Below, piece after piece: positions 1 to 64,000 of a stretch of 64,000 nucleotides of DNA (its first letter is position 1; the number at the start of each line of letters is the position of its first letter). The DNA is from Aeromonas fluvialis (GTDB lineage: Bacteria > Pseudomonadota > Gammaproteobacteria > Enterobacterales > Aeromonadaceae), in NCBI RefSeq assembly GCF_000819885.1, contig NZ_CDBO01000011.1, positions 37,893 through 101,892 on the forward strand, given 5' to 3'. A program made the position numbers and the translations under genes. The notes beneath the pieces are model-generated. The model saw nothing but the letters and a program-made list of their open reading frames with translations, had not been told where the DNA came from and did not search any database.

Positions 1-150
1 TCCCTCTTTCATTGCACGCAGTACATGCGGATCATCGTGTCGAGTGGATAGGGGCGACGCCCAGCATCGTTGACCACGGGAGGGGGAGCAGCATCCATGG
101 GGACCAAGCATATCTCTTCGCGGCGTTTGCCATTGAACTCTTCACTCCGC
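1..150 (-). pseudogene. IS5-family transposase N-terminal remnant
   Basis: On the minus strand a reading frame contains EEFNGKRREE, then MD, and finally GRRPYPLDTMIRM followed by a TGA stop at 9-11. This order resembles the N-terminal region of IS5-family transposases, where a GKRR segment is followed by a GRRPYPLxTMLR segment. The stretch that should lie between them is shortened, and the stop falls just after the second motif. The rest of the element would lie left of the window, so it is unclear whether it is simply truncated. No terminal inverted repeat is visible. Assignment is by motif recall only. Confidence 0.55.
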
Positions 151-348
151 GAAGGTGCGTTGGTGATTCGTTGTGACCATCGCACATGGTGTTGATTGTG
201 ACTTTCGATCTCACGCCGGGGACTTGTTCGCTCTTTCCCTAACTCACTCATTTAACTCGGCGAATCGTTAATTAATTGTGCGAGATAAGAAGAGTTCAAT
301 TCTCTGTGCTGGTATTCTGTTCGCGTATATCGGGGAGAAAATAACAAG

Positions 349-2661
349 ATGAAGCAGATTAAATCCTGGGCGCAATATTACGTCGATCTGATGACCACGC
401 TGGGACTGGTGCGCTTCAGCATGTTCCTGGCGGCGGGCATTATCGTGCTGGCGGTCGCCATCCAGATGGGGGTGACCCTGTTCCTGCGCGGCAATGTCGA
501 TGTGATCGACTTCGTGCGTTCGGTCTTCTTCGGCCTGCTGGTGACACCCTGGGCGGTCTATTTTCTCTCCATCGTGGTGGATCAGCTGGAGGATTCCCGC
601 CAGCGACTGAGCCGGATGGTGAGCAAGCTGCAAGATATGCGCGAGCGGGACCTGGAGCTCAATACCCAGCTGCAGGAGAACATCAGCCGCCTCAACGCCC
701 AGATTGCCGAGACCAACCGGGCCGAGAGCCTGCGTCTGCAGGCCATCGAGGATCTCGAGAACGAGGTGTTCCAGCGAGAGAAAGCCCAGCTCCATCTGGG
801 GGAGCGCACCGCCCTGCTGCGCTCCTTCATAGACTGCTCCCCCGATCTGGTCTACTACCGCAACGAGGATGAGCAGTTTTCCGGCTGCAACCGTGCCATG
901 GAGGAGCTGACCGGCAAGGTGGAAAGCGAGCTGATCGGTCTTACCCCGTTCGATGTCTACAAGCAGGAGATTGCCAACAAGATAGTCGAGACCGACCGAC
1001 AAGTCTTCAGTAGCAACGAGCCGCTCACCTACGAGCAGTGGCTGGAGTATCCCGATGGTCGCAAGGCCTACTTCGAGCTGCGCAAGGTGCCCTTCTTCGA
1101 TCGCTTCGGCAAGCGGCTTGGCCTGCTCGGTTTTGGTCGTGACATCACCGAACGTAAGCAGTACCAGGACAAACTGGAGAAGGCGAGCCGCGACAAGACC
1201 ACCTTTATCTCCACCATCAGTCACGAGCTGCGCACCCCGCTCAATGGCATTGTGGGGCTGAGCCGGATACTGATGGATACCCCCCTCGATGCCAAGCAGC
1301 ACCAACAGCTCAAGACCATTCACCTGAGTGCGGTGACCCTTGGCAATATCTTCAACGACATCATTGATCTCGATAAACTCGACCGGCGTCGCCTCGAAAT
1401 TGCGCCGACCCGCATCGATCTCCCAGCCTTTCTCGACGAACTGGAGACCCTCTCTCGCATCCAGGCGGAGCAGAAGGGGCTCTATCTCCATTTCGATCGG
1501 GATGGCGACATGCCGCAATACGTAATGGCCGATGGCACCCGCCTGCGTCAGGTGCTGTGGAATCTGGTGGGCAACGCGGTCAAGTTTACCGATGAGGGGG
1601 GCGTCACCGTGCGTTGTCTCTCCCACCCTGCCGACGAGCCGGGCAAGCTGGCCCTGCACTTCGAGGTGGAGGATACCGGCATCGGCATCCCGCGCGCCCA
1701 GCAGGAGAAGATCTTCGCCATGTACTATCAGGTGCAGGGCAAGAAGCACGCTACCGGCACCGGCATTGGCCTCGCGGTCTCCCGCCAGCTGGTGCAAGCC
1801 ATGGGTGGCCAGCTCTATGTGGACAGCGATCCGGGCGAAGGTTCCTGCTTCACCGCCGAGCTGGAGGTAGCTTGCGCCGAGCCGGTATTGCCGGAGCAGG
1901 AGGAGGAGATGCCCTCCCTCGATATCCTGCTGGTGGAGGATGTGGAGCTCAACGTGACGGTGGCCTGCGCCCTGCTCAACAAGTTGGGTCATCAGGTGCA
2001 GGTGGCACGAGACGGCACCCAGGCGTTGGCGATGGCCAACCCGGATGATTTCGACCTCATTTTGCTCGATATCCAGCTGCCGGACATGACCGGCTTCGAT
2101 GTGGCGGCCCAACTGCTTGAACGTTACGGTGACAGCTTGCCGCCCATGGTGGCGCTGACTGCCAACGTGACTAGTGATCGCCAGTATTACCTGGATCGCG
2201 GCATGCTGGATGTGATCAACAAGCCGCTCGGCTCGAAGGCGGTACGAGAGGTGATTGGCCATCTGTTTGCCGATCTGGCGGAAGACGAAGCTGACGAGCA
2301 GGTGGATGCAGAGAGTCAGGATCAGCTGTTGGACCTGCATTTCCTCACTGATTACGCCGATACCGTGGGCAAGCCGGTGCTGCTCTCCAGCGTCGATCTG
2401 TTCGAGAAGATGATGCCGGACTACATGGCGGTGCTCGACTCCAACATGATTGCCAAGGATCAGGCGGGGGTAGTGGAGGAGGCCCACAAGATCAAGGGCG
2501 CTGCAGGTTCCATCGGTCTGCGCCGTCTGCAGCAGACGGCCCAGCTGATCCAGAGTCCGGATCACCCCGCCTGGTGGGAGAACGTGGAAGACTGGATTGA
2601 GACGCTGCGCCGTGAATATCCCGGCGATATCGCCCGTCTGCGGCGCTGGCTATTGTCTTGA
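349..2661 (+). CDS. arcB: Aerobic respiration control hybrid sensor kinase ArcB
   Basis: ArcB is the membrane sensor that phosphorylates ArcA in response to the quinone pool redox state. The 770-residue product is close to the 778 of E. coli. Two membrane segments (about 22-46 and 57-80) are followed by a helical linker (80-135), a PAS domain (about 155-270), a HisKA domain with SHELRTPLNG (His292), a HATPase domain with a GTGIGLAVS box, a receiver with LLLDIQLPD (Asp574) and a C-terminal HPt domain with AHKIKGAAGS (His713). All three phosphorelay residues are present. A dGTPase gene follows after 33 bases. The start ATG lies just after an AT-rich leader. Confidence 0.96.
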   Translation: MKQIKSWAQYYVDLMTTLGLVRFSMFLAAGIIVLAVAIQMGVTLFLRGNVDVIDFVRSVFFGLLVTPWAVYFLSIVVDQLEDSRQRLSRMVSKLQDMRERDLELNTQLQENISRLNAQIAETNRAESLRLQAIEDLENEVFQREKAQLHLGERTALLRSFIDCSPDLVYYRNEDEQFSGCNRAMEELTGKVESELIGLTPFDVYKQEIANKIVETDRQVFSSNEPLTYEQWLEYPDGRKAYFELRKVPFFDRFGKRLGLLGFGRDITERKQYQDKLEKASRDKTTFISTISHELRTPLNGIVGLSRILMDTPLDAKQHQQLKTIHLSAVTLGNIFNDIIDLDKLDRRRLEIAPTRIDLPAFLDELETLSRIQAEQKGLYLHFDRDGDMPQYVMADGTRLRQVLWNLVGNAVKFTDEGGVTVRCLSHPADEPGKLALHFEVEDTGIGIPRAQQEKIFAMYYQVQGKKHATGTGIGLAVSRQLVQAMGGQLYVDSDPGEGSCFTAELEVACAEPVLPEQEEEMPSLDILLVEDVELNVTVACALLNKLGHQVQVARDGTQALAMANPDDFDLILLDIQLPDMTGFDVAAQLLERYGDSLPPMVALTANVTSDRQYYLDRGMLDVINKPLGSKAVREVIGHLFADLAEDEADEQVDAESQDQLLDLHFLTDYADTVGKPVLLSSVDLFEKMMPDYMAVLDSNMIAKDQAGVVEEAHKIKGAAGSIGLRRLQQTAQLIQSPDHPAWWENVEDWIETLRREYPGDIARLRRWLLS

Positions 2662-2694
2662 ATCTGACGGAAGTTGCTGGCAAGGAGCTGCAAG

Positions 2695-4059
2695 ATGTAT
2701 AGCCGTTTGATTACCCCCGCGCGCATCCACCCCTGGGGGGATGAGGATCTGCTGGAGGCGACCGAGCTGGATCGCGCCCGAATTGTACAGGCGGCGCCGG
2801 TGCGCCGGCTGCAGCAAAAGACCCAGGTCTTTCCGCTCGATGTGAAAGCCTCGGTGCGCAGCCGCCTCACCCACTCGCTTGAAGTGCAGGAGACCGGCCG
2901 CCAGATCAGCCGTCGTATTCTGGCCGCCTTGCCGCCCGGTGAGGTCTGCGAAGGGGCCTTTATCAATCTGGTGGAGATGTCCTGCCTGCTGCACGATGTC
3001 GGCAATCCGCCGTTTGGTCACTTTGGCGAGCAGGTGATGAGCCAGTGGCTCGGTGAGATGCTCGATCCCCTCTATCAGCAGGCGCTGGCGCAGCCTCCCT
3101 CGGCCCAGTGGGCGGAATTACGTCAGGATCTGCAACTGTTTGATGGCAACGCCCAGAGCCTGCGGCTGGTGCACAGTCTGCACGAACTCAACCTGACCCT
3201 CGGCCAGTTGGCGGCGCTGTGCAAATACCCGCAGCAACCCCAACCGGGAGTCAGCTATGGCCAGCATCATGGCTGGAGCAGCAAGCGGGGCATCTTCTTC
3301 AGCGAGCAGCCGCTCTACCGCGCCCTCGGCCAGAGTCTGGGATTGGCCCCCGGCTGCCGTCATCCGCTGGTCTACATCATGGAGGCGGCCGATGACATCT
3401 CCTACTGCATCGCCGATCTGGAGGATGCGGTCGATCGGCGGATCCTGACGCTGAGCGAACTGTTGGCTGCGTTGCGAGGGGCCGATCAGAGCGACTACAT
3501 GGGCACCTTGCTCGATGACGCGCTGGCATCCGGCCGAGGCTTTTTTCCCCATTTTCGTCAGCAACTGACCCGGGATCTGGTGGCGCTGGCGGCGCAGAGC
3601 TATGTCAGCGAACATCAGGCCATTTTGCAGGGCTCCTACCCGCAAGCGCTGTTACACGGTCAGGCGCCGGCGGCGCGGGTGCTCGACATCCTCAAACAGG
3701 TGGCAAGGACGCAGGTCTTTATGCGCTCCGAGGTGGAAGCCCTCGAACTAGAAGGCTATGCGGCGCTGCGCGGCGTGCTGACCAGCTATGCCTGCCTGCT
3801 GGCGCTGCCAGCGTCACAATTTGCCCGCCTGCTGGCCGGGGAGGGAGGTCAGGCGCTGTTCTTTGCGCGCCGCCTCTATCACCGCCTCTCGGCCCGCCAC
3901 CTCAAGGCCTACCGGTTGGCGATCGCTACCCCGGATCCACGCTTTGCCTGCCAGCACGAGCAGGAGTGGTATTACCGGGTGCGGCTGCTGCTCGATTACG
4001 TCAGCGGCATGACGGATACCTATGTGCTGGAGGAGTATCGGCTGCTCTCGGGGATCTGA
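2695..4059 (+). CDS. dgt: dGTPase-family HD-domain triphosphohydrolase
   Basis: The 454-residue product belongs to the Dgt family, which hydrolyses dGTP (or other dNTPs) to the deoxynucleoside and triphosphate. The HD-domain metal ligands are visible as RLTHSLEV (His60) and LLHDVGNPPFGHFGE (His100, Asp101). The C terminus carries SGMTDTYVLEEYRLLSG, typical of the family. It is somewhat shorter than E. coli Dgt (505 residues). The start was placed at ATG 2695 because AAGGAG lies at 2682-2687; the TTG at 2674 has no comparable site. It lies 33 bases after arcB and may be cotranscribed. Substrate specificity cannot be told from sequence alone. Confidence 0.9.
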   Translation: MYSRLITPARIHPWGDEDLLEATELDRARIVQAAPVRRLQQKTQVFPLDVKASVRSRLTHSLEVQETGRQISRRILAALPPGEVCEGAFINLVEMSCLLHDVGNPPFGHFGEQVMSQWLGEMLDPLYQQALAQPPSAQWAELRQDLQLFDGNAQSLRLVHSLHELNLTLGQLAALCKYPQQPQPGVSYGQHHGWSSKRGIFFSEQPLYRALGQSLGLAPGCRHPLVYIMEAADDISYCIADLEDAVDRRILTLSELLAALRGADQSDYMGTLLDDALASGRGFFPHFRQQLTRDLVALAAQSYVSEHQAILQGSYPQALLHGQAPAARVLDILKQVARTQVFMRSEVEALELEGYAALRGVLTSYACLLALPASQFARLLAGEGGQALFFARRLYHRLSARHLKAYRLAIATPDPRFACQHEQEWYYRVRLLLDYVSGMTDTYVLEEYRLLSGI

Positions 4060-4196
4060 TGCCCCCGGCACTGCCTTGCGGGCAGCATAAAATGCCGTGA
4101 AATGGTTGAAAGGGAGTCGAGAGAGGCTTGTTTTTAATTCGGATATTTTTTAGACCGCTGCAACTTGTTCAACTTTTGCCCGATAAGGAGACGAAA

Positions 4197-4289
4197 ATGC
4201 AAGATCTGATGCTCAACGTTGCATTTGCTCGCTGCACCCATGGCAGCGTGAAATCTCGTGCTCTTTTACCGCGTGGCGTAAGCAGGTAA
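4197..4289 (+). CDS. Small ORF of 30 codons, possibly a disrupted DUF1127 protein
   Basis: A strong ribosome-binding site (ATAAGGAG) sits 5 bases before ATG 4197, so translation initiation looks real. The predicted 30-residue peptide begins MQDLMLNVAF and ends RGVSR. In the +2 frame downstream, a segment reading HPWQREISCSFTAWRK looks more like the tryptophan/arginine-rich core of DUF1127 proteins, which suggests that a frameshift near 4215-4235 has broken an older gene. No homologue is recognised for the peptide as written. Confidence 0.3.
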   Translation: MQDLMLNVAFARCTHGSVKSRALLPRGVSR

Positions 4290-4375
4290 CCCCTGTCTTT
4301 TTTATCACCCGAGGTTCGTCCCGCAGGGTGATCTCCACTTTCTCCGGGAGAACCGCATGTTCACTGGAGAATGTC

Positions 4376-4580
4376 ATGTCTATCGAACTGGTCTTACTGC
4401 GTCGTGTCGAAGTCTTTGGTTCCAAAGCGAATCGCCCGGGTTGAGCGTCGCCTCGCCGTGGTCAATCTGTCGCCAGCCCTGCTGAAAGATATCGGTCTGG
4501 AAGGATATCAGGGTCAGATCTCCCTCGTTCGCGAGCGGGAGTATCAAACCGGCTTTCGGCTCGGGAATCGAATAACCTGA
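4376..4580 (+). pseudogene. DUF1127-like small protein, probably frameshifted
   Basis: ATG 4376 has a GGAG at 4366-4369 with good spacing and opens a frame of 22 residues (MSIELVLLRRVEVFGSK...) that stops at 4444. A second frame, open from ATG 4371, carries RIARVERRLAVVNLSPALLKDIGLEG, whose LLKDIGL motif is the hallmark of DUF1127 (YjiS-like) proteins. Joining the two frames near 4425-4435 would give one plausible DUF1127 protein. Either the gene is a pseudogene, or translation starts at 4371 despite poor spacing and yields 69 residues. DUF1127 proteins are small, Arg-rich and often stress- or RNA-linked; no function is assigned here. Confidence 0.4.
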
Positions 4581-4617
4581 TCCACAGGGGAGAGTAAACG
4601 CTCTCCCTATTATGGCG

Positions 4618-4645
4618 ATGGCAGACGGAATGCCTGCCATTTTTG
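4618..4645 (+). terminator. Rho-independent terminator after the DUF1127-like ORF
   Basis: ATGGCAG (4618-4624) pairs with CTGCCAT (4634-4640) and is followed by a T run. A second hairpin, GGGAGAG/CTCTCCC, lies just upstream at about 4589-4606. Confidence 0.6.
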
Positions 4646-4800
4646 TGTCTGAAGGTTGATTTTTATTCACTTTTCAGTGGGCTTACACTATTCTCTCCGC
4701 CCCGTTTGTGACAGGCTCGTCATTTTTTCGCCTTGTGCTGTCAGGATCGGCAAGATTAGATGTGGTGGCCTCTCCGTTTTACTTATCAGGACAAGACTTC

Positions 4801-7800
4801 ATGTCACTCTTTCGTCAGCTTTTTCTTCCCCTGTTGTTGCTGTGTTGCGGCATGCCTGCTGTTGCTGTTCTCCAGTTGGAAGAGGCGGGGGTGGGCGACT
4901 GGATTGCAGCCGATGAAGAGCTGGTGATCGGGGTGCCCCTTGGTGGTTATCCCCCTTTTCTCTACGAGCAGCCCGATCAGCGCTATGCCGGTCCGCTCAA
5001 GGCGTTGGCCTCGCGCATTGCAGCAGAAATGGGGGTCTCCCTGCGATATGTCTCCTACAACACCTATTTAGATGCCCAGACGGCACTGCACAGTGGCCGT
5101 ATCGATGCACTGATCGGGGTTGAAGTCGATGCCCTCGAACTGGACGGGATCCGCCATGAGGGGCATCTGGGCTCCTATGCCAGAGCCATCCTGATGCGCC
5201 ATCCGAACCAGCAATTAACCATTGAGCAGGCACGCAAACTGCGCTGGGTCTGTATTCGCGGTTTTGGCAGTTGCAAAGAGCTGGCCAGGCTGAAGATGCC
5301 CCAAGTGACCGAGCTGGAGAGCCGTGACGAGGCGACCAACATGGTCAAACAGGGGGCGGCCGATGCTTATATGGCACTGGGATCGATTATTGCCATGGAG
5401 ATGGCGCGGTTGCCCGAGCCGATGGGGATTGTGATGCCAGGCTGGATCTCTGCTGGCGCATTGACCATCGCCACCAGTAAGCATGATCCGGCGCTGACTG
5501 ATCGCATCTGGCAGGCCTACCAGCGGATCCCCGCGGCAGATGCCCGGTTGCGGCTGAATCAGAAGGATCGTAACTTCAAGGCGGGTTTGTTGCTGACGCC
5601 AGGCGAGATGGCTTGGCTGAATCAGAAGAACAAGGTGGTCCGGTTTGCCGTTACGCCATCGCTTGCCGGTATCAGCGAGATCGATGACGAAGGGGGGTTG
5701 TACGGCTACACGGCAGATTTGATGAAACTGCTGAGTCAGCGCTCAGGGATCCGCTTTGAACTGGAACTGACCAGCACCTGGCTCGAGTCGCTGGCGCTGC
5801 TGAAACAGCACAAGGTGGATCTGATCCCCCTGATAGCACCGCTCAGGGAGCGCGAGACATTTGCCTCCTTCAGCTCCCCTTACCTTAACATCAACACCTA
5901 TTTGGTAGCCCGGCGCGGTGCCCGCCCGCTGACATCGTCGGCTCAGCTGAAAGGGCTCCAGATAGGTGTAACCGAGTCATCCTATGAGGCCCACCTTATC
6001 GGCGTTCATGGTGGCAACGTCATCGAGGTGAGCAAGGATACCGAGTTGCTTACCCTGCTCGATACGGGGAAAGCCGAGTATGTGCTGCTGACCATGACCA
6101 ATCTGGGGCAGCAGGCGATGAAGGGGTTCAATGAGAAGTATCAGGTGGTACTGAGCGCCCCCGAATTTTCTGTGCCTATCAGCATGGGCGTTGATACCAA
6201 GCAGCCTGAACTGCTGCGCATCATGGACAAGCTGCTGCAGAGTATCACGGATGAGGAGTGGCAACTGCTGGAGCGGCGTTGGCTCAATGTATCGGTAAAT
6301 ATGAAGCCTGATTACAGCCTGTTCTACAAGTGGTTGGCGTTGGGAGGGGCTGCCTTGTTGACCTGTGGTCTGCTGGTGATGCTCTGGGCTCGCAGCCTGC
6401 GTCGCCAGATTGCGCAGCGAAACATTGCAGAGGACAAGCTAAACGAACAACTGCTATTTGTGCAGACCCTGCTCAACTCGTTGCCGACCATGGTGGCATT
6501 ACGCGATAGCGAGCAGCGGATCACTCTCTGCAACCAGGCCTATCGCGATGCCTTTCTCGTTGGCAGTAATGGCGAGGTGTCGGATGACCTGTACAGCATG
6601 CCAGAATCCCTGCGCGAGAGGGTGCTGGAAGAGGAGCGCAGGGTATGGCAAAGCGGTCAGGAACTGGAGGGGGCCGGCAGCAGCTCGCATGCCGATGGTA
6701 CCCCTTTTCATGTGATCTATGCCAAGCGCCCTTATCGTGATCCCGATGGCAACATGCGGGGGGTGCTGACGGTGCTGACCGATGTCAGCCGGATCAAGGA
6801 GGCCGAGGATCGTGCTCGTCAGGCTGAAACCCGCCTGACCCAGATCACCGACAGCATGCCTGGCGTCGTCTACCAGTATCTGTGGCTAGGGCCGGGTAAT
6901 GGACGCTTTCTTTACGCCTCTCAGGGGGCCAACGAGATTATGGGGGTGCCAGATCTGGATTTGTTTGGCGCCAGGTCTGGCGGTGAGGTATTCGGCTTTA
7001 CCGAGCAGGCACAGCAGGCGTTTGTCAGCCAGGTGGCAAACCATGCCGCGACTCTGGCCCCCCTCGATCTGGAGGTCAAGGTGGATCGTCCGGACGGGGA
7101 TCGCTATGTGCAGGTGCGCGGCAATTTTGTCCGCCAGGAGCTGCAGGGGCAGGGGCTGATCCTCAACGGAGTGGTTCAGGACATCACGGCTATCAAGCAG
7201 CAAGAGCATGAGCTACGGGAGGCGCGTGCCTATGCCGAGCAGGCGATGCAGGCGCGTAGCCGCTTTCTGGCCACCATGAGCCACGAGTTGCGCACACCTA
7301 TCTCCGGTATGCACGGCATGCTCGAGTTGCTGCAAATGAGCGAGCTCAATGACGATCAGCGCTACATGGTGCGTAATGTGGTTACCTCGACCAACAATCT
7401 GCTCTATCTGGTCAACGATATTCTCGATTTCTCCAAGATAGAAGCGGGTCAGTTGCAGTTGAATTACCAGAGCAGCCGGTTGCAGACAGTGATCTGCGAT
7501 GCGATCCGCGGTCACGCCACCCAGGCCCATAGCAAGGGGCTCAATGTGACGTTGGAGTGGGGCCTGCTTGTCCCTGATAGGGCCGATATCGACGGAGTAA
7601 GGGTCGGTCAGGTGATCTCCAACCTGCTCAACAATGCAGTAAAGTTTACCGAACAGGGGGAGGTCTCTATCCGGGTCAGCTACCTGCACGAGCAGCTTGC
7701 CATCAGTGTCCGCGATACCGGTATCGGGATTGCCGAAGAGAAACAGGGGTTGTTATTTACCCCGTTTGAGCAGGTGGAGTCTGACATTAATCGCCGCTTT

Positions 7801-9057
7801 GGCGGCACCGGGTTGGGGCTGGCCATCTGTGATCAGCTGGTACGCAAAATGGGGGGGAAACTCACCCTGACCAGCAAGGCGGGAGAGGGCTCCCGTTTCC
7901 GTTTTACCGTGCCGCTGACCAATCCTCAATGGGATGCCCCCCCGCTGGCCGGGACAGAGTGGTGGTTTTTCAGCGCCGATGCCAACCTCGAGACGGCCAT
8001 GCGGCGGTTGGGGGCCAGGCTCAAGCATCTGGATGCCAGTCAGCTCAACCGCTCACTGGAAGGGTTGCTGCTGGCTGATCAGCAGTGGCTGGAGCAGACC
8101 CTTGGCAGTGAGTGGCAGAACTGGCTGCAACACTCTGCGCTGAAGGGGATCTTAGCGTCACCCGATGAGGCGCTACGGGGGCGGGTAGGTGGTCAGGTTT
8201 GGTGGCGATTGGGGCTCTCTCCTCTCTATCCGGATCTGCTGCTGGAGAGTTGTCTTGCGCTGCTGCAGGAGCGGGTCGCCCCGGTCCTGCCTGCGCCGGT
8301 TGACAAGCTGGGAGGACGGGTGCTGGTGGCTGATGACCATCCGGTCAATCGTGCCCTGCTGGCACGACAACTGGCTAGGCTCGGAGTTGAAGCCCAGGTG
8401 GTGGAGGATGGCGAGCAGGCGTTGCGGGCCTGGCAGGGTCAACCATTCTCTCTGTTGCTGACCGATTGTCATATGCCGGTGATGGATGGCTATGCCCTGA
8501 CCAAGGCGCTGCGGGCGGCGGGCGTGACGGCACCCATTATCGGGGTGACGGCGGATACCTCGGAAGAGGCCCATGCCCGTATGATGGAGGCAGGCATGAG
8601 CGACATGCTGTTCAAGCCCTATCCGCTGGATAGCCTGCACCAACTGCTGGCACATTGGCTCGCTGAGTCGGTACCGGCTGGCAGTGCCGCAGTGACGGCT
8701 GTCGATGACGGACTGACTGTGCAGTCAGAGCGCTGGTTGACCCTGTTTGGCGATGAGCAGACGGCACGGGCGATGGCGGCGGAATATCTCGACTCCAATC
8801 GTCAGGATGGTGCGCATATGATGGCGGCACTGACTTGCCATGACTTCGGCGCACTGGTAGAAACAGCCCACCGGATCAAGGGGGCGGCCCGCATGGTCGG
8901 ACTGCAGGAGCTGGCCAGCCAGGCAGCCAGACTTGAGTCGGTAGCGAGATTGAAGCAGCTTGATGAACTGGATGAGCTGATCGGAACGGTGCAGCTATTG
9001 ATGACGGCGATCGCCCACGACATTGGATTATGGCTCGATGAAAAAAGCACAACATGA
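4801..9057 (+). CDS. VieS/BvgS-type unorthodox hybrid sensor kinase with two periplasmic binding domains
   Basis: This 1418-residue protein is a multi-domain phosphorelay kinase. A signal peptide (MSLFRQLFLPLLLLCCG) is followed by two tandem SBP_bac_3-like periplasmic domains (about 35-270 and 285-500), one membrane segment (about 511-530), two PAS regions (about 550-670 and 680-800), HisKA with SHELRTPISG (His828), HATPase with a GGTGLGLAI box, a receiver with LTDCHMPVMDG (Asp1222) and an HPt domain with AHRIKGAARM (His1357). This architecture is that of BvgS, EvgS and VieS. The upstream in-frame start at 4708 is less likely because the signal peptide begins at 4801. The gene overlaps the next, a REC-EAL regulator, by 20 bases, as expected for a cognate pair. 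The ligand is unknown. Confidence 0.9.
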   Translation: MSLFRQLFLPLLLLCCGMPAVAVLQLEEAGVGDWIAADEELVIGVPLGGYPPFLYEQPDQRYAGPLKALASRIAAEMGVSLRYVSYNTYLDAQTALHSGRIDALIGVEVDALELDGIRHEGHLGSYARAILMRHPNQQLTIEQARKLRWVCIRGFGSCKELARLKMPQVTELESRDEATNMVKQGAADAYMALGSIIAMEMARLPEPMGIVMPGWISAGALTIATSKHDPALTDRIWQAYQRIPAADARLRLNQKDRNFKAGLLLTPGEMAWLNQKNKVVRFAVTPSLAGISEIDDEGGLYGYTADLMKLLSQRSGIRFELELTSTWLESLALLKQHKVDLIPLIAPLRERETFASFSSPYLNINTYLVARRGARPLTSSAQLKGLQIGVTESSYEAHLIGVHGGNVIEVSKDTELLTLLDTGKAEYVLLTMTNLGQQAMKGFNEKYQVVLSAPEFSVPISMGVDTKQPELLRIMDKLLQSITDEEWQLLERRWLNVSVNMKPDYSLFYKWLALGGAALLTCGLLVMLWARSLRRQIAQRNIAEDKLNEQLLFVQTLLNSLPTMVALRDSEQRITLCNQAYRDAFLVGSNGEVSDDLYSMPESLRERVLEEERRVWQSGQELEGAGSSSHADGTPFHVIYAKRPYRDPDGNMRGVLTVLTDVSRIKEAEDRARQAETRLTQITDSMPGVVYQYLWLGPGNGRFLYASQGANEIMGVPDLDLFGARSGGEVFGFTEQAQQAFVSQVANHAATLAPLDLEVKVDRPDGDRYVQVRGNFVRQELQGQGLILNGVVQDITAIKQQEHELREARAYAEQAMQARSRFLATMSHELRTPISGMHGMLELLQMSELNDDQRYMVRNVVTSTNNLLYLVNDILDFSKIEAGQLQLNYQSSRLQTVICDAIRGHATQAHSKGLNVTLEWGLLVPDRADIDGVRVGQVISNLLNNAVKFTEQGEVSIRVSYLHEQLAISVRDTGIGIAEEKQGLLFTPFEQVESDINRRFGGTGLGLAICDQLVRKMGGKLTLTSKAGEGSRFRFTVPLTNPQWDAPPLAGTEWWFFSADANLETAMRRLGARLKHLDASQLNRSLEGLLLADQQWLEQTLGSEWQNWLQHSALKGILASPDEALRGRVGGQVWWRLGLSPLYPDLLLESCLALLQERVAPVLPAPVDKLGGRVLVADDHPVNRALLARQLARLGVEAQVVEDGEQALRAWQGQPFSLLLTDCHMPVMDGYALTKALRAAGVTAPIIGVTADTSEEAHARMMEAGMSDMLFKPYPLDSLHQLLAHWLAESVPAGSAAVTAVDDGLTVQSERWLTLFGDEQTARAMAAEYLDSNRQDGAHMMAALTCHDFGALVETAHRIKGAARMVGLQELASQAARLESVARLKQLDELDELIGTVQLLMTAIAHDIGLWLDEKSTT

Positions 9058-10249
9058 GTTGGTCATCATGGTCGTGGAAGACCATGGATTTCAGCGCAAG
9101 GCGCTGCTGCACCAGATCCGCAGTCTGGGTTACCAGAATCTGCTGGAGGCGGCCGATGGTGCCGAGGCGCTGGCACTGAGCCAGCAACACGCCGTCGATA
9201 TCCTGTTTTGTGATTTGCGGATGCCGGGCATGGATGGCATGGCGCTCCTGCGTCGTCTGTCGCTGGGCGGTTTTCGGGGGGGGATTATCCTCTCCAGCGC
9301 CCTTGAGGACGATGTGGTGGAAGCCGTACTGCGCATGAGTGCCGCCTATGGCTTGCAGGTGTTGGGGCGCATCGAGAAGCCCTCCAGTCAGCAACAGATC
9401 AGCCAGCTGATCACTACCTGGCGGCCACAACAGGAGCGGGTTCAGGAGGAGGACGGTCACTGCCTGACTCTGGATGATCTGAGTCTGGCGCTGGAGCAGG
9501 ATCTGCTGCTGCCCTGGTATCAGCCCAAGGTGAGCTTTGCCTCCGGCGAGTGGGTCGGGATGGAGGCGCTGGCCCGCTGGCAGCACCCCAAGTTCGGCCA
9601 GATCTCTCCGGGACGCTTTATTCCGCTGGCGGAGCATAACGGTCTGATCGATCAGTTGACCGAGGTGATCATCGGCAAATCCCTCAGTGATGGTCACCTG
9701 TGGGAAGAGACCGGGCTCTCGCTCAATCTGTCGATGAACCTCTCCACCAGTTCGCTGATCGAGGGTGATCTGTGCAATACCCTGATCAACCAGTGCCAGC
9801 GCTGGAGCATCAACCCTGAGCTTATCACCCTGGAGGTGACCGAGAGCGCCTTTGTGCAGGATCTGGGCAAGTCGCTGGAGGTGCTGACCCGCCTGCGGAT
9901 GCACGGTTTTGGCCTATCCATCGACGACTTCGGCACAGGCTACTCCTCCATGCAGCAACTGGCGCTGCTGCCCTTTACCGAGTTGAAGCTGGATCGATCC
10001 TTTGTCGATCGCTGTTTTGAAGACCCCTCCCGTCTGGCGATTATCGAGTCCAGTATCGAACTGGCGCGCAAGTTGGGCCTCAAGTCGGTGGCGGAAGGGG
10101 TGGAAGATGTGCAAACCTGGCGGCTGCTGGCAGAGTTGGGCTGCGATGTTTGCCAGGGGTTCTTCTCTGCCAGACCGATGCCACGCAGTGAGTTGCAAGA
10201 GTGGCACCGTGCTTGGCAGAAAAGATTACCGACCCTTATCGCTATCTGA
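9038..10249 (+). CDS. Response regulator with EAL c-di-GMP phosphodiesterase domain (VieA-like)
   Basis: The 403-residue product has an N-terminal receiver domain with CDLRMPGMDG (Asp59) and a C-terminal EAL domain that degrades cyclic di-GMP. The catalytic set appears complete: MEALARW, MNLS, LEVTES, SIDDFGTGYSS, LKLDRSF and AEGVED. Unlike Vibrio VieA there is no C-terminal HTH, so the output is likely enzymatic only. ATG 9038 lies inside the end of the kinase gene (20-base overlap), which implies translational coupling. The in-frame TTG at 9023 is less likely. Phosphorylation by the upstream kinase is inferred from position. Confidence 0.92.
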   Translation: MKKAQHELVIMVVEDHGFQRKALLHQIRSLGYQNLLEAADGAEALALSQQHAVDILFCDLRMPGMDGMALLRRLSLGGFRGGIILSSALEDDVVEAVLRMSAAYGLQVLGRIEKPSSQQQISQLITTWRPQQERVQEEDGHCLTLDDLSLALEQDLLLPWYQPKVSFASGEWVGMEALARWQHPKFGQISPGRFIPLAEHNGLIDQLTEVIIGKSLSDGHLWEETGLSLNLSMNLSTSSLIEGDLCNTLINQCQRWSINPELITLEVTESAFVQDLGKSLEVLTRLRMHGFGLSIDDFGTGYSSMQQLALLPFTELKLDRSFVDRCFEDPSRLAIIESSIELARKLGLKSVAEGVEDVQTWRLLAELGCDVCQGFFSARPMPRSELQEWHRAWQKRLPTLIAI

Positions 10250-10576
10250 ATCTTTAGAACAAACCGCTTGCTTGGAACAGGGATGTTCAAGCGCATGGCG
10301 AGCCGGGTGCAGTCGGTTTCGGGTTTATCAACCAGCGGCTCCGCACTCTCCTCGACGTGTCGCTTGGCCTACATCAATCGGACCCGGCCTGCCTGGTCAT
10401 TACCCAGCAACAGTTATGCCGACCCTTGCCTACTCTTCCTATTCTTTCAAGCACCATCGGGTCGGGGAGCCGTGTCCTCTGCCGGCCCAGGGTGACGCCA
10501 TCAAAGTGGCACGTGCCGGCGTATTCTGCAGACAGTGTGGTACGGGTGACTCTGCAGACAGGGGTACTCCGCTTTT
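10250..10576. other. 327-base gap with no recognised gene
   Basis: All three plus-strand frames have partial open stretches, but none resembles a known protein and none has a good ribosome-binding site. An 11-base direct repeat, TCTGCAGACAG, occurs at 10525-10535 and 10551-10561. The stretch may be a decayed third gene of the upstream signalling operon, but nothing proves this. Confidence 0.3.
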
Positions 10577-11077
10577 TTAGTCGAGCCGTCTGAAGGCCTG
10601 GTTGTCGAAGCTGCTGGCGGTCTCCTGATTGAGCAGGCTCACCAGTAAAATGGCCCGTTTCTCCCCATCCGGTTCTATATAGATGGCTTCAAAGCCGGCG
10701 AGCGGCCCCTCTTCAATCAGTACCTTATCTCCCGCGGTGGGCAGGCTGGTGTAGCGGGATCTCGCCTCGTCGCTGTCATCGCGGCTCATTAGTTGATAGA
10801 CCAGCTTGTTGCTGATGGGGGTCCATTCGCTACCAAAGTGGATGATCCGGCTGATGCCGCGGGTCGATTTCAGGGTGACCGGGGTGACCTCTTCCAGATC
10901 CACGTAGATGAACAGGTAGTTGGGAAACATGGGCTCCCTGACCGGGACTCGTTTGCCCCGCCGCAGTTTTTCAACTTCCACCATGGGGTAGTAGGATTCG
11001 ACCCCCTGGGCATCGAGGTGGGCGCGGGCGCGGGCCTCTTCTTTTGGCTTGCAGTAGGCCAGATACCATTTTTTCAT
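10577..11077 (-). CDS. rfaH: Transcription antiterminator RfaH
   Basis: RfaH is an operon-specific NusG paralogue that binds ops elements in paused RNA polymerase and promotes elongation of long LPS, capsule and related operons. The 166-residue product is full length. It begins KKWYLAYCKPKEEARA, has the NGN-domain segment MFPNYLFIYVD (about 50-60) and a C-terminal KOW-type domain. No target operon with an ops site is recognised in the window. It lies downstream of metQ on the same strand, separated by a terminator, so it is likely a separate transcription unit. Confidence 0.95.
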   Translation of the reverse strand: MKKWYLAYCKPKEEARARAHLDAQGVESYYPMVEVEKLRRGKRVPVREPMFPNYLFIYVDLEEVTPVTLKSTRGISRIIHFGSEWTPISNKLVYQLMSRDDSDEARSRYTSLPTAGDKVLIEEGPLAGFEAIYIEPDGEKRAILLVSLLNQETASSFDNQAFRRLD

Positions 11078-11128
11078 GTGCTGAATATGTTCGTGTTGCC
11101 GTGCTCGTCGATATCATAGCGGCGCCAA

Positions 11129-11160
11129 TAAAAAAGGCCACGCATTGCATGGCCTTTTTT
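11129..11160 (-). terminator. Terminator downstream of metQ
   Basis: AAAAAGGCCA and TGGCCTTTTT flank a short loop. On the minus strand the hairpin ends in a T run just after the metQ stop codon, isolating metQ from rfaH. Confidence 0.8.
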
Positions 11161-11173
11161 GCCGAGTGAGTGA

Positions 11174-11974
11174 TTACCAACCTTTCACCAGACCGCCCTT
11201 GAACAGTTCCAGCCCTTTCTTGTAGACATCGTCGGTCTGGAAGGCCTGCACGAACTGTTTGACCTTCTCGTCATCCTTGTTGTTGTCGCGGGCGACGATC
11301 AGGTTGACGTAGGGGGACTCTTTGTCTTCAACAAACAGGCCGTTTTCGCTCGGGGTCAGACCAATCTGGCCAGCGAAGGTGTTGTTGATGATGGCCAGAT
11401 CCACATCTTCCAGTGAGCGGGGCAGCTGGGCTGCTTCCAGCTCGACAATCTTGAAGTCGCGCGGGTTGCTGGTGATATCCAGCACGGTGGCTTCTAGACC
11501 GGCGCCATCCTTCAGGGTGAGCAGACCCTGTTTGGCCAGCAGCATCAGGGAGCGACCCAGGTTGGTCGGATCGTTCGGTACCGCGATCTGGGCGCCATCC
11601 TTCAGCTCGGAGAGGGCCTTGATCTTCTTGGAGTAACCGGCGATCGGGTAGACGAAGGTGTTGCCAACCGGCACCAGCTTGAAGCCGCGATCACGCACCT
11701 GCGCATCCAGATAGGGCTTGTGCTGGAAGGCGTTGACGTCGATGCTGCCATCGTTCAGCGCCACGTTCGGGGTGACGTAGTCGGAGAAGTTGACCACCTC
11801 GACGGTCAAACCGTATTTCTCTTTGGCGACCTTGGCCGCCACTTCAACCAGCTCGGTCTCCGGGCCGGCGATGGCGCCTACTTTCAGAACCTTGCTCTCT
11901 TCTTTTTGACCGCAACCGGCCAGAACCAGACCAGCCAGCAGGGCTGCTGCCACGGATTTGATGCCAAATTTCAT
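11174..11974 (-). CDS. metQ: Methionine ABC transporter substrate-binding lipoprotein MetQ
   Basis: MetQ captures D/L-methionine in the periplasm for the MetNI importer. The 266-residue product has a lipoprotein signal peptide with the lipobox LVLAGC (Cys21), followed by the NlpA family fold (KVGAIAGPETELVEVA, NDGSIDVNAFQHKPYL). The start at 11974 was chosen over a longer frame because AGGAGG lies 5-10 bases upstream and the signal peptide begins there. It is the last gene of metN-metI-metQ, 25 bases after metI. Confidence 0.95.
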   Translation of the reverse strand: MKFGIKSVAAALLAGLVLAGCGQKEESKVLKVGAIAGPETELVEVAAKVAKEKYGLTVEVVNFSDYVTPNVALNDGSIDVNAFQHKPYLDAQVRDRGFKLVPVGNTFVYPIAGYSKKIKALSELKDGAQIAVPNDPTNLGRSLMLLAKQGLLTLKDGAGLEATVLDITSNPRDFKIVELEAAQLPRSLEDVDLAIINNTFAGQIGLTPSENGLFVEDKESPYVNLIVARDNNKDDEKVKQFVQAFQTDDVYKKGLELFKGGLVKGW

Positions 11975-11999
11975 AAAACCTCCTGTCAGAAATCGACGA

Positions 12000-12653
12000 T
12001 TAACGATGATCACATTTGTTGACCAGGCGCTCACCCGCGCTCTGGATAAGTTGAACCAGTACTACCAGGATAACCACGGTCACCAGCATGACGGTTGGGT
12101 CAAAGCGCTGATAACCATAACGAATACCCACATCGCCCAGACCGCCGCCACCGATGGCCCCGGCCATGGCCGAGTAGTTCACCAGCGTGACGAGGGTAAT
12201 GGTGACGCTGTTGAGGATGCCGGGCAGGGCCTCAGGCAGCAGCACCTTGGTGATGATTTGCAGCGGCTTGGCGCCCATCGCCTTGGCCGCTTCCAGCAGG
12301 CCATCCGGCACCTCCATCAGGGCCCCTTCCACCAGACGGGCGATGAAGGGGATGCAGCCGACCGTCAGCGGCACGATGGCAGCGATGGTGCCGATACTGG
12401 TGCCGACAATCAGCCGGGTCAGCGGAATGATGGCGACCAGCAGGATGATAAAGGGTACCGAACGCCCCACGTTGACCACCATGCCCAGAGTACGGTTGAG
12501 CAAGGGGTTGGCCAGGATCTGGCCAGCCTTGGTCACATGGAGCGCCACGCCGAGCGGCAAGCCGAGCAGGCAGCCGAACAGAGCGGAGGCAAACACCATG
12601 ATCAGGGTGTCGCCCAGGGCCGTGATGAGCAGATTAATCATGGCTTCGGACAT
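12000..12653 (-). CDS. metI: Methionine ABC transporter permease MetI
   Basis: This is the inner-membrane channel subunit of the methionine importer. It has 217 residues and about five membrane segments. The EAA-type coupling loop is visible as [20 protein letters not shown] (about 130-150), which docks onto MetN. The gene start overlaps the end of metN by 20 bases, and metQ follows, so the three form one operon. Confidence 0.95.
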
Positions 12654-13677
12654 AACCCATTACCTCCAGCTGAATGTGGTTGTCGATGAGGAACTGCTGG
12701 GTCGCCTCGCACTGGGCGTCATCCCCGAACAGCTCGGCCAGCAGAAACCCGAATTTGACACCACCGGCGTACTCGATGTCTGCGCTCAGAATGCTGATGT
12801 CGATATTGAAACGGCGGCTCGCCTCGGAAATCAGCGGTGTATCGACCGTGCTGCCAGTAAAGCCGAGCTTCACCAGCGGGTAGCTGCCTGGCACCCGCTC
12901 GCTGCTCATCCGATCCTGATACTCCTGGGGCACTTCCAGATGGATGGTTGAGTGGATGAAATCCCGCGCCAGCTGGGTCTTGGCATTGCTGAAGAACCAG
13001 GCCACTTCGCCCTGTTCGATCAGGCGGCCGTCGCTGATGATGGCCACTTCGTCACAGATCCCTTTCACCACGTCCATCTCATGGGTGATGAGCAAAATGG
13101 TGAGCCCCAGCTTGACGTTGATCTCTTTGAGCAGGGTCAGGATCGAGCGGGTGGTCTGCGGGTCGAGGGCCGAGGTGGCCTCGTCACAGAGCAGTACCTT
13201 GGGAGCCGGTGCCAGCGCCCGGGCGATGGCGACCCGCTGTTTCTGTCCGCCGGAGAGTTCGGACGGATAGGCATGGGCGCGGGCTTCCAGCCCGACCAGC
13301 GCCAGCAGCTCGGCAACCCGTTGCTGGATCTTCTCTTTGCTCCAGCCTGCCAGCTCCAGCGGAAAGGCGATGTTGGCAAACACGGTGCGGGAGGCGAGCA
13401 GGTTGAAGTGCTGGAAAATCATCCCGATCTGGCGGCGAGCCTGGGTCAGATCCCGCTCACTCAGGGCGACCAGATCCTGGCCGTCGACAATCACCTCGCC
13501 CTCTGTCGGGCGCTCCAGCAGGTTGACACAACGAATGAGGGTACTCTTGCCGGCACCGGAGGCACCGATCACCCCGAATATTTTGCCTTGGGGTACATGC
13601 AGACTCACATCACGCAGGGCGTGCACGGCGTCACTGCCTGTACCGTAGACTTTGTTGAGACCTTTCAACTTAATCAT
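12634..13677 (-). CDS. metN: Methionine ABC transporter ATP-binding protein MetN
   Basis: MetN powers methionine uptake. The 347-residue product shows Walker [10 protein letters not shown] (about 38-46), the signature [15 protein letters not shown], Walker [14 protein letters not shown] and the H-loop [11 protein letters not shown]-terminal NIL domain (about 265-340) binds methionine and inhibits transport when the cytoplasmic pool is high. The start is ATG 13677 ([12 protein letters not shown]); a longer frame to 13746 lacks family similarity. A promoter and a MetJ box lie upstream. Confidence 0.96.
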
Positions 13678-13773
13678 GGATTCTTCCGTGCTAACAGCCT
13701 TAAAGCACAGGGCGCTACAGGCAGGTGAATTGGGCAGAGGTTCCACTGGGTTACTCTGCCATCATGGAGGATG

Positions 13774-13802
13774 ATGCTAAGATGTCCGGATGGCCGTGTC
13801 AA
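13774..13802 (-). promoter_or_regulatory. Sigma-70 promoter of metNIQ
   Basis: On the minus strand a perfect -35 TTGACA (13797-13802) is separated by 17 bases from TAGCAT (13774-13779). This would give a leader of roughly 90 bases before metN. Confidence 0.6.
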
Positions 13803-13811
13803 TGTGTGTTT

Positions 13812-13827
13812 CTACGTCTAGACGTCT
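13812..13827 (-). promoter_or_regulatory. MetJ operator (tandem met boxes)
   Basis: A perfect met box AGACGTCT lies at 13820-13827 and abuts a 6/8 copy at 13812-13819. MetJ binds tandem 8-base boxes with S-adenosylmethionine. The site lies just upstream of the metN -35 element, as expected for repression of methionine uptake. Confidence 0.8.
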
Positions 13828-13835
13828 AAAAACTG

Positions 13836-14181
13836 ATGGGGATTTCTGTCTGGCGGATAATAAACCGAAGGAAAAGGTTGCGCTTCCAGATCCTGTTTCG
13901 TCAGTGTGGTATATGGCCGAATTAAAGATGGTTTATATCGGGTAAACACTGGAGTTATGAGTGTGTTGGCCCGTTCCTGCTCATATCAGGTGTCGAGCCT
14001 GATGCCTCTCCATCGTTGCACAAATAGCTGCACAAATCGTTCCCTATTCGCGACCGGATCACCTGTCCGCGACTTTGTCGGCGCCAACCTTGATGCAGCG
14101 CAAGGGGGCGACGGATAGGGATTGGGTCGGGTGCGTCGCTTTTTTATACTGATGATATCGACAATCATGGAGGGCTGTGCG
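13836..14181. other. Intergenic region upstream of a helical hypothetical protein
   Basis: No convincing gene is seen. A TATACT at 14145-14150 could be the -10 element of the gene at 14182. A weak FNR-like sequence (TTGAT-N4-CGCAA, 14090-14103) has only a half match and is not claimed as a site. Confidence 0.3.
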
Positions 14182-14637
14182 ATGAGATTCCAACAGATTA
14201 AAGAGTTGCTGCACTATCTTGAACAGGTTCATCACCAGCTCGGACTCTGTTACGGGCGCTTGACCAGTCAGGTGGACAGCGAACGCAGCCGGATGTTGCT
14301 GGTCTATCTGCAAGGGCGTGAGGATGCGGCCACAGCCCATCTGCACGAATACGCCGCTCAGCTGGGAGAGGCGGTCAGAGAGACCTGGCTGAACCAGAGT
14401 TTCAGCGAGGATATGCTGCCTGTCATTACCCGCTTCGAGATGCCAGCATCAGCCCAGACTCAGGATATCGTCACTCAGGTGTGCCGCTGGGAAGAGCAGC
14501 TGGTGGGCGAGCTGGGCCATCTGGCCCGGGAGTGCCCGACACCGGCCACCACCGCCCTGCTCGAGAATCTGGCCGGGCTGGAGCAGACTCGCCTGACCCG
14601 ACTGGTACACGGGGTGCATCGACTCGATGACATGTAA
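14182..14637 (+). CDS. Hypothetical all-helical protein
   Basis: The 151-residue product is not recognised. Its sequence is rich in Leu, Gln, Glu and Arg and looks fully helical (for example IKELLHYLEQVHHQL and RMLLVYLQGREDAATAH), which would suit a ferritin-like or rubrerythrin-like bundle. The paired Glu/His metal motifs needed for a di-iron site are not clear. ATG 14182 is preceded by GGAGGG at about 14169. It is monocistronic, with a strong terminator downstream. Confidence 0.7.
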   Translation: MRFQQIKELLHYLEQVHHQLGLCYGRLTSQVDSERSRMLLVYLQGREDAATAHLHEYAAQLGEAVRETWLNQSFSEDMLPVITRFEMPASAQTQDIVTQVCRWEEQLVGELGHLARECPTPATTALLENLAGLEQTRLTRLVHGVHRLDDM

Positions 14638-14676
14638 CGGGTAATGGCGGTCAAACAGATGAGATAGCGGCCAAAC

Positions 14677-14708
14677 AAAAGGGCCCGGCAGCTGTGCCGG
14701 GCCCTTTC
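14677..14708 (+). terminator. Bidirectional terminator
   Basis: GGGCCCGGCA (14681-14690) pairs with TGCCGGGCCC (14695-14704), flanked by AAAA and TTT, between two convergent genes. Confidence 0.85.
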
Positions 14709-14731
14709 ATTTGATTTGCGGTGAGCGTTGT

Positions 14732-15472
14732 TCAGCCCTGCTGCTTGGCCGCGAAGAGAGCGGCTCCGATAATGCCTGCCTGGTTGAGGCTGGCCGCAGG
14801 GATGAGCGGTGCCCGGGTCTCGATGCGATCGACAAACTTCTCCAGTTTGGCCGCGCAGCCCCCCCCTAGAATGAAGAGGTCGGGGGAGAACAAAAATTCG
14901 AGGCGCGCCAGATACTTGTTGAAGCGCTTGCCCCAGCGGCCCCAGGAGAGATCTTCCCGCTTGCGCACCGCGTCGGAGCAGTAGTGCTCCGCCACCATCC
15001 CTTCCAGCATCAGGTGACCCAGCTCGGTGTTGGGTAGCAGGTGGCCGTTGACGAACACGGCTGTGCCAATACCGGTGCCAACGGTGATGAGGATAATCAC
15101 TCCCTTGCGATCCTTGCCTGCGCCAAATGTCATCTCGGCCAAGCCAGCAGCATCGGCGTCGTTCAACACGTAGCAGGGGTGGCCGATGACATCGCTGAAC
15201 AGGTGAGCGGCGTCAGTTTCGATCCAGCTCTTGTCGATGTTGGAGGCATTTTTAGCGACCCCGTGGTGGATGGTAGCAGGAAAGCCACAACCCACCGGTC
15301 CTTTCCAGTTGAAATGCTCAACCATTCTTTTGAGGGTATTGGCAATGGCGGCCGGTGTAGCCGGCTGCGGTGTGGCCATGCGATGGCGCTCGCCAATCAA
15401 TTCGCCGGTTTCGGTGTCGACCAGACAACCCTTGATCCCCGAGCCGCCAATATCCACTCCCAACATTTGCAT
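14732..15472 (-). CDS. ppgK: Polyphosphate glucokinase (ROK family)
   Basis: The enzyme phosphorylates glucose using inorganic polyphosphate (and often ATP). The 246-residue product matches the PPGK type of the ROK family: [11 protein letters not shown] phosphate loop at the N terminus, TPQPATP (about 34-40), a KSWI segment, [11 protein letters not shown] with the catalytic Asp (about 110), then FGAGK and [12 protein letters not shown]. This set is best known from actinobacterial enzymes. The start at 15472 is preceded by AAGGA with 8-base spacing; ATG 15466 is an alternative. It is a lone gene, convergent with the helical hypothetical gene. Confidence 0.85.
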
Positions 15473-15581
15473 CTGTCATGTCCTTTTAGTGTACCGACCA
15501 TGTTGTATTGATCGCAGTGTGGATCACTGCGGGTCGGCAGAGCATGAAAAAAGTGCTGCATTCCGGCAAGGGGCAGATTAC

Positions 15582-16736
15582 CTATGCGTGATCCGGCAGA
15601 CCTTTTTCGATGCAGCGGATCAGCAAACGGGTCTTCTTGTTCTCTTCATCTTTACACCGGGCAAGGGTGGCCAGCGCCCATTCGATATGGCCGGCCACCA
15701 TGGGTTCGGCCGTGGTCAGCCCCCGTTTCAGGGCGGTGATCACCTCGGGGGTCGCCGGGCCATTGCCAAGGGCCACTGCCAGATTGCGGCGCCAGCGTTG
15801 ATAGCCGATGCGGCGAATGGGGCTGCCCTCCGTGTGCTTGAGAAAGTCGCTCTCGCTCCAGCCCCACAAGGTCAAGAGGGGCGGGCGGTGCAGATTGGGG
15901 CGCGGGCTGAAGTCGGGCTCAGGACTGGCGTTGGCGTAGCGGTTCCAGGGGCAGATAAGCTGGCAGTCGTCGCAGCCGTAGATGCGGTTGCCCATCAAGG
16001 GCCTGAACTCTTCCGGAATAGGGCCGTCGTTTTCGATGGTGAGATAGGAGATGCAGCGGCGGCCATCCACCACATAGGGGGCGACAATGGCACCGGTCGG
16101 GCAGATGTTGATGCAGGCGACGCACTTGCCGCACTGCTCCTTCTTCACTGGCTGGTCGAGTGGCAGCGGCAGGTTGAGCAACAGTTCCCCCAGAAAGAAG
16201 AAGGAGCCGGCCGATTCGTTGAGCAGCAGTGAGTGTTTGCCAACCCAGCCGAGGCCGGCCTTGGCCGCCAGTGGCCGTTCAAGGATGGGGGCGGAGTCGA
16301 CGAAGGGGCGCCACTCACCCAAGGTCTCCTCAGTGCCTTGAAACAGCTCGGCGCAGCGCGCTTCGATGCGATCACCCAGCTGTTTGAGCCGGTTGCGCAG
16401 CACCTTGTGGTAGTCGCGACCGAGCGCATAGCGGCTGATATAGCCAAGGGTCGGATCGCGCAGGGTAGCGGCGAAGCCAGCTTCGAACGGCAGGTAGTTC
16501 ATCCGCACCGACAACACCCGCACCGTGCCCGGAAGCAGCTCGTGGGCGCGCGCCCGCATCATGCCGTGGCGCGCCATGTAATCCATGCTGCCGTGATAGC
16601 CCGCATCCAGCCAGGCCTGCAATCTCGGCTCTTCGATACGCAGATCGGTGTCGGTAATGCCCGCCTGGTCAAATCCTAGCTCCCGTGCCCAGAGCTTGAT
16701 ATCGTGGGCCAGCTGGTGGAAGTCAGGTGCGCTCAT
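15582..16736 (-). CDS. queG: Epoxyqueuosine reductase QueG
   Basis: QueG carries out the last step of queuosine synthesis, reducing epoxyqueuosine in tRNA with cobalamin and two [4Fe-4S] clusters. The 384-residue product has the N-terminal cobalamin-binding region ([12 protein letters not shown]) and the ferredoxin-like cysteines [16 protein letters not shown] and [11 protein letters not shown], followed by a HEAT-like C-terminal part. It is transcribed divergently from the nnr gene, the arrangement seen in E. coli (yjeS/yjeF). Confidence 0.96.
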
Positions 16737-16796
16737 GCGGCTTGGCCTGGCCGGTGTTTGCTGGCGTGGGTCGATTGATAAGAGGCGGGAGCCGTC

Positions 16797-18308
16797 ATGG
16801 TAGAGATCATCAGGGGCGCGTTGGGCACAAAAGAGGGGGGCAGTTTACCACAGGGGTTGTGGCAGACTGAACAGATCCGCGCATTGGAGCGCAACTGGGC
16901 TGCGCGTGAGGGACAACCTCTCTATGCCCTGATGGAGCGAGCTGGTGCTGCGCTGCGCACCTATGCCACCCTGCATTGGCCCGAGAGCCGCTGCTGGTGG
17001 ATTTTCGTCGGCCCCGGCAATAACGGCGGTGATGGCTATGTGCTGGCCCGCCTGGCTCGCCAGATCGGTATCGAGGTGGTGGTGATTGCCGCCAGAGCAC
17101 CCGATCAGCTGAAGGGGGATGCCAGACGGGCCGCCGATGAGTGGCTGGCGGCCAGTGGCCGGGTCTGGCTGGCCGAGCAATTTGATGGGGCCCTGCATCT
17201 CGCCCCGGATCTGGTGGTCGATGCCCTGCTTGGCACCGGTGTCAACACGCCCCTCTCGCCACTACTGACAAAGATCGTCGCAACAATCAATGGCTTGGCT
17301 GTGCCCGTGCTGGCGGTGGATCTCCCCTCCGGCCTCAACGGCGATACCGGCCGCGCCATGGGGGCCGTGGTGCAGGCCACTCGCACCCTCACCTTTATCG
17401 GTATCAAGCAGGGGCTGCTCACCGGCGACGGGGTGGATTGCGTCGGCCTGCTCGACTGTGATCCCCTTGGGGTGACGCCGGATGGCACTATGTTGCCCGC
17501 CGCCTGGCGCATCGATTATCCGCTGCTAAGCGAACAGCTGACCCCGCGCCAGCGCGCTGCCCACAAGGGCTCTTATGGCAAGGTGCTGCTGGTGGGGGGC
17601 AATCGCGGCATGCAGGGAGCTATCGTGCTGGCTGCTCGCGCCTGCCTGCGGGCAGGCGCGGGGCTGGTACGGGTGTGTCAGCATCCGGAACATCCGCCGG
17701 TCAGCCTCTATCAATCCGAGCTGATGAGCCTTATCACCGCTGATGACGAGGAGTGGTCGTCGGTGCGGGTCATCGGCCCCGGCCTCGGTCAGGAAGAGTG
17801 GGGAAGGGAGCAAATCGTCCGTTATCTCACCGATCGGCTGCCACTGGTTTTGGACGCCGATGGATTGAATTGGCTGGCGCAATCTCCCCGCCATCAGGAT
17901 AATTGGGTGCTCACGCCCCATCCCGGCGAAGCGGCGCGACTGCTGGGATGCACCCTTGCTGACATTGAAACCGACCGGTTTGCCGCCGTGCAGGCGCTGC
18001 AGCGGCGCTATGGCGGTGTGGTGTTGTTAAAAGGGGCGGGAACACTTATTTATGATGGCGAGCGGGTCGCTCTCTGTTGTGAAGGCAATCCCGGCATGGC
18101 AAGTGGCGGCATGGGCGATCTGTTATCTGGTATAATCGCCGCCCTTTTGGCTCAGGGCTGGTCTGCCACCATGGCGACCTGGCTAGGCGCCGTGATCCAC
18201 GGCGAGGCTGCCGATATGGCGGCTAGTGACGGCGAGCGGGGCATGCTGGCATCAGACCTGCTGCCGCTGATCCGCTGGCTGGTTAATCCCAATACCATAA
18301 CAACTTAA
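16797..18308 (+). CDS. nnr: Bifunctional NAD(P)H-hydrate epimerase / ADP-dependent dehydratase
   Basis: The enzyme repairs hydrated NADH and NADPH. The N-terminal epimerase domain (about 20-215) shows [15 protein letters not shown] and [11 protein letters not shown]. The C-terminal ribokinase-like dehydratase domain (about 235-500) shows [36 protein letters not shown] and the nucleotide motif [13 protein letters not shown]. At 503 residues it matches E. coli YjeF (NnrDE). It is the first gene of the long cluster to yjeT, with tsaE only 10 bases downstream. Confidence 0.96.
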
Positions 18309-18318
18309 CAAGAAGAAC

Positions 18319-18792
18319 ATGGCAAAACAGTTGATGATGACACTGCCGGATGAGGCAGCAACCGTGGCTCTGGGTGGCCGTCTGGCACAGGCTTGCCAAC
18401 AGGCGACCACAGTATTTCTGCACGGCTCGCTGGGCGCCGGTAAAACCACCCTGACCCGTGGCTGGGTGCAGGGGCTTGGCCATCATGGCAAGGTAAAAAG
18501 CCCGACCTATACCCTGGTCGAACCCTACGAACTCGATGGCTGGCAGGTTTACCACTTCGATCTCTATCGTCTGGCTGATCCGGAAGAGCTGGAATTCATG
18601 GGTATTCGGGACTACTTTGCCGCCAATACGCTCTGTCTGGTGGAGTGGCCCGAAAAGGGTGAAGGTTGGCTGCCGGCTCCCGATCTGGACATTACCCTGA
18701 CTTATGTAAACGAGCAGCGCGAGGCCCTGATTGAGGCGCGCACTGCGATTGGCGAAGCCATTCTGGAACGGTTGTCATCTACGTGCGCTTGA
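18319..18792 (+). CDS. tsaE: tRNA threonylcarbamoyladenosine biosynthesis ATPase TsaE
   Basis: TsaE is the ATPase partner of TsaD-TsaB for t6A37 formation in ANN-decoding tRNAs. The 157-residue product has Walker [16 protein letters not shown] (about 34-48), the switch [11 protein letters not shown] and the conserved VYHFDLYRL and CLVEWPEKG segments. Its end overlaps amiB by 10 bases. Confidence 0.96.
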
Positions 18793-20504
18793 TCCTTCTT
18801 CTTGCTTTCTCCTTGATGGCGTTACCCTCTTGGGCGAATCAGCTCAAGAGCGTACGAATCTGGCCATCACCGGATAACACCCGGGTGGTGCTCGATATGA
18901 GCAGTGCCCCCAATTACAACTACTTTACCTTGGCTGGCCCCGATCGATTGGTGATCGATCTGAAAGGGGCAACCAATACCGCCAATTTGGCCCGGATCGA
19001 GAACAACAGCGAACTGGTGCGCAAGGTTCGTGAGAGCACGCCGCTGGAGAAGGGGGGCCTGCGGCTGGTGCTGGATCTCAGCTCCGCCATCAAGCCGGTG
19101 GTCTTTCCGCTAGCGCCTGCCGGCCCTTATGGCCACCGTCTGGTGATCGACCTGCCCTATGAAGAGAAGCGCTCGGCGGCTGTGGTGCAAGCCACGCCCG
19201 TTGGTGGCAAGGGCAAGGGAGTGGTCATTGCCATCGACCCGGGTCACGGCGGGGAAGACCCGGGCTCCATCGGACCGCGTCGTACCTATGAGAAGCGGGT
19301 AACGCTGGCGGTCTCCCAGAAACTGGCCGCACTGATCGACCGTGAGCCGGGAATGCGTGCCGTGCTGACCCGTCGTGGCGACTACTTCGTCGACCTCAAC
19401 AAGCGCTCCGAGATTGCCCGCAAGGCCAAGGCGGATCTGCTGGTGTCGGTCCACGCCGACAGCTTCCATAACTCCACCCCGCGCGGCGCCTCGGTCTGGG
19501 TGCTCTCGACCAACCGTGCCAACCGCGAGATGGGCAGTTGGCTGGAGAAGCAGGAGAAGCAGGGCGAGCTACTGGGCGGGGTAGGCAAGGTATTGGCGGA
19601 ATCCGATCCTAACCCCTATCTGGCGCAGACCTTTCTCGACCTCTCCATGGACAAGTCCCGTGCCGAAGGGTATGACGTCAGCCGCCAGATCCTGCGCTCC
19701 ATGGGCAAGGTCGCCCGACTACACAAGAAAGCGCCGGAGCACGCCAGTCTGGCAGTGCTGAAGGCGCCGGATATTCCCTCCGTGCTGGTGGAGACCGGTT
19801 TTATCTCCAACCATGCGGAAGAGAAGCTACTGGCCACCGCCAGCTATCAGGACCAGCTGGCCCGTGCCATCTTCGAGGGGATCCGCAACTACTACCGTGC
19901 CAACCCGACCAAGGGGGCCATGCTGACCGGCAAGGGGCAGGCGAGCAGGCCTGCCGCTGCCACACGGCCCGCGCCGGTCGCCTCGCAGCCGGTGAGCCAG
20001 CCCAGGCAGCTACAGTCGCAGCCGGTGGTGACCAACAAGATGCCTGCCACGACTCGTGACGGCAGTGGGGCGACCGGTTCTGGCGCCGGGGTGATCAAGC
20101 CTTACTCGGCGGCAGCGCAGGAGTCCGGTGCGCCGGTCAGCAGTGTGGGGGACTATGACAAATCGCGAATGCTCCGCCATGTGGTCAAGCGGGGCGAGAG
20201 CCTCTCCCGCCTTGCCGAAAAGCATGGAGTGAGTCAGTCCACCCTGGTCGATATTAACCAACTGCGCAGCCGGGATATTCAGATCGGCCAGACCCTCTAT
20301 ATCCCCCAGCAGGGCCAGAGCCGAGCAGCCGCCGTTCGCAGTGACGACAAGTCGCAGATGCTCCGCCATGTGGTCAAGCGGGGGGAGAGTCTCTCCCGCC
20401 TTGCCGAGAAACATGGGGTGAGTCAGGCTCGGCTGGTAGAGATCAACAAGCTCAAGTCGCGCAATATCCAGGTCGGGCAGGTGCTCTACATTCCCCAAAA
20501 CTGA
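18783..20504 (+). CDS. amiB: N-acetylmuramoyl-L-alanine amidase AmiB with two LysM domains
   Basis: AmiB cleaves the amide bond between N-acetylmuramate and the stem peptide to split the septum at division. The 573-residue product has a signal peptide (about 1-19), an AMIN domain (about 22-125), an Amidase_3 catalytic domain (about 150-380) with zinc-ligand regions [18 protein letters not shown] and ETGFISN, a Pro/Gln-rich linker, and two near-identical LysM repeats at the C terminus (each with [20 protein letters not shown]). The start is GTG 18783, inside tsaE. Nearly identical DNA in the two LysM copies suggests recent internal duplication or gene conversion. Confidence 0.95.
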
Positions 20505-20509
20505 CCTGC

Positions 20510-20531
20510 GGGAGCGGGCGATGCCGCTCCC
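20510..20531 (+). terminator. Hairpin between amiB and mutL, weak terminator at most
   Basis: GGGAGCGG (20510-20517) pairs with CCGCTCCC (20524-20531). Only TGTGTT follows, so there is no proper T run. It may pause or process the transcript rather than end it. Confidence 0.35.
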
Positions 20532-20547
20532 TGTGTTAGCGAATACT

Positions 20548-20700
20548 ATCCGCAGGATTGAAATTCAGGAGCAAGTGATGCCGATCCGTATATTACCCCT
20601 GATTCTGGCCAACCAGATTCCGGCTGGCGGAGAGGGGGTTGAGCTGCCCTTCTGGACAGTTAAGGGGCTCATCATCCGCAAGATTGAAATTCAGGAGTAA
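20548..20700 (+). repeat. Decayed tandem duplicate of the mutL 5' end, with a 40-codon ORF
   Basis: The DNA from 20548 repeats that from 20674 with an exact offset of 126 bases. It includes the GGAG site, the ATG (20578 versus 20704) and the first codons MPIRILPxILANQI. The two copies are over 90 percent alike for about 75 bases and then drift, although the downstream WTVKGLI of the upstream copy still mirrors VVKELV of MutL. A 2-base insertion after GCTGG shifts part of it. The upstream copy is an open frame from 20578 to a TAA at 20698-20700, so a 40-residue peptide with a good ribosome-binding site could be made just before mutL. It lacks the ATPase motifs and cannot be functional MutL. 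Confidence 0.9.
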
Positions 20701-20703
20701 GTG

Positions 20704-22572
20704 ATGCCGATCCGTATATTACCCCCGATCCTGGCCAACCAGATTGCAGCCGGAGAGGTGGTGGAGCGGCCCTCTTCTGTGGTGAAAGAGCTGGTGGAAA
20801 ACAGCCTGGATGCGGGGGCAGACCGGGTCGAGATCGACATCGACAAGGGGGGCGCCAAGCTGATCCGCATCCGTGACAACGGTTGTGGCGTCGCCAAGGA
20901 TGAGCTGGTGCTGGCCCTGTCGCGTCATGCGACCTCCAAGGTGGCCACGCTGGACGATCTGGAGGGGATCAACAGCCTGGGGTTTCGCGGCGAGGCGCTC
21001 GCCTCCATCAGCTCGGTTTCCCGCCTCACCTTCACCTCCCGCACCGCTGAGCAGTCCGAAGCCTGGCAGGCGCAGGCGGAAGGGCGCGAGATGAGCGTCA
21101 CCATCAAGCCGGCCGCCCATCCGGTGGGCACCACCGTGGAGGTGGTGGATCTCTTCTTCAATACCCCGGCGCGGCGCAAGTTCATGCGCAGCGAAAAGAC
21201 CGAGTTTGCCCATATCGACGAGCTGGTGCGCCGCATCGCGCTCTCCCGCTTCGATGCCACCCTGATCCTGCGCCACAACGGCAAGGTGGTGCGCCAGTAC
21301 AAGGCCGCCAATACCGTGCCGGAGCAGGAGCGCCGCCTCGCCGCCGTCTGCGGAACCCCCTTCATGCATCATGCGCTGGCGGTGGAGAGCGAGCACAGCG
21401 ATGTGCGGCTGTGGGGCTGGCTGGCGACTCCGGAGGGGGCAAGACCGCAAAACGATCTGCAATACACCTATGTCAACGGCCGGATGATGCGCGACAAGCT
21501 CATCAACCACGCCATTCGTCAGGCCTATGACGAGTTGCTGCCTGCCGACCGCTTTGCCGCCTATGTGCTCTATATCGAGCTGGATCCCCGTCAGGTGGAT
21601 GTCAACGTTCACCCGGCCAAGCACGAGGTGCGCTTCCATCAGGCACGGCTGGTGCATGATTTCATCTTTCAGGCGTTGTTTACGGCGTTGCGCCGTAAAG
21701 GGGCGACTGCCGCCCATCAGGAAGCGCCGTTGGCCGAAACGCTGGTCGAGCTGCCGGGCAGTCCGCAAATAGAGTACCCAGGTCAGGCGCCACGCCCTGA
21801 GTGGTACGGTGCCGAGCACAGCTATCGGGCTCCTGCGCAGGTGCGGGAAGGCGCGGTGCGCGCCAGCAACTACCAACCCCCCGAGCCGACGAGCCGGGAG
21901 GCGATGCGCGGCATGGGAGCCCTGCTCACTACGCTGCCCATCGCAGCGGCGGCTGAGGCTGCCCCCGCTCCCGCGCAGCCTGCTGCCACTGCGGCGCCAT
22001 CCAGACAGGGGGAATGTCGCGCCCTGACGTTGGTGGATCAGGCCTATCTGTTGATAGAGCGGGATAATCAGTTGGAGCTGCTCTCGCTGGTGCGCGCCGA
22101 GCGGGTGCTGCTGCGCCACTGGCTGCTGGAGGCTTGGGGCCAGGGACTGGCGGCCCAGCCCTTGCTGCTGCCGGTCTCCTTCAAGCTGCCGAAGAATTTG
22201 ATCGCGCTGGTGACCGAGCAGGAACGTTTGCTGAAACGGATGGGGCTGGAGTTGAAAAGCGGGGGGCGCGACACCATGATCCTGACTCGGGTGCCGGCTC
22301 TGCTGCGCCAGACCGATCTGGTGCGTCTGTTACCCGAATTGCTGCAAATTATCGAGGGCGGATCTGACAGTGATGCTGGTCAGCAGGCTGAAGTATTATG
22401 CCAATGGCTGGTGGAGCAGGGGATAAGCCGCGAGAAGATATACGATTTTTCAACTGCCAGTCGTCTGCTGACGGAACTTGTGACTGATTTCAGTGACCAG
22501 CTTGGTGACATGCGTATGGTGCGCCCGCTTTCGCTGGCGACCGTGCTGGAGGAGTTTGAACATGGCGAGTGA
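20704..22572 (+). CDS. mutL: DNA mismatch repair protein MutL
   Basis: MutL links mismatch recognition by MutS to strand nicking by MutH and to helicase loading. The 622-residue product has a GHKL ATPase N domain with [13 protein letters not shown] (catalytic Glu), RDNGCG and [13 protein letters not shown], a [12 protein letters not shown] segment (about 300-312), a Pro/Ala-rich linker (about 340-440) and a C-terminal dimerisation domain. The DQHAxxER endonuclease motif is absent, as expected for lineages that use MutH. The start is ATG 20704; the track-style GTG three bases earlier is unlikely given the spacing to CAGGAG. It overlaps miaA by 11 bases. Confidence 0.97.
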
Positions 22573-23491
22573 CTTGCCGACCGCAATTTTTCTGATGGGG
22601 CCGACGGCCTCCGGCAAGACGGATCTCGCCATTAAACTGTGCCAGACATTGCCCTGCGACATCATCAGCGTCGATTCGGCGCTGATCTATCGTGGCATGG
22701 ATATCGGCACGGCCAAACCGACCGCCGAGGAGCTGGCGTTGGCGCCACACCGGTTGATCGACATTCTCGACCCGGCCATGAGCTATTCGGCGGCCGATTT
22801 TTGCAAGGATGCCCTGCGGGAGATGAAAGAGATCGCCGACCGTGGCCGCATTCCGCTGCTGGTCGGTGGCACCATGCTCTATTTCAAGGCGTTGCTGGAG
22901 GGATTGTCCCCGCTGCCTTCCGCCGATCCCGTCATTCGTGCCGGGATTGAAGAAGAGGCGGCCCGCCTCGGTTGGCAGGCGCTGCACGATGAGCTGGTGC
23001 GCATCGATCCGGTCGCCGGGGCACGGATCCATCCCAATGATCCGCAGCGCCTCAGCCGGGCTCTGGAGGTCTACCGCATCAGCGGCAAGACACTCACCGA
23101 GCTGACGCAGGTGCAAGGTGAGGGGTTGCCCTATCGGGTGCAGCAGTTTGCCATTGCGCCAAGTGATCGCGCCGTGCTGCACCAGCGTATTGAACAGCGC
23201 TTTGACAAGATGCTGCAAGGTGGCTTTGAGCAGGAGGTGCGTGCGCTGATGGCGCGTGGCGATCTGCACCTGGATCTCCCCTCCATTCGCTGCGTGGGTT
23301 ATCGCCAAATGTGGGACTACCTGGGCGGCGAAGTGGGGTATGATGAGATGCGTTATCGTGGCATTGTTGCCACACGCCAATTGGCAAAACGACAGATGAC
23401 CTGGTTGCGCGGCTGGCCCGAGGTAACCTGGTTGGAATCTGGTGAGTCTGGCAATCTCGACCGCGTGCTTGCTCGCGCTGGTGCAGCTTGA
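22562..23491 (+). CDS. miaA: tRNA dimethylallyltransferase MiaA
   Basis: MiaA adds the dimethylallyl group to A37 of tRNAs reading UNN codons. The 309-residue product has Walker [12 protein letters not shown] (about 12-22), the [17 protein letters not shown] substrate-binding segment and [16 protein letters not shown] 22562 lies within the end of mutL, indicating coupling. hfq begins 72 bases after the stop. Confidence 0.97.
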
Positions 23492-23563
23492 CACTCCCTG
23501 TATAATCAGGTTGTTATATTGATATTCGGTGTTTAAAAACAACAAACTATAAGGAAAAGAAAA

Positions 23564-23827
23564 ATGGCTAAGGGGCAATCTCTCCAAGACCCGTTTTTGA
23601 ATGCGCTGCGCCGTGAGCGGATTCCTGTTTCTATCTATTTGGTGAACGGCATCAAACTGCAAGGTCAGATCGAGTCTTTTGACCAGTTTGTGATTCTGCT
23701 GAAAAACACCGTGAGCCAGATGGTTTACAAGCACGCCATCTCGACCGTCGTACCGGCCCGTGCCGTCAATCATCACCAACCAGCTCCGGGTGGTGCGGCG
23801 GATGAACAGGGTGATGCCGAGGCGTGA
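23564..23827 (+). CDS. hfq: RNA chaperone Hfq
   Basis: Hfq is the hexameric Sm-like protein that pairs small RNAs with mRNAs. The 87-residue product contains the Sm1 motif ([20 protein letters not shown], about 23-42) and Sm2 [12 protein letters not shown] (about 55-66), with a short acidic-tipped C-terminal tail. A perfect TATAAT at 23501-23506 between miaA and hfq may be the -10 element of a dedicated promoter, though no good -35 is seen. AAGGAAAAG precedes the ATG. Confidence 0.98.
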
Positions 23828-23890
23828 TATCCCTGGGCGAGTCTACTCGTCAACTCAGATTCATCATGATTCCTGTTAAGGAGCAAGCGC

Positions 23891-25177
23891 TTGTTTGACC
23901 GTTATGAAGCTGGCGAACAGGCCGTCCTGGTGCATGTCAACTTCAGTGATGAGGGTGAGCGGGAGGATCTGGAAGAGCTCAAAATGCTGGTGAGCTCGGC
24001 CGGCGTCAATGCACTGGGGGTGGTCACCACCAGCCGCAGTGCGCCCAGTGCCAAGTTTTTTGTCGGCAGTGGCAAGGCTGAAGAGATCGCGTCCCAAGTC
24101 CAGATGCTGGCGGCGGACGTGGTGATCTTCAACCATGCCCTGACCCCCGCCCAGGAGCGTAACCTGGAGCGTCTGTTCCAGTGCCGGGTGGTGGACCGAA
24201 CCGGCCTGATCCTCGATATCTTTGCCCAGCGTGCTCGTACCCACGAAGGTAAACTGCAGGTCGAACTGGCCCAGTTGCGCCATCTTTCTACTCGTCTGGT
24301 GCGAGGCTGGACCCACCTTGAGCGTCAAAAAGGCGGGATCGGTCTGCGTGGCCCGGGTGAAACCCAGCTTGAAACTGACCGACGTCTGTTGCGGGAACGC
24401 ATCAAGGCGATTTTGCGTCGGCTCGACAAGGTGGCCAAGCAGCGGGAGCAGGGACGCCGCGCCCGCAACCGCAACGAAGTGCCGACGGTGTCACTGGTTG
24501 GTTATACCAACGCCGGAAAGTCCACTTTGTTCAACCAACTTACAGCTGCCAGCGTGTATGCTGCCGACCAATTGTTCGCAACTCTGGATCCCACCCTGCG
24601 TAAACTGGTGATCCGGGATGTGGGTGATGTGATTTTGGCGGATACAGTTGGATTTATTCGACACTTGCCCCATGATCTGGTCGCGGCCTTCAAGGCGACC
24701 CTGCAGGAGACCCGTGAAGCGGATCTGCTGCTGCATGTGGTGGATTGTGCCGATGAGCAGATGCAGGAGAATATCGACTCCGTGCAGCAGGTGTTGGCTG
24801 AGATTGAAGCCGATGACCGTCCCCAGCTGATGATCTGCAACAAGATCGACAAGCTGGCGGATCGTCCGACGGGTCTGGAGCGAGATGACGAGGGGCGCCC
24901 GTTGCGCGTCTGGTTGTCGGCCCAGACCGGTGAAGGGTGTGAGCATCTGTTTACGGCGCTGACCGAATTGCTGGCTGGCTCCATGGTGCATCACACCCTG
25001 CAGTTGCCTCCTTCTGCCGCGAGATTGCGCAGTGCGCTCTATCAGTTGAAAGGGATTGAGCAGGAAGGTTTTAGCGAGGAGGGTGATTTCGTGCTGGAAG
25101 TCCGCTTGCAAGTGGCCGACTGGAACCGCCTCGTGAAACAGGAAGGTGAGATTTTACAACGCTCTATCAGACATTGA
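23891..25177 (+). CDS. hflX: Ribosome-associated GTPase HflX
   Basis: HflX splits stalled 70S ribosomes after stress. The 428-residue product has the HflX N domain (about 1-185, with GSGKAEEIA and GPGETQLETDRR) and a GTPase domain with G1 GYTNAGKST (about 202-210), G3 DTVGF and G4 NKID. The start is TTG 23891: AAGGAG lies 7 bases upstream, and the resulting MFDRYEAGEQAVLVH aligns with E. coli HflX from its first residue. The rare start codon may lower expression relative to hfq. Confidence 0.96.
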   Translation: MFDRYEAGEQAVLVHVNFSDEGEREDLEELKMLVSSAGVNALGVVTTSRSAPSAKFFVGSGKAEEIASQVQMLAADVVIFNHALTPAQERNLERLFQCRVVDRTGLILDIFAQRARTHEGKLQVELAQLRHLSTRLVRGWTHLERQKGGIGLRGPGETQLETDRRLLRERIKAILRRLDKVAKQREQGRRARNRNEVPTVSLVGYTNAGKSTLFNQLTAASVYAADQLFATLDPTLRKLVIRDVGDVILADTVGFIRHLPHDLVAAFKATLQETREADLLLHVVDCADEQMQENIDSVQQVLAEIEADDRPQLMICNKIDKLADRPTGLERDDEGRPLRVWLSAQTGEGCEHLFTALTELLAGSMVHHTLQLPPSAARLRSALYQLKGIEQEGFSEEGDFVLEVRLQVADWNRLVKQEGEILQRSIRH

Positions 25178-25262
25178 TTCGTCTGTGAATGCTGACAGGC
25201 TTCATCAACGATGAAGGTCCGGTAGAGATGATTTCCATCCGCAAGTATTAATGGAGACGCTG

Positions 25263-26411
25263 ATGGCTTGGAATGAGCCTGGTAACAACGGCAAAGACCG
25301 TGACCCTTGGGGGAATAACGGCAAGAATCAGGGCCCCCCTGATCTGGATGAAATGCTGCGCAAGGTGAGTCGCCGTTTCGGTGGCTTGCTGGGTGGCGGC
25401 AAGTCTGGCGGCGATATCGGTCGCTTTGGTCTCTCCATCGCGCTGGTGGTAGCCGTGGTGGTGTGGGTCGTCAGCGGCTTCTACACCATTCGTGAAGCCG
25501 AGCGAGGCGTGGTGCTGCGTTTTGGGGAGTACTCCCATAATGTGGATCCGGGCTTGCGCTGGAAGCCGACCTTTATCGATCAGGTCATTCCGGTAGACGT
25601 CGAATCGGTACGCTCCCTGCCGGCCTCCGGTTTCATGCTGACTCAGGATGAAAACGTGGTGCGGGTCGAGATGGACGTGCAGTACCGCGTCGTCAACCCG
25701 GAGCAGTATCTGTTCAGCGTAACCAATGCTGACGAGAGCCTGAGTCAGGCGACCGATAGTGCCCTGCGTTACGTAGTGGGTCACACCAAGATGGATGACG
25801 TACTGACCACGGGTCGGGAAAAAGTCCGTCAGGAGACCTGGCAGGTGATCGATGGCATCATCGAGCCCTACCAGATGGGTCTGCAGATCGTGGACGTCAA
25901 CTTCTTGCCGGCTCGTCCGCCGGAAGAGGTGAAAGACGCCTTCGATGACGCCATTTCCGCTCAGGAAGATGAGCAGCGCTTCATTCGTGAAGCGGAAGCC
26001 TATGCCCGTGAAGTCGAGCCGAAGGCGCGCGGTTCCGTCAAGCGTCTGGAGCAGGAAGCGGAAGCTTACAAGTCACAGATCGTGCTGAAGGCCCAGGGTG
26101 AAGTTGCCCGTTTCAACGAGCTGCTGCCCCAGTATCAGGCTGCCCCCGAGCTGACCCGTGAGCGTATCTATCTGGAAACGATGGAAGAGCTCTATCAGCA
26201 AGCCAACAAGGTGGTGGTCGACATGCCGGCTGGCAACAACAGCATGATCTATCTGCCGCTCGACAAGCTCTCTGGCAAAGCGAATGCAGTACAACCGGCT
26301 CGTCCGGCAGGTACTCCGGTGGTTGAACAGACGCCTCCGTCCAACGAAGGGGCCAACTCTACACCGACCCCGCTGCGTGGCGGTGACCGTTTCAGCTCAG
26401 GGAGAAACTGA
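25263..26411 (+). CDS. hflK: FtsH protease modulator subunit HflK
   Basis: HflK, with HflC, forms a large membrane cage around the FtsH protease and limits its access to membrane substrates. The 382-residue product has a Gly/Asn-rich cytoplasmic N terminus, one membrane segment (about 57-78), and an SPFH/band-7 domain followed by a long helical region. ATG 25263 (MAWNEPGNNG) has GGAG at 25253-25256 and was preferred to the ATG at 25251. hflC follows after 3 bases. Confidence 0.96.
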   Translation: MAWNEPGNNGKDRDPWGNNGKNQGPPDLDEMLRKVSRRFGGLLGGGKSGGDIGRFGLSIALVVAVVVWVVSGFYTIREAERGVVLRFGEYSHNVDPGLRWKPTFIDQVIPVDVESVRSLPASGFMLTQDENVVRVEMDVQYRVVNPEQYLFSVTNADESLSQATDSALRYVVGHTKMDDVLTTGREKVRQETWQVIDGIIEPYQMGLQIVDVNFLPARPPEEVKDAFDDAISAQEDEQRFIREAEAYAREVEPKARGSVKRLEQEAEAYKSQIVLKAQGEVARFNELLPQYQAAPELTRERIYLETMEELYQQANKVVVDMPAGNNSMIYLPLDKLSGKANAVQPARPAGTPVVEQTPPSNEGANSTPTPLRGGDRFSSGRN

Positions 26412-26414
26412 TAG

Positions 26415-27299
26415 ATGAAAAAGTTAGCTATTGGTGCAATCGCTGTCGCGGCCATGGTCTGTTTCTCTTCTGTCTTTATTGTGAATGAAGGGCAGAAAGG
26501 GATCGTGGTGCAATTTGGCAAGGTGAAGCGTATTGACTCAGGTGAGCCCCGTCTTTACGAGCCGGGTCTGCACTTCAAGGTGCCGCTCATCGACCAGGTT
26601 CGCAAGATGGATGCTCGCATCCAGACGCTGGAAGGCCAGGCGGATCGCTTCGTCACGTCCGAGAAGAAGGATCTGATCATCGACTCCTATGTGAAGTGGA
26701 AGATCGAAGACTTCTCCAAGTACTACTTGGCAACCGGTGGTGGCAACAAGATCCAGGCTGAAGATCTGCTCAAGCGTAAAATCAACAACGGGCTGCGTTC
26801 CGAGATCGGTAACCGCACCATCAAGGATATCGTTTCCGGTGAGCGCAGTACCGTGATGGAAGATGCCCTGATGAAGATGGCACGCTCCTCCGAGCTGGGC
26901 ATCAAGGTGGTTGATGTACGGATCAAGCAGATCAACTTGCCGTTGGAAGTCTCCAGCTCCATCTATCAGCGGATGCGTGCCGAGCGGACTGCGGTAGCCC
27001 GTGAGCATCGCTCTCAGGGTCGTGAGCAGGCTGAAATCCTGCGTGCCGATATCGACCGCAAGGTGACCGTTATGATCGCCGATGCCGAGAGTAACGCGCG
27101 TCAACTGCGTGGTGAAGGGGATGCCGAAGCCGCCAAGATCTATGCCGACAGCTACAAGAAAGACCCCGAGTTTTTCAGCTTCGTGCGTAGCATGGAGGCC
27201 TATCGCAAGAGCTTTGCCGGTGGCAACGACCTGATGGTGTTGAAGCCGGACAGCGAGTTCTTCCGCTACCTCAAGTCACCTAACGGCACCAAGCAGTAA
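26415..27299 (+). CDS. hflC: FtsH protease modulator subunit HflC
   Basis: This is the SPFH partner of HflK. The 294-residue product has an N-terminal membrane anchor (about 4-22), the band-7 domain with NEGQKGIVVQFGKVKRI, and a helical region with RGEGDAEAAKIYADSY (about 235-250) near the C terminus, which lines the cage wall. It is placed 3 bases after hflK and ends in a terminator, closing the hfq-hflXKC block. Confidence 0.97.
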   Translation: MKKLAIGAIAVAAMVCFSSVFIVNEGQKGIVVQFGKVKRIDSGEPRLYEPGLHFKVPLIDQVRKMDARIQTLEGQADRFVTSEKKDLIIDSYVKWKIEDFSKYYLATGGGNKIQAEDLLKRKINNGLRSEIGNRTIKDIVSGERSTVMEDALMKMARSSELGIKVVDVRIKQINLPLEVSSSIYQRMRAERTAVAREHRSQGREQAEILRADIDRKVTVMIADAESNARQLRGEGDAEAAKIYADSYKKDPEFFSFVRSMEAYRKSFAGGNDLMVLKPDSEFFRYLKSPNGTKQ

Positions 27300-27318
27300 T
27301 CGCCACAGGGTTACATTC

Positions 27319-27350
27319 AAAGGGTCTGCATTGTCAGACCCTTTTGTTTT
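27319..27350 (+). terminator. Terminator after hflC
   Basis: AAAGGGTCTG (27319-27328) pairs with CAGACCCTTT (27335-27344), followed by TTGTTTT. Confidence 0.8.
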
Positions 27351-27407
27351 GCTGCCAACGCCACCTGGTGGATACTCTGGGTAGCTTGCTGTATTGAAGG
27401 AGGCCTG

Positions 27408-27596
27408 ATGCTGACATCCATACTGACGGGGTTGGGATTGCTGCTGCTGTTTGAAGGGCTCGGTCCGCTGTTGATGCCAAGAGCCTGGCAGCAGATGCTG
27501 CGTCTGCTGAGTGACCAGCCCGCGGAGCAGCTGCGCCGTATCGGCGGTTCGCTGGTGGTGGCTGGTGCGGTGATCCTCTGGATGATGAGTCGTTGA
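27408..27596 (+). CDS. yjeT: DUF2065 small membrane protein (YjeT-like)
   Basis: The 62-residue product has two hydrophobic segments (about 4-25 and 42-59) separated by a charged loop, the usual DUF2065 layout, and ends VVAGAVILWMMSR. Its position after hflC matches yjeT in E. coli. Function is unknown; membership of the FtsH-HflKC neighbourhood suggests a membrane role but proves nothing. AGGAGG lies just upstream of ATG 27408. The terminator between hflC and this gene means it may depend on read-through. Confidence 0.85.
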   Translation: MLTSILTGLGLLLLFEGLGPLLMPRAWQQMLRLLSDQPAEQLRRIGGSLVVAGAVILWMMSR

Positions 27597-27634
27597 GCCT
27601 GACGGTGGGCGCTGTTACGCCTGCCCCAACAGAC

Positions 27635-27670
27635 AATAAAAAATGAGGCCATCCGGCCTCTTTTTTATTG
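27635..27670. terminator. Bidirectional terminator between yjeT and ispB
   Basis: GAGGCC (27645-27650) pairs with GGCCTC (27655-27660), flanked by AATAAAAAA and TTTTTTATT, so it can serve both convergent genes. Confidence 0.85.
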
Positions 27671-27686
27671 TATCTGACCCTGTGAC

Positions 27687-28658
27687 TCAGGCGCTGCGCT
27701 GGACCGCCATATGGGCCAGGGTCTCGAGTGCCTGCTTGTGCTGGGAGTCCGGCAGGATGGCGAGGGCGGCAATCGCCTTGTCAGCCTCTTCCCGGGCCCG
27801 CATGCGGGAGTATTCCAGCGCACCGGTGCGGTCGAGAATGCCGAGGATCTGCTCAAGATGTTCCATACCGTTGCGGTGCTCGATGGCATCGCGCACCCGC
27901 TGGCGCTCTTCCGGCGTGCCCACTTCCATGGCGCGCAGCAGCGGCAGGGTCGGTTTGCCTTCGGCCAGATCGTCACCGACGTTCTTGCCCATCTCTTCAC
28001 TCTGGGAGCAGTAGTCCATCACGTCATCGATGATCTGGAACGCGGTGCCCAGATACTTGCCGTAATCGGTCATGGCCTGCTCGACGGGCTCGGGCTGATG
28101 GGTCAGCACGGCGGCGAGCCGGGTGGCGGCCTCGAACAGCTTGGCGGTCTTGCAGTAGATGACCGTCATGTAGCTCTCTTCGGTGGTGTCCGGATCGTTG
28201 CAGTTCATCAGCTGCAACACTTCCCCCTCGGCGATGGTGTTGGTGGCATCCGAGAGGATCTCCATCACTCGCAGATTGGAGAGTTCGGCCATCATCTGGA
28301 AGGAGCGGCTATAGAGGTAGTCACCGACCAGCACGCTGGCGGCATTGCCAAACATGGCGTTGGCGGTCTCCCGGCCGCGGCGCAGGTCGGATTCGTCGAC
28401 CACGTCATCATGCAGCAGGGTAGAGGTATGAATGAATTCGATGATGGCGGCCAGTTTCAGGTGATCCTCACCCTCATAGCCCAGCGCACGCGCAGCCATC
28501 ACGGTCAGCATGGGGCGCATCCGTTTCCCGCCGGCGCTGACAATGTAGAAACCCAGCTGATTGATCAGACTAACGTCGGACTGGAGTCGGGCCAGGATCA
28601 GTTCATTGACCGCCGTCATGTCGGCGGCACAGAGCGCACGGATAGTCTGTTGGTCCAT
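27687..28658 (-). CDS. ispB: Octaprenyl diphosphate synthase IspB
   Basis: IspB makes the long prenyl tail of ubiquinone and menaquinone from farnesyl diphosphate and IPP. The 323-residue product shows both Asp-rich motifs, LLHDDVVDESDLRRG (about 82-96) and FQIIDDVMDY (about 208-217), and KLFEAATRLA between them. It is transcribed divergently from rplU, the order found in E. coli. Confidence 0.96.
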   Translation of the reverse strand: MDQQTIRALCAADMTAVNELILARLQSDVSLINQLGFYIVSAGGKRMRPMLTVMAARALGYEGEDHLKLAAIIEFIHTSTLLHDDVVDESDLRRGRETANAMFGNAASVLVGDYLYSRSFQMMAELSNLRVMEILSDATNTIAEGEVLQLMNCNDPDTTEESYMTVIYCKTAKLFEAATRLAAVLTHQPEPVEQAMTDYGKYLGTAFQIIDDVMDYCSQSEEMGKNVGDDLAEGKPTLPLLRAMEVGTPEERQRVRDAIEHRNGMEHLEQILGILDRTGALEYSRMRAREEADKAIAALAILPDSQHKQALETLAHMAVQRSA

Positions 28659-28798
28659 AAGTCTCGTAACGTGACAGCAGCAAGAACTGCGATTTTAGTA
28701 ATGGCAGGGATTCTACACGATTTCACAATGGGTTACAGTTAGGCGTTTATTCACGGCGGCAGATATGCGCACAAAATAAACTTTTTGCTAAATTGGCC

Positions 28799-28827
28799 TT
28801 GCCTGAGCAAATCGATTTGCGTAGAAT
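28799..28827 (+). promoter_or_regulatory. Promoter of rplU-rpmA
   Basis: TTGCCT (28799-28804), a 17-base spacer and TAGAAT (28822-28827) precede a GC-rich discriminator-like stretch, about 70 bases before rplU. Confidence 0.6.
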
Positions 28828-28900
28828 GCCCGCCCATTGTTATAGGTTTTTGTGCATGTCTAGCCTTGAGCAAAAGACATGCCTTTACGGAGTTAATCAA

Positions 28901-29212
28901 ATGTACGCGGTATTCCAAAGCGGCGGAAAACAACACCGTGTGGCCGAAGGTCAAATCGTTCGTCTGGAAAAGCTGAACGTTGAGACTGGCGCTACCATCG
29001 ACTTCAACGAAGTTCTGATGGTTGCTGCAGGCGACACTTTTAAAGTAGGTGCTCCTTTCGTTGAAGGTGGCAAGGTTGTAGCTGAAGTTGTGGCTCACGG
29101 CCGTGGCGAGAAAGTGACTATCGTCAAGTTCCGTCGTCGTAAGCACCATCGTAAGCAAGCGGGCCACCGTCAGTGGTTCACTGAAGTCAAAATCACTGGC
29201 ATCAGCGCTTAA
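28901..29212 (+). CDS. rplU: 50S ribosomal protein L21
   Basis: The 103-residue product begins [14 protein letters not shown], the L21 signature, and ends with the basic [16 protein letters not shown] segment that contacts 23S rRNA. ATG 28901 follows TACGGAG. rpmA follows after 17 bases, the conserved rplU-rpmA-obgE order. Confidence 0.98.
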
Positions 29213-29229
29213 TTAGAGGAGTCCGATAA

Positions 29230-29487
29230 ATGGCACACAAAAAAGCTGGCGGTTCATCCCGCAACGGTCGCGATTCTGAAGCTAAACGCCTGGGCGTGAA
29301 GCGTTTCGGCGGCGAAACAGTTCTGGCTGGTAGCATCATCGTTCGTCAGCGTGGCACCAAGTTCCACGCTGGCAACAACGTTGGTCTGGGCACCGATCAC
29401 ACCCTGTACGCGAAAGCGACTGGCAAGATCCTGTTTGAAGTTAAAGGTCCGCTGAATCGTAAGTACGTAAGCATCATTGCTGAGTAA
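29230..29487 (+). CDS. rpmA: 50S ribosomal protein L27
   Basis: The 85-residue product begins [16 protein letters not shown], the conserved flexible tail that reaches the peptidyl-transferase centre, and shows the [15 protein letters not shown] motif. There is no N-terminal extension of the kind processed in Firmicutes. A strong terminator follows. Confidence 0.98.
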
Positions 29488-29507
29488 TTACGGACCGCAA
29501 GGATCCG

Positions 29508-29539
29508 AAGCCCCGCCAACAGGCGGGGCTTTTGTTTTT
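29508..29539 (+). terminator. Terminator after rpmA
   Basis: AGCCCCGCC and GGCGGGGCT (29509-29529) form a stem with a 3-4 base loop, followed by TTTGTTTTT. Confidence 0.85.
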
Positions 29540-29678
29540 CTGACGTCTTTCTGATGTCGTTGACGAAAAAACGGAACGCAGCTGACGTTGGCTCTGATGA
29601 GCATGATTGGCAAGATGCGTATCGCCCGCAGGGGTCTGTACCACTATAATTGCGTATCGGTTTTTCGAATTAAGGTGA

Positions 29679-30890
<1,212 letters not shown>

Positions 30891-30907
30891 TCCCCGTCAC
30901 TCTCATT

Positions 30908-30941
30908 GAAAACCGGAGCCTGAACAGGCTCCGGTTTTTTT
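30908..30941 (+). terminator. Terminator after obgE
   Basis: AAACCGGAGCCTG and CAGGCTCCGGTTT form a nearly perfect stem followed by a T run. Confidence 0.85.
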
Positions 30942-31256
30942 ATGTCTATCGAGCAGCAACTCATTAGGTATGTTTGTGATGCTACTTATTGCCTGCCACT
31001 GATAACCGATTATACTGCCTACCAAAATTAACAATAACGAAACAATCATCTGTCGATGTCGATTGAATCGATATGCGCCGCTATATCTTGTTGTTTTGAT
31101 GGAAGGTTTACCTGATAAAATATTTATGCGCAGATTTATCGATTAAGGGCTTGTTTGTGCATTTTTTTAGAGTATTCTTGCGGCCGTTTTGCTGGCTAAT
31201 GCATGAATACGCAGTTTGGCCAGGCTAGGGAAAAGTAACATTAAGGCAGTCATATC
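30942..31256. other. AT-rich intergenic region before the YjiH-like gene
   Basis: This 315-base stretch has clearly lower GC than its neighbours and no plausible gene. It is likely the control region of the downstream membrane-protein gene, whose ribosome-binding site is AAGG about 10 bases before ATG 31257. No operator could be named. Confidence 0.4.
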
Positions 31257-32627
31257 ATGTTGGAAAAGAGTCTCGAAGCACCTGCGGTCAATACCCGCCG
31301 TAACTTGTTGATGTTTCTAATCCCGTCACTGATCGGGATCTTGCTGTTCATGACGCCGGTCGTCTATGACGGCAACGTCACCATTCCGGTGGCCGTGCTG
31401 GCCAAGCTGGTTCAGCGCGTATTTGCCGACTATCTGGTCGCCATGGTCAGCGCCGCGATCACCACCACCATGTTGATGACGCTGATTACCTGGTTGTTCA
31501 AGCCCGCGATTCTGGTGCGTCGACCCTTCCTCAACAGCCTGTTCAATGTCTCTCCCTTCTGGGCCAGCGTGCGGGTTTTGGGCGGTATTTTCGTCCTGCT
31601 CACCTTCTTCCAGGCGGGACCAGAGGTGCTCTATTCCGGTGCGACCGGTGGTCTGGTGCTCAACGATCTGCTGCCAGTGCTGTTCTCGGTCTTCATCTTC
31701 GCCGGCCTGCTGCTGCCATTGCTGCTCGATTTCGGGCTGCTGGAGTTCGTCGGCACCATGATGACCCGTATCATGCGTCCGGTATTTCGCCTGCCGGGTC
31801 GCTCCGCCGTGGATTGCTTTGCCTCCTGGCTCGGCGATGGCAGCGTGGGCATCCTGCTGACCAGCAAGCAGTACGAAGGGAAGTTTTATACCCAGCGTGA
31901 AGCCGCGGTTATTGGTACCACCTTCTCCGCCGTCTCCATCACCTTCTGTCTGGTGGTTATCTCCCAGGTGAAGCTGGAGCACATGTTCGTTCCCTTCTAT
32001 CTGACCGTCTGTCTGGCGGGTGTGGTCGCCGCCATCGTGGTACCGCGTCTGCCGCCACTGTGCTGGAAAAAGGACATCTATGCCGATGGCACGCCCTTGT
32101 GCCGCAAGCAGGAAGCGGTGCCGCATCAGCACAGTGTGATGAGCTATGGCTTCGAGCGTGCGCTGACCAAGGCCGAGAGCGTTACCGATCTTGGCGCCGT
32201 GGCGCGGGAAGGGGTGAAGAATGCGCTGGATATGGTGTTTGGCGTGTTGCCGGTGGTGATGGCGATCGGTACCTGTGCCCTGATGCTGGCCGAGCACACC
32301 CAGGTCTTTAATTGGCTGGGCGCGCCGTTTGTTCCGTTGCTGGAACTGCTGCAACTGCCGGAGGCGGAAGCCGCATCCAAGACCATTATGATCGGTTTTG
32401 CCGACATGTTTATTCCGGCCGTGCTGGCCTCCACCATCGAGAGCGAGATGACCCGCTTCGTCATCGCCGCCATGTCGGTGACCCAGCTGATCTATATGTC
32501 CGAAGTGGGCGCTCTGCTGCTGGGCAGCAAGATCCCGGTCAAGCTGTGGGAGTTGTTCGTCATCTTCTTGCTGCGCACCCTGGTCACTCTGCCTGTGATC
32601 GCCGGGGTGGCACACCTGCTGTTCTGA
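31257..32627 (+). CDS. YjiH-family membrane protein with nucleoside-recognition (Gate) domain
   Basis: The 456-residue protein is highly hydrophobic with roughly ten membrane segments and resembles the YjiH group, which carries the nucleoside-recognition (Gate) domain. Recognisable parts are RRNLLMFLIPSLIGILLF at the N terminus, the loop SWLGDGSVGILLTSKQYEGK (about 191-210) and ADMFIPAVLAS (about 382-392). The substrate is unknown; relatives include spore-maturation and nucleoside-transport proteins. The gene stands alone between two terminators. Confidence 0.8.
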   Translation: MLEKSLEAPAVNTRRNLLMFLIPSLIGILLFMTPVVYDGNVTIPVAVLAKLVQRVFADYLVAMVSAAITTTMLMTLITWLFKPAILVRRPFLNSLFNVSPFWASVRVLGGIFVLLTFFQAGPEVLYSGATGGLVLNDLLPVLFSVFIFAGLLLPLLLDFGLLEFVGTMMTRIMRPVFRLPGRSAVDCFASWLGDGSVGILLTSKQYEGKFYTQREAAVIGTTFSAVSITFCLVVISQVKLEHMFVPFYLTVCLAGVVAAIVVPRLPPLCWKKDIYADGTPLCRKQEAVPHQHSVMSYGFERALTKAESVTDLGAVAREGVKNALDMVFGVLPVVMAIGTCALMLAEHTQVFNWLGAPFVPLLELLQLPEAEAASKTIMIGFADMFIPAVLASTIESEMTRFVIAAMSVTQLIYMSEVGALLLGSKIPVKLWELFVIFLLRTLVTLPVIAGVAHLLF

Positions 32628-32645
32628 GTCCCTGACTCGGGTGTC

Positions 32646-32679
32646 AAAACGGTCAACCCAGGTTGACCGTTTTTTTTTA
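32646..32679 (+). terminator. Terminator after the YjiH-like gene
   Basis: AAAACGGTCAACC and GGTTGACCGTTTT form a perfect stem, followed by T residues. It can also serve the convergent HD-GYP gene. Confidence 0.85.
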
Positions 32680-32689
32680 TGGGCGCCGG

Positions 32690-35578
32690 CTAGGCTAGCT
32701 CCGCCAATAGAGCCTGGCTGTTCACTTCGTCCAGCTGTTCCGGCGCCAGGAAACACTCGGCATACTCCCGCCAGATGTCGCTGTCGACGAACAGGATAAA
32801 CAGGGCCGGATCGATGTGCTGATCCTGCACCATCTGTCTCATGATGGTCAGCGACTGGGATACCGTTTTACCTACCTTATAGGGGCGGTCGTTGGCGGTC
32901 AGCGCCTCGAAGATGTCGGCGATGGCCATGATGCGGGCCGGGATGCTCATCTGTGCCCCCTGCAACTGATATGGATAGCCCTTGCCGTCCATCCGTTCAT
33001 GATGGCTGCCCGCGATCTCCGGCACCTTGCGCAGGTGGCGGGGGAAAGGGAGCCGCTCCAGCATGCGGATGGTCTGGATGATATGATCGTTGATCTTGTA
33101 GCGCTCCTCCTCGGTGAGGGTGCCACGGCTGATGGCGAGGTTGTAGCGCTCCCCCCGATTGTAGAGGTGAGTCGGGACCTTGACCTTGAACCCCCAGGGG
33201 TTGTTTAGCGCCAGATTGTCATGGCCGGGGTGAGGGATGAGGTGCTCCGGTTTGTCGGCCAGCAAGGGTTCTAGACAGGGCAGGATCGCGGCGGGCTCTG
33301 CTTGGCGTCGCTTGAGCTCTTCCTGGCTGATGCCGAGGCGGTCATCCAAGGTGCGCAACCAGGTGCGGTTGGCGATGGCATCGAGCCGCTCCAGTTTCTC
33401 CGGTGCCATCCATTCTCCTCCCAAGTTGCACTCGGCGACGAAGGCAAACTCCTGATCCAAGGTTGACCAAGTCTGAGCCACCGCTTCCTGGCTCGCCACC
33501 CTCTCTTGCTCCGGCAAGCGGGCCGCCAGCGCCTCGATATAGGCATCTCGCTTAAGCACCTCGAAACGGGTTCGGATCTCGTGGATCCGGTCGTAGATCG
33601 TCTCCAGTTTGGTGGCCTTGTCGACCACGAACTCCGGTGTAGTGACCTTGCCGCAGTCGTGCAGCCAGCTCGCGATATGGATGGCTTCCCACTCCTCTTC
33701 GTTGAGGCTGAACTCGCTGAAGGGTCCCTGCTGCTGGGCGCAGGCCGCCTCCGTCAGCATCCTGGTCAGCTTGGGGACGCGCTGGCAGTGACCACCGGTA
33801 TAGGGGCTCTTGGCATCGATGGCCCCCGCGATCAGCTCGATAAAGGCCTCCAGCAACTTTTTCTGCTCTTCCAGCAGACGCTGGTTCTCGATGGCGGAGG
33901 CTGACATGCCCGCCAGCGCCTCGATCAGGCTGATCCGTGACGTCAGCTCCTGTGATGAGCAGCTTGGCAGGATCAGCAACAGGTAGCCGATCAGCTCCTG
34001 GCGCTGATTGTACAGCGGCTCTGCCAGCAACTGGCGGGGACCCGGGAAGGGGCCCCAGTCGGCCAGATATTGCTGCCACTGGTCGACATCGAGGGGCAGG
34101 CTGAGGCGCTCGGTATGATAGAGACGACCGTGCAACGCCTCCTGCCAGTGCACCTGCTCACAGTCCAGGGGCTGCTGCCGCCAGATGGCCTGTACCGCCG
34201 TCATGTGCGTGTCTTGCGCCAGATAGAGACAACCCCCTTCCGCCTGCGCCGCCGAGATCGTCTCGTGCAAGATGCGACTGAGCAGGGAGTCGAAGCGGTG
34301 TTCGGCCGCCAGTGCTCGCCCCATGCTCATGAAATTGCCGAGGGTTTGCCGCATGCTGGACATGATGCGGGCCAGATCGTCGATCTCGCGGATTGACGAA
34401 TCAGGCCACTTGCTCTCGCCAAAATCGAAGTGCTGGATACGCTCCGCCTCATGGGTCAGTGCCAGCAAGGGCGCCGCGGTACGCCTCGCCACCAGCCAGA
34501 TGACAGGCAGTTGCAACAGCAAGCCGACAAGGGCCCAGGAGAGGTTTGTTAGGGCCTCGTTCAGGGCTGGCTTGGTGAGGGTGTCCGCTGGCATCAGCAG
34601 GGCAATGTAGAAGGGAGAGCCCTCTTCCAGGGGGGAGAGGTTGACCAACCACTCACGGCGATCCTCTGCGCTCAGGGTCAGCTCGGTCGGCCCGTGCAAC
34701 AGGGGGGGATGGATTGCGATTTGTTGCTGCAACTGGGTCAATATGGGGTTCTTGAGTACCGACAGCGTGGGCAATCTGGTCAATTGCTCGAAGCTTGGCA
34801 GTCGTGTCGGATCGGTAGCCAGCAGAGTACCAAGCTCGTCGAACAGCACCAGTTGCCCATGACTGGGTAGGGGCAGAGCACCGATGAGGGAGGAGAGCCC
34901 CTCCACCCCGGCATCCAGTCCGAGCACCGCCCGGCGATCGTCGCTCTCCACTGCCAGCGTAATGCCCGGCTCCTTGGTGGTGAAGAAGAGATAGAGCTGG
35001 GTGACGATGAGGCCGGTGCGCAAGCGCGCCTCCTTGTACCAGTGGCGGCTGTGGGGATCAAACTGGTAGTCCGGCATGAGTCGACGTTCGAGCAGCTGTA
35101 GCTGCTTGTCGAAATAGAGGTATTCACCCTGGCCTTGACTCAGGCTCTGTACCAGCAGGTGGCTAGCGGGTGGGGGGTTGTCCAGCCGACCCCTGGCTCT
35201 GTCGGTCACTTTGCGAACCAGAAAGAAATCACCGTTCTCGTAACCGGCATAGATGGCACCATAACTGGCGCTGTTGGCCAGCACTTCGGCCAGCTGGGGT
35301 AGGTAGCCGAGGCGAGCATCTAGGCTGGTCATCGCGGCCAGCTGACCACGGCTCAGCAGGCTCAGCGACATGCGCGCCGGTTGCTGATGCAACTTGAAGG
35401 CCAGCGCCAGTTGTTCCCGGTATTGCAGGAAGCGCTGTCGCTCGTGTTCCAGCCCCTGCTGCATGCCCTGATGAAACTGCAGCATGATGAGGACTCCCCC
35501 CAGCACGCTGAACAGCAGAATGAAGAGCGTGGCAATGTGCACGTAAAACGGTTTTCTATTGAGCATTCTCTTTGTCAT
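32690..35578 (-). CDS. Membrane sensor with HAMP, GAF-like and HD-GYP phosphodiesterase domains
   Basis: The 962-residue product has a membrane segment near residues 13-34, a large periplasmic Cache-like region (about 40-345), a second membrane segment (about 350-372), a HAMP-like linker, a GAF-like region (about 440-600) and a C-terminal HD-GYP domain (about 615-940). The HD motif is in ASWLHDCGKVTTPEFV and the signature in HHERMDGKGYP, so c-di-GMP hydrolysis is likely. The HD and GYP parts are separated by more than usual. Start 35578 (MTKRMLNRKPF) is preceded by AAGGA; ATG 35566 is an alternative. It stands alone; its ligand is unknown. Confidence 0.85.
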   Translation of the reverse strand: MTKRMLNRKPFYVHIATLFILLFSVLGGVLIMLQFHQGMQQGLEHERQRFLQYREQLALAFKLHQQPARMSLSLLSRGQLAAMTSLDARLGYLPQLAEVLANSASYGAIYAGYENGDFFLVRKVTDRARGRLDNPPPASHLLVQSLSQGQGEYLYFDKQLQLLERRLMPDYQFDPHSRHWYKEARLRTGLIVTQLYLFFTTKEPGITLAVESDDRRAVLGLDAGVEGLSSLIGALPLPSHGQLVLFDELGTLLATDPTRLPSFEQLTRLPTLSVLKNPILTQLQQQIAIHPPLLHGPTELTLSAEDRREWLVNLSPLEEGSPFYIALLMPADTLTKPALNEALTNLSWALVGLLLQLPVIWLVARRTAAPLLALTHEAERIQHFDFGESKWPDSSIREIDDLARIMSSMRQTLGNFMSMGRALAAEHRFDSLLSRILHETISAAQAEGGCLYLAQDTHMTAVQAIWRQQPLDCEQVHWQEALHGRLYHTERLSLPLDVDQWQQYLADWGPFPGPRQLLAEPLYNQRQELIGYLLLILPSCSSQELTSRISLIEALAGMSASAIENQRLLEEQKKLLEAFIELIAGAIDAKSPYTGGHCQRVPKLTRMLTEAACAQQQGPFSEFSLNEEEWEAIHIASWLHDCGKVTTPEFVVDKATKLETIYDRIHEIRTRFEVLKRDAYIEALAARLPEQERVASQEAVAQTWSTLDQEFAFVAECNLGGEWMAPEKLERLDAIANRTWLRTLDDRLGISQEELKRRQAEPAAILPCLEPLLADKPEHLIPHPGHDNLALNNPWGFKVKVPTHLYNRGERYNLAISRGTLTEEERYKINDHIIQTIRMLERLPFPRHLRKVPEIAGSHHERMDGKGYPYQLQGAQMSIPARIMAIADIFEALTANDRPYKVGKTVSQSLTIMRQMVQDQHIDPALFILFVDSDIWREYAECFLAPEQLDEVNSQALLAELA

Positions 35579-35812
35579 GGACGGATCCTTGTCCCATGGG
35601 AGATGGCCGTAATGGCCCATATCAGTGTGCTCGCAGTACGGCAAAAAACACAGCGATCGGGACAGGAATATCAGCAAGTTTAGATCCGGCTCCCGATGGG
35701 ACTTTATTGCTCAGGCTGGGTAGCCATGGGGTATTTCAGGGTGGGGTGTCATTCAGGTATATTATGCTACGTTGCCCGTATGTTGTTGAAATGTGTAATA
35801 ATGGGGTGCCCC

Positions 35813-36404
35813 ATGTCTGCCAGCCCTTATTCTGTGCTCGATCTGGTGCCGGTTACCGAGGGTTCCGTGCCTGCCGAGTCGTTTCGCCGTTCGCGGGATC
35901 TTGCCCGCCATGCCGAGGGTTGGGGTTACCAGCGCTACTGGCTGGCCGAACATCACAACATGCCGGGCATTGCCAGTACCGCCACCTCGGTGCTGATCGG
36001 TCATCTGGCCGAGGCCACCACCACACTGCAGATCGGGGCGGGCGGCCTCTGCCCGCTGGCCCAAGCCCCATGCGGTGGTTTGCATCAACATGATTGCCGC
36101 CGACAGCGAGCGGGAGGCCCGCTTCCAGTTCACCACAGTGCAGCAGCAGTTCCTGCCCCTTCATCGTGGTGATGCGGGCAAACTGCCTGCACCGGTAGTC
36201 TAGTTTGGCGACGAGTGGACACCCCGTGAGCTGATGGCGATGGCCCGCTCTCTGGTGGGCGACCCTGAGCAGGTTCGCCACGGTCTCAAGGCGCTGCTGG
36301 CGGAAACCCGTGCCGATGAGCTGATGTTCAATGGCCCGATCGTCGCTCATCAGGCGCGGCTGCGCTCTTTCGAGATTGCCGCAGAGCTGATGCAGAGCCT
36401 GTGA
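35813..36404 (+). pseudogene. Broken LLM-class flavin-dependent monooxygenase gene
   Basis: The first 80 or so codons from ATG 35813 (SVLDLVPVTEGS, YWLAEHHNMPGIAS, TTLQIGAGG) match the N terminus of luciferase-like monooxygenases. At about 36045-36055 the frame jumps to KPHAVVCINMIAADSE, which belongs near residue 200 of intact relatives, so roughly 110-120 codons are deleted. The new frame has a TAG at 36201-36203 and then resumes DEWTPRELMAMARS to a TGA at 36402-36404. An internal deletion with frameshift plus an in-frame stop make this a clear pseudogene. Confidence 0.85.
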
Positions 36405-36576
36405 TTACACATCCGGACACATCTGCATGTGTGCCAGAGCTTGACCTTATATCTCTTTATGTTTGTTCAACTAATTGATTTGAAAGAGTTGTCAGGTTGA
36501 TGTCGGCCATCTGTCGTGTCACCTTTCGCAGCCCAAGCCCTATGCTGGCCCTGTCAATGACCACAAGGAGTTCGCG

Positions 36577-37077
36577 ATGATCGTCAGGAAGTTGAGATTG
36601 CAACGGGGTTGGTCCCAGGATCAGTTGGCGACAATGACTGGTTTGAGTGTCCGCACTATCCAGCGGATCGAGCAGGGGCAGCAACCCGGACTGGAATCTC
36701 TAAAGGCCCTGGCCTCGGTCTTCGAGCTTGATGTGGCGCAACTTGACGGCACACGGCAACAGGAGCACGAGATGAGAGGAAGCGACACTATGGGTCAGGA
36801 TGCATTGCAGGTATCTATCGAAGAGCGGGCAGCCATGCGTTATGTGGAGGCACTCAAGGGTTTCTATTTCCACATGACCAGCTATCTGCTGGTGATCTGT
36901 GGGCTGTTTGTCATCAATTACCTGAGCAATCCGGACTATATCTGGGCCTGGTGGCCAGCGCTGGGGTGGGGGCTGGGACTGCTATCCCATGCTGTTAATC
37001 TGTTCCAGCCTTTCAAGATGTTTGGGCCGGATTGGGAGCGGCGCCAGATCGAGAAACGGCTGGGGCGCAAGCTGTGA
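36577..37077 (+). CDS. XRE-type HTH protein with C-terminal 2TM domain
   Basis: The 166-residue product joins an N-terminal Cro/C1-type helix-turn-helix (about 3-58, with WSQDQLATMTGLSVRTIQRI) to a two-helix membrane domain (about 103-150, with MTSYLLVICGLFVINYL and a WAWWPALGWGLGL segment). A membrane-tethered regulator is likely: DNA binding could be governed by membrane state. AAGGAG precedes ATG 36577. The upstream 172 bases hold an ACACAT-N4-ATGTGT inverted repeat at about 36418-36433 that could be an operator. Target genes are unknown. Confidence 0.8.
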   Translation: MIVRKLRLQRGWSQDQLATMTGLSVRTIQRIEQGQQPGLESLKALASVFELDVAQLDGTRQQEHEMRGSDTMGQDALQVSIEERAAMRYVEALKGFYFHMTSYLLVICGLFVINYLSNPDYIWAWWPALGWGLGLLSHAVNLFQPFKMFGPDWERRQIEKRLGRKL

Positions 37078-37112
37078 TCTCATCCACCCGGAAAACCGGG
37101 AACAAGAAACAG

Positions 37113-37141
37113 CAAGCCCGGCAGGTCGCCGGGCTTTGTTA
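37113..37141 (+). terminator. Terminator after the HTH-2TM gene
   Basis: AAGCCCGGC and GCCGGGCTT enclose a 5-base loop and are followed by TGTT. Confidence 0.65.
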
Positions 37142-37197
37142 TTGGAGCGAGTCTTGGCAATCGGTTCGGTAGATACCGCCAGAGTGCTGTGCACTCC

Positions 37198-38019
37198 CTA
37201 GCTGGCGTGAACCGGGCAGGGGGTGGCGATCAGGGCATCATCTTCATAACGCCACAGGGTCAGGCTGTTGCCCCAGACGCAGCCGGTATCGAGTGCCTTG
37301 ATATCGCTCTTACCAGTGTTGCCCATCAGCGCCGCCCAGTGGCCGAACACCAGAATGGGGTCATCCACGTGGTGTTCGCGCTGTTCGAACCAGGGGCGCA
37401 GCCCCGGGGTCGACTCCTTGGGCCCCTTCTTGCATTTGAAGTCGAGACGACCGTCGAAATAGCAGAAGCGCATCCGGGTGAAGGTGTTGATGATGTAGCG
37501 GTAGCGGTCAATGCCGACCAGATCATCCTGCCAGCCATCCGGCTGATCGCCATACATGTTGTGCAGCAGCCACAGGTACTGATCGCCGCGCAGCAGGCTC
37601 TCTACCTCGCGGGCGCAGTTGCGGGCGGTGCGGGCGTCCCACGCCGGGGAGATGCCGGCATGGACCATCATGATGGGCAGCTCCGGATGCTCGGCCAACA
37701 GCGGTCGGTGGCGCAGCCACTCCAGCAGCTCGTCCCGATCCGGCGCATCCATCAGGCTTTGCAGCTTGTCTTTCTTCTTTAGCGGCGCAACGCCATTGGC
37801 GACCGCCAGCAGGTGCAGGTCGTGGTTGCCGAGCACGGTGACGGCCCGGTTGCCCAGTCCTTTGACAAACCGCAGGGTATTGAGGGAGTCCGGGCCGCGG
37901 GCGACCAGGTCGCCGCAGAGCCAAAGTACATCTTGATCGGGATCGAACGCAGCAAGATCCAGCAGACGGCGCAAGTCGTCGTAACAGCCCTGGATGTCAC
38001 CGACAAAACAGTTCGCCAT
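37198..38019 (-). CDS. apaH: Bis(5'-nucleosyl)-tetraphosphatase, symmetrical, ApaH
   Basis: ApaH hydrolyses Ap4A to two ADP and removes Np4 caps from RNA. The 273-residue metallophosphatase shows the ligand motifs GDIQGCYDDL (about 8-17), GDLVARGPDS (about 36-45), GNHDLHLL (about 63-70) and VHAGISPAW. It is the last gene of the surA-pdxA-rsmA-apaG-apaH series, in the E. coli order. Confidence 0.97.
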   Translation of the reverse strand: MANCFVGDIQGCYDDLRRLLDLAAFDPDQDVLWLCGDLVARGPDSLNTLRFVKGLGNRAVTVLGNHDLHLLAVANGVAPLKKKDKLQSLMDAPDRDELLEWLRHRPLLAEHPELPIMMVHAGISPAWDARTARNCAREVESLLRGDQYLWLLHNMYGDQPDGWQDDLVGIDRYRYIINTFTRMRFCYFDGRLDFKCKKGPKESTPGLRPWFEQREHHVDDPILVFGHWAALMGNTGKSDIKALDTGCVWGNSLTLWRYEDDALIATPCPVHAS

Positions 38020-38025
38020 GAAACC

Positions 38026-38388
38026 TCAGTTGATAATATTGGGGATGGCCAGCGTGAAGGGGGCGATGGGTGCCTCGAACTGCTGGCCAGAGCCATCTTG
38101 CAGGGTATAGCTCCCTTCCATCACCCCAAGCGGGGTCGCCAGCGGCACGCCGCTCTGGTAGCGGTAGGTCTCCCCTTCGGCAATGACGGGTTGCTCCCCG
38201 ACCACGCCAGAGCCTGCCACTTCCAACATCTTGCCATTGGCATCGGTGATGAGCCAGCGCCGGTGCAGCAGTTGCACCGGGCCGGGCCCCAGATTCTCAA
38301 TCTCGATCAGATAGTGAAACTGGTAGGGGTCTCTGGATCCTGCCACATACACGGGGTATGGGCGGATCTCGATGTGCGGGAGTGCCAC
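38026..38388 (-). CDS. apaG: ApaG protein
   Basis: The 120-residue product is a single ApaG (DUF525) beta-sandwich domain, similar to a fibronectin type III fold, with NLGPGPVQLLHRRWLITDA and GVMEGSYTLQ as the conserved segments. Its precise function is unclear; the conserved position between rsmA and apaH is the best clue. It lies 6 bases before apaH. Confidence 0.95.
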   Translation of the reverse strand: MALPHIEIRPYPVYVAGSRDPYQFHYLIEIENLGPGPVQLLHRRWLITDANGKMLEVAGSGVVGEQPVIAEGETYRYQSGVPLATPLGVMEGSYTLQDGSGQQFEAPIAPFTLAIPNIIN

Positions 38389-38392
38389 AGGA

Positions 38393-39205
38393 TCAGGCCT
38401 TTGGCTGGTCCGCCAGCCAGTTGGCGATCATGACAAACTGCTCGAGGGAGAGGTTCTCCGGACGCAGATTGCCATCGATACCAAGCTCGGTCAGCTGGGC
38501 GTCGGTAATGAAGTTGGAGAAGCTGTTGCGGATGGTCTTGCGACGCTGGCCAAAGCCCTCGGTACAGACGCGGCTCAGGCAGCGAATGTCTTTCGCCACT
38601 ATGGTCGGGTTCTTGTGCGGGATCAGACGGACCACGGCAGAGTCCACTTTCGGTGCCGGTTTGAAGGCGCCAGGGCCCACTTCCAGTACCGGTACTACCT
38701 GGCAGTAGTACTGGGTCATCACGCTCAGACGGCCATAGGCCTTGCTGCCCGGGCCAGCGGCCAGACGCAGCACCACTTCCTTTTGCAGCATGAAGTGCAT
38801 GTCTTCAACCCGATCGGCGAACTCGCACAGGTGGAAGATGAGCGGGGTGGAGATGTTGTAGGGCAGGTTGCCGAAGATCCGCAGCGGGCCCTTGCCTTCC
38901 CCCATCAGGGTGCCGAAGTCGAACCGCATGGCGTCTGCTTCGATCACGGTCAGCTTGTCCTTGAGGGTCGGGTGCTCGCGCAGGCGAGCTGCCAGATCCC
39001 GGTCAAGCTCGACCACGGTCATCTTGTCCATCTGGGAGGCGACCGGTTCGGTCAGCGCGGCCAGACCCGGACCTATCTCCACCAAGTTTTGGCCCGGCTG
39101 CGGGTTGATGGCGGCCACGATCTGGTCGATTACATAGCGATCGTGCAAGAAGTTCTGACCGAAACGCTTACGGGCCGTGTGACCCATGTGCACCTTACTG
39201 CTCAT
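38393..39205 (-). CDS. rsmA: 16S rRNA dimethyladenosine transferase RsmA (KsgA)
   Basis: RsmA dimethylates A1518 and A1519 of 16S rRNA as a late 30S quality check. The 270-residue product has [10 protein letters not shown] at the N terminus, the SAM-binding [11 protein letters not shown] (about 42-52) and the catalytic [10 protein letters not shown] motif (about 112-121). Its start overlaps the end of pdxA by 11 bases; ATG at M7 is an alternative start. Confidence 0.96.
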
Positions 39206-40190
39206 ATCTTTTTTTCTCTACCATCTTGATGGCGTGGTTAATCGCGGTGACAAGGCTGCCCGAATCCGCCAGGCCTTGGCCTGCCAGATCCAGTGCGGTG
39301 CCGTGATCCACCGAAGTGCGGATGAAAGGGAGTCCAAGGGTGATATTGACCGAGCTGCCGAAGCCCTTGTATTTGAGCACGGGCAGCCCCTGGTCGTGGT
39401 ACATGGCGAGTACCGCATCCGCATCCTTGAGGTATTTCTCCTGGAACAGGGTGTCGGCCGGCAGCGGGCCGACCAGATCGATCCCCTCTTGGCGCAGGGT
39501 GGCCAGAGCGGGTTCGATCACGTCAATCTCTTCACGTCCGAGATGGCCACCTTCCCCGGCGTGGGGATTGAGGCCGCAGACGTAAATACGGGGGCTAGCG
39601 ATGCCGAACTTGGCTTTGAGATCCGCATCCAGGATGCGGATCACCTTGCCGAGGCGATCCTCGGTGATAGCCTTCGCCACATAGGCCAGCGGAATGTGGG
39701 TAGTCGCCAGTGCGACCCGCAGCCCTTCGGTCGCCAACAGCATCACCACGTCGGCGGTGTTGGATTGCTGGGCGAAGAACTCGGTATGACCGCTAAACGA
39801 GACCCCAGCCTGGTTGATGATCCCCTTGTGCACCGGCCCGGTCACCACGGCGGAAAATTCGCCGCTGAGGTTGCCATCGCAGGCCCGTTGCAGGGTCGCC
39901 AGCACATAGGCGCCATTGCCTTCGTCCAGCTCTCCGGGCACCACGGTGGCGCCGAGATAGACAGGACAGACGGTCAGGGTGCCCGCTCGCTGGGGGTGGG
40001 CAGGGGCGGCGGCATCATAGGGCTCAAGCTCGACAGACAGCCCCAGCAGAGCTGCCCGCTCGCGCAGCAGCGCCGGATCGGCGATCACCACCAGCTGGTG
40101 GGGCCAATCCTGCTGGGCAATCTGCAGCACCAGATCCGGACCGATCCCGGCCGGTTCACCCGGGGTGACGGCAAGGCGACGACAGCTCAT
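39195..40190 (-). CDS. pdxA: 4-hydroxythreonine-4-phosphate dehydrogenase PdxA
   Basis: PdxA performs an NAD-dependent step of pyridoxal phosphate synthesis. The 331-residue product begins with [18 protein letters not shown] and shows the metal-ligand histidines in GHTEFFA (about 136-142), [11 protein letters not shown] and [12 protein letters not shown]. Its start shares a base with the surA stop, indicating coupling. Confidence 0.97.
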
Positions 40191-41488
40191 CAGCTACCGG
40201 CGCCTTCGATCTGGATGTAGGCCTCGTCACGCAGCTCGTCCAGCCATGCCTGGGACTCTTCCACGAAGCGACGGTTGTAGATCAGCTGGTAAGCGCGCTG
40301 TTCCTGGGCCTTGTCGGTGGCATCCTGGCTGCGACGGTCTTCCACCTGCACGATGTGCCAGCCGTGAGAGCTGCGGAACGGGGCGCTGATCTGGCCCGGT
40401 TGCAGGCGGTTGACCATGTCGCGGAACTCCGGCACGTAAACGTTGGGATCAGACCAGCCCAGTTCGCCACCTTGCACCGCAGAGCCCGGATCTTCGGAGT
40501 ACTTCTCCGCCATGCTGGCGAAGTTAGCCTTGCCGCTCTTGATGTCGTGCAGAATGCCATCCAGCATCCCCTTGGCCTTCTCTTCGCTCAGGATGATGGA
40601 GGGCTTGATCAGGATGTGACGGGCCTTCACCTCGGTATGCATCACCTGCTGCTGACCCTTGCTGTCGAACACTTTGACGATGTGCAGGCCGGCACCCGAG
40701 CGCAGCGGGCCGACGATGTCGCCCTTCTTGGCACCCTTTGCCGCTTCGGCCATCAGGGTCGGCATCTCTTGCTGGCTCATCCAGCCCCAGTCGCCCCCTT
40801 CCAGCGCCTTGGGACCGTTACTCTCGGCAATAGCCAGTTTACGGAAGTCAGCGCCCTCTTTCAGGGCGGCCAGAATGCGCTCAATTTTGCTCTTGGCGGC
40901 ATCCAGTTGGGCGGCGGTGGGGTTGTCCGGCAGGGCAATCTGGATATGACCGAGGTGGTATTCATCCTGCTGTTGACCCTGTTTCTTCAGGATCTCCACC
41001 ACCTGCTTCACCTCCTGCTCGGAGATATTGATACGGCGGCGCACCTGGTTGCGGCGCACCTCGTTCATCAGGATCTCGCGGCGTACCTCTTCCCGATATT
41101 GGGCATAGGTCATCCCTTCACGGGCGAGCTGGGCACGCAGCTGATCCAGGGTCATCTTGTTGTCGGCGGCGATGCCCTGAATCGCTTGTTCCAGCTGGGT
41201 GTCACTGATCTTCAGCCCCTGGCGATCCGCCAGCTGCAGCTGCAGGCTCTCCTGGATCAGACGGTCCAGCGCCTGTTTGCGCAGGGTGGCATCGTCAGGT
41301 AGAGACTGGCCGCTCTCCTGGGCGGAGAGCTTCACCTTGTTGACCAAGGCATCCTGTTGGCTGGCCAGCACCACGTCCTTGTTGACCACGGCCAGCACCT
41401 TGTCCATCAGTTCGGGGGCCGCCATGGCGGCCTGGCTCATGGCACCGAACATTCCCGCGGTCAGCAGGGCAATCAGGGTCTTTTTCAT
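40190..41488 (-). CDS. surA: Periplasmic chaperone and prolyl isomerase SurA
   Basis: SurA escorts unfolded outer-membrane proteins, including LptD, to the BAM complex. The 432-residue product has a signal peptide (about 1-23, ending AAMA), a helical N domain, and two parvulin domains (about 175-275 and 285-385), each with a clear DGGDWGW/GGELGWS segment. Start 41488 (MKKTLIALL) was preferred to the ATG two codons upstream because GAGAG then has proper spacing. It lies 26 bases after lptD. Confidence 0.95.
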
Positions 41489-41514
41489 ATCCATCTCTCA
41501 AGGCTGGGCCAGCA

Positions 41515-43959
41515 TCATTGCTGGCCTTTCAGATTAAACGGGCGAATATAGGGCAACAGCTCGGTATCCAGTGTGGCGGTGCGGTCACCGGTACCGACAC
41601 TGCCGAGCCCCTTCATCTCAAACTGCAGACCGATCGATTTCTCCGACGTGGGTCTCAGGGTGATGTTGTCAGGCTGGTTGTGCCACTCCAGGCTCAGGTT
41701 GATGCTCCAGCAGCAGGAGTCGTATTTGACACCAATTTTGCGATCGATGTTGACGTTCTGGTTGATATCCCGGTAGTAACCGCCATACATCTGCCAGCGC
41801 TCGTTAAGCGGGGCCATCATCACCAGGCCCGCTTGGCTGAGATCTTCGGCCTGTCGCGCCGTGGTGAGAGTGCGATAATCGAGATTGCCATCCTTGAGAT
41901 ACCGGTAGTTGAGCTGGGTCGTCAGCTTTTCATGGCGATATTCAACGGCGCTGTTGCCTGCGCTGAATTCATCTTCAGAGGTATCATATTGGGTCCCAGC
42001 ATGGGCAAACCATTTGTCGGTGATGTGGGCATCCCCCTCAAACGAGAGCAGGGAACGGGAGTTGGTGTTCTCGGCATCAGCCGCATACAGCCTAACTTTA
42101 GGGGGTCTCATCTCGAACGCTTGCGCCACAGCCAAACGCAGCCGTTCATCCCCGACATTGTCATAGATCCGACTGGTCAGGCCAACACTGATTCTATTGG
42201 CATCGCTGATGCGGTCGAGACCGGCAAAGCGGCGATCGCTGAACAGGCTGTAGTAGTCCTGGCGGGTGGTGGTGGTGTCGTAGATCCCGATCTCGTCCTG
42301 ATTTTTGTAAGGGATATAGAGGTACTGGAGCTCAGGTTCCAGGGTCTGGGTCCCCTTGCCATCATACCAGTTGAGCGGGCGGTCGAAGTTGACCCCCCCT
42401 TTGAGGCGGAAGGACGGCAAAGTGCGGGTAATGTTGCCGTCTTTCAGGGTCAGCTGATTGCTATCGGCATCGGTAAAGCGTCTGCGATCCTGGCTAACCA
42501 GATCCTTGGGTAGCTCCTGGTTGTAGGAGGTAAACATCAGCTTGTACTGGCTGGTCAGGTAGTAACCGGGGGCATCGACCAGGGGGACGGTCAGGGTCGG
42601 CGCCAGATGCAAACGAGTGGCAGTATAGCGTTCCCCTTTCTGGAAATTGCTGGCATTGCCAGCGTCATACCCAAACTTGGTCAGCTCACTGTTCCACGCC
42701 AGATCAAACCAGTTACCCTGCTGGTAGTAGTTGTAGTTGATGCGTGGCAGCATCTCGTGGGGCAGCAGTGCATAGGGGCTCAGGATCTGATACTGGCGCA
42801 GCTCGGAGGTGAGATTCCAGTTGGGCTGGTAGTAACCTGCGGTAAAGGATTGCTGCAACTGGTCATCCACCCTGGTGCCCACCAGGGGGTTGAAGTCGTT
42901 GAAGTAGTTGTAATCCTGGTCCCGTACTTTGGTGTAGTTGACCCCGAGGCGCAGGGCACCATCCATCAGGCTGGAGTTATGGTTGACGTTCATCAGATAG
43001 CGATGACCATCGGAGAGGTAATCGTTAAGGCCCGGAGTCTCGTCGTATTGCTTGTCGTTGGCCAGATTCTCGAAATAGAGGGTGCCGGTATGGGCAGGGT
43101 CCGGCATGTAGCGAAACTCCACCTGCTCCATTAGGCCACGTCTGTCCATAAAACGGGAGGTGATGGTGGCATCGTAGTTAGGGGCAATGTTCCAGTAGAA
43201 GGGCTGGGTGATCTCCATGCCATTGTCGGAACTCTGCTTGTAACCCGGGTAGAGCAGACCGGTCTTCCGCTCATCCTTGATGGGGAAGTTGATATAGGGG
43301 AAGTAGAACACCGGGTAGTCATAGAGCCAGAGGCTGGCGTTCCAGGCTTCGCCGAACACCTCTTTCTGGTCGATGTCGATGCTGCCTGCCTTGAGGGTCC
43401 ACACCTCCTGACCGGGGGGACAGGTGGTGTACTGAGCCCCCTCCATGGTGATGTTCTGGTTGTTGTTGGTCATCACCACACGCTTGGCAAAGCCGCGCAC
43501 CGGTGAGCCGTGCACCTGATACTTGCCCTCTTCTAGTTCGGAGTTCTTGGTATCCAGATTGGATTTGAGGGTCTTGTCGCTGGTGACGGTCACCTGACCG
43601 TCGTTGTAATAGATGTTGCCAATGGCGATGACATCCCGGCTCTTCTGGTCGAGCTGGGCATAGTCGGAGTCGAACTTGCGAACTCCCTGACGGACCTTGA
43701 CATCCCCTTCATAGAGGGCGGTACCGCCCTGCTTGGCTTCAAGCCGGTCAGCATCTACTTCTACCGGCAGGGCATTGGCCTCCTCGGCAGAGACAGGTTT
43801 TTCGACCTTGGGCACATAGTCGTAGCAGAGGCTGTTGAGGATCCCGGTAGCTGGCGGCGTATCAAAAGGGGCAGCCTGAACCATCATGGATGTCAGGGCC
43901 GGTGCCAAGCTGATCGTCAGGGCGATGGGATAGCGGTACCCCAGTGTCCATTTTGTCAT
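41515..43959 (-). CDS. lptD: LPS-assembly outer membrane protein LptD
   Basis: LptD with LptE inserts lipopolysaccharide into the outer leaflet. The 814-residue product has a signal peptide, a periplasmic OstA-like jellyroll (about 60-250) and a 26-strand barrel. The four cysteines needed for the two essential disulfides are present in SLCYDYV, TTCPPGQ and DSCCWSI. Start 43959 (MTKWTLGYRYPIA) begins a sensible signal peptide; a longer frame to 44043 does not. It heads the lptD-surA-pdxA-rsmA-apaG-apaH cluster. Confidence 0.96.
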   Translation of the reverse strand: MTKWTLGYRYPIALTISLAPALTSMMVQAAPFDTPPATGILNSLCYDYVPKVEKPVSAEEANALPVEVDADRLEAKQGGTALYEGDVKVRQGVRKFDSDYAQLDQKSRDVIAIGNIYYNDGQVTVTSDKTLKSNLDTKNSELEEGKYQVHGSPVRGFAKRVVMTNNNQNITMEGAQYTTCPPGQEVWTLKAGSIDIDQKEVFGEAWNASLWLYDYPVFYFPYINFPIKDERKTGLLYPGYKQSSDNGMEITQPFYWNIAPNYDATITSRFMDRRGLMEQVEFRYMPDPAHTGTLYFENLANDKQYDETPGLNDYLSDGHRYLMNVNHNSSLMDGALRLGVNYTKVRDQDYNYFNDFNPLVGTRVDDQLQQSFTAGYYQPNWNLTSELRQYQILSPYALLPHEMLPRINYNYYQQGNWFDLAWNSELTKFGYDAGNASNFQKGERYTATRLHLAPTLTVPLVDAPGYYLTSQYKLMFTSYNQELPKDLVSQDRRRFTDADSNQLTLKDGNITRTLPSFRLKGGVNFDRPLNWYDGKGTQTLEPELQYLYIPYKNQDEIGIYDTTTTRQDYYSLFSDRRFAGLDRISDANRISVGLTSRIYDNVGDERLRLAVAQAFEMRPPKVRLYAADAENTNSRSLLSFEGDAHITDKWFAHAGTQYDTSEDEFSAGNSAVEYRHEKLTTQLNYRYLKDGNLDYRTLTTARQAEDLSQAGLVMMAPLNERWQMYGGYYRDINQNVNIDRKIGVKYDSCCWSINLSLEWHNQPDNITLRPTSEKSIGLQFEMKGLGSVGTGDRTATLDTELLPYIRPFNLKGQQ

Positions 43960-44031
43960 GTGAAAGACTCTTGCAATCCGTGATAAATACGGTTGATCCA
44001 AAGCATGCATTTTACGACAGGTTTCATCGAG

Positions 44032-44059
44032 TTGACATTGCATGTCATTGCTTTATGTT
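44032..44059 (+). promoter_or_regulatory. Promoter of amgK-murU with inverted repeat at -35
   Basis: TTGACA (44032-44037), a 16-base spacer and TATGTT (44054-44059) form a plausible promoter. A perfect inverted repeat TGACAT-TGC-ATGTCA (44033-44047) overlaps the -35 element, where a repressor would act. The binding protein is unknown. Confidence 0.5.
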
Positions 44060-44133
44060 AGCCGGCAATGATAAAGCATTATTGCGGCCAGGGCTAACAG
44101 CCAAGTGCTGCTTTCCACCTTGGTCCTCGACTT

Positions 44134-45144
44134 ATGCACGATCGCAATTCCCTGCTATTGCAGTGGGCACGCCGTATTTCCGGTGATGCCAATCTTCAGT
44201 TGACCCTTATTTCCGGTGATGCCAGCTTCCGCCGCTACTATCGTGGTGGGGGGCTGGTGTGGGTGGATGCCAATCCTGAAACCGAAAAAAATCATGAGTT
44301 TGTTCGTAATGCTGCCGCCTTGCGGGCGCGTCAGCTACTGGCGCCAGAGGTGAAGGCGGTGGACTACGAACAGGGTCTGCTGGCGGTCACTGATCTGGGT
44401 GATATCCAGCTTATCCGCTGCCTGCATGAGCACAACGTGCAGGCATGGTATGGCAAGGCGATTGATTTGCTGCCTCGCCTGGGCGGGGTTGAACTGGCCC
44501 TTGAACCCTTCGATACGGCCTTTATGGCGCGGGAGAACAGCATTTTCCCCGAGTGGCTGCTGGGCCATCATCTGCAACTGATCCTGAGCCATGAAGAGCA
44601 GCAGTTGCTGGATGAGACCTTTGCCTGCCTCACCGCCTGCAATCTGGCCCAGCCGCAAGGGGTGATGCACCGGGATTTTCACAGTCGCAACCTGATGGTG
44701 TGTGGCGGTGATACCCCCGAGAACAGCCGGCTGGCCATCATCGATTTTCAGGACATGGTGATCGGGCCCCTGAGCTATGACCTGGTCTCCCTGCTCAAGG
44801 ATTGTTACGTGCGCTGGCCGGACGAGGTGATTGAGCAAGGGATGCGTCACGGCTTTGCAACCCTGCAACAGGCGGGGTTGCTGGACGAGGGCGACTACGA
44901 CAGTTTCCGCCGCGATGCCGATCTGACCGGTATGCAGCGCCACCTCAAGGCTGCTGGGATCTTCACCCGGCTCTCTCATCGCGATGGCAAGTCCGGCTAT
45001 CTCAAGGATATTCCCCGCACCCTCGGCTACGTGGTGGATGTCTGTCGCAGCCACGGTGGCACCTATCCGGTGCTGGGCCGCTTTGGTCAGTGGCTGGAGC
45101 GGGTGGTGTTGCCCGGGATCGCCAACGTTGGAGTGAAACCATGA
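44134..45144 (+). CDS. amgK: N-acetylmuramate/N-acetylglucosamine kinase AmgK
   Basis: AmgK phosphorylates the anomeric carbon of MurNAc (and GlcNAc) recovered from cell-wall turnover. The 336-residue product belongs to the APH phosphotransferase fold, with SGDASFRRYYR near the N terminus (about 28-38), the catalytic HRDFHSRNLMV (about 180-190) and the metal-binding IIDFQDM. murU overlaps it by 4 bases (ATGA), the pairing that defines the salvage pathway leading directly to UDP-MurNAc and bypassing fosfomycin-sensitive MurA. Divergent from lptD. Confidence 0.9.
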   Translation: MHDRNSLLLQWARRISGDANLQLTLISGDASFRRYYRGGGLVWVDANPETEKNHEFVRNAAALRARQLLAPEVKAVDYEQGLLAVTDLGDIQLIRCLHEHNVQAWYGKAIDLLPRLGGVELALEPFDTAFMARENSIFPEWLLGHHLQLILSHEEQQLLDETFACLTACNLAQPQGVMHRDFHSRNLMVCGGDTPENSRLAIIDFQDMVIGPLSYDLVSLLKDCYVRWPDEVIEQGMRHGFATLQQAGLLDEGDYDSFRRDADLTGMQRHLKAAGIFTRLSHRDGKSGYLKDIPRTLGYVVDVCRSHGGTYPVLGRFGQWLERVVLPGIANVGVKP

Positions 45145-45809
45145 AGGCGATGATCTTGGCCGCTGGCCGTGGCGAGCGGATGCGCCCACTGACTGACCTG
45201 CAGCCCAAGCCGCTGCTGGCGGTGGGGGGCAAGCCGCTTATCGTTCATCACATCGAAAAGCTCAAAGCCGTCGGGGTGACCGAGTTGGTCATCAATCACG
45301 CCTGGCTTGGTCACAAGCTGGTCGAGAGCCTTGGTGATGGCAGTGCGCTTGGAGTGACTATTCACTGGTCAGCCGAGGAGAGCGCGCTGGAGACCGCGGG
45401 AGGCATCGTGCAGGCGCTGCCGCTACTGGGCGCAGAACCCTTTTTGGTGATCAACGGCGATACCTGGCTCGATCTCGATTATCACACCCTGATCAGCCAG
45501 TCCCTTGGCGATGATCTGGCCCACCTCTGGCTGGTGCCCAATCCACCCCAGCACCCGAGCGGAGATTTTGCCCTGCAAGCCGGGCGAGTCGTGGATACGC
45601 CAGCGTTTACCTTCAGCGGGGTCGGACTATATGATCCGGCGGCCTTTACTGGTCTTGCTGGTGGAGCCCGCAAGCTGGCGCCCCTGCTGCGTGACTGGAT
45701 GGCGCAGGGGAGGGTGGGCGGCAGTCTACTCGCTGGTGAGTGGCGAGATATCGGCACGGTCGAGAGACTGCGCGAGCTGGATGACCAGCTCCAGGCCCGC
45801 ACTCATTAA
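45141..45809 (+). CDS. murU: N-acetylmuramate alpha-1-phosphate uridylyltransferase MurU
   Basis: MurU makes UDP-MurNAc from MurNAc-1-phosphate and UTP. The 222-residue product is a single nucleotidyltransferase domain with the signature LAAGRGERMRPLTDLQPKP (about 6-24), INGDTW (metal-binding Asp, about 110) and RDIGTVERLREL near the C terminus. ATG 45141 overlaps the amgK stop. Confidence 0.9.
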   Translation: MKAMILAAGRGERMRPLTDLQPKPLLAVGGKPLIVHHIEKLKAVGVTELVINHAWLGHKLVESLGDGSALGVTIHWSAEESALETAGGIVQALPLLGAEPFLVINGDTWLDLDYHTLISQSLGDDLAHLWLVPNPPQHPSGDFALQAGRVVDTPAFTFSGVGLYDPAAFTGLAGGARKLAPLLRDWMAQGRVGGSLLAGEWRDIGTVERLRELDDQLQARTH

Positions 45810-45828
45810 CTTCAAGAGGTCTTGAACC

Positions 45829-46662
45829 ATGCGTATTTGGGGTAAGGTGCTGGGCGCCTTCTTCGGTTTTCTGCTCGGCAATATCATCGGCGCTCTGATT
45901 GGCCTCTGGATCGGCCACCGTTTCGACCGGGGCATGGGGCTGCAGGGGGCATTTCGTCGCGGCCCGAGTCAGCAGCAACAAGCCGTCTTCTTCCATGCCA
46001 CCTTCTCGGTGATGGGCCACATCGCCAAGTCGAGCGGTCAGGTGACTGAACAGGAGATCCGGGTTGCCTCCAACCTGATGGATCGGATGCGGCTGGCGGG
46101 CGAACAGCGTGCCCGGGCGCAGGAGTCGTTTCGTCTCGGTAAAGAGGCCGACTTCCCGCTGCGCGAGACCCTGGCCGAGTTTCGTCGCGCCAGCCAGGGC
46201 CAGCGCGACATTCTGCGTTTCTTCCTCGAGGTACAGTTGCAGGCGGCCTTTGCCGACGGGCGGGTAGAGGATGGCGAGCGTGCCATTCTCCATACCATCG
46301 CCGACGAGCTGGGGTTCAGCCGCATCGAGCTGGCCCGCATTCTGGCGATGGCCGAAGCGCAGATGAACTTCTTCAATCAGGCCCATGGCCAGTATCAGGG
46401 GGGCCATTCCGGTGGCCAGCAGTACCGTCAGGAGGCACCCTCTGCGGATCGCCTTAAGAATGCCTACCAGTTGCTGGGGGTGAGCGAGAGTGACAGCGAT
46501 CAGGATATCAAGCGCGCCTATCGCAAAGAGATGAGCAAGCATCATCCGGACAAGCTGGCCGCCAAGGGGCTGCCGCCGGAGATGATGGAGATGGCCAAGG
46601 AGAAGACCCAGGAGATCCAGCAAGCCTGGGAGTGGATCCGCGAGGCCCGCGGCATCCGTTAA
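45829..46662 (+). CDS. djlA: Membrane-anchored DnaJ-like co-chaperone DjlA
   Basis: DjlA stimulates DnaK at the inner membrane. The 277-residue product has an N-terminal glycine-rich membrane segment (about 6-30, FGFLLGNIIGALIGLWIG), a TerB-like central domain (about 55-180) and a C-terminal J domain (about 210-275) with the HPD tripeptide in KHHPDKLAAKG. Position near lptD/surA matches E. coli. It lies 19 bases after murU. Confidence 0.96.
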   Translation: MRIWGKVLGAFFGFLLGNIIGALIGLWIGHRFDRGMGLQGAFRRGPSQQQQAVFFHATFSVMGHIAKSSGQVTEQEIRVASNLMDRMRLAGEQRARAQESFRLGKEADFPLRETLAEFRRASQGQRDILRFFLEVQLQAAFADGRVEDGERAILHTIADELGFSRIELARILAMAEAQMNFFNQAHGQYQGGHSGGQQYRQEAPSADRLKNAYQLLGVSESDSDQDIKRAYRKEMSKHHPDKLAAKGLPPEMMEMAKEKTQEIQQAWEWIREARGIR

Positions 46663-46691
46663 GCGCCAAAGTCTGGCTGGAACAGACAATA

Positions 46692-46723
46692 AAAAGCCCC
46701 GCAGCAGTGCGGGGCTTTGTTTT
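46692..46723 (+). terminator. Bidirectional terminator between djlA and pepD
   Basis: AAAGCCCCGCA and TGCGGGGCTTT enclose a 4-base loop, with A and T runs on either side. Confidence 0.85.
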
Positions 46724-46743
46724 GCCGTGTGGCGACGGCCGGG

Positions 46744-48195
46744 TTATTTGGCCGGAATGGCTTCCAGCACGTGCACCAGTAGTTGCCAGAAACGCTCGAC
46801 TGCCGGGATATGTACCTTCTCGTCAGGGGAGTGGGCACCACGGATGGTCGGGCCGAAGGAGACCATGTCCCACTCCGGATAGGCGCTCTTGAACAGACCG
46901 CACTCGAGACCGGCGTGGATCACCATCACGTTGGGCATGGTGCCAAACAGCGATTGGTAGCTGCTCCGTACCAGCGCCATGACGGGGGAGTCCACGTTCG
47001 GTGCCCAACCCGGATAGGCACCGGTGAATTCGCAGCTGGCACCTGCCAGGGTGAACAGGGAGCGGGTCATCTGCTCGATGCTCTCGCGGCCGGAATCGAT
47101 CAGGGAGCGGATCAGGCACTGGACGTACACTTCGCCATCTTGCGTCTTGATGACCCCCAGGTTGGTGGAGGTCTCGGTCACGCCGGGCATGGCATCGCTC
47201 ATGCGCATCACGCCGTTCGGGCAGGCCAGCAGGGCATCCAGCAGGCGTTGCTGCAAGGAGGCGCTCATCAGCTTGGCCGGTTTGGCGGCGCTGTTGACCA
47301 GCAGGGTCAGGTTCGGCTCGGTGGCGGCCAGTTCGGTCTGGTAGATACCGGTATAGCGGTCAACCAGCGCCTTGAACTCGTTCACGCTGGCGGCGGGCAC
47401 CAGCAGGGTGGCGCGGGCTTCGCGCGGGATGGCGTTGCGCAGGGTGCCGCCGTGGATCTCGGCCAGACGGATACCCAGCGGCTCGGCTGCTTTGAGCAGG
47501 CGCACCAGCAGCTTGTTGGCATTGCCACGACCGCGATGGATGTCGCAACCGGAGTGACCGCCACGCAGCCCTTTGACCGCCAGCTCGAACGCTTCACCTT
47601 CGCTGGCGTCAACCTGCTCGAGCGGGAAACGGATATTGGCATCCACACCGCCGGCGCAGCCCATATAGACCTCGCCATCCTCTTCGGAGTCGGTGTTGAG
47701 CAGAATTTCGCCCTCCAGCCAACCCGCTTCCAGGCCGAAAGCGCCGGTCATGCCGGTCTCTTCGTCGGTGGTCAGCAGCACTTCCAGCGGACCGTGCTTG
47801 ATGGTCTTGTCAGCCAGCACAGCCAGGCAACCGGCCATACCGATGCCGTTGTCGGCACCCAGGGTGGTGCCACGAGCAGTGACCCACTCGCCATCTACAT
47901 AGGCATCGATGGGGTCGGTCGCGAAGTCGTGTTTGGTGTCGGCGTTGGCCTGCGGCACCATGTCGATGTGGGCCTGCAGCACCACGGCTTTGCGGTTTTC
48001 CATCCCCGGGGTGGCCGGTTTCTTGATGATGATGTTGCCGACCTTGTCCTGCTTGACCGCCAGACCTTCCCCTTGGGCCCATTGGATGATCCAGGCGCTC
48101 AGTACGGCTTCATGCTTGGAAGGGTGGGGAATGGAGCAGATCTGTTCGAAGAAATGCCAAATCAGTTTGGGAGAGAGAGAGCTAAGCTGTGCCAC
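46744..48195 (-). CDS. pepD: Cytosol non-specific dipeptidase PepD (aminoacyl-histidine dipeptidase)
   Basis: PepD is a zinc-dependent M20 peptidase that cleaves dipeptides, including carnosine-type substrates. The 483-residue product has LQAHIDMVPQA (metal ligand His, about 80), LGADNGIGMA, LLTTDEETGMTGA (catalytic Glu-Glu) and IHAGLECGLF. The start is GTG 48195: AAGGAG sits 7 bases upstream and the next residues AQLSSLSPKLIWHFF align with E. coli PepD, while the ATG at 48216 is upstream of that site. A CRP palindrome lies about 200 bases upstream, in the shared divergent region. Confidence 0.95.
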   Translation of the reverse strand: MAQLSSLSPKLIWHFFEQICSIPHPSKHEAVLSAWIIQWAQGEGLAVKQDKVGNIIIKKPATPGMENRKAVVLQAHIDMVPQANADTKHDFATDPIDAYVDGEWVTARGTTLGADNGIGMAGCLAVLADKTIKHGPLEVLLTTDEETGMTGAFGLEAGWLEGEILLNTDSEEDGEVYMGCAGGVDANIRFPLEQVDASEGEAFELAVKGLRGGHSGCDIHRGRGNANKLLVRLLKAAEPLGIRLAEIHGGTLRNAIPREARATLLVPAASVNEFKALVDRYTGIYQTELAATEPNLTLLVNSAAKPAKLMSASLQQRLLDALLACPNGVMRMSDAMPGVTETSTNLGVIKTQDGEVYVQCLIRSLIDSGRESIEQMTRSLFTLAGASCEFTGAYPGWAPNVDSPVMALVRSSYQSLFGTMPNVMVIHAGLECGLFKSAYPEWDMVSFGPTIRGAHSPDEKVHIPAVERFWQLLVHVLEAIPAK

Positions 48196-48387
48196 GTCGG
48201 GACTCCTTACCAGCACGGAATAAATAGGGCCCCATCAACGGGCCGGGGAAGAGGATAACGATAATACAGTCAATCACACAAAAATGTGAGCAATCAGCGC
48301 AAATCAACGGCAGCTTGTGCTGACCCATGGCAACCAGGCAGTACGATTGTCAGGTTCGGACGACGCAGGCTGGTAGAAAAGAAATTA

Positions 48388-48403
48388 TGTGACCGATCTC
48401 ACA
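48388..48403. promoter_or_regulatory. Perfect CRP binding palindrome
   Basis: TGTGA-CCGATC-TCACA matches the cAMP-CRP consensus in both half-sites. It is centred near -48 of the plus-strand promoter below, where it could repress or activate, and it may also act on pepD. Confidence 0.85.
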
Positions 48404-48409
48404 AAAATA

Positions 48410-48437
48410 TTGAATTTCACGCACTGACTGGTAAATT
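48410..48437 (+). promoter_or_regulatory. Promoter of the small-protein RNA
   Basis: TTGAAT (48410-48415), a 16-base spacer and TAAATT (48432-48437) lie just downstream of the CRP site and predict a transcript start near 48444. Confidence 0.5.
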
Positions 48438-48589
48438 AGCCCCCATGGTTCGCCACCCGTCAGGATGACGATGAAAGCCTCCAGGGAACCGAAGCAAAGC
48501 AAGTGCGCCTCCATGGAACCGAGTGTTCGTTCAAGGATTTGAGCCCGCATTAAAGGTACGTAACTTGTTAAGCAATCAGGAGTTTCAAT

Positions 48590-48679
48590 ATGCCAGGCAG
48601 CAACTCAACCTATTGGTTTGCCCCGTCTTTGTATACCCAGGGTTTCAGCTACCCTAACCCCTTCGTCACTCGTCGCTAA
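48590..48679 (+). CDS. 29-residue small protein, candidate VcdP homologue
   Basis: ATG 48590 is preceded by CAGGAG with 7-base spacing. The peptide is MPGSNSTYWF, APSLYTQGFS, YPNPFVTRR: aromatic-rich, soluble and with a basic end, with no membrane segment or signal peptide. In Vibrio cholerae the CRP-controlled RNA VcdRP encodes a protein of exactly 29 residues, VcdP, that binds and stimulates citrate synthase. Length and genetic context match; the Vibrio peptide sequence could not be compared here. It is too short to be found by ordinary gene callers. Confidence 0.6.
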   Translation: MPGSNSTYWFAPSLYTQGFSYPNPFVTRR

Positions 48680-48711
48680 GACGAGCTGCCCAACCAGGCA
48701 GAGGCGAGAAA

Positions 48712-48753
48712 GCAGCAGGTGCGTGAGGTCAAACCTCCCCCTGCTATTTTTTT
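48712..48753 (+). terminator. Terminator of the small-protein RNA
   Basis: AGCAGG (48714-48719) pairs with CCTGCT (48740-48745), and inner GAGG pairs with CCTC, followed by a run of seven T. The C run CCTCCCCCTG lies in the 3' arm. Confidence 0.7.
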
Positions 48754-48867
48754 ATCTGCGATTTGCCGCTACGCCTATTTTGGTGTCATTAGCAGCGACT
48801 AGAAGGTTGGTCGTTTGGCTCTCATGATGTGCCAAATGGAGAGGGTGATGCCGATTTTTCCTGTTTT

Positions 48868-48883
48868 TGGCATACGTTTGCCA
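48868..48883. promoter_or_regulatory. PurR-like operator upstream of gpt
   Basis: TGGCATACGTTTGCCA is a near-perfect palindrome and matches the PurR core GCAAACGTTTGC at 11 of 12 positions. A candidate -35 TTGGCA (48867-48872) overlaps it, with TTATCT 17 bases on. It lies about 260 bases before gpt, a purine salvage gene. Confidence 0.5.
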
Positions 48884-49144
48884 GGCATTTTATCTGCAAA
48901 CGGTGCTATCATACCGGCCCAATAGCCTGTCCGCGGTTTGGACACATCATCTAACCGATCGCCGGATACGCCCATCTTGCTTCCATTGTTATCAGATTTG
49001 CTGCCGAGGCTCAGCCCTGAGGCCGCCGAAGTGCAATCTGAATTCAGTCGGGCAAGGGCAGCCATTTGCTGGCATCCGCAGGGGGATTTGCGGGTTTAAT
49101 TATTTTAAGTGATTGTTTTTATATAACTATTCGAGATCGATAAC
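48884..49144. other. Leader region of gpt
   Basis: No gene is seen. If transcription starts near the PurR-like site, gpt has a leader of about 245 bases containing small hairpins; no known purine riboswitch core is recognised. Confidence 0.3.
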
Positions 49145-49612
49145 ATGCCGAAAAAGTTCTATGTGTCGTGGGACAACCTGCAACGTGAAGCTCGTCGTCT
49201 GGCCCGTCGTCAGCTACCTGTCAGCCAGTGGAAAGGTATCATCGCGGTTAGCCGTGGTGGTCTGGTGCCCGCTGCCCTGATGGCCCGTGAACTTGGCATT
49301 CGTAATGTGGAAACCCTCTGCATCTCCAGCTATGACCACGACAACCAGCGCGAGCTGGTGGTAGTGAAGGCCGCCACCACCGCCGGTGACGGCGAAGGCT
49401 GGCTGGTGGTGGAAGATCTGGTGGACACCGGCACCACCGCCAAGGCGATTCGCGAGCTCTACCCGAAAGCCAAGTTCATCGCGATCTTCGCCAAGCCGAT
49501 GGGCGAAGCGCTGTTGGACGATTTCGAAGTGGCGATCCCGCAGGATACCTGGATCGAACAGCCGTGGGATATGGCGCTGGAGTTCACCACGCCAATCTGC
49601 GACGAAGAGTAA
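49145..49612 (+). CDS. gpt: Xanthine-guanine phosphoribosyltransferase Gpt
   Basis: Gpt salvages guanine, xanthine and hypoxanthine using PRPP. The 155-residue product begins [17 protein letters not shown] and has the PRPP-binding motif [15 protein letters not shown] (about 86-100) and [12 protein letters not shown] near the C terminus. It is divergent from pepD, as in E. coli, and followed by a terminator. Confidence 0.97.
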
Positions 49613-49670
49613 CGGGATGGGAATGTGACGCTCACAGCGTCCATTGACCGCAACCGGTAATAATGGTTTC

Positions 49671-49702
49671 ACAGGGCTCCAGTTTGGAGCCCTGTTTTTT
49701 TG
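49671..49702 (+). terminator. Terminator after gpt
   Basis: CAGGGCTCC and GGAGCCCTG enclose AGTTT and are followed by a run of eight T. Confidence 0.85.
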
Positions 49703-49784
49703 TCTATCAATCTGTTGCGGGGTGGCTGTGCGGCGGTAAAAGTGGTTAAGATGGACCATTGCCTGATATGAATGGGACACTGCC

Positions 49785-51053
49785 TTGGACTTGAACGAAG
49801 ACCTTAATCTGACTGAACAGCTCTTTACCCGCGTCAAGAAGGTATTGGAAACATCCGAGATCTCCAACTCCAGCCCGGCGGACATTGCCGAGGCAGAGTC
49901 AGACGAGATGTTTATCGACGGCTCCATGTCCAAGAGCTGGTATCGTCTGCTGCGCCGCCCCTCCTGGGCCTGGCAGGGGGCTGATCCGATCGAGGTGGAG
50001 CAGACCCTGGCCCGCATCGCTATGGCAAGCGGCGAGCGCACTCACGATTGCTATCTCGATACCATCAAGGGCTATGTGCCCGGCAACTGGATCTACGAGT
50101 GGAGCCAGGTGGCTGGCAACTATTTCAAGCAGGGCCGCGAGCTGCGCGAGCAAGGGGATGCTGCTGGCGCCCTGCAAAAGCTGCTAAAGGCGGTGCGTTA
50201 CTACTCCATCGCCAGCTATCCCCATCTCAAGGATGACGAACTGGCGGATCAGGCCCAGCTGCTTGGCAACATGGCCTATCGCGAGGCCGGTCGGCTGTTC
50301 AAGGTGCCGCTCAAAGAGATCCAGGTGCCCTTTCGCGGAAAAAATATCCAGGGTTATCTCCACCTGCCAACCACCGACAAACCGGTGCCGTTAGTGATCA
50401 TCAGCGGTGGGATCGACTCCCTGCAGCTCGATTTCCTCAACTTCTATCTCAAGCGGCTTGAGCCCAACGGCATCGGCATGCTCTCTCTCGACATGCCGGG
50501 TATCGGCTATGCCGAGCATTGGCCATTGGTGCAGGATTCCAGCCGCCTCCATCAGGCGGTGCTCCATTATCTCTCCGAAGTGGCCTGGGTCGATCACCAG
50601 CGTATTGCCATGGTCGGTTTTCGGCTGGCAGGCAATGTTGCAGCCCGGCTGGCCTTTATCGAACCCTTCAAACTGCGCACCGTGGTCTGTGTCGGGGCTG
50701 GGGTCAATCAGGTGTTTACCAATCAGGAGCTGTTTGCCAAGTGTCCGCGCATGATGCGGGACAGTCTGGCCAACCGCTTGGGGGCTGATGCGGCGCAGTG
50801 GGATGGCATGCGTACCAAGTGCCAGGTATTTTCACTGAAAACACAGGGATTGCTGGGGACTCGCACCTCCGTGCCGATATTGAGTATTGGACACAAGCGA
50901 GATTTTATTTGTCCCGAGCAGGATGTACGGGCATTGGCGGCGGCCAGTCGTAACGGCAAGGCCATCGTATTCGACAAACAGCCTTTGCTGGAGGTGTATG
51001 ACAAGGCACTGGACGAAATCGTCGAGTGGCTGAAACAGCATTTGTGTACCTGA
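49785..51053 (+). CDS. frsA: FrsA-family alpha/beta-hydrolase-like protein
   Basis: FrsA was named as a fermentation-respiration switch protein that binds unphosphorylated EIIA-Glc. The 422-residue product has the family segment SWYRLLRRPSWAWQGADP (about 45-62), GNWIYEWSQVA, ISGGIDSLQLDF and DMPGIGYAEHW. The usual nucleophile motif GxSxG is replaced by VGFRLAGNVAARLA, as in other FrsA proteins. The start is TTG 49785 with only a weak GGGAC upstream; TTG 49791 is possible. crl follows, the gene order of E. coli frsA-crl. Confidence 0.92.
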   Translation: MDLNEDLNLTEQLFTRVKKVLETSEISNSSPADIAEAESDEMFIDGSMSKSWYRLLRRPSWAWQGADPIEVEQTLARIAMASGERTHDCYLDTIKGYVPGNWIYEWSQVAGNYFKQGRELREQGDAAGALQKLLKAVRYYSIASYPHLKDDELADQAQLLGNMAYREAGRLFKVPLKEIQVPFRGKNIQGYLHLPTTDKPVPLVIISGGIDSLQLDFLNFYLKRLEPNGIGMLSLDMPGIGYAEHWPLVQDSSRLHQAVLHYLSEVAWVDHQRIAMVGFRLAGNVAARLAFIEPFKLRTVVCVGAGVNQVFTNQELFAKCPRMMRDSLANRLGADAAQWDGMRTKCQVFSLKTQGLLGTRTSVPILSIGHKRDFICPEQDVRALAAASRNGKAIVFDKQPLLEVYDKALDEIVEWLKQHLCT

Positions 51054-51115
51054 CATTGCGCTAAAGAACTGACGCCATCCCGAGGTGGCGCGGCTTGTTT
51101 AACAGGGAGGTTAAC

Positions 51116-51508
51116 ATGTCTGAAAGAGTGACCTACAAGCGACTGCTGAGGCAGTTTGCTGCCATTGGCCCCTATTTGCGCGAGGATCTCTGTGAAGAGG
51201 GGCGTTACCGTTTCGACAGCCTGTCCGTTTGTGTCAGTGCCAAACCGGCGCCGGACAAGCGTGAGTTTTGGGGCTGGTGGCTGGTGTTGGAGCAGGAGGA
51301 ACATCTGTTCCGCTATCATTATCAGTTCGGATTATACAATGCCGATGGCGTGTGGCTCGACAAGCCGATCCCCAAGAAACATCAGATGGAAGTTGAACGA
51401 ACACTCAAACGTTTCTACAAGCTGATCAGTGACAAGTTAGCCTTGTTTGAGTGTCAGTTAGTGCCTGCCGAACAGGTGACCAACGAGTTGAGCGTAACGG
51501 CTGCCTGA
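51116..51508 (+). CDS. crl: Sigma factor-binding protein Crl
   Basis: Crl helps RpoS bind core RNA polymerase and boosts stationary-phase gene expression. The 130-residue product is full length, with LLRQFAAIGPYLRE, FWGWWLVLEQEE and YHYQFGLYNADG, which include the conserved aromatic and Arg residues of the sigma-binding surface. AGGGAGG precedes ATG 51116; the in-frame upstream ATG is less likely. proB begins 180 bases on. Confidence 0.95.
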   Translation: MSERVTYKRLLRQFAAIGPYLREDLCEEGRYRFDSLSVCVSAKPAPDKREFWGWWLVLEQEEHLFRYHYQFGLYNADGVWLDKPIPKKHQMEVERTLKRFYKLISDKLALFECQLVPAEQVTNELSVTAA

Positions 51509-51690
51509 GCCCCTGATGCCCGGCGAGCAGCACCCAGCCGCTTGCCGGGCGATCAGTCAGCCATTTCCCCCTTCCGCTCGCAATCATCCGGGCCTTTGCG
51601 CCCATCTCCTCACCCCGGCGTTAATTGCCTTGCAGGGCTCCATGGCCGTGGGTATAAAGATATTCCTTACTTTTTAGCCTTTATGCTCCC

Positions 51691-52794
51691 ATGGAAAACA
51701 GAACCATAGTCGTCAAGTTGGGCACCAGCGTGCTCACAGGGGGGTCTTCCCAGCTCAATCGTGCCCATATGGTCGAGCTGGTCAGACAGTGTGCAGCCTT
51801 GCACCGTCACGGCCATCGCGTGGTGGTGGTCACTTCGGGGGCTATCGCTGCCGGGCGTGAACATCTGGGCCACCCGCCATTGGCACCGACCCTACCCAAC
51901 AAGCAGATGCTGGCGGCCGTTGGCCAGACCCAGCTTATTCGGGTATGGCAGGATCTGTTCAACCTCTACGGTCTGCATATCGGCCAGATGCTGCTGACCC
52001 GCGCCGATCTGGAAGATCGGGAGCGTTACCTCAACGCCCGCGACACCATGCGCACCTTGCTTGATCACAGGATCATTCCGGTGATCAACGAAAACGATGC
52101 GGTGGCGACCGCCGAGATCAAGGTCGGCGACAACGACAACCTCTCCGCACGGGCCGCCATTCTGGCGGATGCGGATCTGCTGATCCTGCTGACCGACCAG
52201 AAGGGGCTCTTTACCGCCGATCCGCGCACCAATCCGGATGCCCAGTTGATTGAAGAGGTACAGACCATAGACGATACCCTGCGCTCGCTAGCGGGTGACA
52301 GTGTCAGTGGCCTCGGCACAGGCGGCATGGCTACCAAGCTGCAGGCAGCCGATGTGGCGCGTCGCGCCGGGGTCAATGTGGTGATCGCCACCGGCCAGAT
52401 GCCGGAGGTGATCGGCCGTCTCGCCAAGGGTGAGCGTATCGGCACCCTGTTCCCGGCGCTGGCGTCCCCGCTGGAAGGGCGCAAGAGCTGGATTTTGGCT
52501 GGCCCGCCCCCTCACGGCGAAGTCCATGTGGATCAGGGGGCTGTCGCCGCCATGAAGGAGAAAGGCTCCAGCCTGCTGCCCAAGGGGATTGTGGCGGTGA
52601 AGGGAGATTTCGTGCGCGGCGATGTGGTGCGGATCCTCGATCCCAAGGGGGCCGAGCTGGCCCGCGGCATCTGTCGTTACGACCATCTGGAGCTGGAGAA
52701 GCTGCGGGGCGTTCACTCGGATCAGATTGAGCAGGTATTGGGCTACGGTTACGGTTCCGTGGCGATCCATCGAGATGATATGGTGCTGCTCTAA
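51691..52794 (+). CDS. proB: Glutamate 5-kinase ProB
   Basis: ProB performs the first step of proline synthesis, making gamma-glutamyl phosphate, and is feedback-inhibited by proline. The 367-residue product has the amino-acid kinase domain ([42 protein letters not shown]) and a C-terminal PUA domain (about 275-365). It is followed 35 bases later by proA. Confidence 0.97.
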
Positions 52795-52829
52795 TCAGGG
52801 CGGCACAACATGAATAAAAGGGAACCGAG

Positions 52830-54083
52830 ATGAGTCTGGAGAAAATGGGGCAGGCGGCCCGTGAAGCAGCCTATCAGCTGGCTACCATCAGCACGGCGCA
52901 GAAGAATCGGGCGCTGGCGGCGATTGCCGACGAGCTGGAGGCCCGCAGCGAGCAGATCCTGGCGGCCAACGACAAGGATATCGCCGCAGGGCGCGAGGCT
53001 GGCCTCTCCGAGGCGATGCTGGATCGGCTGCTGCTCAATCCGGCCCGGCTGGCCGGTATCGTGGCGGATGTGCGCAAGGTGATCACGCTGGACGATCCGG
53101 TCGGCACCGAAATGGATAGCCGGGTGCTGGAAAATGGCCTGCGTCTCTCCCGTCGTCGGGTGCCCATCGGGGTTATCGGCGTCATCTACGAGGCGCGCCC
53201 CAACGTCACCATCGATATCGCCAGCCTCTGCCTCAAGACTGGCAACGCCAGCATATTGCGTGGCGGGCGCGAGACCTTCCACTCCAATCTGGAGCTGGTG
53301 CGGGTTATCCAGCATGCCTTGGCGGCCTCCGGTCTGCCCGAGGCGGCGGTGCAGTACATCGACAACCCTGACAGGGCCCTGGTAGGTGAGTTGCTGCGCC
53401 TCGACCGCTATGTGGACATGATCATCCCCCGCGGCGGTGCCGGGTTGCACAAGATGTGTAAGGAGAACAGCTCCATCCCCGTCATCATCGGTGGTTTCGG
53501 CATCAGCCATATCTTCGTCGACGAGAGCGCCGATCTGGTGCGCTCTCTGGCGGTCATCGACAACGCCAAGGTGCAGCGCCCCTCTGCCTGCAACGCCCTC
53601 GATACCCTGCTGGTGCACGAGAAAGTCGCTTCGACATTCCTGCCGCAACTGGTGGCGCTGATGAACGAGCGCAAGGTGACGCTGGTGGCCGCGCCCAACG
53701 CCATGGCGCTGCTGGCGGGTGCCGACAACCTGTGCGAGGCGGGGCCAGAGGATTTCGATACCGAGTGGCTGGGACTGACTCTGGGGGTCAAGTTGGTGGC
53801 GGATGTGAACGAGGCACTGGCCCATATGCGCGAGCATAACGCCGGCCACTCCGATGCCATCCTGACCAACGATCTGGCCAACGCCGAGCGTTTCGTCAAC
53901 GGTGCCGGTTCGGCGGCTGTCTATGTCAACGCCTCGACCCGTTTCACCGATGGTGGCCAGTTTGGTCTGGGTGCCGAGGTGGCTGTCTCGACCCAGATGC
54001 TGCATGCCCGTGGCCCCATGGGGCTGACCGAGCTCACCAGCTACAAGTGGGTAGGGCAGGCCGATTACCTCAGCCGCGCCTGA
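52830..54083 (+). CDS. proA: Gamma-glutamyl phosphate reductase ProA
   Basis: ProA reduces gamma-glutamyl phosphate to the semialdehyde. The 417-residue product has [20 protein letters not shown], a GGRET loop, and the active-site cysteine in [13 protein letters not shown] (about 252). A tiny seven-codon frame starting at ATG 52810 ends in TGA overlapping the proA ATG (ATGA), so translation reinitiation may help expression. A terminator follows. Confidence 0.97.
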
Positions 54084-54104
54084 TTACAGGCTGTTTCAGA
54101 AACA

Positions 54105-54134
54105 AAAATGCCGACCACTGGGTCGGCATTTTTT
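54105..54134 (+). terminator. Terminator after proA
   Basis: AAAATGCCGACC and GGTCGGCATTTT form a perfect stem with a 4-base loop and a T run. Confidence 0.9.
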
Positions 54135-54178
54135 CGCTGGTATCGCGCCGATACCGCGCAGTGCGCTATCGCTCTGGG

Positions 54179-54568
54179 TTATTTCCCCTGATAGAGCACC
54201 TTGTCACCGGATTTGAGCACATATCCCTTCCAGGGGAAGAGGGTGTAGCCGCTGCCCTGCCACGACCAGTTGCCCTCTGCACCCTGACGGGCAAGCTGGT
54301 GCTGCTCGCCGGTCGGCAGAGTCAGTTCGGCCTTGCTCTGATCGGTGTTGAACAGCACGAAGGCGCTGCCGATCTGGTCGGCATCGGTCGGATTGAGCCG
54401 GATACCCTCTTCAAACAGGCGCACGCATTTGCCGGTCAGCGCTGACCACTGATAGCCCGCACTGCCGATACAGCCGTGGCTGTCGCGATCGCTGCCAACC
54501 AGATGTTGTTCCGGTGTACTGCATGCCGCCAGCAGCAGGGAGGCGGCCATCAGGGCCAAGGTGCGCAT
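54179..54568 (-). CDS. Small lipoprotein of unknown function
   Basis: The 129-residue product has a lipoprotein signal with LLLAACSTPEQ (Cys16). The mature part contains two more cysteines (HGCIGSAGYQW and GKCVRLFEEG) that may form a disulfide, followed by a beta-rich region with SWQGSGYTLFPWKGYVLKSG. It resembles conserved hypothetical lipoproteins of Aeromonas and relatives. It lies 2 bases after the DUF2960 gene and may be cotranscribed. Confidence 0.75.
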   Translation of the reverse strand: MRTLALMAASLLLAACSTPEQHLVGSDRDSHGCIGSAGYQWSALTGKCVRLFEEGIRLNPTDADQIGSAFVLFNTDQSKAELTLPTGEQHQLARQGAEGNWSWQGSGYTLFPWKGYVLKSGDKVLYQGK

Positions 54569-54570
54569 GG

Positions 54571-54822
54571 TTACTCCTGCAGATCCCGTTCAATGACGAT
54601 GCTGGAAAAGCCCAACTCCTTGAAGTAGTTCTCCTGATAAGCCTTAACGCTCTTCTTGTCACGGCGACAAACCTGGGCCAGCTGGGCCTCCATAGCGTGG
54701 AAGCTGGAGAGGTCAATCCCTTCGGCAGCGGCAATGGCGTCATAGATGCTGCGGAACTTGTCGTTGGCGTAGCCCAGCTCTTTGGTCTGTTTCTTGTAGG
54801 TGTAGGTGATCTTAAACGCCAT
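54571..54822 (-). CDS. DUF2960 family protein
   Basis: The 83-residue product has the look of DUF2960: FKITYTYKKQTKELGY at the start, YDAIAAAEGIDLSSFHAME in the middle and KELGFSSIVIERDL at the end. The family is known mainly from Vibrio and Aeromonas relatives and has no assigned function. Its start codon overlaps the decayed copy of the VF530 gene end, suggesting that the ancestral order was VF530 directly overlapping this gene. Confidence 0.8.
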   Translation of the reverse strand: MAFKITYTYKKQTKELGYANDKFRSIYDAIAAAEGIDLSSFHAMEAQLAQVCRRDKKSVKAYQENYFKELGFSSIVIERDLQE

Positions 54823-54929
54823 CTGGCCCTTCCTTCTTCGATTTGGCTTGCTTGCGCTGGACGTAGAGATAGAGGCTCTCTACCTTCTCCCGAGCTCTGT
54901 GCGTCTTGCGCAGGGATGTCAGGCCGGAT
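54812..54929 (-). pseudogene. Decayed duplicate of the 3' end of the VF530-type gene
   Basis: On the minus strand this reads [20 protein letters not shown], then YLYVQRKQAKSKKEG, and stops at 54812-54814 inside the DUF2960 gene. It parallels [18 protein letters not shown] and [13 protein letters not shown] of the complete gene at 54930-55181. The DNA offset is 112 bases, not a multiple of 3, so the copies are in different frames. This fragment has no start codon of its own. Confidence 0.85.
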
Positions 54930-55181
54930 TTAAACACAGTCAGAGCCTTTCAGCTTGGTCTGCTGGCGTTGTACATACAGATAGAGGCTCTCTACCTTCT
55001 CCCTAGCCCAGGGGGTCTTGCGCAAGAACTTCAGGCTGGACTTGATGCTGGGGTTATCGGTGAAGCAGCGGATATTGATCTGCTGCCCCAGCTCTTCCCA
55101 GCCATAGTGTTCGACCAGCGCGGTGACGATGGCTTCCAGGGTCAGTCCGTGCAACGGGTTGTTTTTCTGCTGCTCGCTCAT
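54930..55181 (-). CDS. VF530-type DNA-binding protein (DUF2132)
   Basis: The 83-residue product matches the VF530 family by [25 protein letters not shown] (about 8-32), [19 protein letters not shown] and [15 protein letters not shown]. The family is small, helical and implicated in DNA binding. Its last residues (KLKGSDCV) are encoded right at the junction with the duplicated fragment, so the C terminus has probably been replaced. It overlaps the psd end by 4 bases. Confidence 0.85.
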
Positions 55182-56050
55182 GCCTGCTCCGCCAGTTTGG
55201 CAAAGGGTTGGCCCATGCGGGTGGTGACCCCGTTGGCCAGATGCGGCTCGAAACCGGCCAGCATGCCCGGACCAAACAGACAGACCACGGTACTGCCCAG
55301 CTTGAACAGGCCCATCTCGGCGCCTTTTTGCAGAGTGATGGCCTCATCACCGGTGTAATCCCAGCGCACCACTTCCTTCTGCTTGGTCGGCGCGATATTG
55401 CCGGCCCAGATGGTTTCGATGCTGGCCACGACAGTGGCGCCGACCAGCACCAGCGCCATCGGGCCGTGCGGGGTACGGAAGGTGGCGACCACCCGCTCGT
55501 TGCGGGCAAACAGGTTCGGCACGTTCTCGGCGGTGAGCGGGTTGACGGAGAAGAGGTCCCCCGGCACGAACACCATGCTCTCCAGCACGCCGTCCAGCGG
55601 CATATGAATGCGGTGGTAATCCTTGGGCGCCAGATAGATGGTGGCAAAGTCACCATCCTTGAACGGCGCCACCAGATCCTCATCGCCACCCAGCAGCTCG
55701 CGGGCGCTGTAGTCGTGGCCCTTGGCCTGAATGATGCGGCCCTGATGGATGGGGCCGAGCTGGCTGACTGTGCCATCCACTGGCAGCGCCAGGGTCATGG
55801 CATCTTCAACCACCGGGCGGATCCCCGGTTTCAGCTCACGGGTGAAGAACTCGTTGAAGCTCTTGTAGTGGGCCGGACTCTCGTGCAGCGCCTCGCTCAT
55901 GTCGACCTGATACTGCTTGATAAAGGTCTCGATCACCCGGGTGGTGAGGTTGCCCGCTTCGGCAGCGGCAAATTTGCCGATCAGACGGGAGAGGGCGTGC
56001 TTGGGCAGACAGTATTGACCGGCAATTTTCAGGTTGTCAGTAATGCTCAT
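55178..56050 (-). CDS. psd: Phosphatidylserine decarboxylase proenzyme Psd
   Basis: Psd converts phosphatidylserine to phosphatidylethanolamine at the inner membrane. The 290-residue proenzyme has [26 protein letters not shown] and the self-cleavage motif LGST (Ser253), where the pyruvoyl group forms. Start 56050 is supported by family length; ATG 56059 is possible. It follows rsgA by 40 bases. Confidence 0.95.
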
Positions 56051-56090
56051 GTTTATCATCAGCTCTTGGCAAAAAGAGGGGTGAATCGGG

Positions 56091-57125
56091 TCACAGGCGC
56101 GCCTGTTGGCGGCCATGACGGGCTTCCTGCATGGTTTCCAGGATGCGGTGATAGTTGTGGAAGCGATCGGCGCTGATGGCGCCACTGTCGACTGCCGCCC
56201 GCAGGGCGCAGCCGGGATCGTCCTTGTGGGTGCAGTCGCGGAACTTGCAACCACCCAGATAGTCACGGAACTCGATAAAGCACCAGGTGATGCGATCGGC
56301 TTCCAGATGCCAGAGGGCGAACTCGCGGATCCCCGGGGAGTCGATCAGATCGCCACCGCTTGGGAAATGGTAGAGTCGCGCCGTGGTGGTGGTGTGCTGG
56401 CCGAGCCCCGAGTTTTCGGAGATCTCGCCGGTGAGTACGTCCAGCCCCGGCATCAGGGCGTTGGTGAGCGAGGATTTGCCTACCCCGGACTGGCCGACGA
56501 AGATGCTGATCTTGCCCTCGAACTGGGCCTTGAGCTCATCGAGCCCCTCGCCACTCTCGCAGCTCACCAGGATCACCTGGTAGCCAAGCTTGCGATAGGG
56601 CTCGAGCTGGCTGTCGATGCGCTTGCGCGCCGCCGCATCCAGCATATCGACCTTGTTCAGCACGATGAGTGGCTGGATCTCCACATCCTCGGCGGCCACC
56701 AGATAGCGGTCGACGATATTGGTGGAGAACTCGGGCATCACCGCCGAGACGATGATGATCTGGTCGATGTTGGCGGCGATGGGTTTGACCCCGTCGTAGA
56801 AGTCCGGCCGGGTCAGTACCGAGTGGCGCGGATGCACCGCCTCGATGACGCCCGCTGTCGCTGCATTGAGGCCGGGACGCCACACTACCTTGTCGCCGCA
56901 CACCAGACTGCTGATGCTGCTGCGCCGCAGGTTGCTGCGGTGGATGGTGCCATCAACCGCTTCCACGTCTGCGTGCTGACCAAAACGGCTGATCACCACC
57001 CCTTCGATGGCGGGGCCAAACAGGGTGTCATCCACCACTGTGGTGTGATCTTTTTGCAGCCGCCGTTCGCGGTTGGCCTGGACGCGCCTTTGTTGACCCA
57101 GATTGAGTTTTGCTTTCTTTGCCAC
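56091..57125 (-). CDS. rsgA: Small ribosomal subunit biogenesis GTPase RsgA
   Basis: RsgA tests the decoding centre of the maturing 30S subunit. The 344-residue product has an N-terminal OB fold, a circularly permuted GTPase domain with NKVDML (G4) before [10 protein letters not shown] (G1), and a C-terminal zinc site with [14 protein letters not shown]. The start is GTG 57125, giving [17 protein letters not shown], which aligns with E. coli RsgA; its ribosome-binding site is weak. ATG 57170 would add 15 residues. Divergent from orn. Confidence 0.94.
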
Positions 57126-57216
57126 TCGATTCGCCAGTTTATGAACAGATCCAAAGCCAGTATGATACATGTAAATTGACAAAATTCCGCCATTCCTCCC
57201 AATAGAGAGAGTAATC

Positions 57217-57762
57217 ATGACAGTCAGCGCGCAGAACCTGGTATGGATCGACATGGAGATGACGGGTCTCGACCCTGAAGAGAATGTGGTACTGGAGATT
57301 GCCACCATCGTCACCGACAAGGACCTGAACGTGCTGGCCGAAGGGCCGGTCATCGCCATCCACCAGAGCGAGCAAGAGCTGGCCAAGATGGACGAGTGGA
57401 ACGTCAACACCCACACCAAGAGCGGTCTGGTGGCCCGGGTCAAGGCGAGCCAGCACGATGAAGCCAAAGCAGTGGCCGAGACGCTTGAGTTTATCCGCCA
57501 GTGGGTGCCGGAGCGCACCAGCCCGCTGTGCGGCAACAGCATCGGTCAGGATCGTCGCTTCATGGTCAAGCACATGGCCGAGCTGGAAGCCTTCTTCCAC
57601 TACCGCAACGTCGACGTCAGCACCATCAAGGAGCTGGTACGCCGCTGGCAGCCGGAGTTGCTGGATCAGTTCAAGAAGAGCGGCACCCATCAGGCGCTGG
57701 ACGACATCCGCGAATCCATCGCCGAGCTGCAGTTCTATCGCAGCCACGTCTTCAAGATCTGA
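57217..57762 (+). CDS. orn: Oligoribonuclease Orn
   Basis: Orn degrades 2-5 base RNAs, including the pGpG made by EAL phosphodiesterases such as the one at 9038. The 181-residue DEDDh exonuclease shows [10 protein letters not shown] (about 9-18), SLCGNS-type [14 protein letters not shown] (about 104-117) and [11 protein letters not shown] with the catalytic His and Asp. AGAGAG precedes ATG. tRNA-Gly genes follow, as in E. coli. Confidence 0.97.
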
Positions 57763-57853
57763 GTCTGCGGCAAGGGCTTGTGGTCTCCCGGTTGCTAAAA
57801 TCGACAGTTCGGCCAGCTTTTGAGCGAACGCGCGCATCCAGACAAAAAAGCCC

Positions 57854-57881
57854 TTGCAATTGGAATGACTGCTCTTATAAT
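57854..57881 (+). promoter_or_regulatory. Promoter of the tRNA-Gly operon
   Basis: TTGCAA (57854-57859), 16 bases, and a perfect TATAAT (57876-57881) are followed by a GC-rich discriminator (CGGCTCCCG) of the kind under stringent control. Confidence 0.8.
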
Positions 57882-57940
57882 TCGGCTCCCGTACAGTAGC
57901 GCAAGCAACCAAATGCTGTACGGCCTGTTTTAAGGTAGTT

Positions 57941-58016
<76 letters not shown>

Positions 58017-58052
58017 AAATCTGATGATGACACTGGTGCAAACCAGCCCGAT

Positions 58053-58128
<76 letters not shown>

Positions 58129-58161
58129 ATCATCAGCCAGCCTCAAGACAACCAAATTGTT

Positions 58162-58237
<76 letters not shown>

Positions 58238-58261
58238 AACATTTGTAAGTGATATTCCGAT

Positions 58262-58337
<76 letters not shown>

Positions 58338-58361
58338 ATCACTTGCAGATGACATGCTGTT

Positions 58362-58437
<76 letters not shown>

Positions 58438-58461
58438 AACATTTGTAAGTGACATTCCGTT

Positions 58462-58537
<76 letters not shown>

Positions 58538-58561
58538 ATCACTTGTAAATGACATCCTGTT

Positions 58562-58637
<76 letters not shown>

Positions 58638-58699
58638 ATCTCTCTTCGAATTCAATCTCTTTCCCCCCCAAGCTCACGAATCCAGTTTTTCCATACAAT

Positions 58700-58780
58700 C
58701 ACTGCCACACCCAGTTGGTAGAGCATGATCCGTGCTTGCCAAGGTTGGGGTTGCGAGTTCGAATCTCGTTTCCCGCTCCA
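58700..58780 (+). pseudogene. Decayed eighth tRNA-Gly copy
   Basis: The 5' acceptor strand is replaced (ACTGCCACAC where GCGGGAATAG is expected) and five extra bases (CCGTG) interrupt the anticodon stem, but the D-loop, anticodon loop TTGCCAA, T arm and the 3' acceptor end TTTCCCGCTCCA remain. Most changes are C-to-T or G-to-A. It cannot form an acceptor stem. Confidence 0.9.
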
Positions 58781-58966
58781 ATCTATCCTCGAAGTACACC
58801 AATCCATGTTCGAAATTACCCATCACATCGCGCTGCGATGCCTTGTCGCATCTGTCGTTTACTCCGCTCGTCTCTGCCTTCTTCTGTCAACAGGAAGGGT
58901 ATGCGGGGGCTTACTCTGTGGGGTGAGCGAGACAAACGGTTGTGATAGGAGAGGGTAAATTGCGGA

Positions 58967-59000
58967 CAAAAAAAGAGGAGGGGCCTTGGCTCCTCCTGCA
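58967..59000 (-). terminator. Terminator of the cold-shock gene
   Basis: On the minus strand a GAGGAGCC/GGCCCCTC-type hairpin with GGAGGAG and CTCCTC arms is followed by seven T, just after the stop codon. Confidence 0.75.
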
Positions 59001-59018
59001 TGATTCACTGGCGCGGGC

Positions 59019-59228
59019 TTAGACCAGAGTAACGTTCTCAGCCTGGGGGCCTTTTTGGCCCTGAGTCACAGTGAACTGGACTTTTTGACCTTCAGCCAGG
59101 GTTTTGAAACCGGTGCTCTGGATGGAGGAGAAGTGAACGAAAACGTCCGGACCCTGAGATTGCTCAATAAAGCCAAAACCCTTGGTTTCGTTGAACCATT
59201 TTACCTGGCCGGTGCGAATGTCAGACAT
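59019..59228 (-). CDS. Cold-shock domain protein (CspA family)
   Basis: The 69-residue product is a single cold-shock domain with [17 protein letters not shown] (RNP1, about 8-24) and DVFVHFSSI (RNP2, about 29-37). Such proteins melt RNA structure and aid translation at low temperature. The leader is long, about 130 bases from the predicted start of transcription, in keeping with cspA-like thermosensing leaders. Which Csp paralogue this is cannot be settled. Confidence 0.95.
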
Positions 59229-59368
59229 GTGCTAAATCCTATCAATAACAAAATGAAACTAAGCCCGTGCTGGGCTGCATTTGCCTTGCAATCAGGGGTT
59301 GGCTCATGACTGACCACGTCTCTTTGTCCCAGTAGCACGCAGAACAATCCCTGTCTAAAGCACAAACG

Positions 59369-59396
59369 ATTGTACGTTAGCGCCGATCCTTGTCAA
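59369..59396 (-). promoter_or_regulatory. Promoter of the cold-shock gene
   Basis: On the minus strand a perfect TTGACA (59391-59396) is followed after 16 bases by TACAAT (59369-59374). The leader to the start codon is about 130 bases. Confidence 0.75.
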
Positions 59397-59417
59397 TTTG
59401 ACCCTTTTCATTTTTTG

Positions 59418-59453
59418 AATAAGCTAAAAATATTGTGAAGTCAGTAGCTTATT
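59418..59453. repeat. Perfect 9-base inverted repeat
   Basis: AATAAGCTA (59418-59426) and TAGCTTATT (59445-59453) are separated by 18 bases, in an AT-rich stretch just upstream of the cold-shock promoter. Role unknown. Confidence 0.6.
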
Positions 59454-59471
59454 TAAGAGATTTGCCCCACA

Positions 59472-59500
59472 AAAACGGGAGGCCGCAGCCTCCCGTTTGG
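59472..59500 (-). terminator. Terminator of the OapA-like gene
   Basis: AAACGGGAGGC and GCCTCCCGTTT form a perfect stem with a 4-base loop directly after the stop codon; the minus strand ends in a T run. Confidence 0.8.
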
Positions 59501-60166
59501 TCATTCCTTGAGGGCGAACCCTTCGCCCTGCCGGTCGTAGCGGTAGACTGCCTGACCGTAGGAGCGGATCTCCACCCGCTGGGTGCGGCGGGTGTCGTCC
59601 ACCAGGATGAAGATGGCTCGGCCAGATTGTAGGCGGGTCAGGGGGCGATCCGGCCCTTCGATGGCGATCAGGCGGCTCAGCTCTGCACCCGGTAACTCGA
59701 ATTTACGCCAGATGGCGTAGAGGGTCTCGCCGGCCTGTACCTCGTGCTGCAACCAGGTGCCGTTGACCTTCTCTTCGACCGGCTTGGCGGCGGGGGCACT
59801 CCCCGCAGTACCATTGCCCACGGTGAGTGCCTGAGCGGGCACGGCCAGCGGCACGTCCAGCGAGCCGGAGGGGGCCACTTTGGGGGCGGACGGCGCCGGC
59901 TCCCAGGCCAGAACCAGCAGCCAGAGCGGGAACAGGATCAGCAGGCCTATGGTGTTGTTGCGGGGCAGTGGGCTGGACAGCTTGAATTTGCCTGTTTTGG
60001 CATCCTGGCGGTGTTGGTCTGAGTTGTTCATTTCTTGACCAGAACGTTGGCGCAGGGACAGGGTCGCGGCATTGATACGATGGAGCAGGGATCCTTTTGA
60101 TTCGTCTTGGCGACGCTGCTGGGCTCGTCTGTTATGGCCACGTGGGCGACGGTCCGGGGTGGGCAC
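59501..60166 (-). CDS. OapA/YtfB-like membrane protein with LysM-like domain
   Basis: The 221-residue product has a basic cytoplasmic N terminus, one membrane segment (about 76-94, NTIGLLILFPLWLLVLAW), a Pro/Ala-rich periplasmic linker and a C-terminal OapA-type LysM-like domain (about 138-215, with HEVQAGETLYAIWRKFELP). E. coli YtfB, of the same layout, binds glycans at the division site. Start 60166 has GAGAGG upstream; ATG 60031 would remove the basic tail but keep the membrane segment. Confidence 0.8.
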   Translation of the reverse strand: MPTPDRRPRGHNRRAQQRRQDESKGSLLHRINAATLSLRQRSGQEMNNSDQHRQDAKTGKFKLSSPLPRNNTIGLLILFPLWLLVLAWEPAPSAPKVAPSGSLDVPLAVPAQALTVGNGTAGSAPAAKPVEEKVNGTWLQHEVQAGETLYAIWRKFELPGAELSRLIAIEGPDRPLTRLQSGRAIFILVDDTRRTQRVEIRSYGQAVYRYDRQGEGFALKE

Positions 60167-60265
60167 GGCATTTACCTCTCACTACATTGCCTGCCATCAG
60201 GCAAATATAGTGCCTATGGTAAACGGACTCGCCCCCGAGGGGGAGAGTCCTGATGCGGAAAATTA

Positions 60266-62368
60266 TCAGCTGAGACGAAATTGTCCCAATAATTGCTGCA
60301 ATCGCTCGGCGGCCTGACGCAGAGCCTGACTGGCTTTGGCCGTTTCGGTGGCATCCTGGGCGATGTCGTTGGCCAGGGCGTTGGTTTTTGACAGATTGCC
60401 GGAGACGGTTTCGGAGACCGAGCTCTGCTCTTCGGCGGCGGAGGCGATCTGGTAGGTCATGTCGTTGATGGTGGAGATGGCCTGGTAGATGCTGCCGAGC
60501 GCCTCTTCTGCCAGATCTGCTTCGCTCACCGCCTGATGGGTCAGCTGCTGGCTCTGGGTGATGGCATTGACCGCATTGGTGGAGCTCTGGCGGATCTTCT
60601 CGATCAGCTCCTGGGTGTTCTGCACCGCCTGCTGGGTATTGCCCGCCAGCTTGCGCACCTCGTCGGCCACCACCGCAAAGCCACGGCCCTGCTCGCCGGC
60701 CCGGGCCGCCTCGATGGCGGCGTTGAGCGCCAGCAGGTTGGTCTGATCGGCAATCCCCTGAATGACGGTGAGGATGCTGGTGATCTGTTCGCTGTCGTGG
60801 GCCAGCCCTTCCACTACCTCAGCCCCTTTACCGGCTTCTGCCGCGACTTTGTGCATTGACTGGATCACCTGCTGGAAGCGTACCTTGCCCTGATCGGCCG
60901 CAGCCTGGGCCTGTTTGGCCGAATCTGCGGTGTGGTTGGCGTGGGTGGCGACCTCCTGACTGACGTAGGACATCTCCTGTACCGCGGTCAGCATCTGCTC
61001 CATCTCGGCCTGATGATGCTGCAGGTTGTTGTCGGTCTGGCCGGCGATGCGGTCGGTGTCACCGGCATAGCGGTTCACCTCGCTGGCAGTCTTGAGCACA
61101 TCCCCGAGCAGCCCCTGCAGCTTGTCGATAAAGCGGTTGATGCCTTTGGCCAGATCCCCCAGCTCGTCGACCGAGCCGGTCGTGAGGCGTTTGGTGAGAT
61201 CCCCTTCACCATCGGCGATGTCATCCACCAGGCTGACCATCTGACGGATGGGGCCTGTGATGCTGCGTGCAATCACCAGCATGGTGGCCAGCGCCAGCAC
61301 CAGTACGATAACGGCACCCACCAATTGCTGGGTCATGGCTGCCTGGTTCATGTCGCTCAGCTGGCTTTCCAGTTGATCGGCCCCCGCCAGTACCACCTTG
61401 TAGGGCAGGGTGACGATGATGGCCCAGTTGCGGCTCATGCCCGGCACCATGATGGGGACGGAAATACGGAATGACTCGTCCAGCTCCTGACGCTGAACTT
61501 CCGGTTTGAGGTACTGTTGCCACTGGTTGCCCAGCACCTTACTTGCGCTGCTGCCGAGCAGGCTGGTATCACCGCTGGTGCCGGTGATGACACCGGCGGC
61601 GCTGACGATCAGGGTTTCGCCCTTGCCGTCATAGATATTGCTGTTGAGGCTCTTGGCCTGACGACTGATGGAGTCCACCGCCAGATCCAGCGCGGCGATC
61701 CCCTTGAACTGACCATCCACCATGATGGGGGTGGTGATAGTGCTCACCAGCACCTGCTGACCGTTGATATCCACCTTGAAGGGATCGATGAGGCAAGAGC
61801 GTCCTTCCCGTTTCGGGCAGGCGTAGTAGTCGTTGGCGGGATTGCCGAATTCGTCCGGGTCGGTTTTTTCGATGGAGAGCAGCAGATCGGTACCGATTTG
61901 ATCCTTGTCGCGATAGAAGTAGGGCACGAAGCGCCCCTTGTCGTCACTGCCCAGCGCACTCTGGCCAGCAAAGCTGGCATCCTGACCGTCGAAACCGTTG
62001 GGTTCGAAGCCGGCGAAAGCGCCATAGAGTTGCGGCTCCAGCGCCAGTTGCGCCTTGAGCAGATCGGTCGTTTGCTGGCGATCCAGCGGCAGCTTGCCCT
62101 GTTGCTGCAGGGCGAGGGCGCTGGCCATCTGCTGGGTATAGGAGAGCCCCTTTTGCAGCAGCTGGGTGATGGTAGCCGCCTCGGCGCGGGCATTGGCGCT
62201 GACCTTCTGCCATGCCTCCTGCTGCAGTGCTTCACGGCTGGAGCTGATGGTCAGTTGTTGGGTTTGTTGGCCGGAGTATTGGTTGAGCAGGATCAGGATG
62301 ACCAGGGCTACTGTCATGGCGATCCCGGCCATCACTAGAATGCGATTCTGGATAGAACGGAACTGCAT
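60266..62368 (-). CDS. Methyl-accepting chemotaxis protein with dCache sensor
   Basis: The 700-residue receptor has a membrane segment (about 9-30), a long periplasmic dCache-type sensor (about 35-330), a second membrane segment (about 345-365), HAMP (about 366-420) and the signalling domain with the hairpin tip [20 protein letters not shown]. There is no C-terminal CheR/CheB pentapeptide, so adaptation would need other receptors. Start 62368 ([15 protein letters not shown]) is the first Met before the membrane segment, although the frame runs on upstream. Ligand unknown. Confidence 0.92.
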
Positions 62369-62642
62369 CGTCTCTTCCTTGTTCGTGAAAAATATGGTAA
62401 GCGCTATGTGGCTATCGACCGGAGGAGGCAGTTCTCCAGCGTTGTGTAGAGCACATTGGAAACAGCGCTTCTGTTTTGCGATTCTCCTCAAATATCAGGT
62501 GATAGATGAAGATGGTGACAGCTTTAATCCTCCTCTTTAGCCCGCAATGGCCTCATGGTTTTCCCATCCGCGATGGTCGGTGCTAAAATGCGACGGTTTT
62601 TTCTAACGAATTGGCCCAAGGCCCTCTACACAAGGCTTAAAG

Positions 62643-64000
62643 ATGAAAGTCAAAACCCGTTTTGCTCCCAGCCCGACCGGCTTTTTGCATGTCGGCGGTG
62701 CCCGTACCGCACTCTATTCCTGGTTGTTTGCAAAGAGCCAGGACGGCGAGTTCGTGCTGCGTATCGAGGATACCGACCTGGAACGTTCCACTCAAGAGGC
62801 GATCGACGCCATCATTGAGGGCATGGAATGGCTGGAGCTGAACTGGGATGAGGGCCCCTACTACCAGACCAAGCGCTTCGATCGCTACAACGTTCTGATC
62901 GACGAGATGCTGGCAGATGGCCGCGCCTACAAATGCTACTGCTCCAAGGAGCGGCTGGAAGCGCTGCGCGAAGGTCAGATGGCCAACGGCGAGAAGCCCC
63001 GCTATGACGGCAAGTGCCGCGACCACGCCCACGATCACCCGGCCGATGCGCCCCACGTCATCCGCTTCCGCAACCCGACCGAAGGTTCCGTGGTGTTTGA
63101 TGACCACGTCCGTGGCCGCATCGAGTTCGCCAACACCGAGCTGGACGATCTGATCATCCGCCGTACCGACGGCGCGCCGACCTACAACTTCTGCGTGGTG
63201 GTCGATGACTGGGATATGGCGATCACCCACGTGGTGCGTGGCGAAGACCACATCAACAACACCCCGCGTCAGATCAACATCTACAAGGCCCTGAACGCCC
63301 CCGTGCCGGAGTTTGCCCACGTCTCCATGATCTTGGGTGATGACGGCGCCAAGCTCTCCAAGCGTCACGGTGCCGTCTCCGTCATGCAGTACCGCGACGA
63401 CGGCTACCTGCCGGAAGCGCTGCTGAACTATCTGGTGCGTCTGGGCTGGTCCCACGGCGATCAGGAGATCTTCAGCCTCGACGAGATGATCAAGCTGTTC
63501 AGTCTGGATGCCATCTCCAAGTCCGCCTCCGCCTTCAATACCGACAAGCTACTGTGGTTGAACAACCACTACATGCGCACTCTGGATCCGGCCTATGTGG
63601 CCCAGCATCTGGCTTGGCACATGGAAAGCCAGCAGATCGACACCAGCAATGGCCCGGTGCTGGCCGACGTGGTCACCCTGCTGGCGGAGCGCTGCAACAC
63701 CCTGGTCGAGATGGCCGCTCAGAGCCGCTACCTGTTCGAAGATTTTGAGGCGATCGACGAAGCGGCTGCCAAGAAGCACCTGCGTGGCGTCGCAGCCGAG
63801 CCGCTCACCCTGGCCAAAGCCAAGCTGGCTGCACTGGATACTTGGACTACCGAAGCACTGCACGAGCTGATTGAGGCGACTGCCGCCGAACTGGGTCTGG
63901 GCATGGGCAAAGTCGGCATGCCGCTGCGCGTGGCGGTGACCGGGTTGGGTCAGTCCCCCGGCATCGACGCCGTGATGGTGCTGGTCGGCAAAGAGCGGGT
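62643..64000 (+). CDS. gltX: Glutamyl-tRNA synthetase GltX (3' end outside window)
   Basis: GltX charges tRNA-Glu. The first 452 codons are present, of about 470 expected. Class I motifs are visible: the HIGH-type [17 protein letters not shown] (about 7-23) and KMSKS-type [10 protein letters not shown] (about 236-245), with a zinc-ligand region CYCSKERLE followed by a Cys in [10 protein letters not shown]. The reading frame is open to the end of the window and no stop is seen. Confidence 0.96.

Follow-up and report, generated by a model that had tools for sequence, protein, structure and literature searches.

A VcdP-like small-protein gene with a conserved leader and no recognisable VcdR seed between pepD and gpt of Aeromonas

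The closest described system is VcdRP of Vibrio cholerae, a 306-nt RNA transcribed between vc2278 and vc2279 that encodes a 29-residue protein at nt 104-193; its repressor CRP acts at a site that precedes the -35 element (PMC8672173). The protein, VcdP, boosts citrate synthase, and alanine at residues 15-18 stops GltA activation; the RNA part, VcdR, uses four cytosines within nt 223-232 to base-pair with PTS mRNAs (PMC8672173). In the Vibrio species compared in that paper, peptide and pairing seed are conserved together (PMC8672173). The open literature, with subscription journals mostly outside the scope of the search, yielded no paper on VcdRP in Aeromonas and none that links CsrA to VcdRP; the one paper returned for VcdRP and CsrA together concerns an sRNA of Rickettsia.

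The stretch analysed here (the window) is 64 kb of Aeromonas fluvialis DNA. Positions 48388-48753 of its + strand carry no annotation and hold a gene of about 365 bases between pepD and gpt, with the following features:

46744-48216, - strand: pepD (TIGR01893, above cut-off)
48388-48403, + strand: CRP-type palindrome TGTGACCGATCTCACA, 6 nt 5' of the -35-like hexamer
48410-48437, + strand: promoter-like TTGAAT (48410-48415) and TAAATT (48432-48437) with a spacer of 16 nt, from sequence and conservation
48441-48589, + strand: conserved 5' leader of about 149 nt, with a putative transcription start at about 48444
48458-48470, + strand: predicted hairpin P2a, CGUC-AGGAU-GACG, with CAGGAUG (a CsrB-type repeat) and a two-sided pair change
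48477-48492, + strand: leader motif copy 1, GCCTCCAGGGAACCGA, from the motif search
48507-48522, + strand: leader motif copy 2, GCCTCCATGGAACCGA, from the motif search
48529-48544, + strand: predicted hairpin P2b, GUUCAAGGAUUUGAGC, with GGA in the loop and 2 pairs changed on both sides
48578-48582, + strand: Shine-Dalgarno sequence AGGAG, part of CAGGAG, from sequence
48590-48679, + strand: ORF of 29 codons for a VcdP-like small protein, MPGSNSTYWFAPSLYTQGFSYPNPFVTRR, from profile and dN/dS
48714-48753, + strand: intrinsic terminator with GC stem and U-run, the C-run CCTCCCCCTGCT being its 3' arm, from conservation and predicted fold
49145-49612, + strand: gpt (NF006613, above cut-off)

The same locus is present in an A. 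caviae record, where the peptide is 83% identical, PepD 90% and Gpt 95%. The Vibrio gpt homologue (L316, 6128-6592) is annotated as Tet(34), a name that stands for oxytetracycline resistance. The Gpt of the window scores 221 bits with the NCBIfam Tet(34) exception model (cut-off 345) and 236 bits with the ordinary xanthine phosphoribosyltransferase model (cut-off 138), and since it scores higher with the latter and stays under the Tet(34) cut-off, the resistance name may mislead. Further along the window, 57941-58637 contains tandem tRNA-Gly(GCC) genes (n=7), whose covariance scores are all equal.

A sequence-only reading of this locus had described a perfect CRP palindrome, a promoter, a 29-codon ORF with a good ribosome-binding site and an intrinsic terminator, and these elements were confirmed. 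The palindrome TGTGACCGATCTCACA is the sole perfect TGTGAN6TCACA in 64 kb, where shuffles give an expectation of 0.11. Within 110-260 nt from the ORF, the best CRP site has no mismatch in 29 of the 35 Aeromonas loci and one in the other six, and a box with at most one mismatch is thus present in 35/35 loci, compared with 0.7% of 3000 random placements. Its distance upstream of the ORF is 200-204 nt in 34 loci and 145 nt in L050. Among 110 Vibrio and f11 loci (f11 is a second family of the order, described below) no perfect palindrome occurs; 66 sites have one mismatch, 37 have two and 7 have three or four. The promoter-like hexamers are kept across the Aeromonas alignment, L050 and L051 excepted. 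A simple consensus scan of the window called neither the promoter nor the terminator of the vcdP-like gene, and the support for both therefore comes from conservation and predicted fold: mean pairwise identity over the 35 Aeromonas genomes is 0.73 for the CRP-promoter stretch and 0.83 for the terminator stretch, while the flanks have 0.45 upstream and 0.33 downstream.

The ORF has a mean pairwise identity of 0.83 over the same genomes. Its third codon positions differ at 0.265, compared with 0.069 and 0.089 at the other two (3-4 times more), and dN/dS over the first 25 codons is 0.128 (35 Aeromonas genomes, 30 distinct ORF sequences). This substitution pattern indicates that the 29-codon ORF is under protein-level selection and, with the AGGAG upstream, bears out the coding sequence as first read. 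A DNA-level search of 100 genomes, including the genome of the window, gave matches in 36 of 37 same-genus genomes and in 0 of 63 others; the match in G010, 34 bases at an unrelated place, was dropped as a gene copy. With the peptide profile A2 the gene was found in 35 of the 37 same-genus genomes (21/21 and 14/16), which agrees with the expectation that the ORF is conserved across Aeromonas. In G010 both pepD and gpt are present and the small gene is absent between them (ORFs judged by eye; the leader model R1 described below was also blank), and in G029, again by eye, the fetched 1.5 kb preceding gpt showed no pepD, and neither the small gene nor the R1 leader was found. The A2 search returned none in 13 genomes of the same-family genus g2 and none in 14 genomes of genera g3-g5, five of which are less than 90% complete. 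Pfam contained no family matching the VcdP-like peptides, and a PDB search with the A2 profile gave nothing beyond two chance matches around E 1.

Relatedness of the peptide to VcdP was assessed with a profile built from 53 Vibrionaceae peptides and zero Aeromonas peptides. With this Vibrio-only profile the ORF ranks first among the 1617 stop-to-stop ORFs of at least 20 residues in the window (15.7 bits, E 9e-4), the runner-up scoring 8.6 bits (E 0.16), and 0 of 5000 shuffled peptides reached the 16.1 bits of the window peptide (best 13.6). In NCBIfam, NF053523 (VcdP) is the sole family that matches the peptide (18.9 bits, E 9e-4). This is far under the cut-off of 50 bits, so the NCBIfam VcdP model would not name the Aeromonas peptide; one Vibrio-type peptide (G081) scores 63 bits. 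Identity to the aligned Vibrio peptides is 26-41%, and both groups have the pattern [FY]-W-x(3)-[SNA]-[VL]-[YF]-T-x-x-[FY]-x-Y in common. Residues 15-18, mapped on Vibrio peptides other than that of V. cholerae, which was absent among the loci returned, read VYT[SG] or [SA]VFT (two registers) and align to SLYT(Q) in Aeromonas. The core needed for GltA activation is kept in the Aeromonas peptide as the aligned [SA]-[LV]-[YF]-T.

The genomic place agrees as well. A divergent pepD lies beside the gene in 30/30 Aeromonas loci (of 35), in 80/80 titled Vibrio loci and in both f11 loci, and gpt follows downstream in 29 of 30 Aeromonas loci and, within the fetched stretch, in 76 of the 80 titled Vibrio loci; from these Vibrio loci vc2279 was taken as pepD. 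In a V. parahaemolyticus record vcdRP is separated from the gpt homologue by an NCS2 permease. The Vibrio gene was first met through a weak match of the Aeromonas peptide (L053) and was then found in 29 of 33 genomes of f22 (Vibrionaceae); the other four gave no match, and the three of these that were inspected contain neither the peptide motif nor the R1 leader. Of the weak peptide matches in other families (E 0.01-0.1, 14 genomes) four were inspected: L053, which is the Vibrio gene, and L054, L057 and L058, which were rejected because they overlap large ORFs. Among the titled loci with the Vibrio gene 80 of 91 were kept (79 Vibrio or uncultured Vibrio and one 'Vibrionales bacterium'). They include V. 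furnissii, V. harveyi, V. anguillarum and V. splendidus, all four of which are in the published VcdRP alignment (PMC8672173). The profile rank, the place by pepD, the CRP site upstream of the -35 hexamer, which is a VcdRP feature, and the conserved functional core together argue that the Aeromonas peptide is a genuine VcdP relative.

Two further families of the order carry related genes. In f11 (two genomes) a Vibrio-like peptide, MQGIYCDLFWNRRGIYTGNFVYPREFGY in one genome, is preceded by the leader motif and sits immediately between pepD and gpt, as in Aeromonas; A2 by itself also picked up both f11 peptides (E 1e-6 and 7e-5). In f2 the leader motif lies away from pepD and gpt, 3' of a gene with a methylmalonyl-CoA-mutase domain (L261-L267, position 1501); the domain search (Pfam, NCBIfam IcmF) was run for L261, and the six other loci are alike by eye. 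In the 7 f2 loci inspected the motif is followed by a 27-residue VcdP-like ORF, MKNSVPATPVFGDLYNTKFTYPRHFGY or close variants, with E 6e-4 against the NCBIfam VcdP model and 14.9 bits against the Vibrio-only profile.

The strongest feature of the locus, which went unmentioned in the sequence-only reading, is the 5' leader. Over the 35 Aeromonas genomes it is the best-conserved part, above the ORF, with a mean pairwise identity of 0.88 and 71 of 149 columns invariant. The leader motif GCCUCCANGGAACYGA is common to Aeromonas, Vibrio and the families f11 and f2. A search with GCCTCCANGGAACYGA in 394 genomes of the order gave 62 positive genomes with one locus each (Aeromonas 21/21, f22 28/33, f11 2/2, f2 11/11), and the reversed control gave 0. 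Two exact copies of the motif are found in 32 of 35 Aeromonas loci. For the leader comparison 151 rows were reduced to 104 distinct ones and to 55 below 93% identity. The 108 Vibrionaceae loci consist of 79 titled loci and 29 others, in which the same species possibly appears twice. The exact 16-mer is missing from L105, and L199, which escaped the ORF expression, stands outside the 108; R1 finds the leader in both. This leader model, built without Aeromonas, gives 18.9 bits for the window and misses its genome at E 0.01, a weakness that is explained by the different order of the elements in Aeromonas. Matches of R1 outside the four families (G251, G116, G075, G267 and G134; E 5e-4 to 0.01 in a search of 247 genomes) were taken as chance.

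Upstream of the motif lies a hairpin whose loop contains GGA. It has the form GCUCA-AAGGA-UGAGU in 100/107 Vibrionaceae and 7/7 f2 rows, and the remaining rows have GUUCA-AGGAA-UGAAC, GCUUA-AGGAU-UAAGC (f11) and other versions. The Aeromonas leader has two such predicted hairpins, P2a (CGUC-AGGAU-GACG) and P2b (GUUCAAGGAUUUGAGC). In the Vibrio/f2/f11 hairpin 2 pairs changed on both sides (reached by 9/500 shuffles), as in P2b (40/500), which has 4 two-sided cells (2/500). In P2a the outer pair changed from C-G to U-A on both sides; this one two-sided pair is reached by 305/500 shuffles and its 3 such cells by 21/500, and a control with the register slid by -3 scores 0.194 vs 0.215. With 9, 9 and 11 distinct short rows per alignment, picked manually and leaving out L050 and L051, the covariation is support and not proof. 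In Rfam, only seven tRNAs reach the threshold in the window and none lies at the vcdP-like locus; no family reached it in 11 related loci. Over 48200-49150 there were four sub-threshold matches, judged to be chance except for PrrB/RsmZ, a CsrA-binding RNA, over a GGA hairpin, which is the only weak match on the leader strand (13.1 bits, threshold 44, E 2.3).

CsrB carries repeats of the type CAGGA(U/A/C)G, a short hairpin presenting ANGGAN makes a good CsrA site, and CsrA represses glgC from a loop site together with a second site over the Shine-Dalgarno sequence (PMC7652899). Csr RNAs of V. cholerae also have GGA in predicted loops (PMC6550530). Within its 149 nt the Aeromonas leader contains CA(N)GGA five times, and one copy covers the Shine-Dalgarno sequence. 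Five copies of this form, which was picked after seeing the sequence, occurred in 1/20000 shuffles (P 5e-5) and in 1/5110 windows of the 64 kb, possibly the leader itself; plain GGA was not enriched in the leader (5 vs 2.7, P 0.10). GGA in a hairpin loop, a feature of CsrA sites, is also present (small hand-picked sets). This pattern suggests that CsrA probably reads the vcdP leader.

The 15 consecutive leader bases 48499-48513, lying between the motif copies and reaching into copy 2, are identical in 35/35 Aeromonas genomes, and this constraint exceeds what GGA sites explain. Such invariance fits an alternative in which the leader, instead of offering a CsrA site, forms a self-contained switch, responding to a ligand or temperature or through an anti-Shine-Dalgarno fold, or an Hfq or pairing element; base-pairing of CCUCC with the Shine-Dalgarno GGAG is indeed conceivable. 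Every hairpin with two-sided changes, however, has a GGA loop, and neither the locus nor the 11 related loci gave an Rfam family at threshold, the sole weak same-strand match being PrrB/RsmZ. We regard this alternative as possible, on the doubtful side, and keep CsrA as the preferred reader of the leader.

The sequence-only reading had also pointed to the C-rich pairing region of VcdRP. In Vibrionaceae CCCC occurs within 75 nt after the ORF in 107 of 108 loci and the exact seed TTCACCCC in 93, and both f11 loci have TTCATCCC. Between stop and terminator of the 35 Aeromonas loci, CACCCC or TTCAC was found in 0, any CCCC in 4 and TCACCC in 3. Anywhere in the transcript TCACCC occurs in six of the 35 (post-stop in L008, L011 and L012, in the ORF in one and near the 5' end in two), and in f2 the 60 nt following the stop had not even CCC in any of the 7 loci inspected (0/7). 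The stop-to-terminator stretch has an identity of 0.42 in Aeromonas, which is like the flanks (0.45 and 0.33) as opposed to the leader (0.88) and the ORF (0.83). Pairing was examined by computing the duplex energy of each transcript part (leader, ORF and 3' part) with 12 PTS-related start regions (36 comparisons) against 31 start regions from the window as background, a crude comparison that ignores accessibility and in which several start codons were chosen by us. No PTS mRNA stood out among these, and most paired worse than the background (7/36 with negative z, lowest -1.3). The ptsH start region (L280) of the same genome carries GGGGUGAA before the start codon, which is exactly complementary to the VcdR seed of Vibrio; GGGGUGA occurs in 1/12 PTS-related and 0/31 background start regions.

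The C-rich pairing region thus found no counterpart: the VcdR half is not recognisable in the Aeromonas sequences, the transcript probably does not silence PTS mRNAs by a Vibrio-type seed, and the C-run that had probably been taken for it (CCUCCCCCUGCU) is the 3' arm of the terminator. Because the seed is absent, we do not file the Aeromonas RNA as VcdRP proper. The proposed homology stands for the peptide, the pepD neighbour, the CRP layout and the functional core, but not for the VcdR seed. A full dual-function VcdRP could still silence PTS mRNAs through another C-rich stretch, either the CCUCCCCC arm of the terminator or the leader CCUCC: 28/35 Aeromonas loci have CCTCCCCC or a longer run in the terminator, CCUCC is nearly invariant, and to these can be added the three post-stop TCACCC and the complement of the Vibrio seed that the ptsH of this genome keeps 5' of its start codon. 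We consider this unlikely, as the PTS start regions mostly pair worse than the 31 background regions, the C-run sits in a terminator stem and is lost in the deep branches L050 and L051, and the stop-to-terminator stretch is no better conserved than flanking DNA. That the peptide is an unrelated small protein resembling VcdP by chance is very improbable: identity is low (26-41%) and the NCBIfam score is sub-threshold, but place, CRP layout, leader motif and profile rank all agree with VcdP, and f11 has a Vibrio-like peptide at the Aeromonas-type place between pepD and gpt.

The genome contains two citrate synthases, one of which can be aligned over its whole length with GltA-type enzymes of known structure. 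The closest structure is 4e6y, followed by 4g6b and 1nxe, which we take to be E. coli citrate synthases. This enzyme, presumably of type II, keeps phenylalanine at 383 (numbering counted on 4g6b). By analogy with Vibrio, the Aeromonas peptide may bind and activate GltA.

We therefore consider it likely that the locus is transcribed under the control of CRP into an mRNA whose peptide activates citrate synthase; CsrA probably reads its leader, and a VcdR seed is not recognisable. The transcript would be short, about 310 nt, and would code for a VcdP-type protein of 29 residues. If expression and repression follow the Vibrio gene, CRP-cAMP would repress the gene when the preferred sugar is scarce, so that it would be made when sugar is plentiful. 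As in Vibrio, the peptide would bind hexameric GltA via its W-x(3)-S-L-Y-T core and raise its activity, easing NADH inhibition. A function at the RNA level would reside in the 5' leader, apparently an old element with GGA hairpins, to which CsrA would most likely bind, setting translation or stability of the vcdP mRNA. Most likely the gene works like the VcdP half of VcdRP plus an extra conserved leader.

Peptide and leader without the seed would mean that the two halves of VcdRP are separable in evolution, and the comparison shows which part the four families have in common. Tentatively, and just short of an even call, we propose that the core consists of peptide and leader, read by CRP and CsrA, across four or more families of the order, and that the VcdR seed is an addition on the Vibrio side. 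The leader points to an element not described before, which would tie together CsrA, CRP and the entry to the citric acid cycle. The known VcdRP system thus seems wider and differently built than described.

The Aeromonas gene is like VcdRP of V. cholerae in its homologous 29-residue peptide, divergent pepD neighbour, CRP box just 5' of the -35 hexamer, intrinsic terminator and leader motif. It differs in that it lacks a Vibrio-type seed, has a longer leader (about 149 vs 103 nt) with two motif copies and two GGA hairpins, and has no NCS2 permease between the gene and gpt. SpfP is the peptide of Spot 42, and SgrT of SgrS and its target are not known to be related to the VcdP-like peptide and its target. 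Spot 42/SpfP of E. coli is, by description, similar as a CRP-repressed RNA of carbon metabolism, but Spot 42 acts mainly by pairing. It is also bound by CsrA (PMC10729762). SgrS/SgrT of E. coli is likewise a peptide-coding small RNA acting on sugar metabolism; its conserved half is the pairing part (PMC8672173), whereas in Aeromonas it is the peptide and the leader. CsrB/RsmZ and glgC-type leaders have CAGGAUG in short hairpin loops and GGA at the Shine-Dalgarno sequence in common with the Aeromonas leader (PMC7652899). Unlike CsrB/RsmZ, the Aeromonas RNA is coding and has few sites (5 CA(N)GGA), and it therefore resembles a CsrA target more than a sponge.
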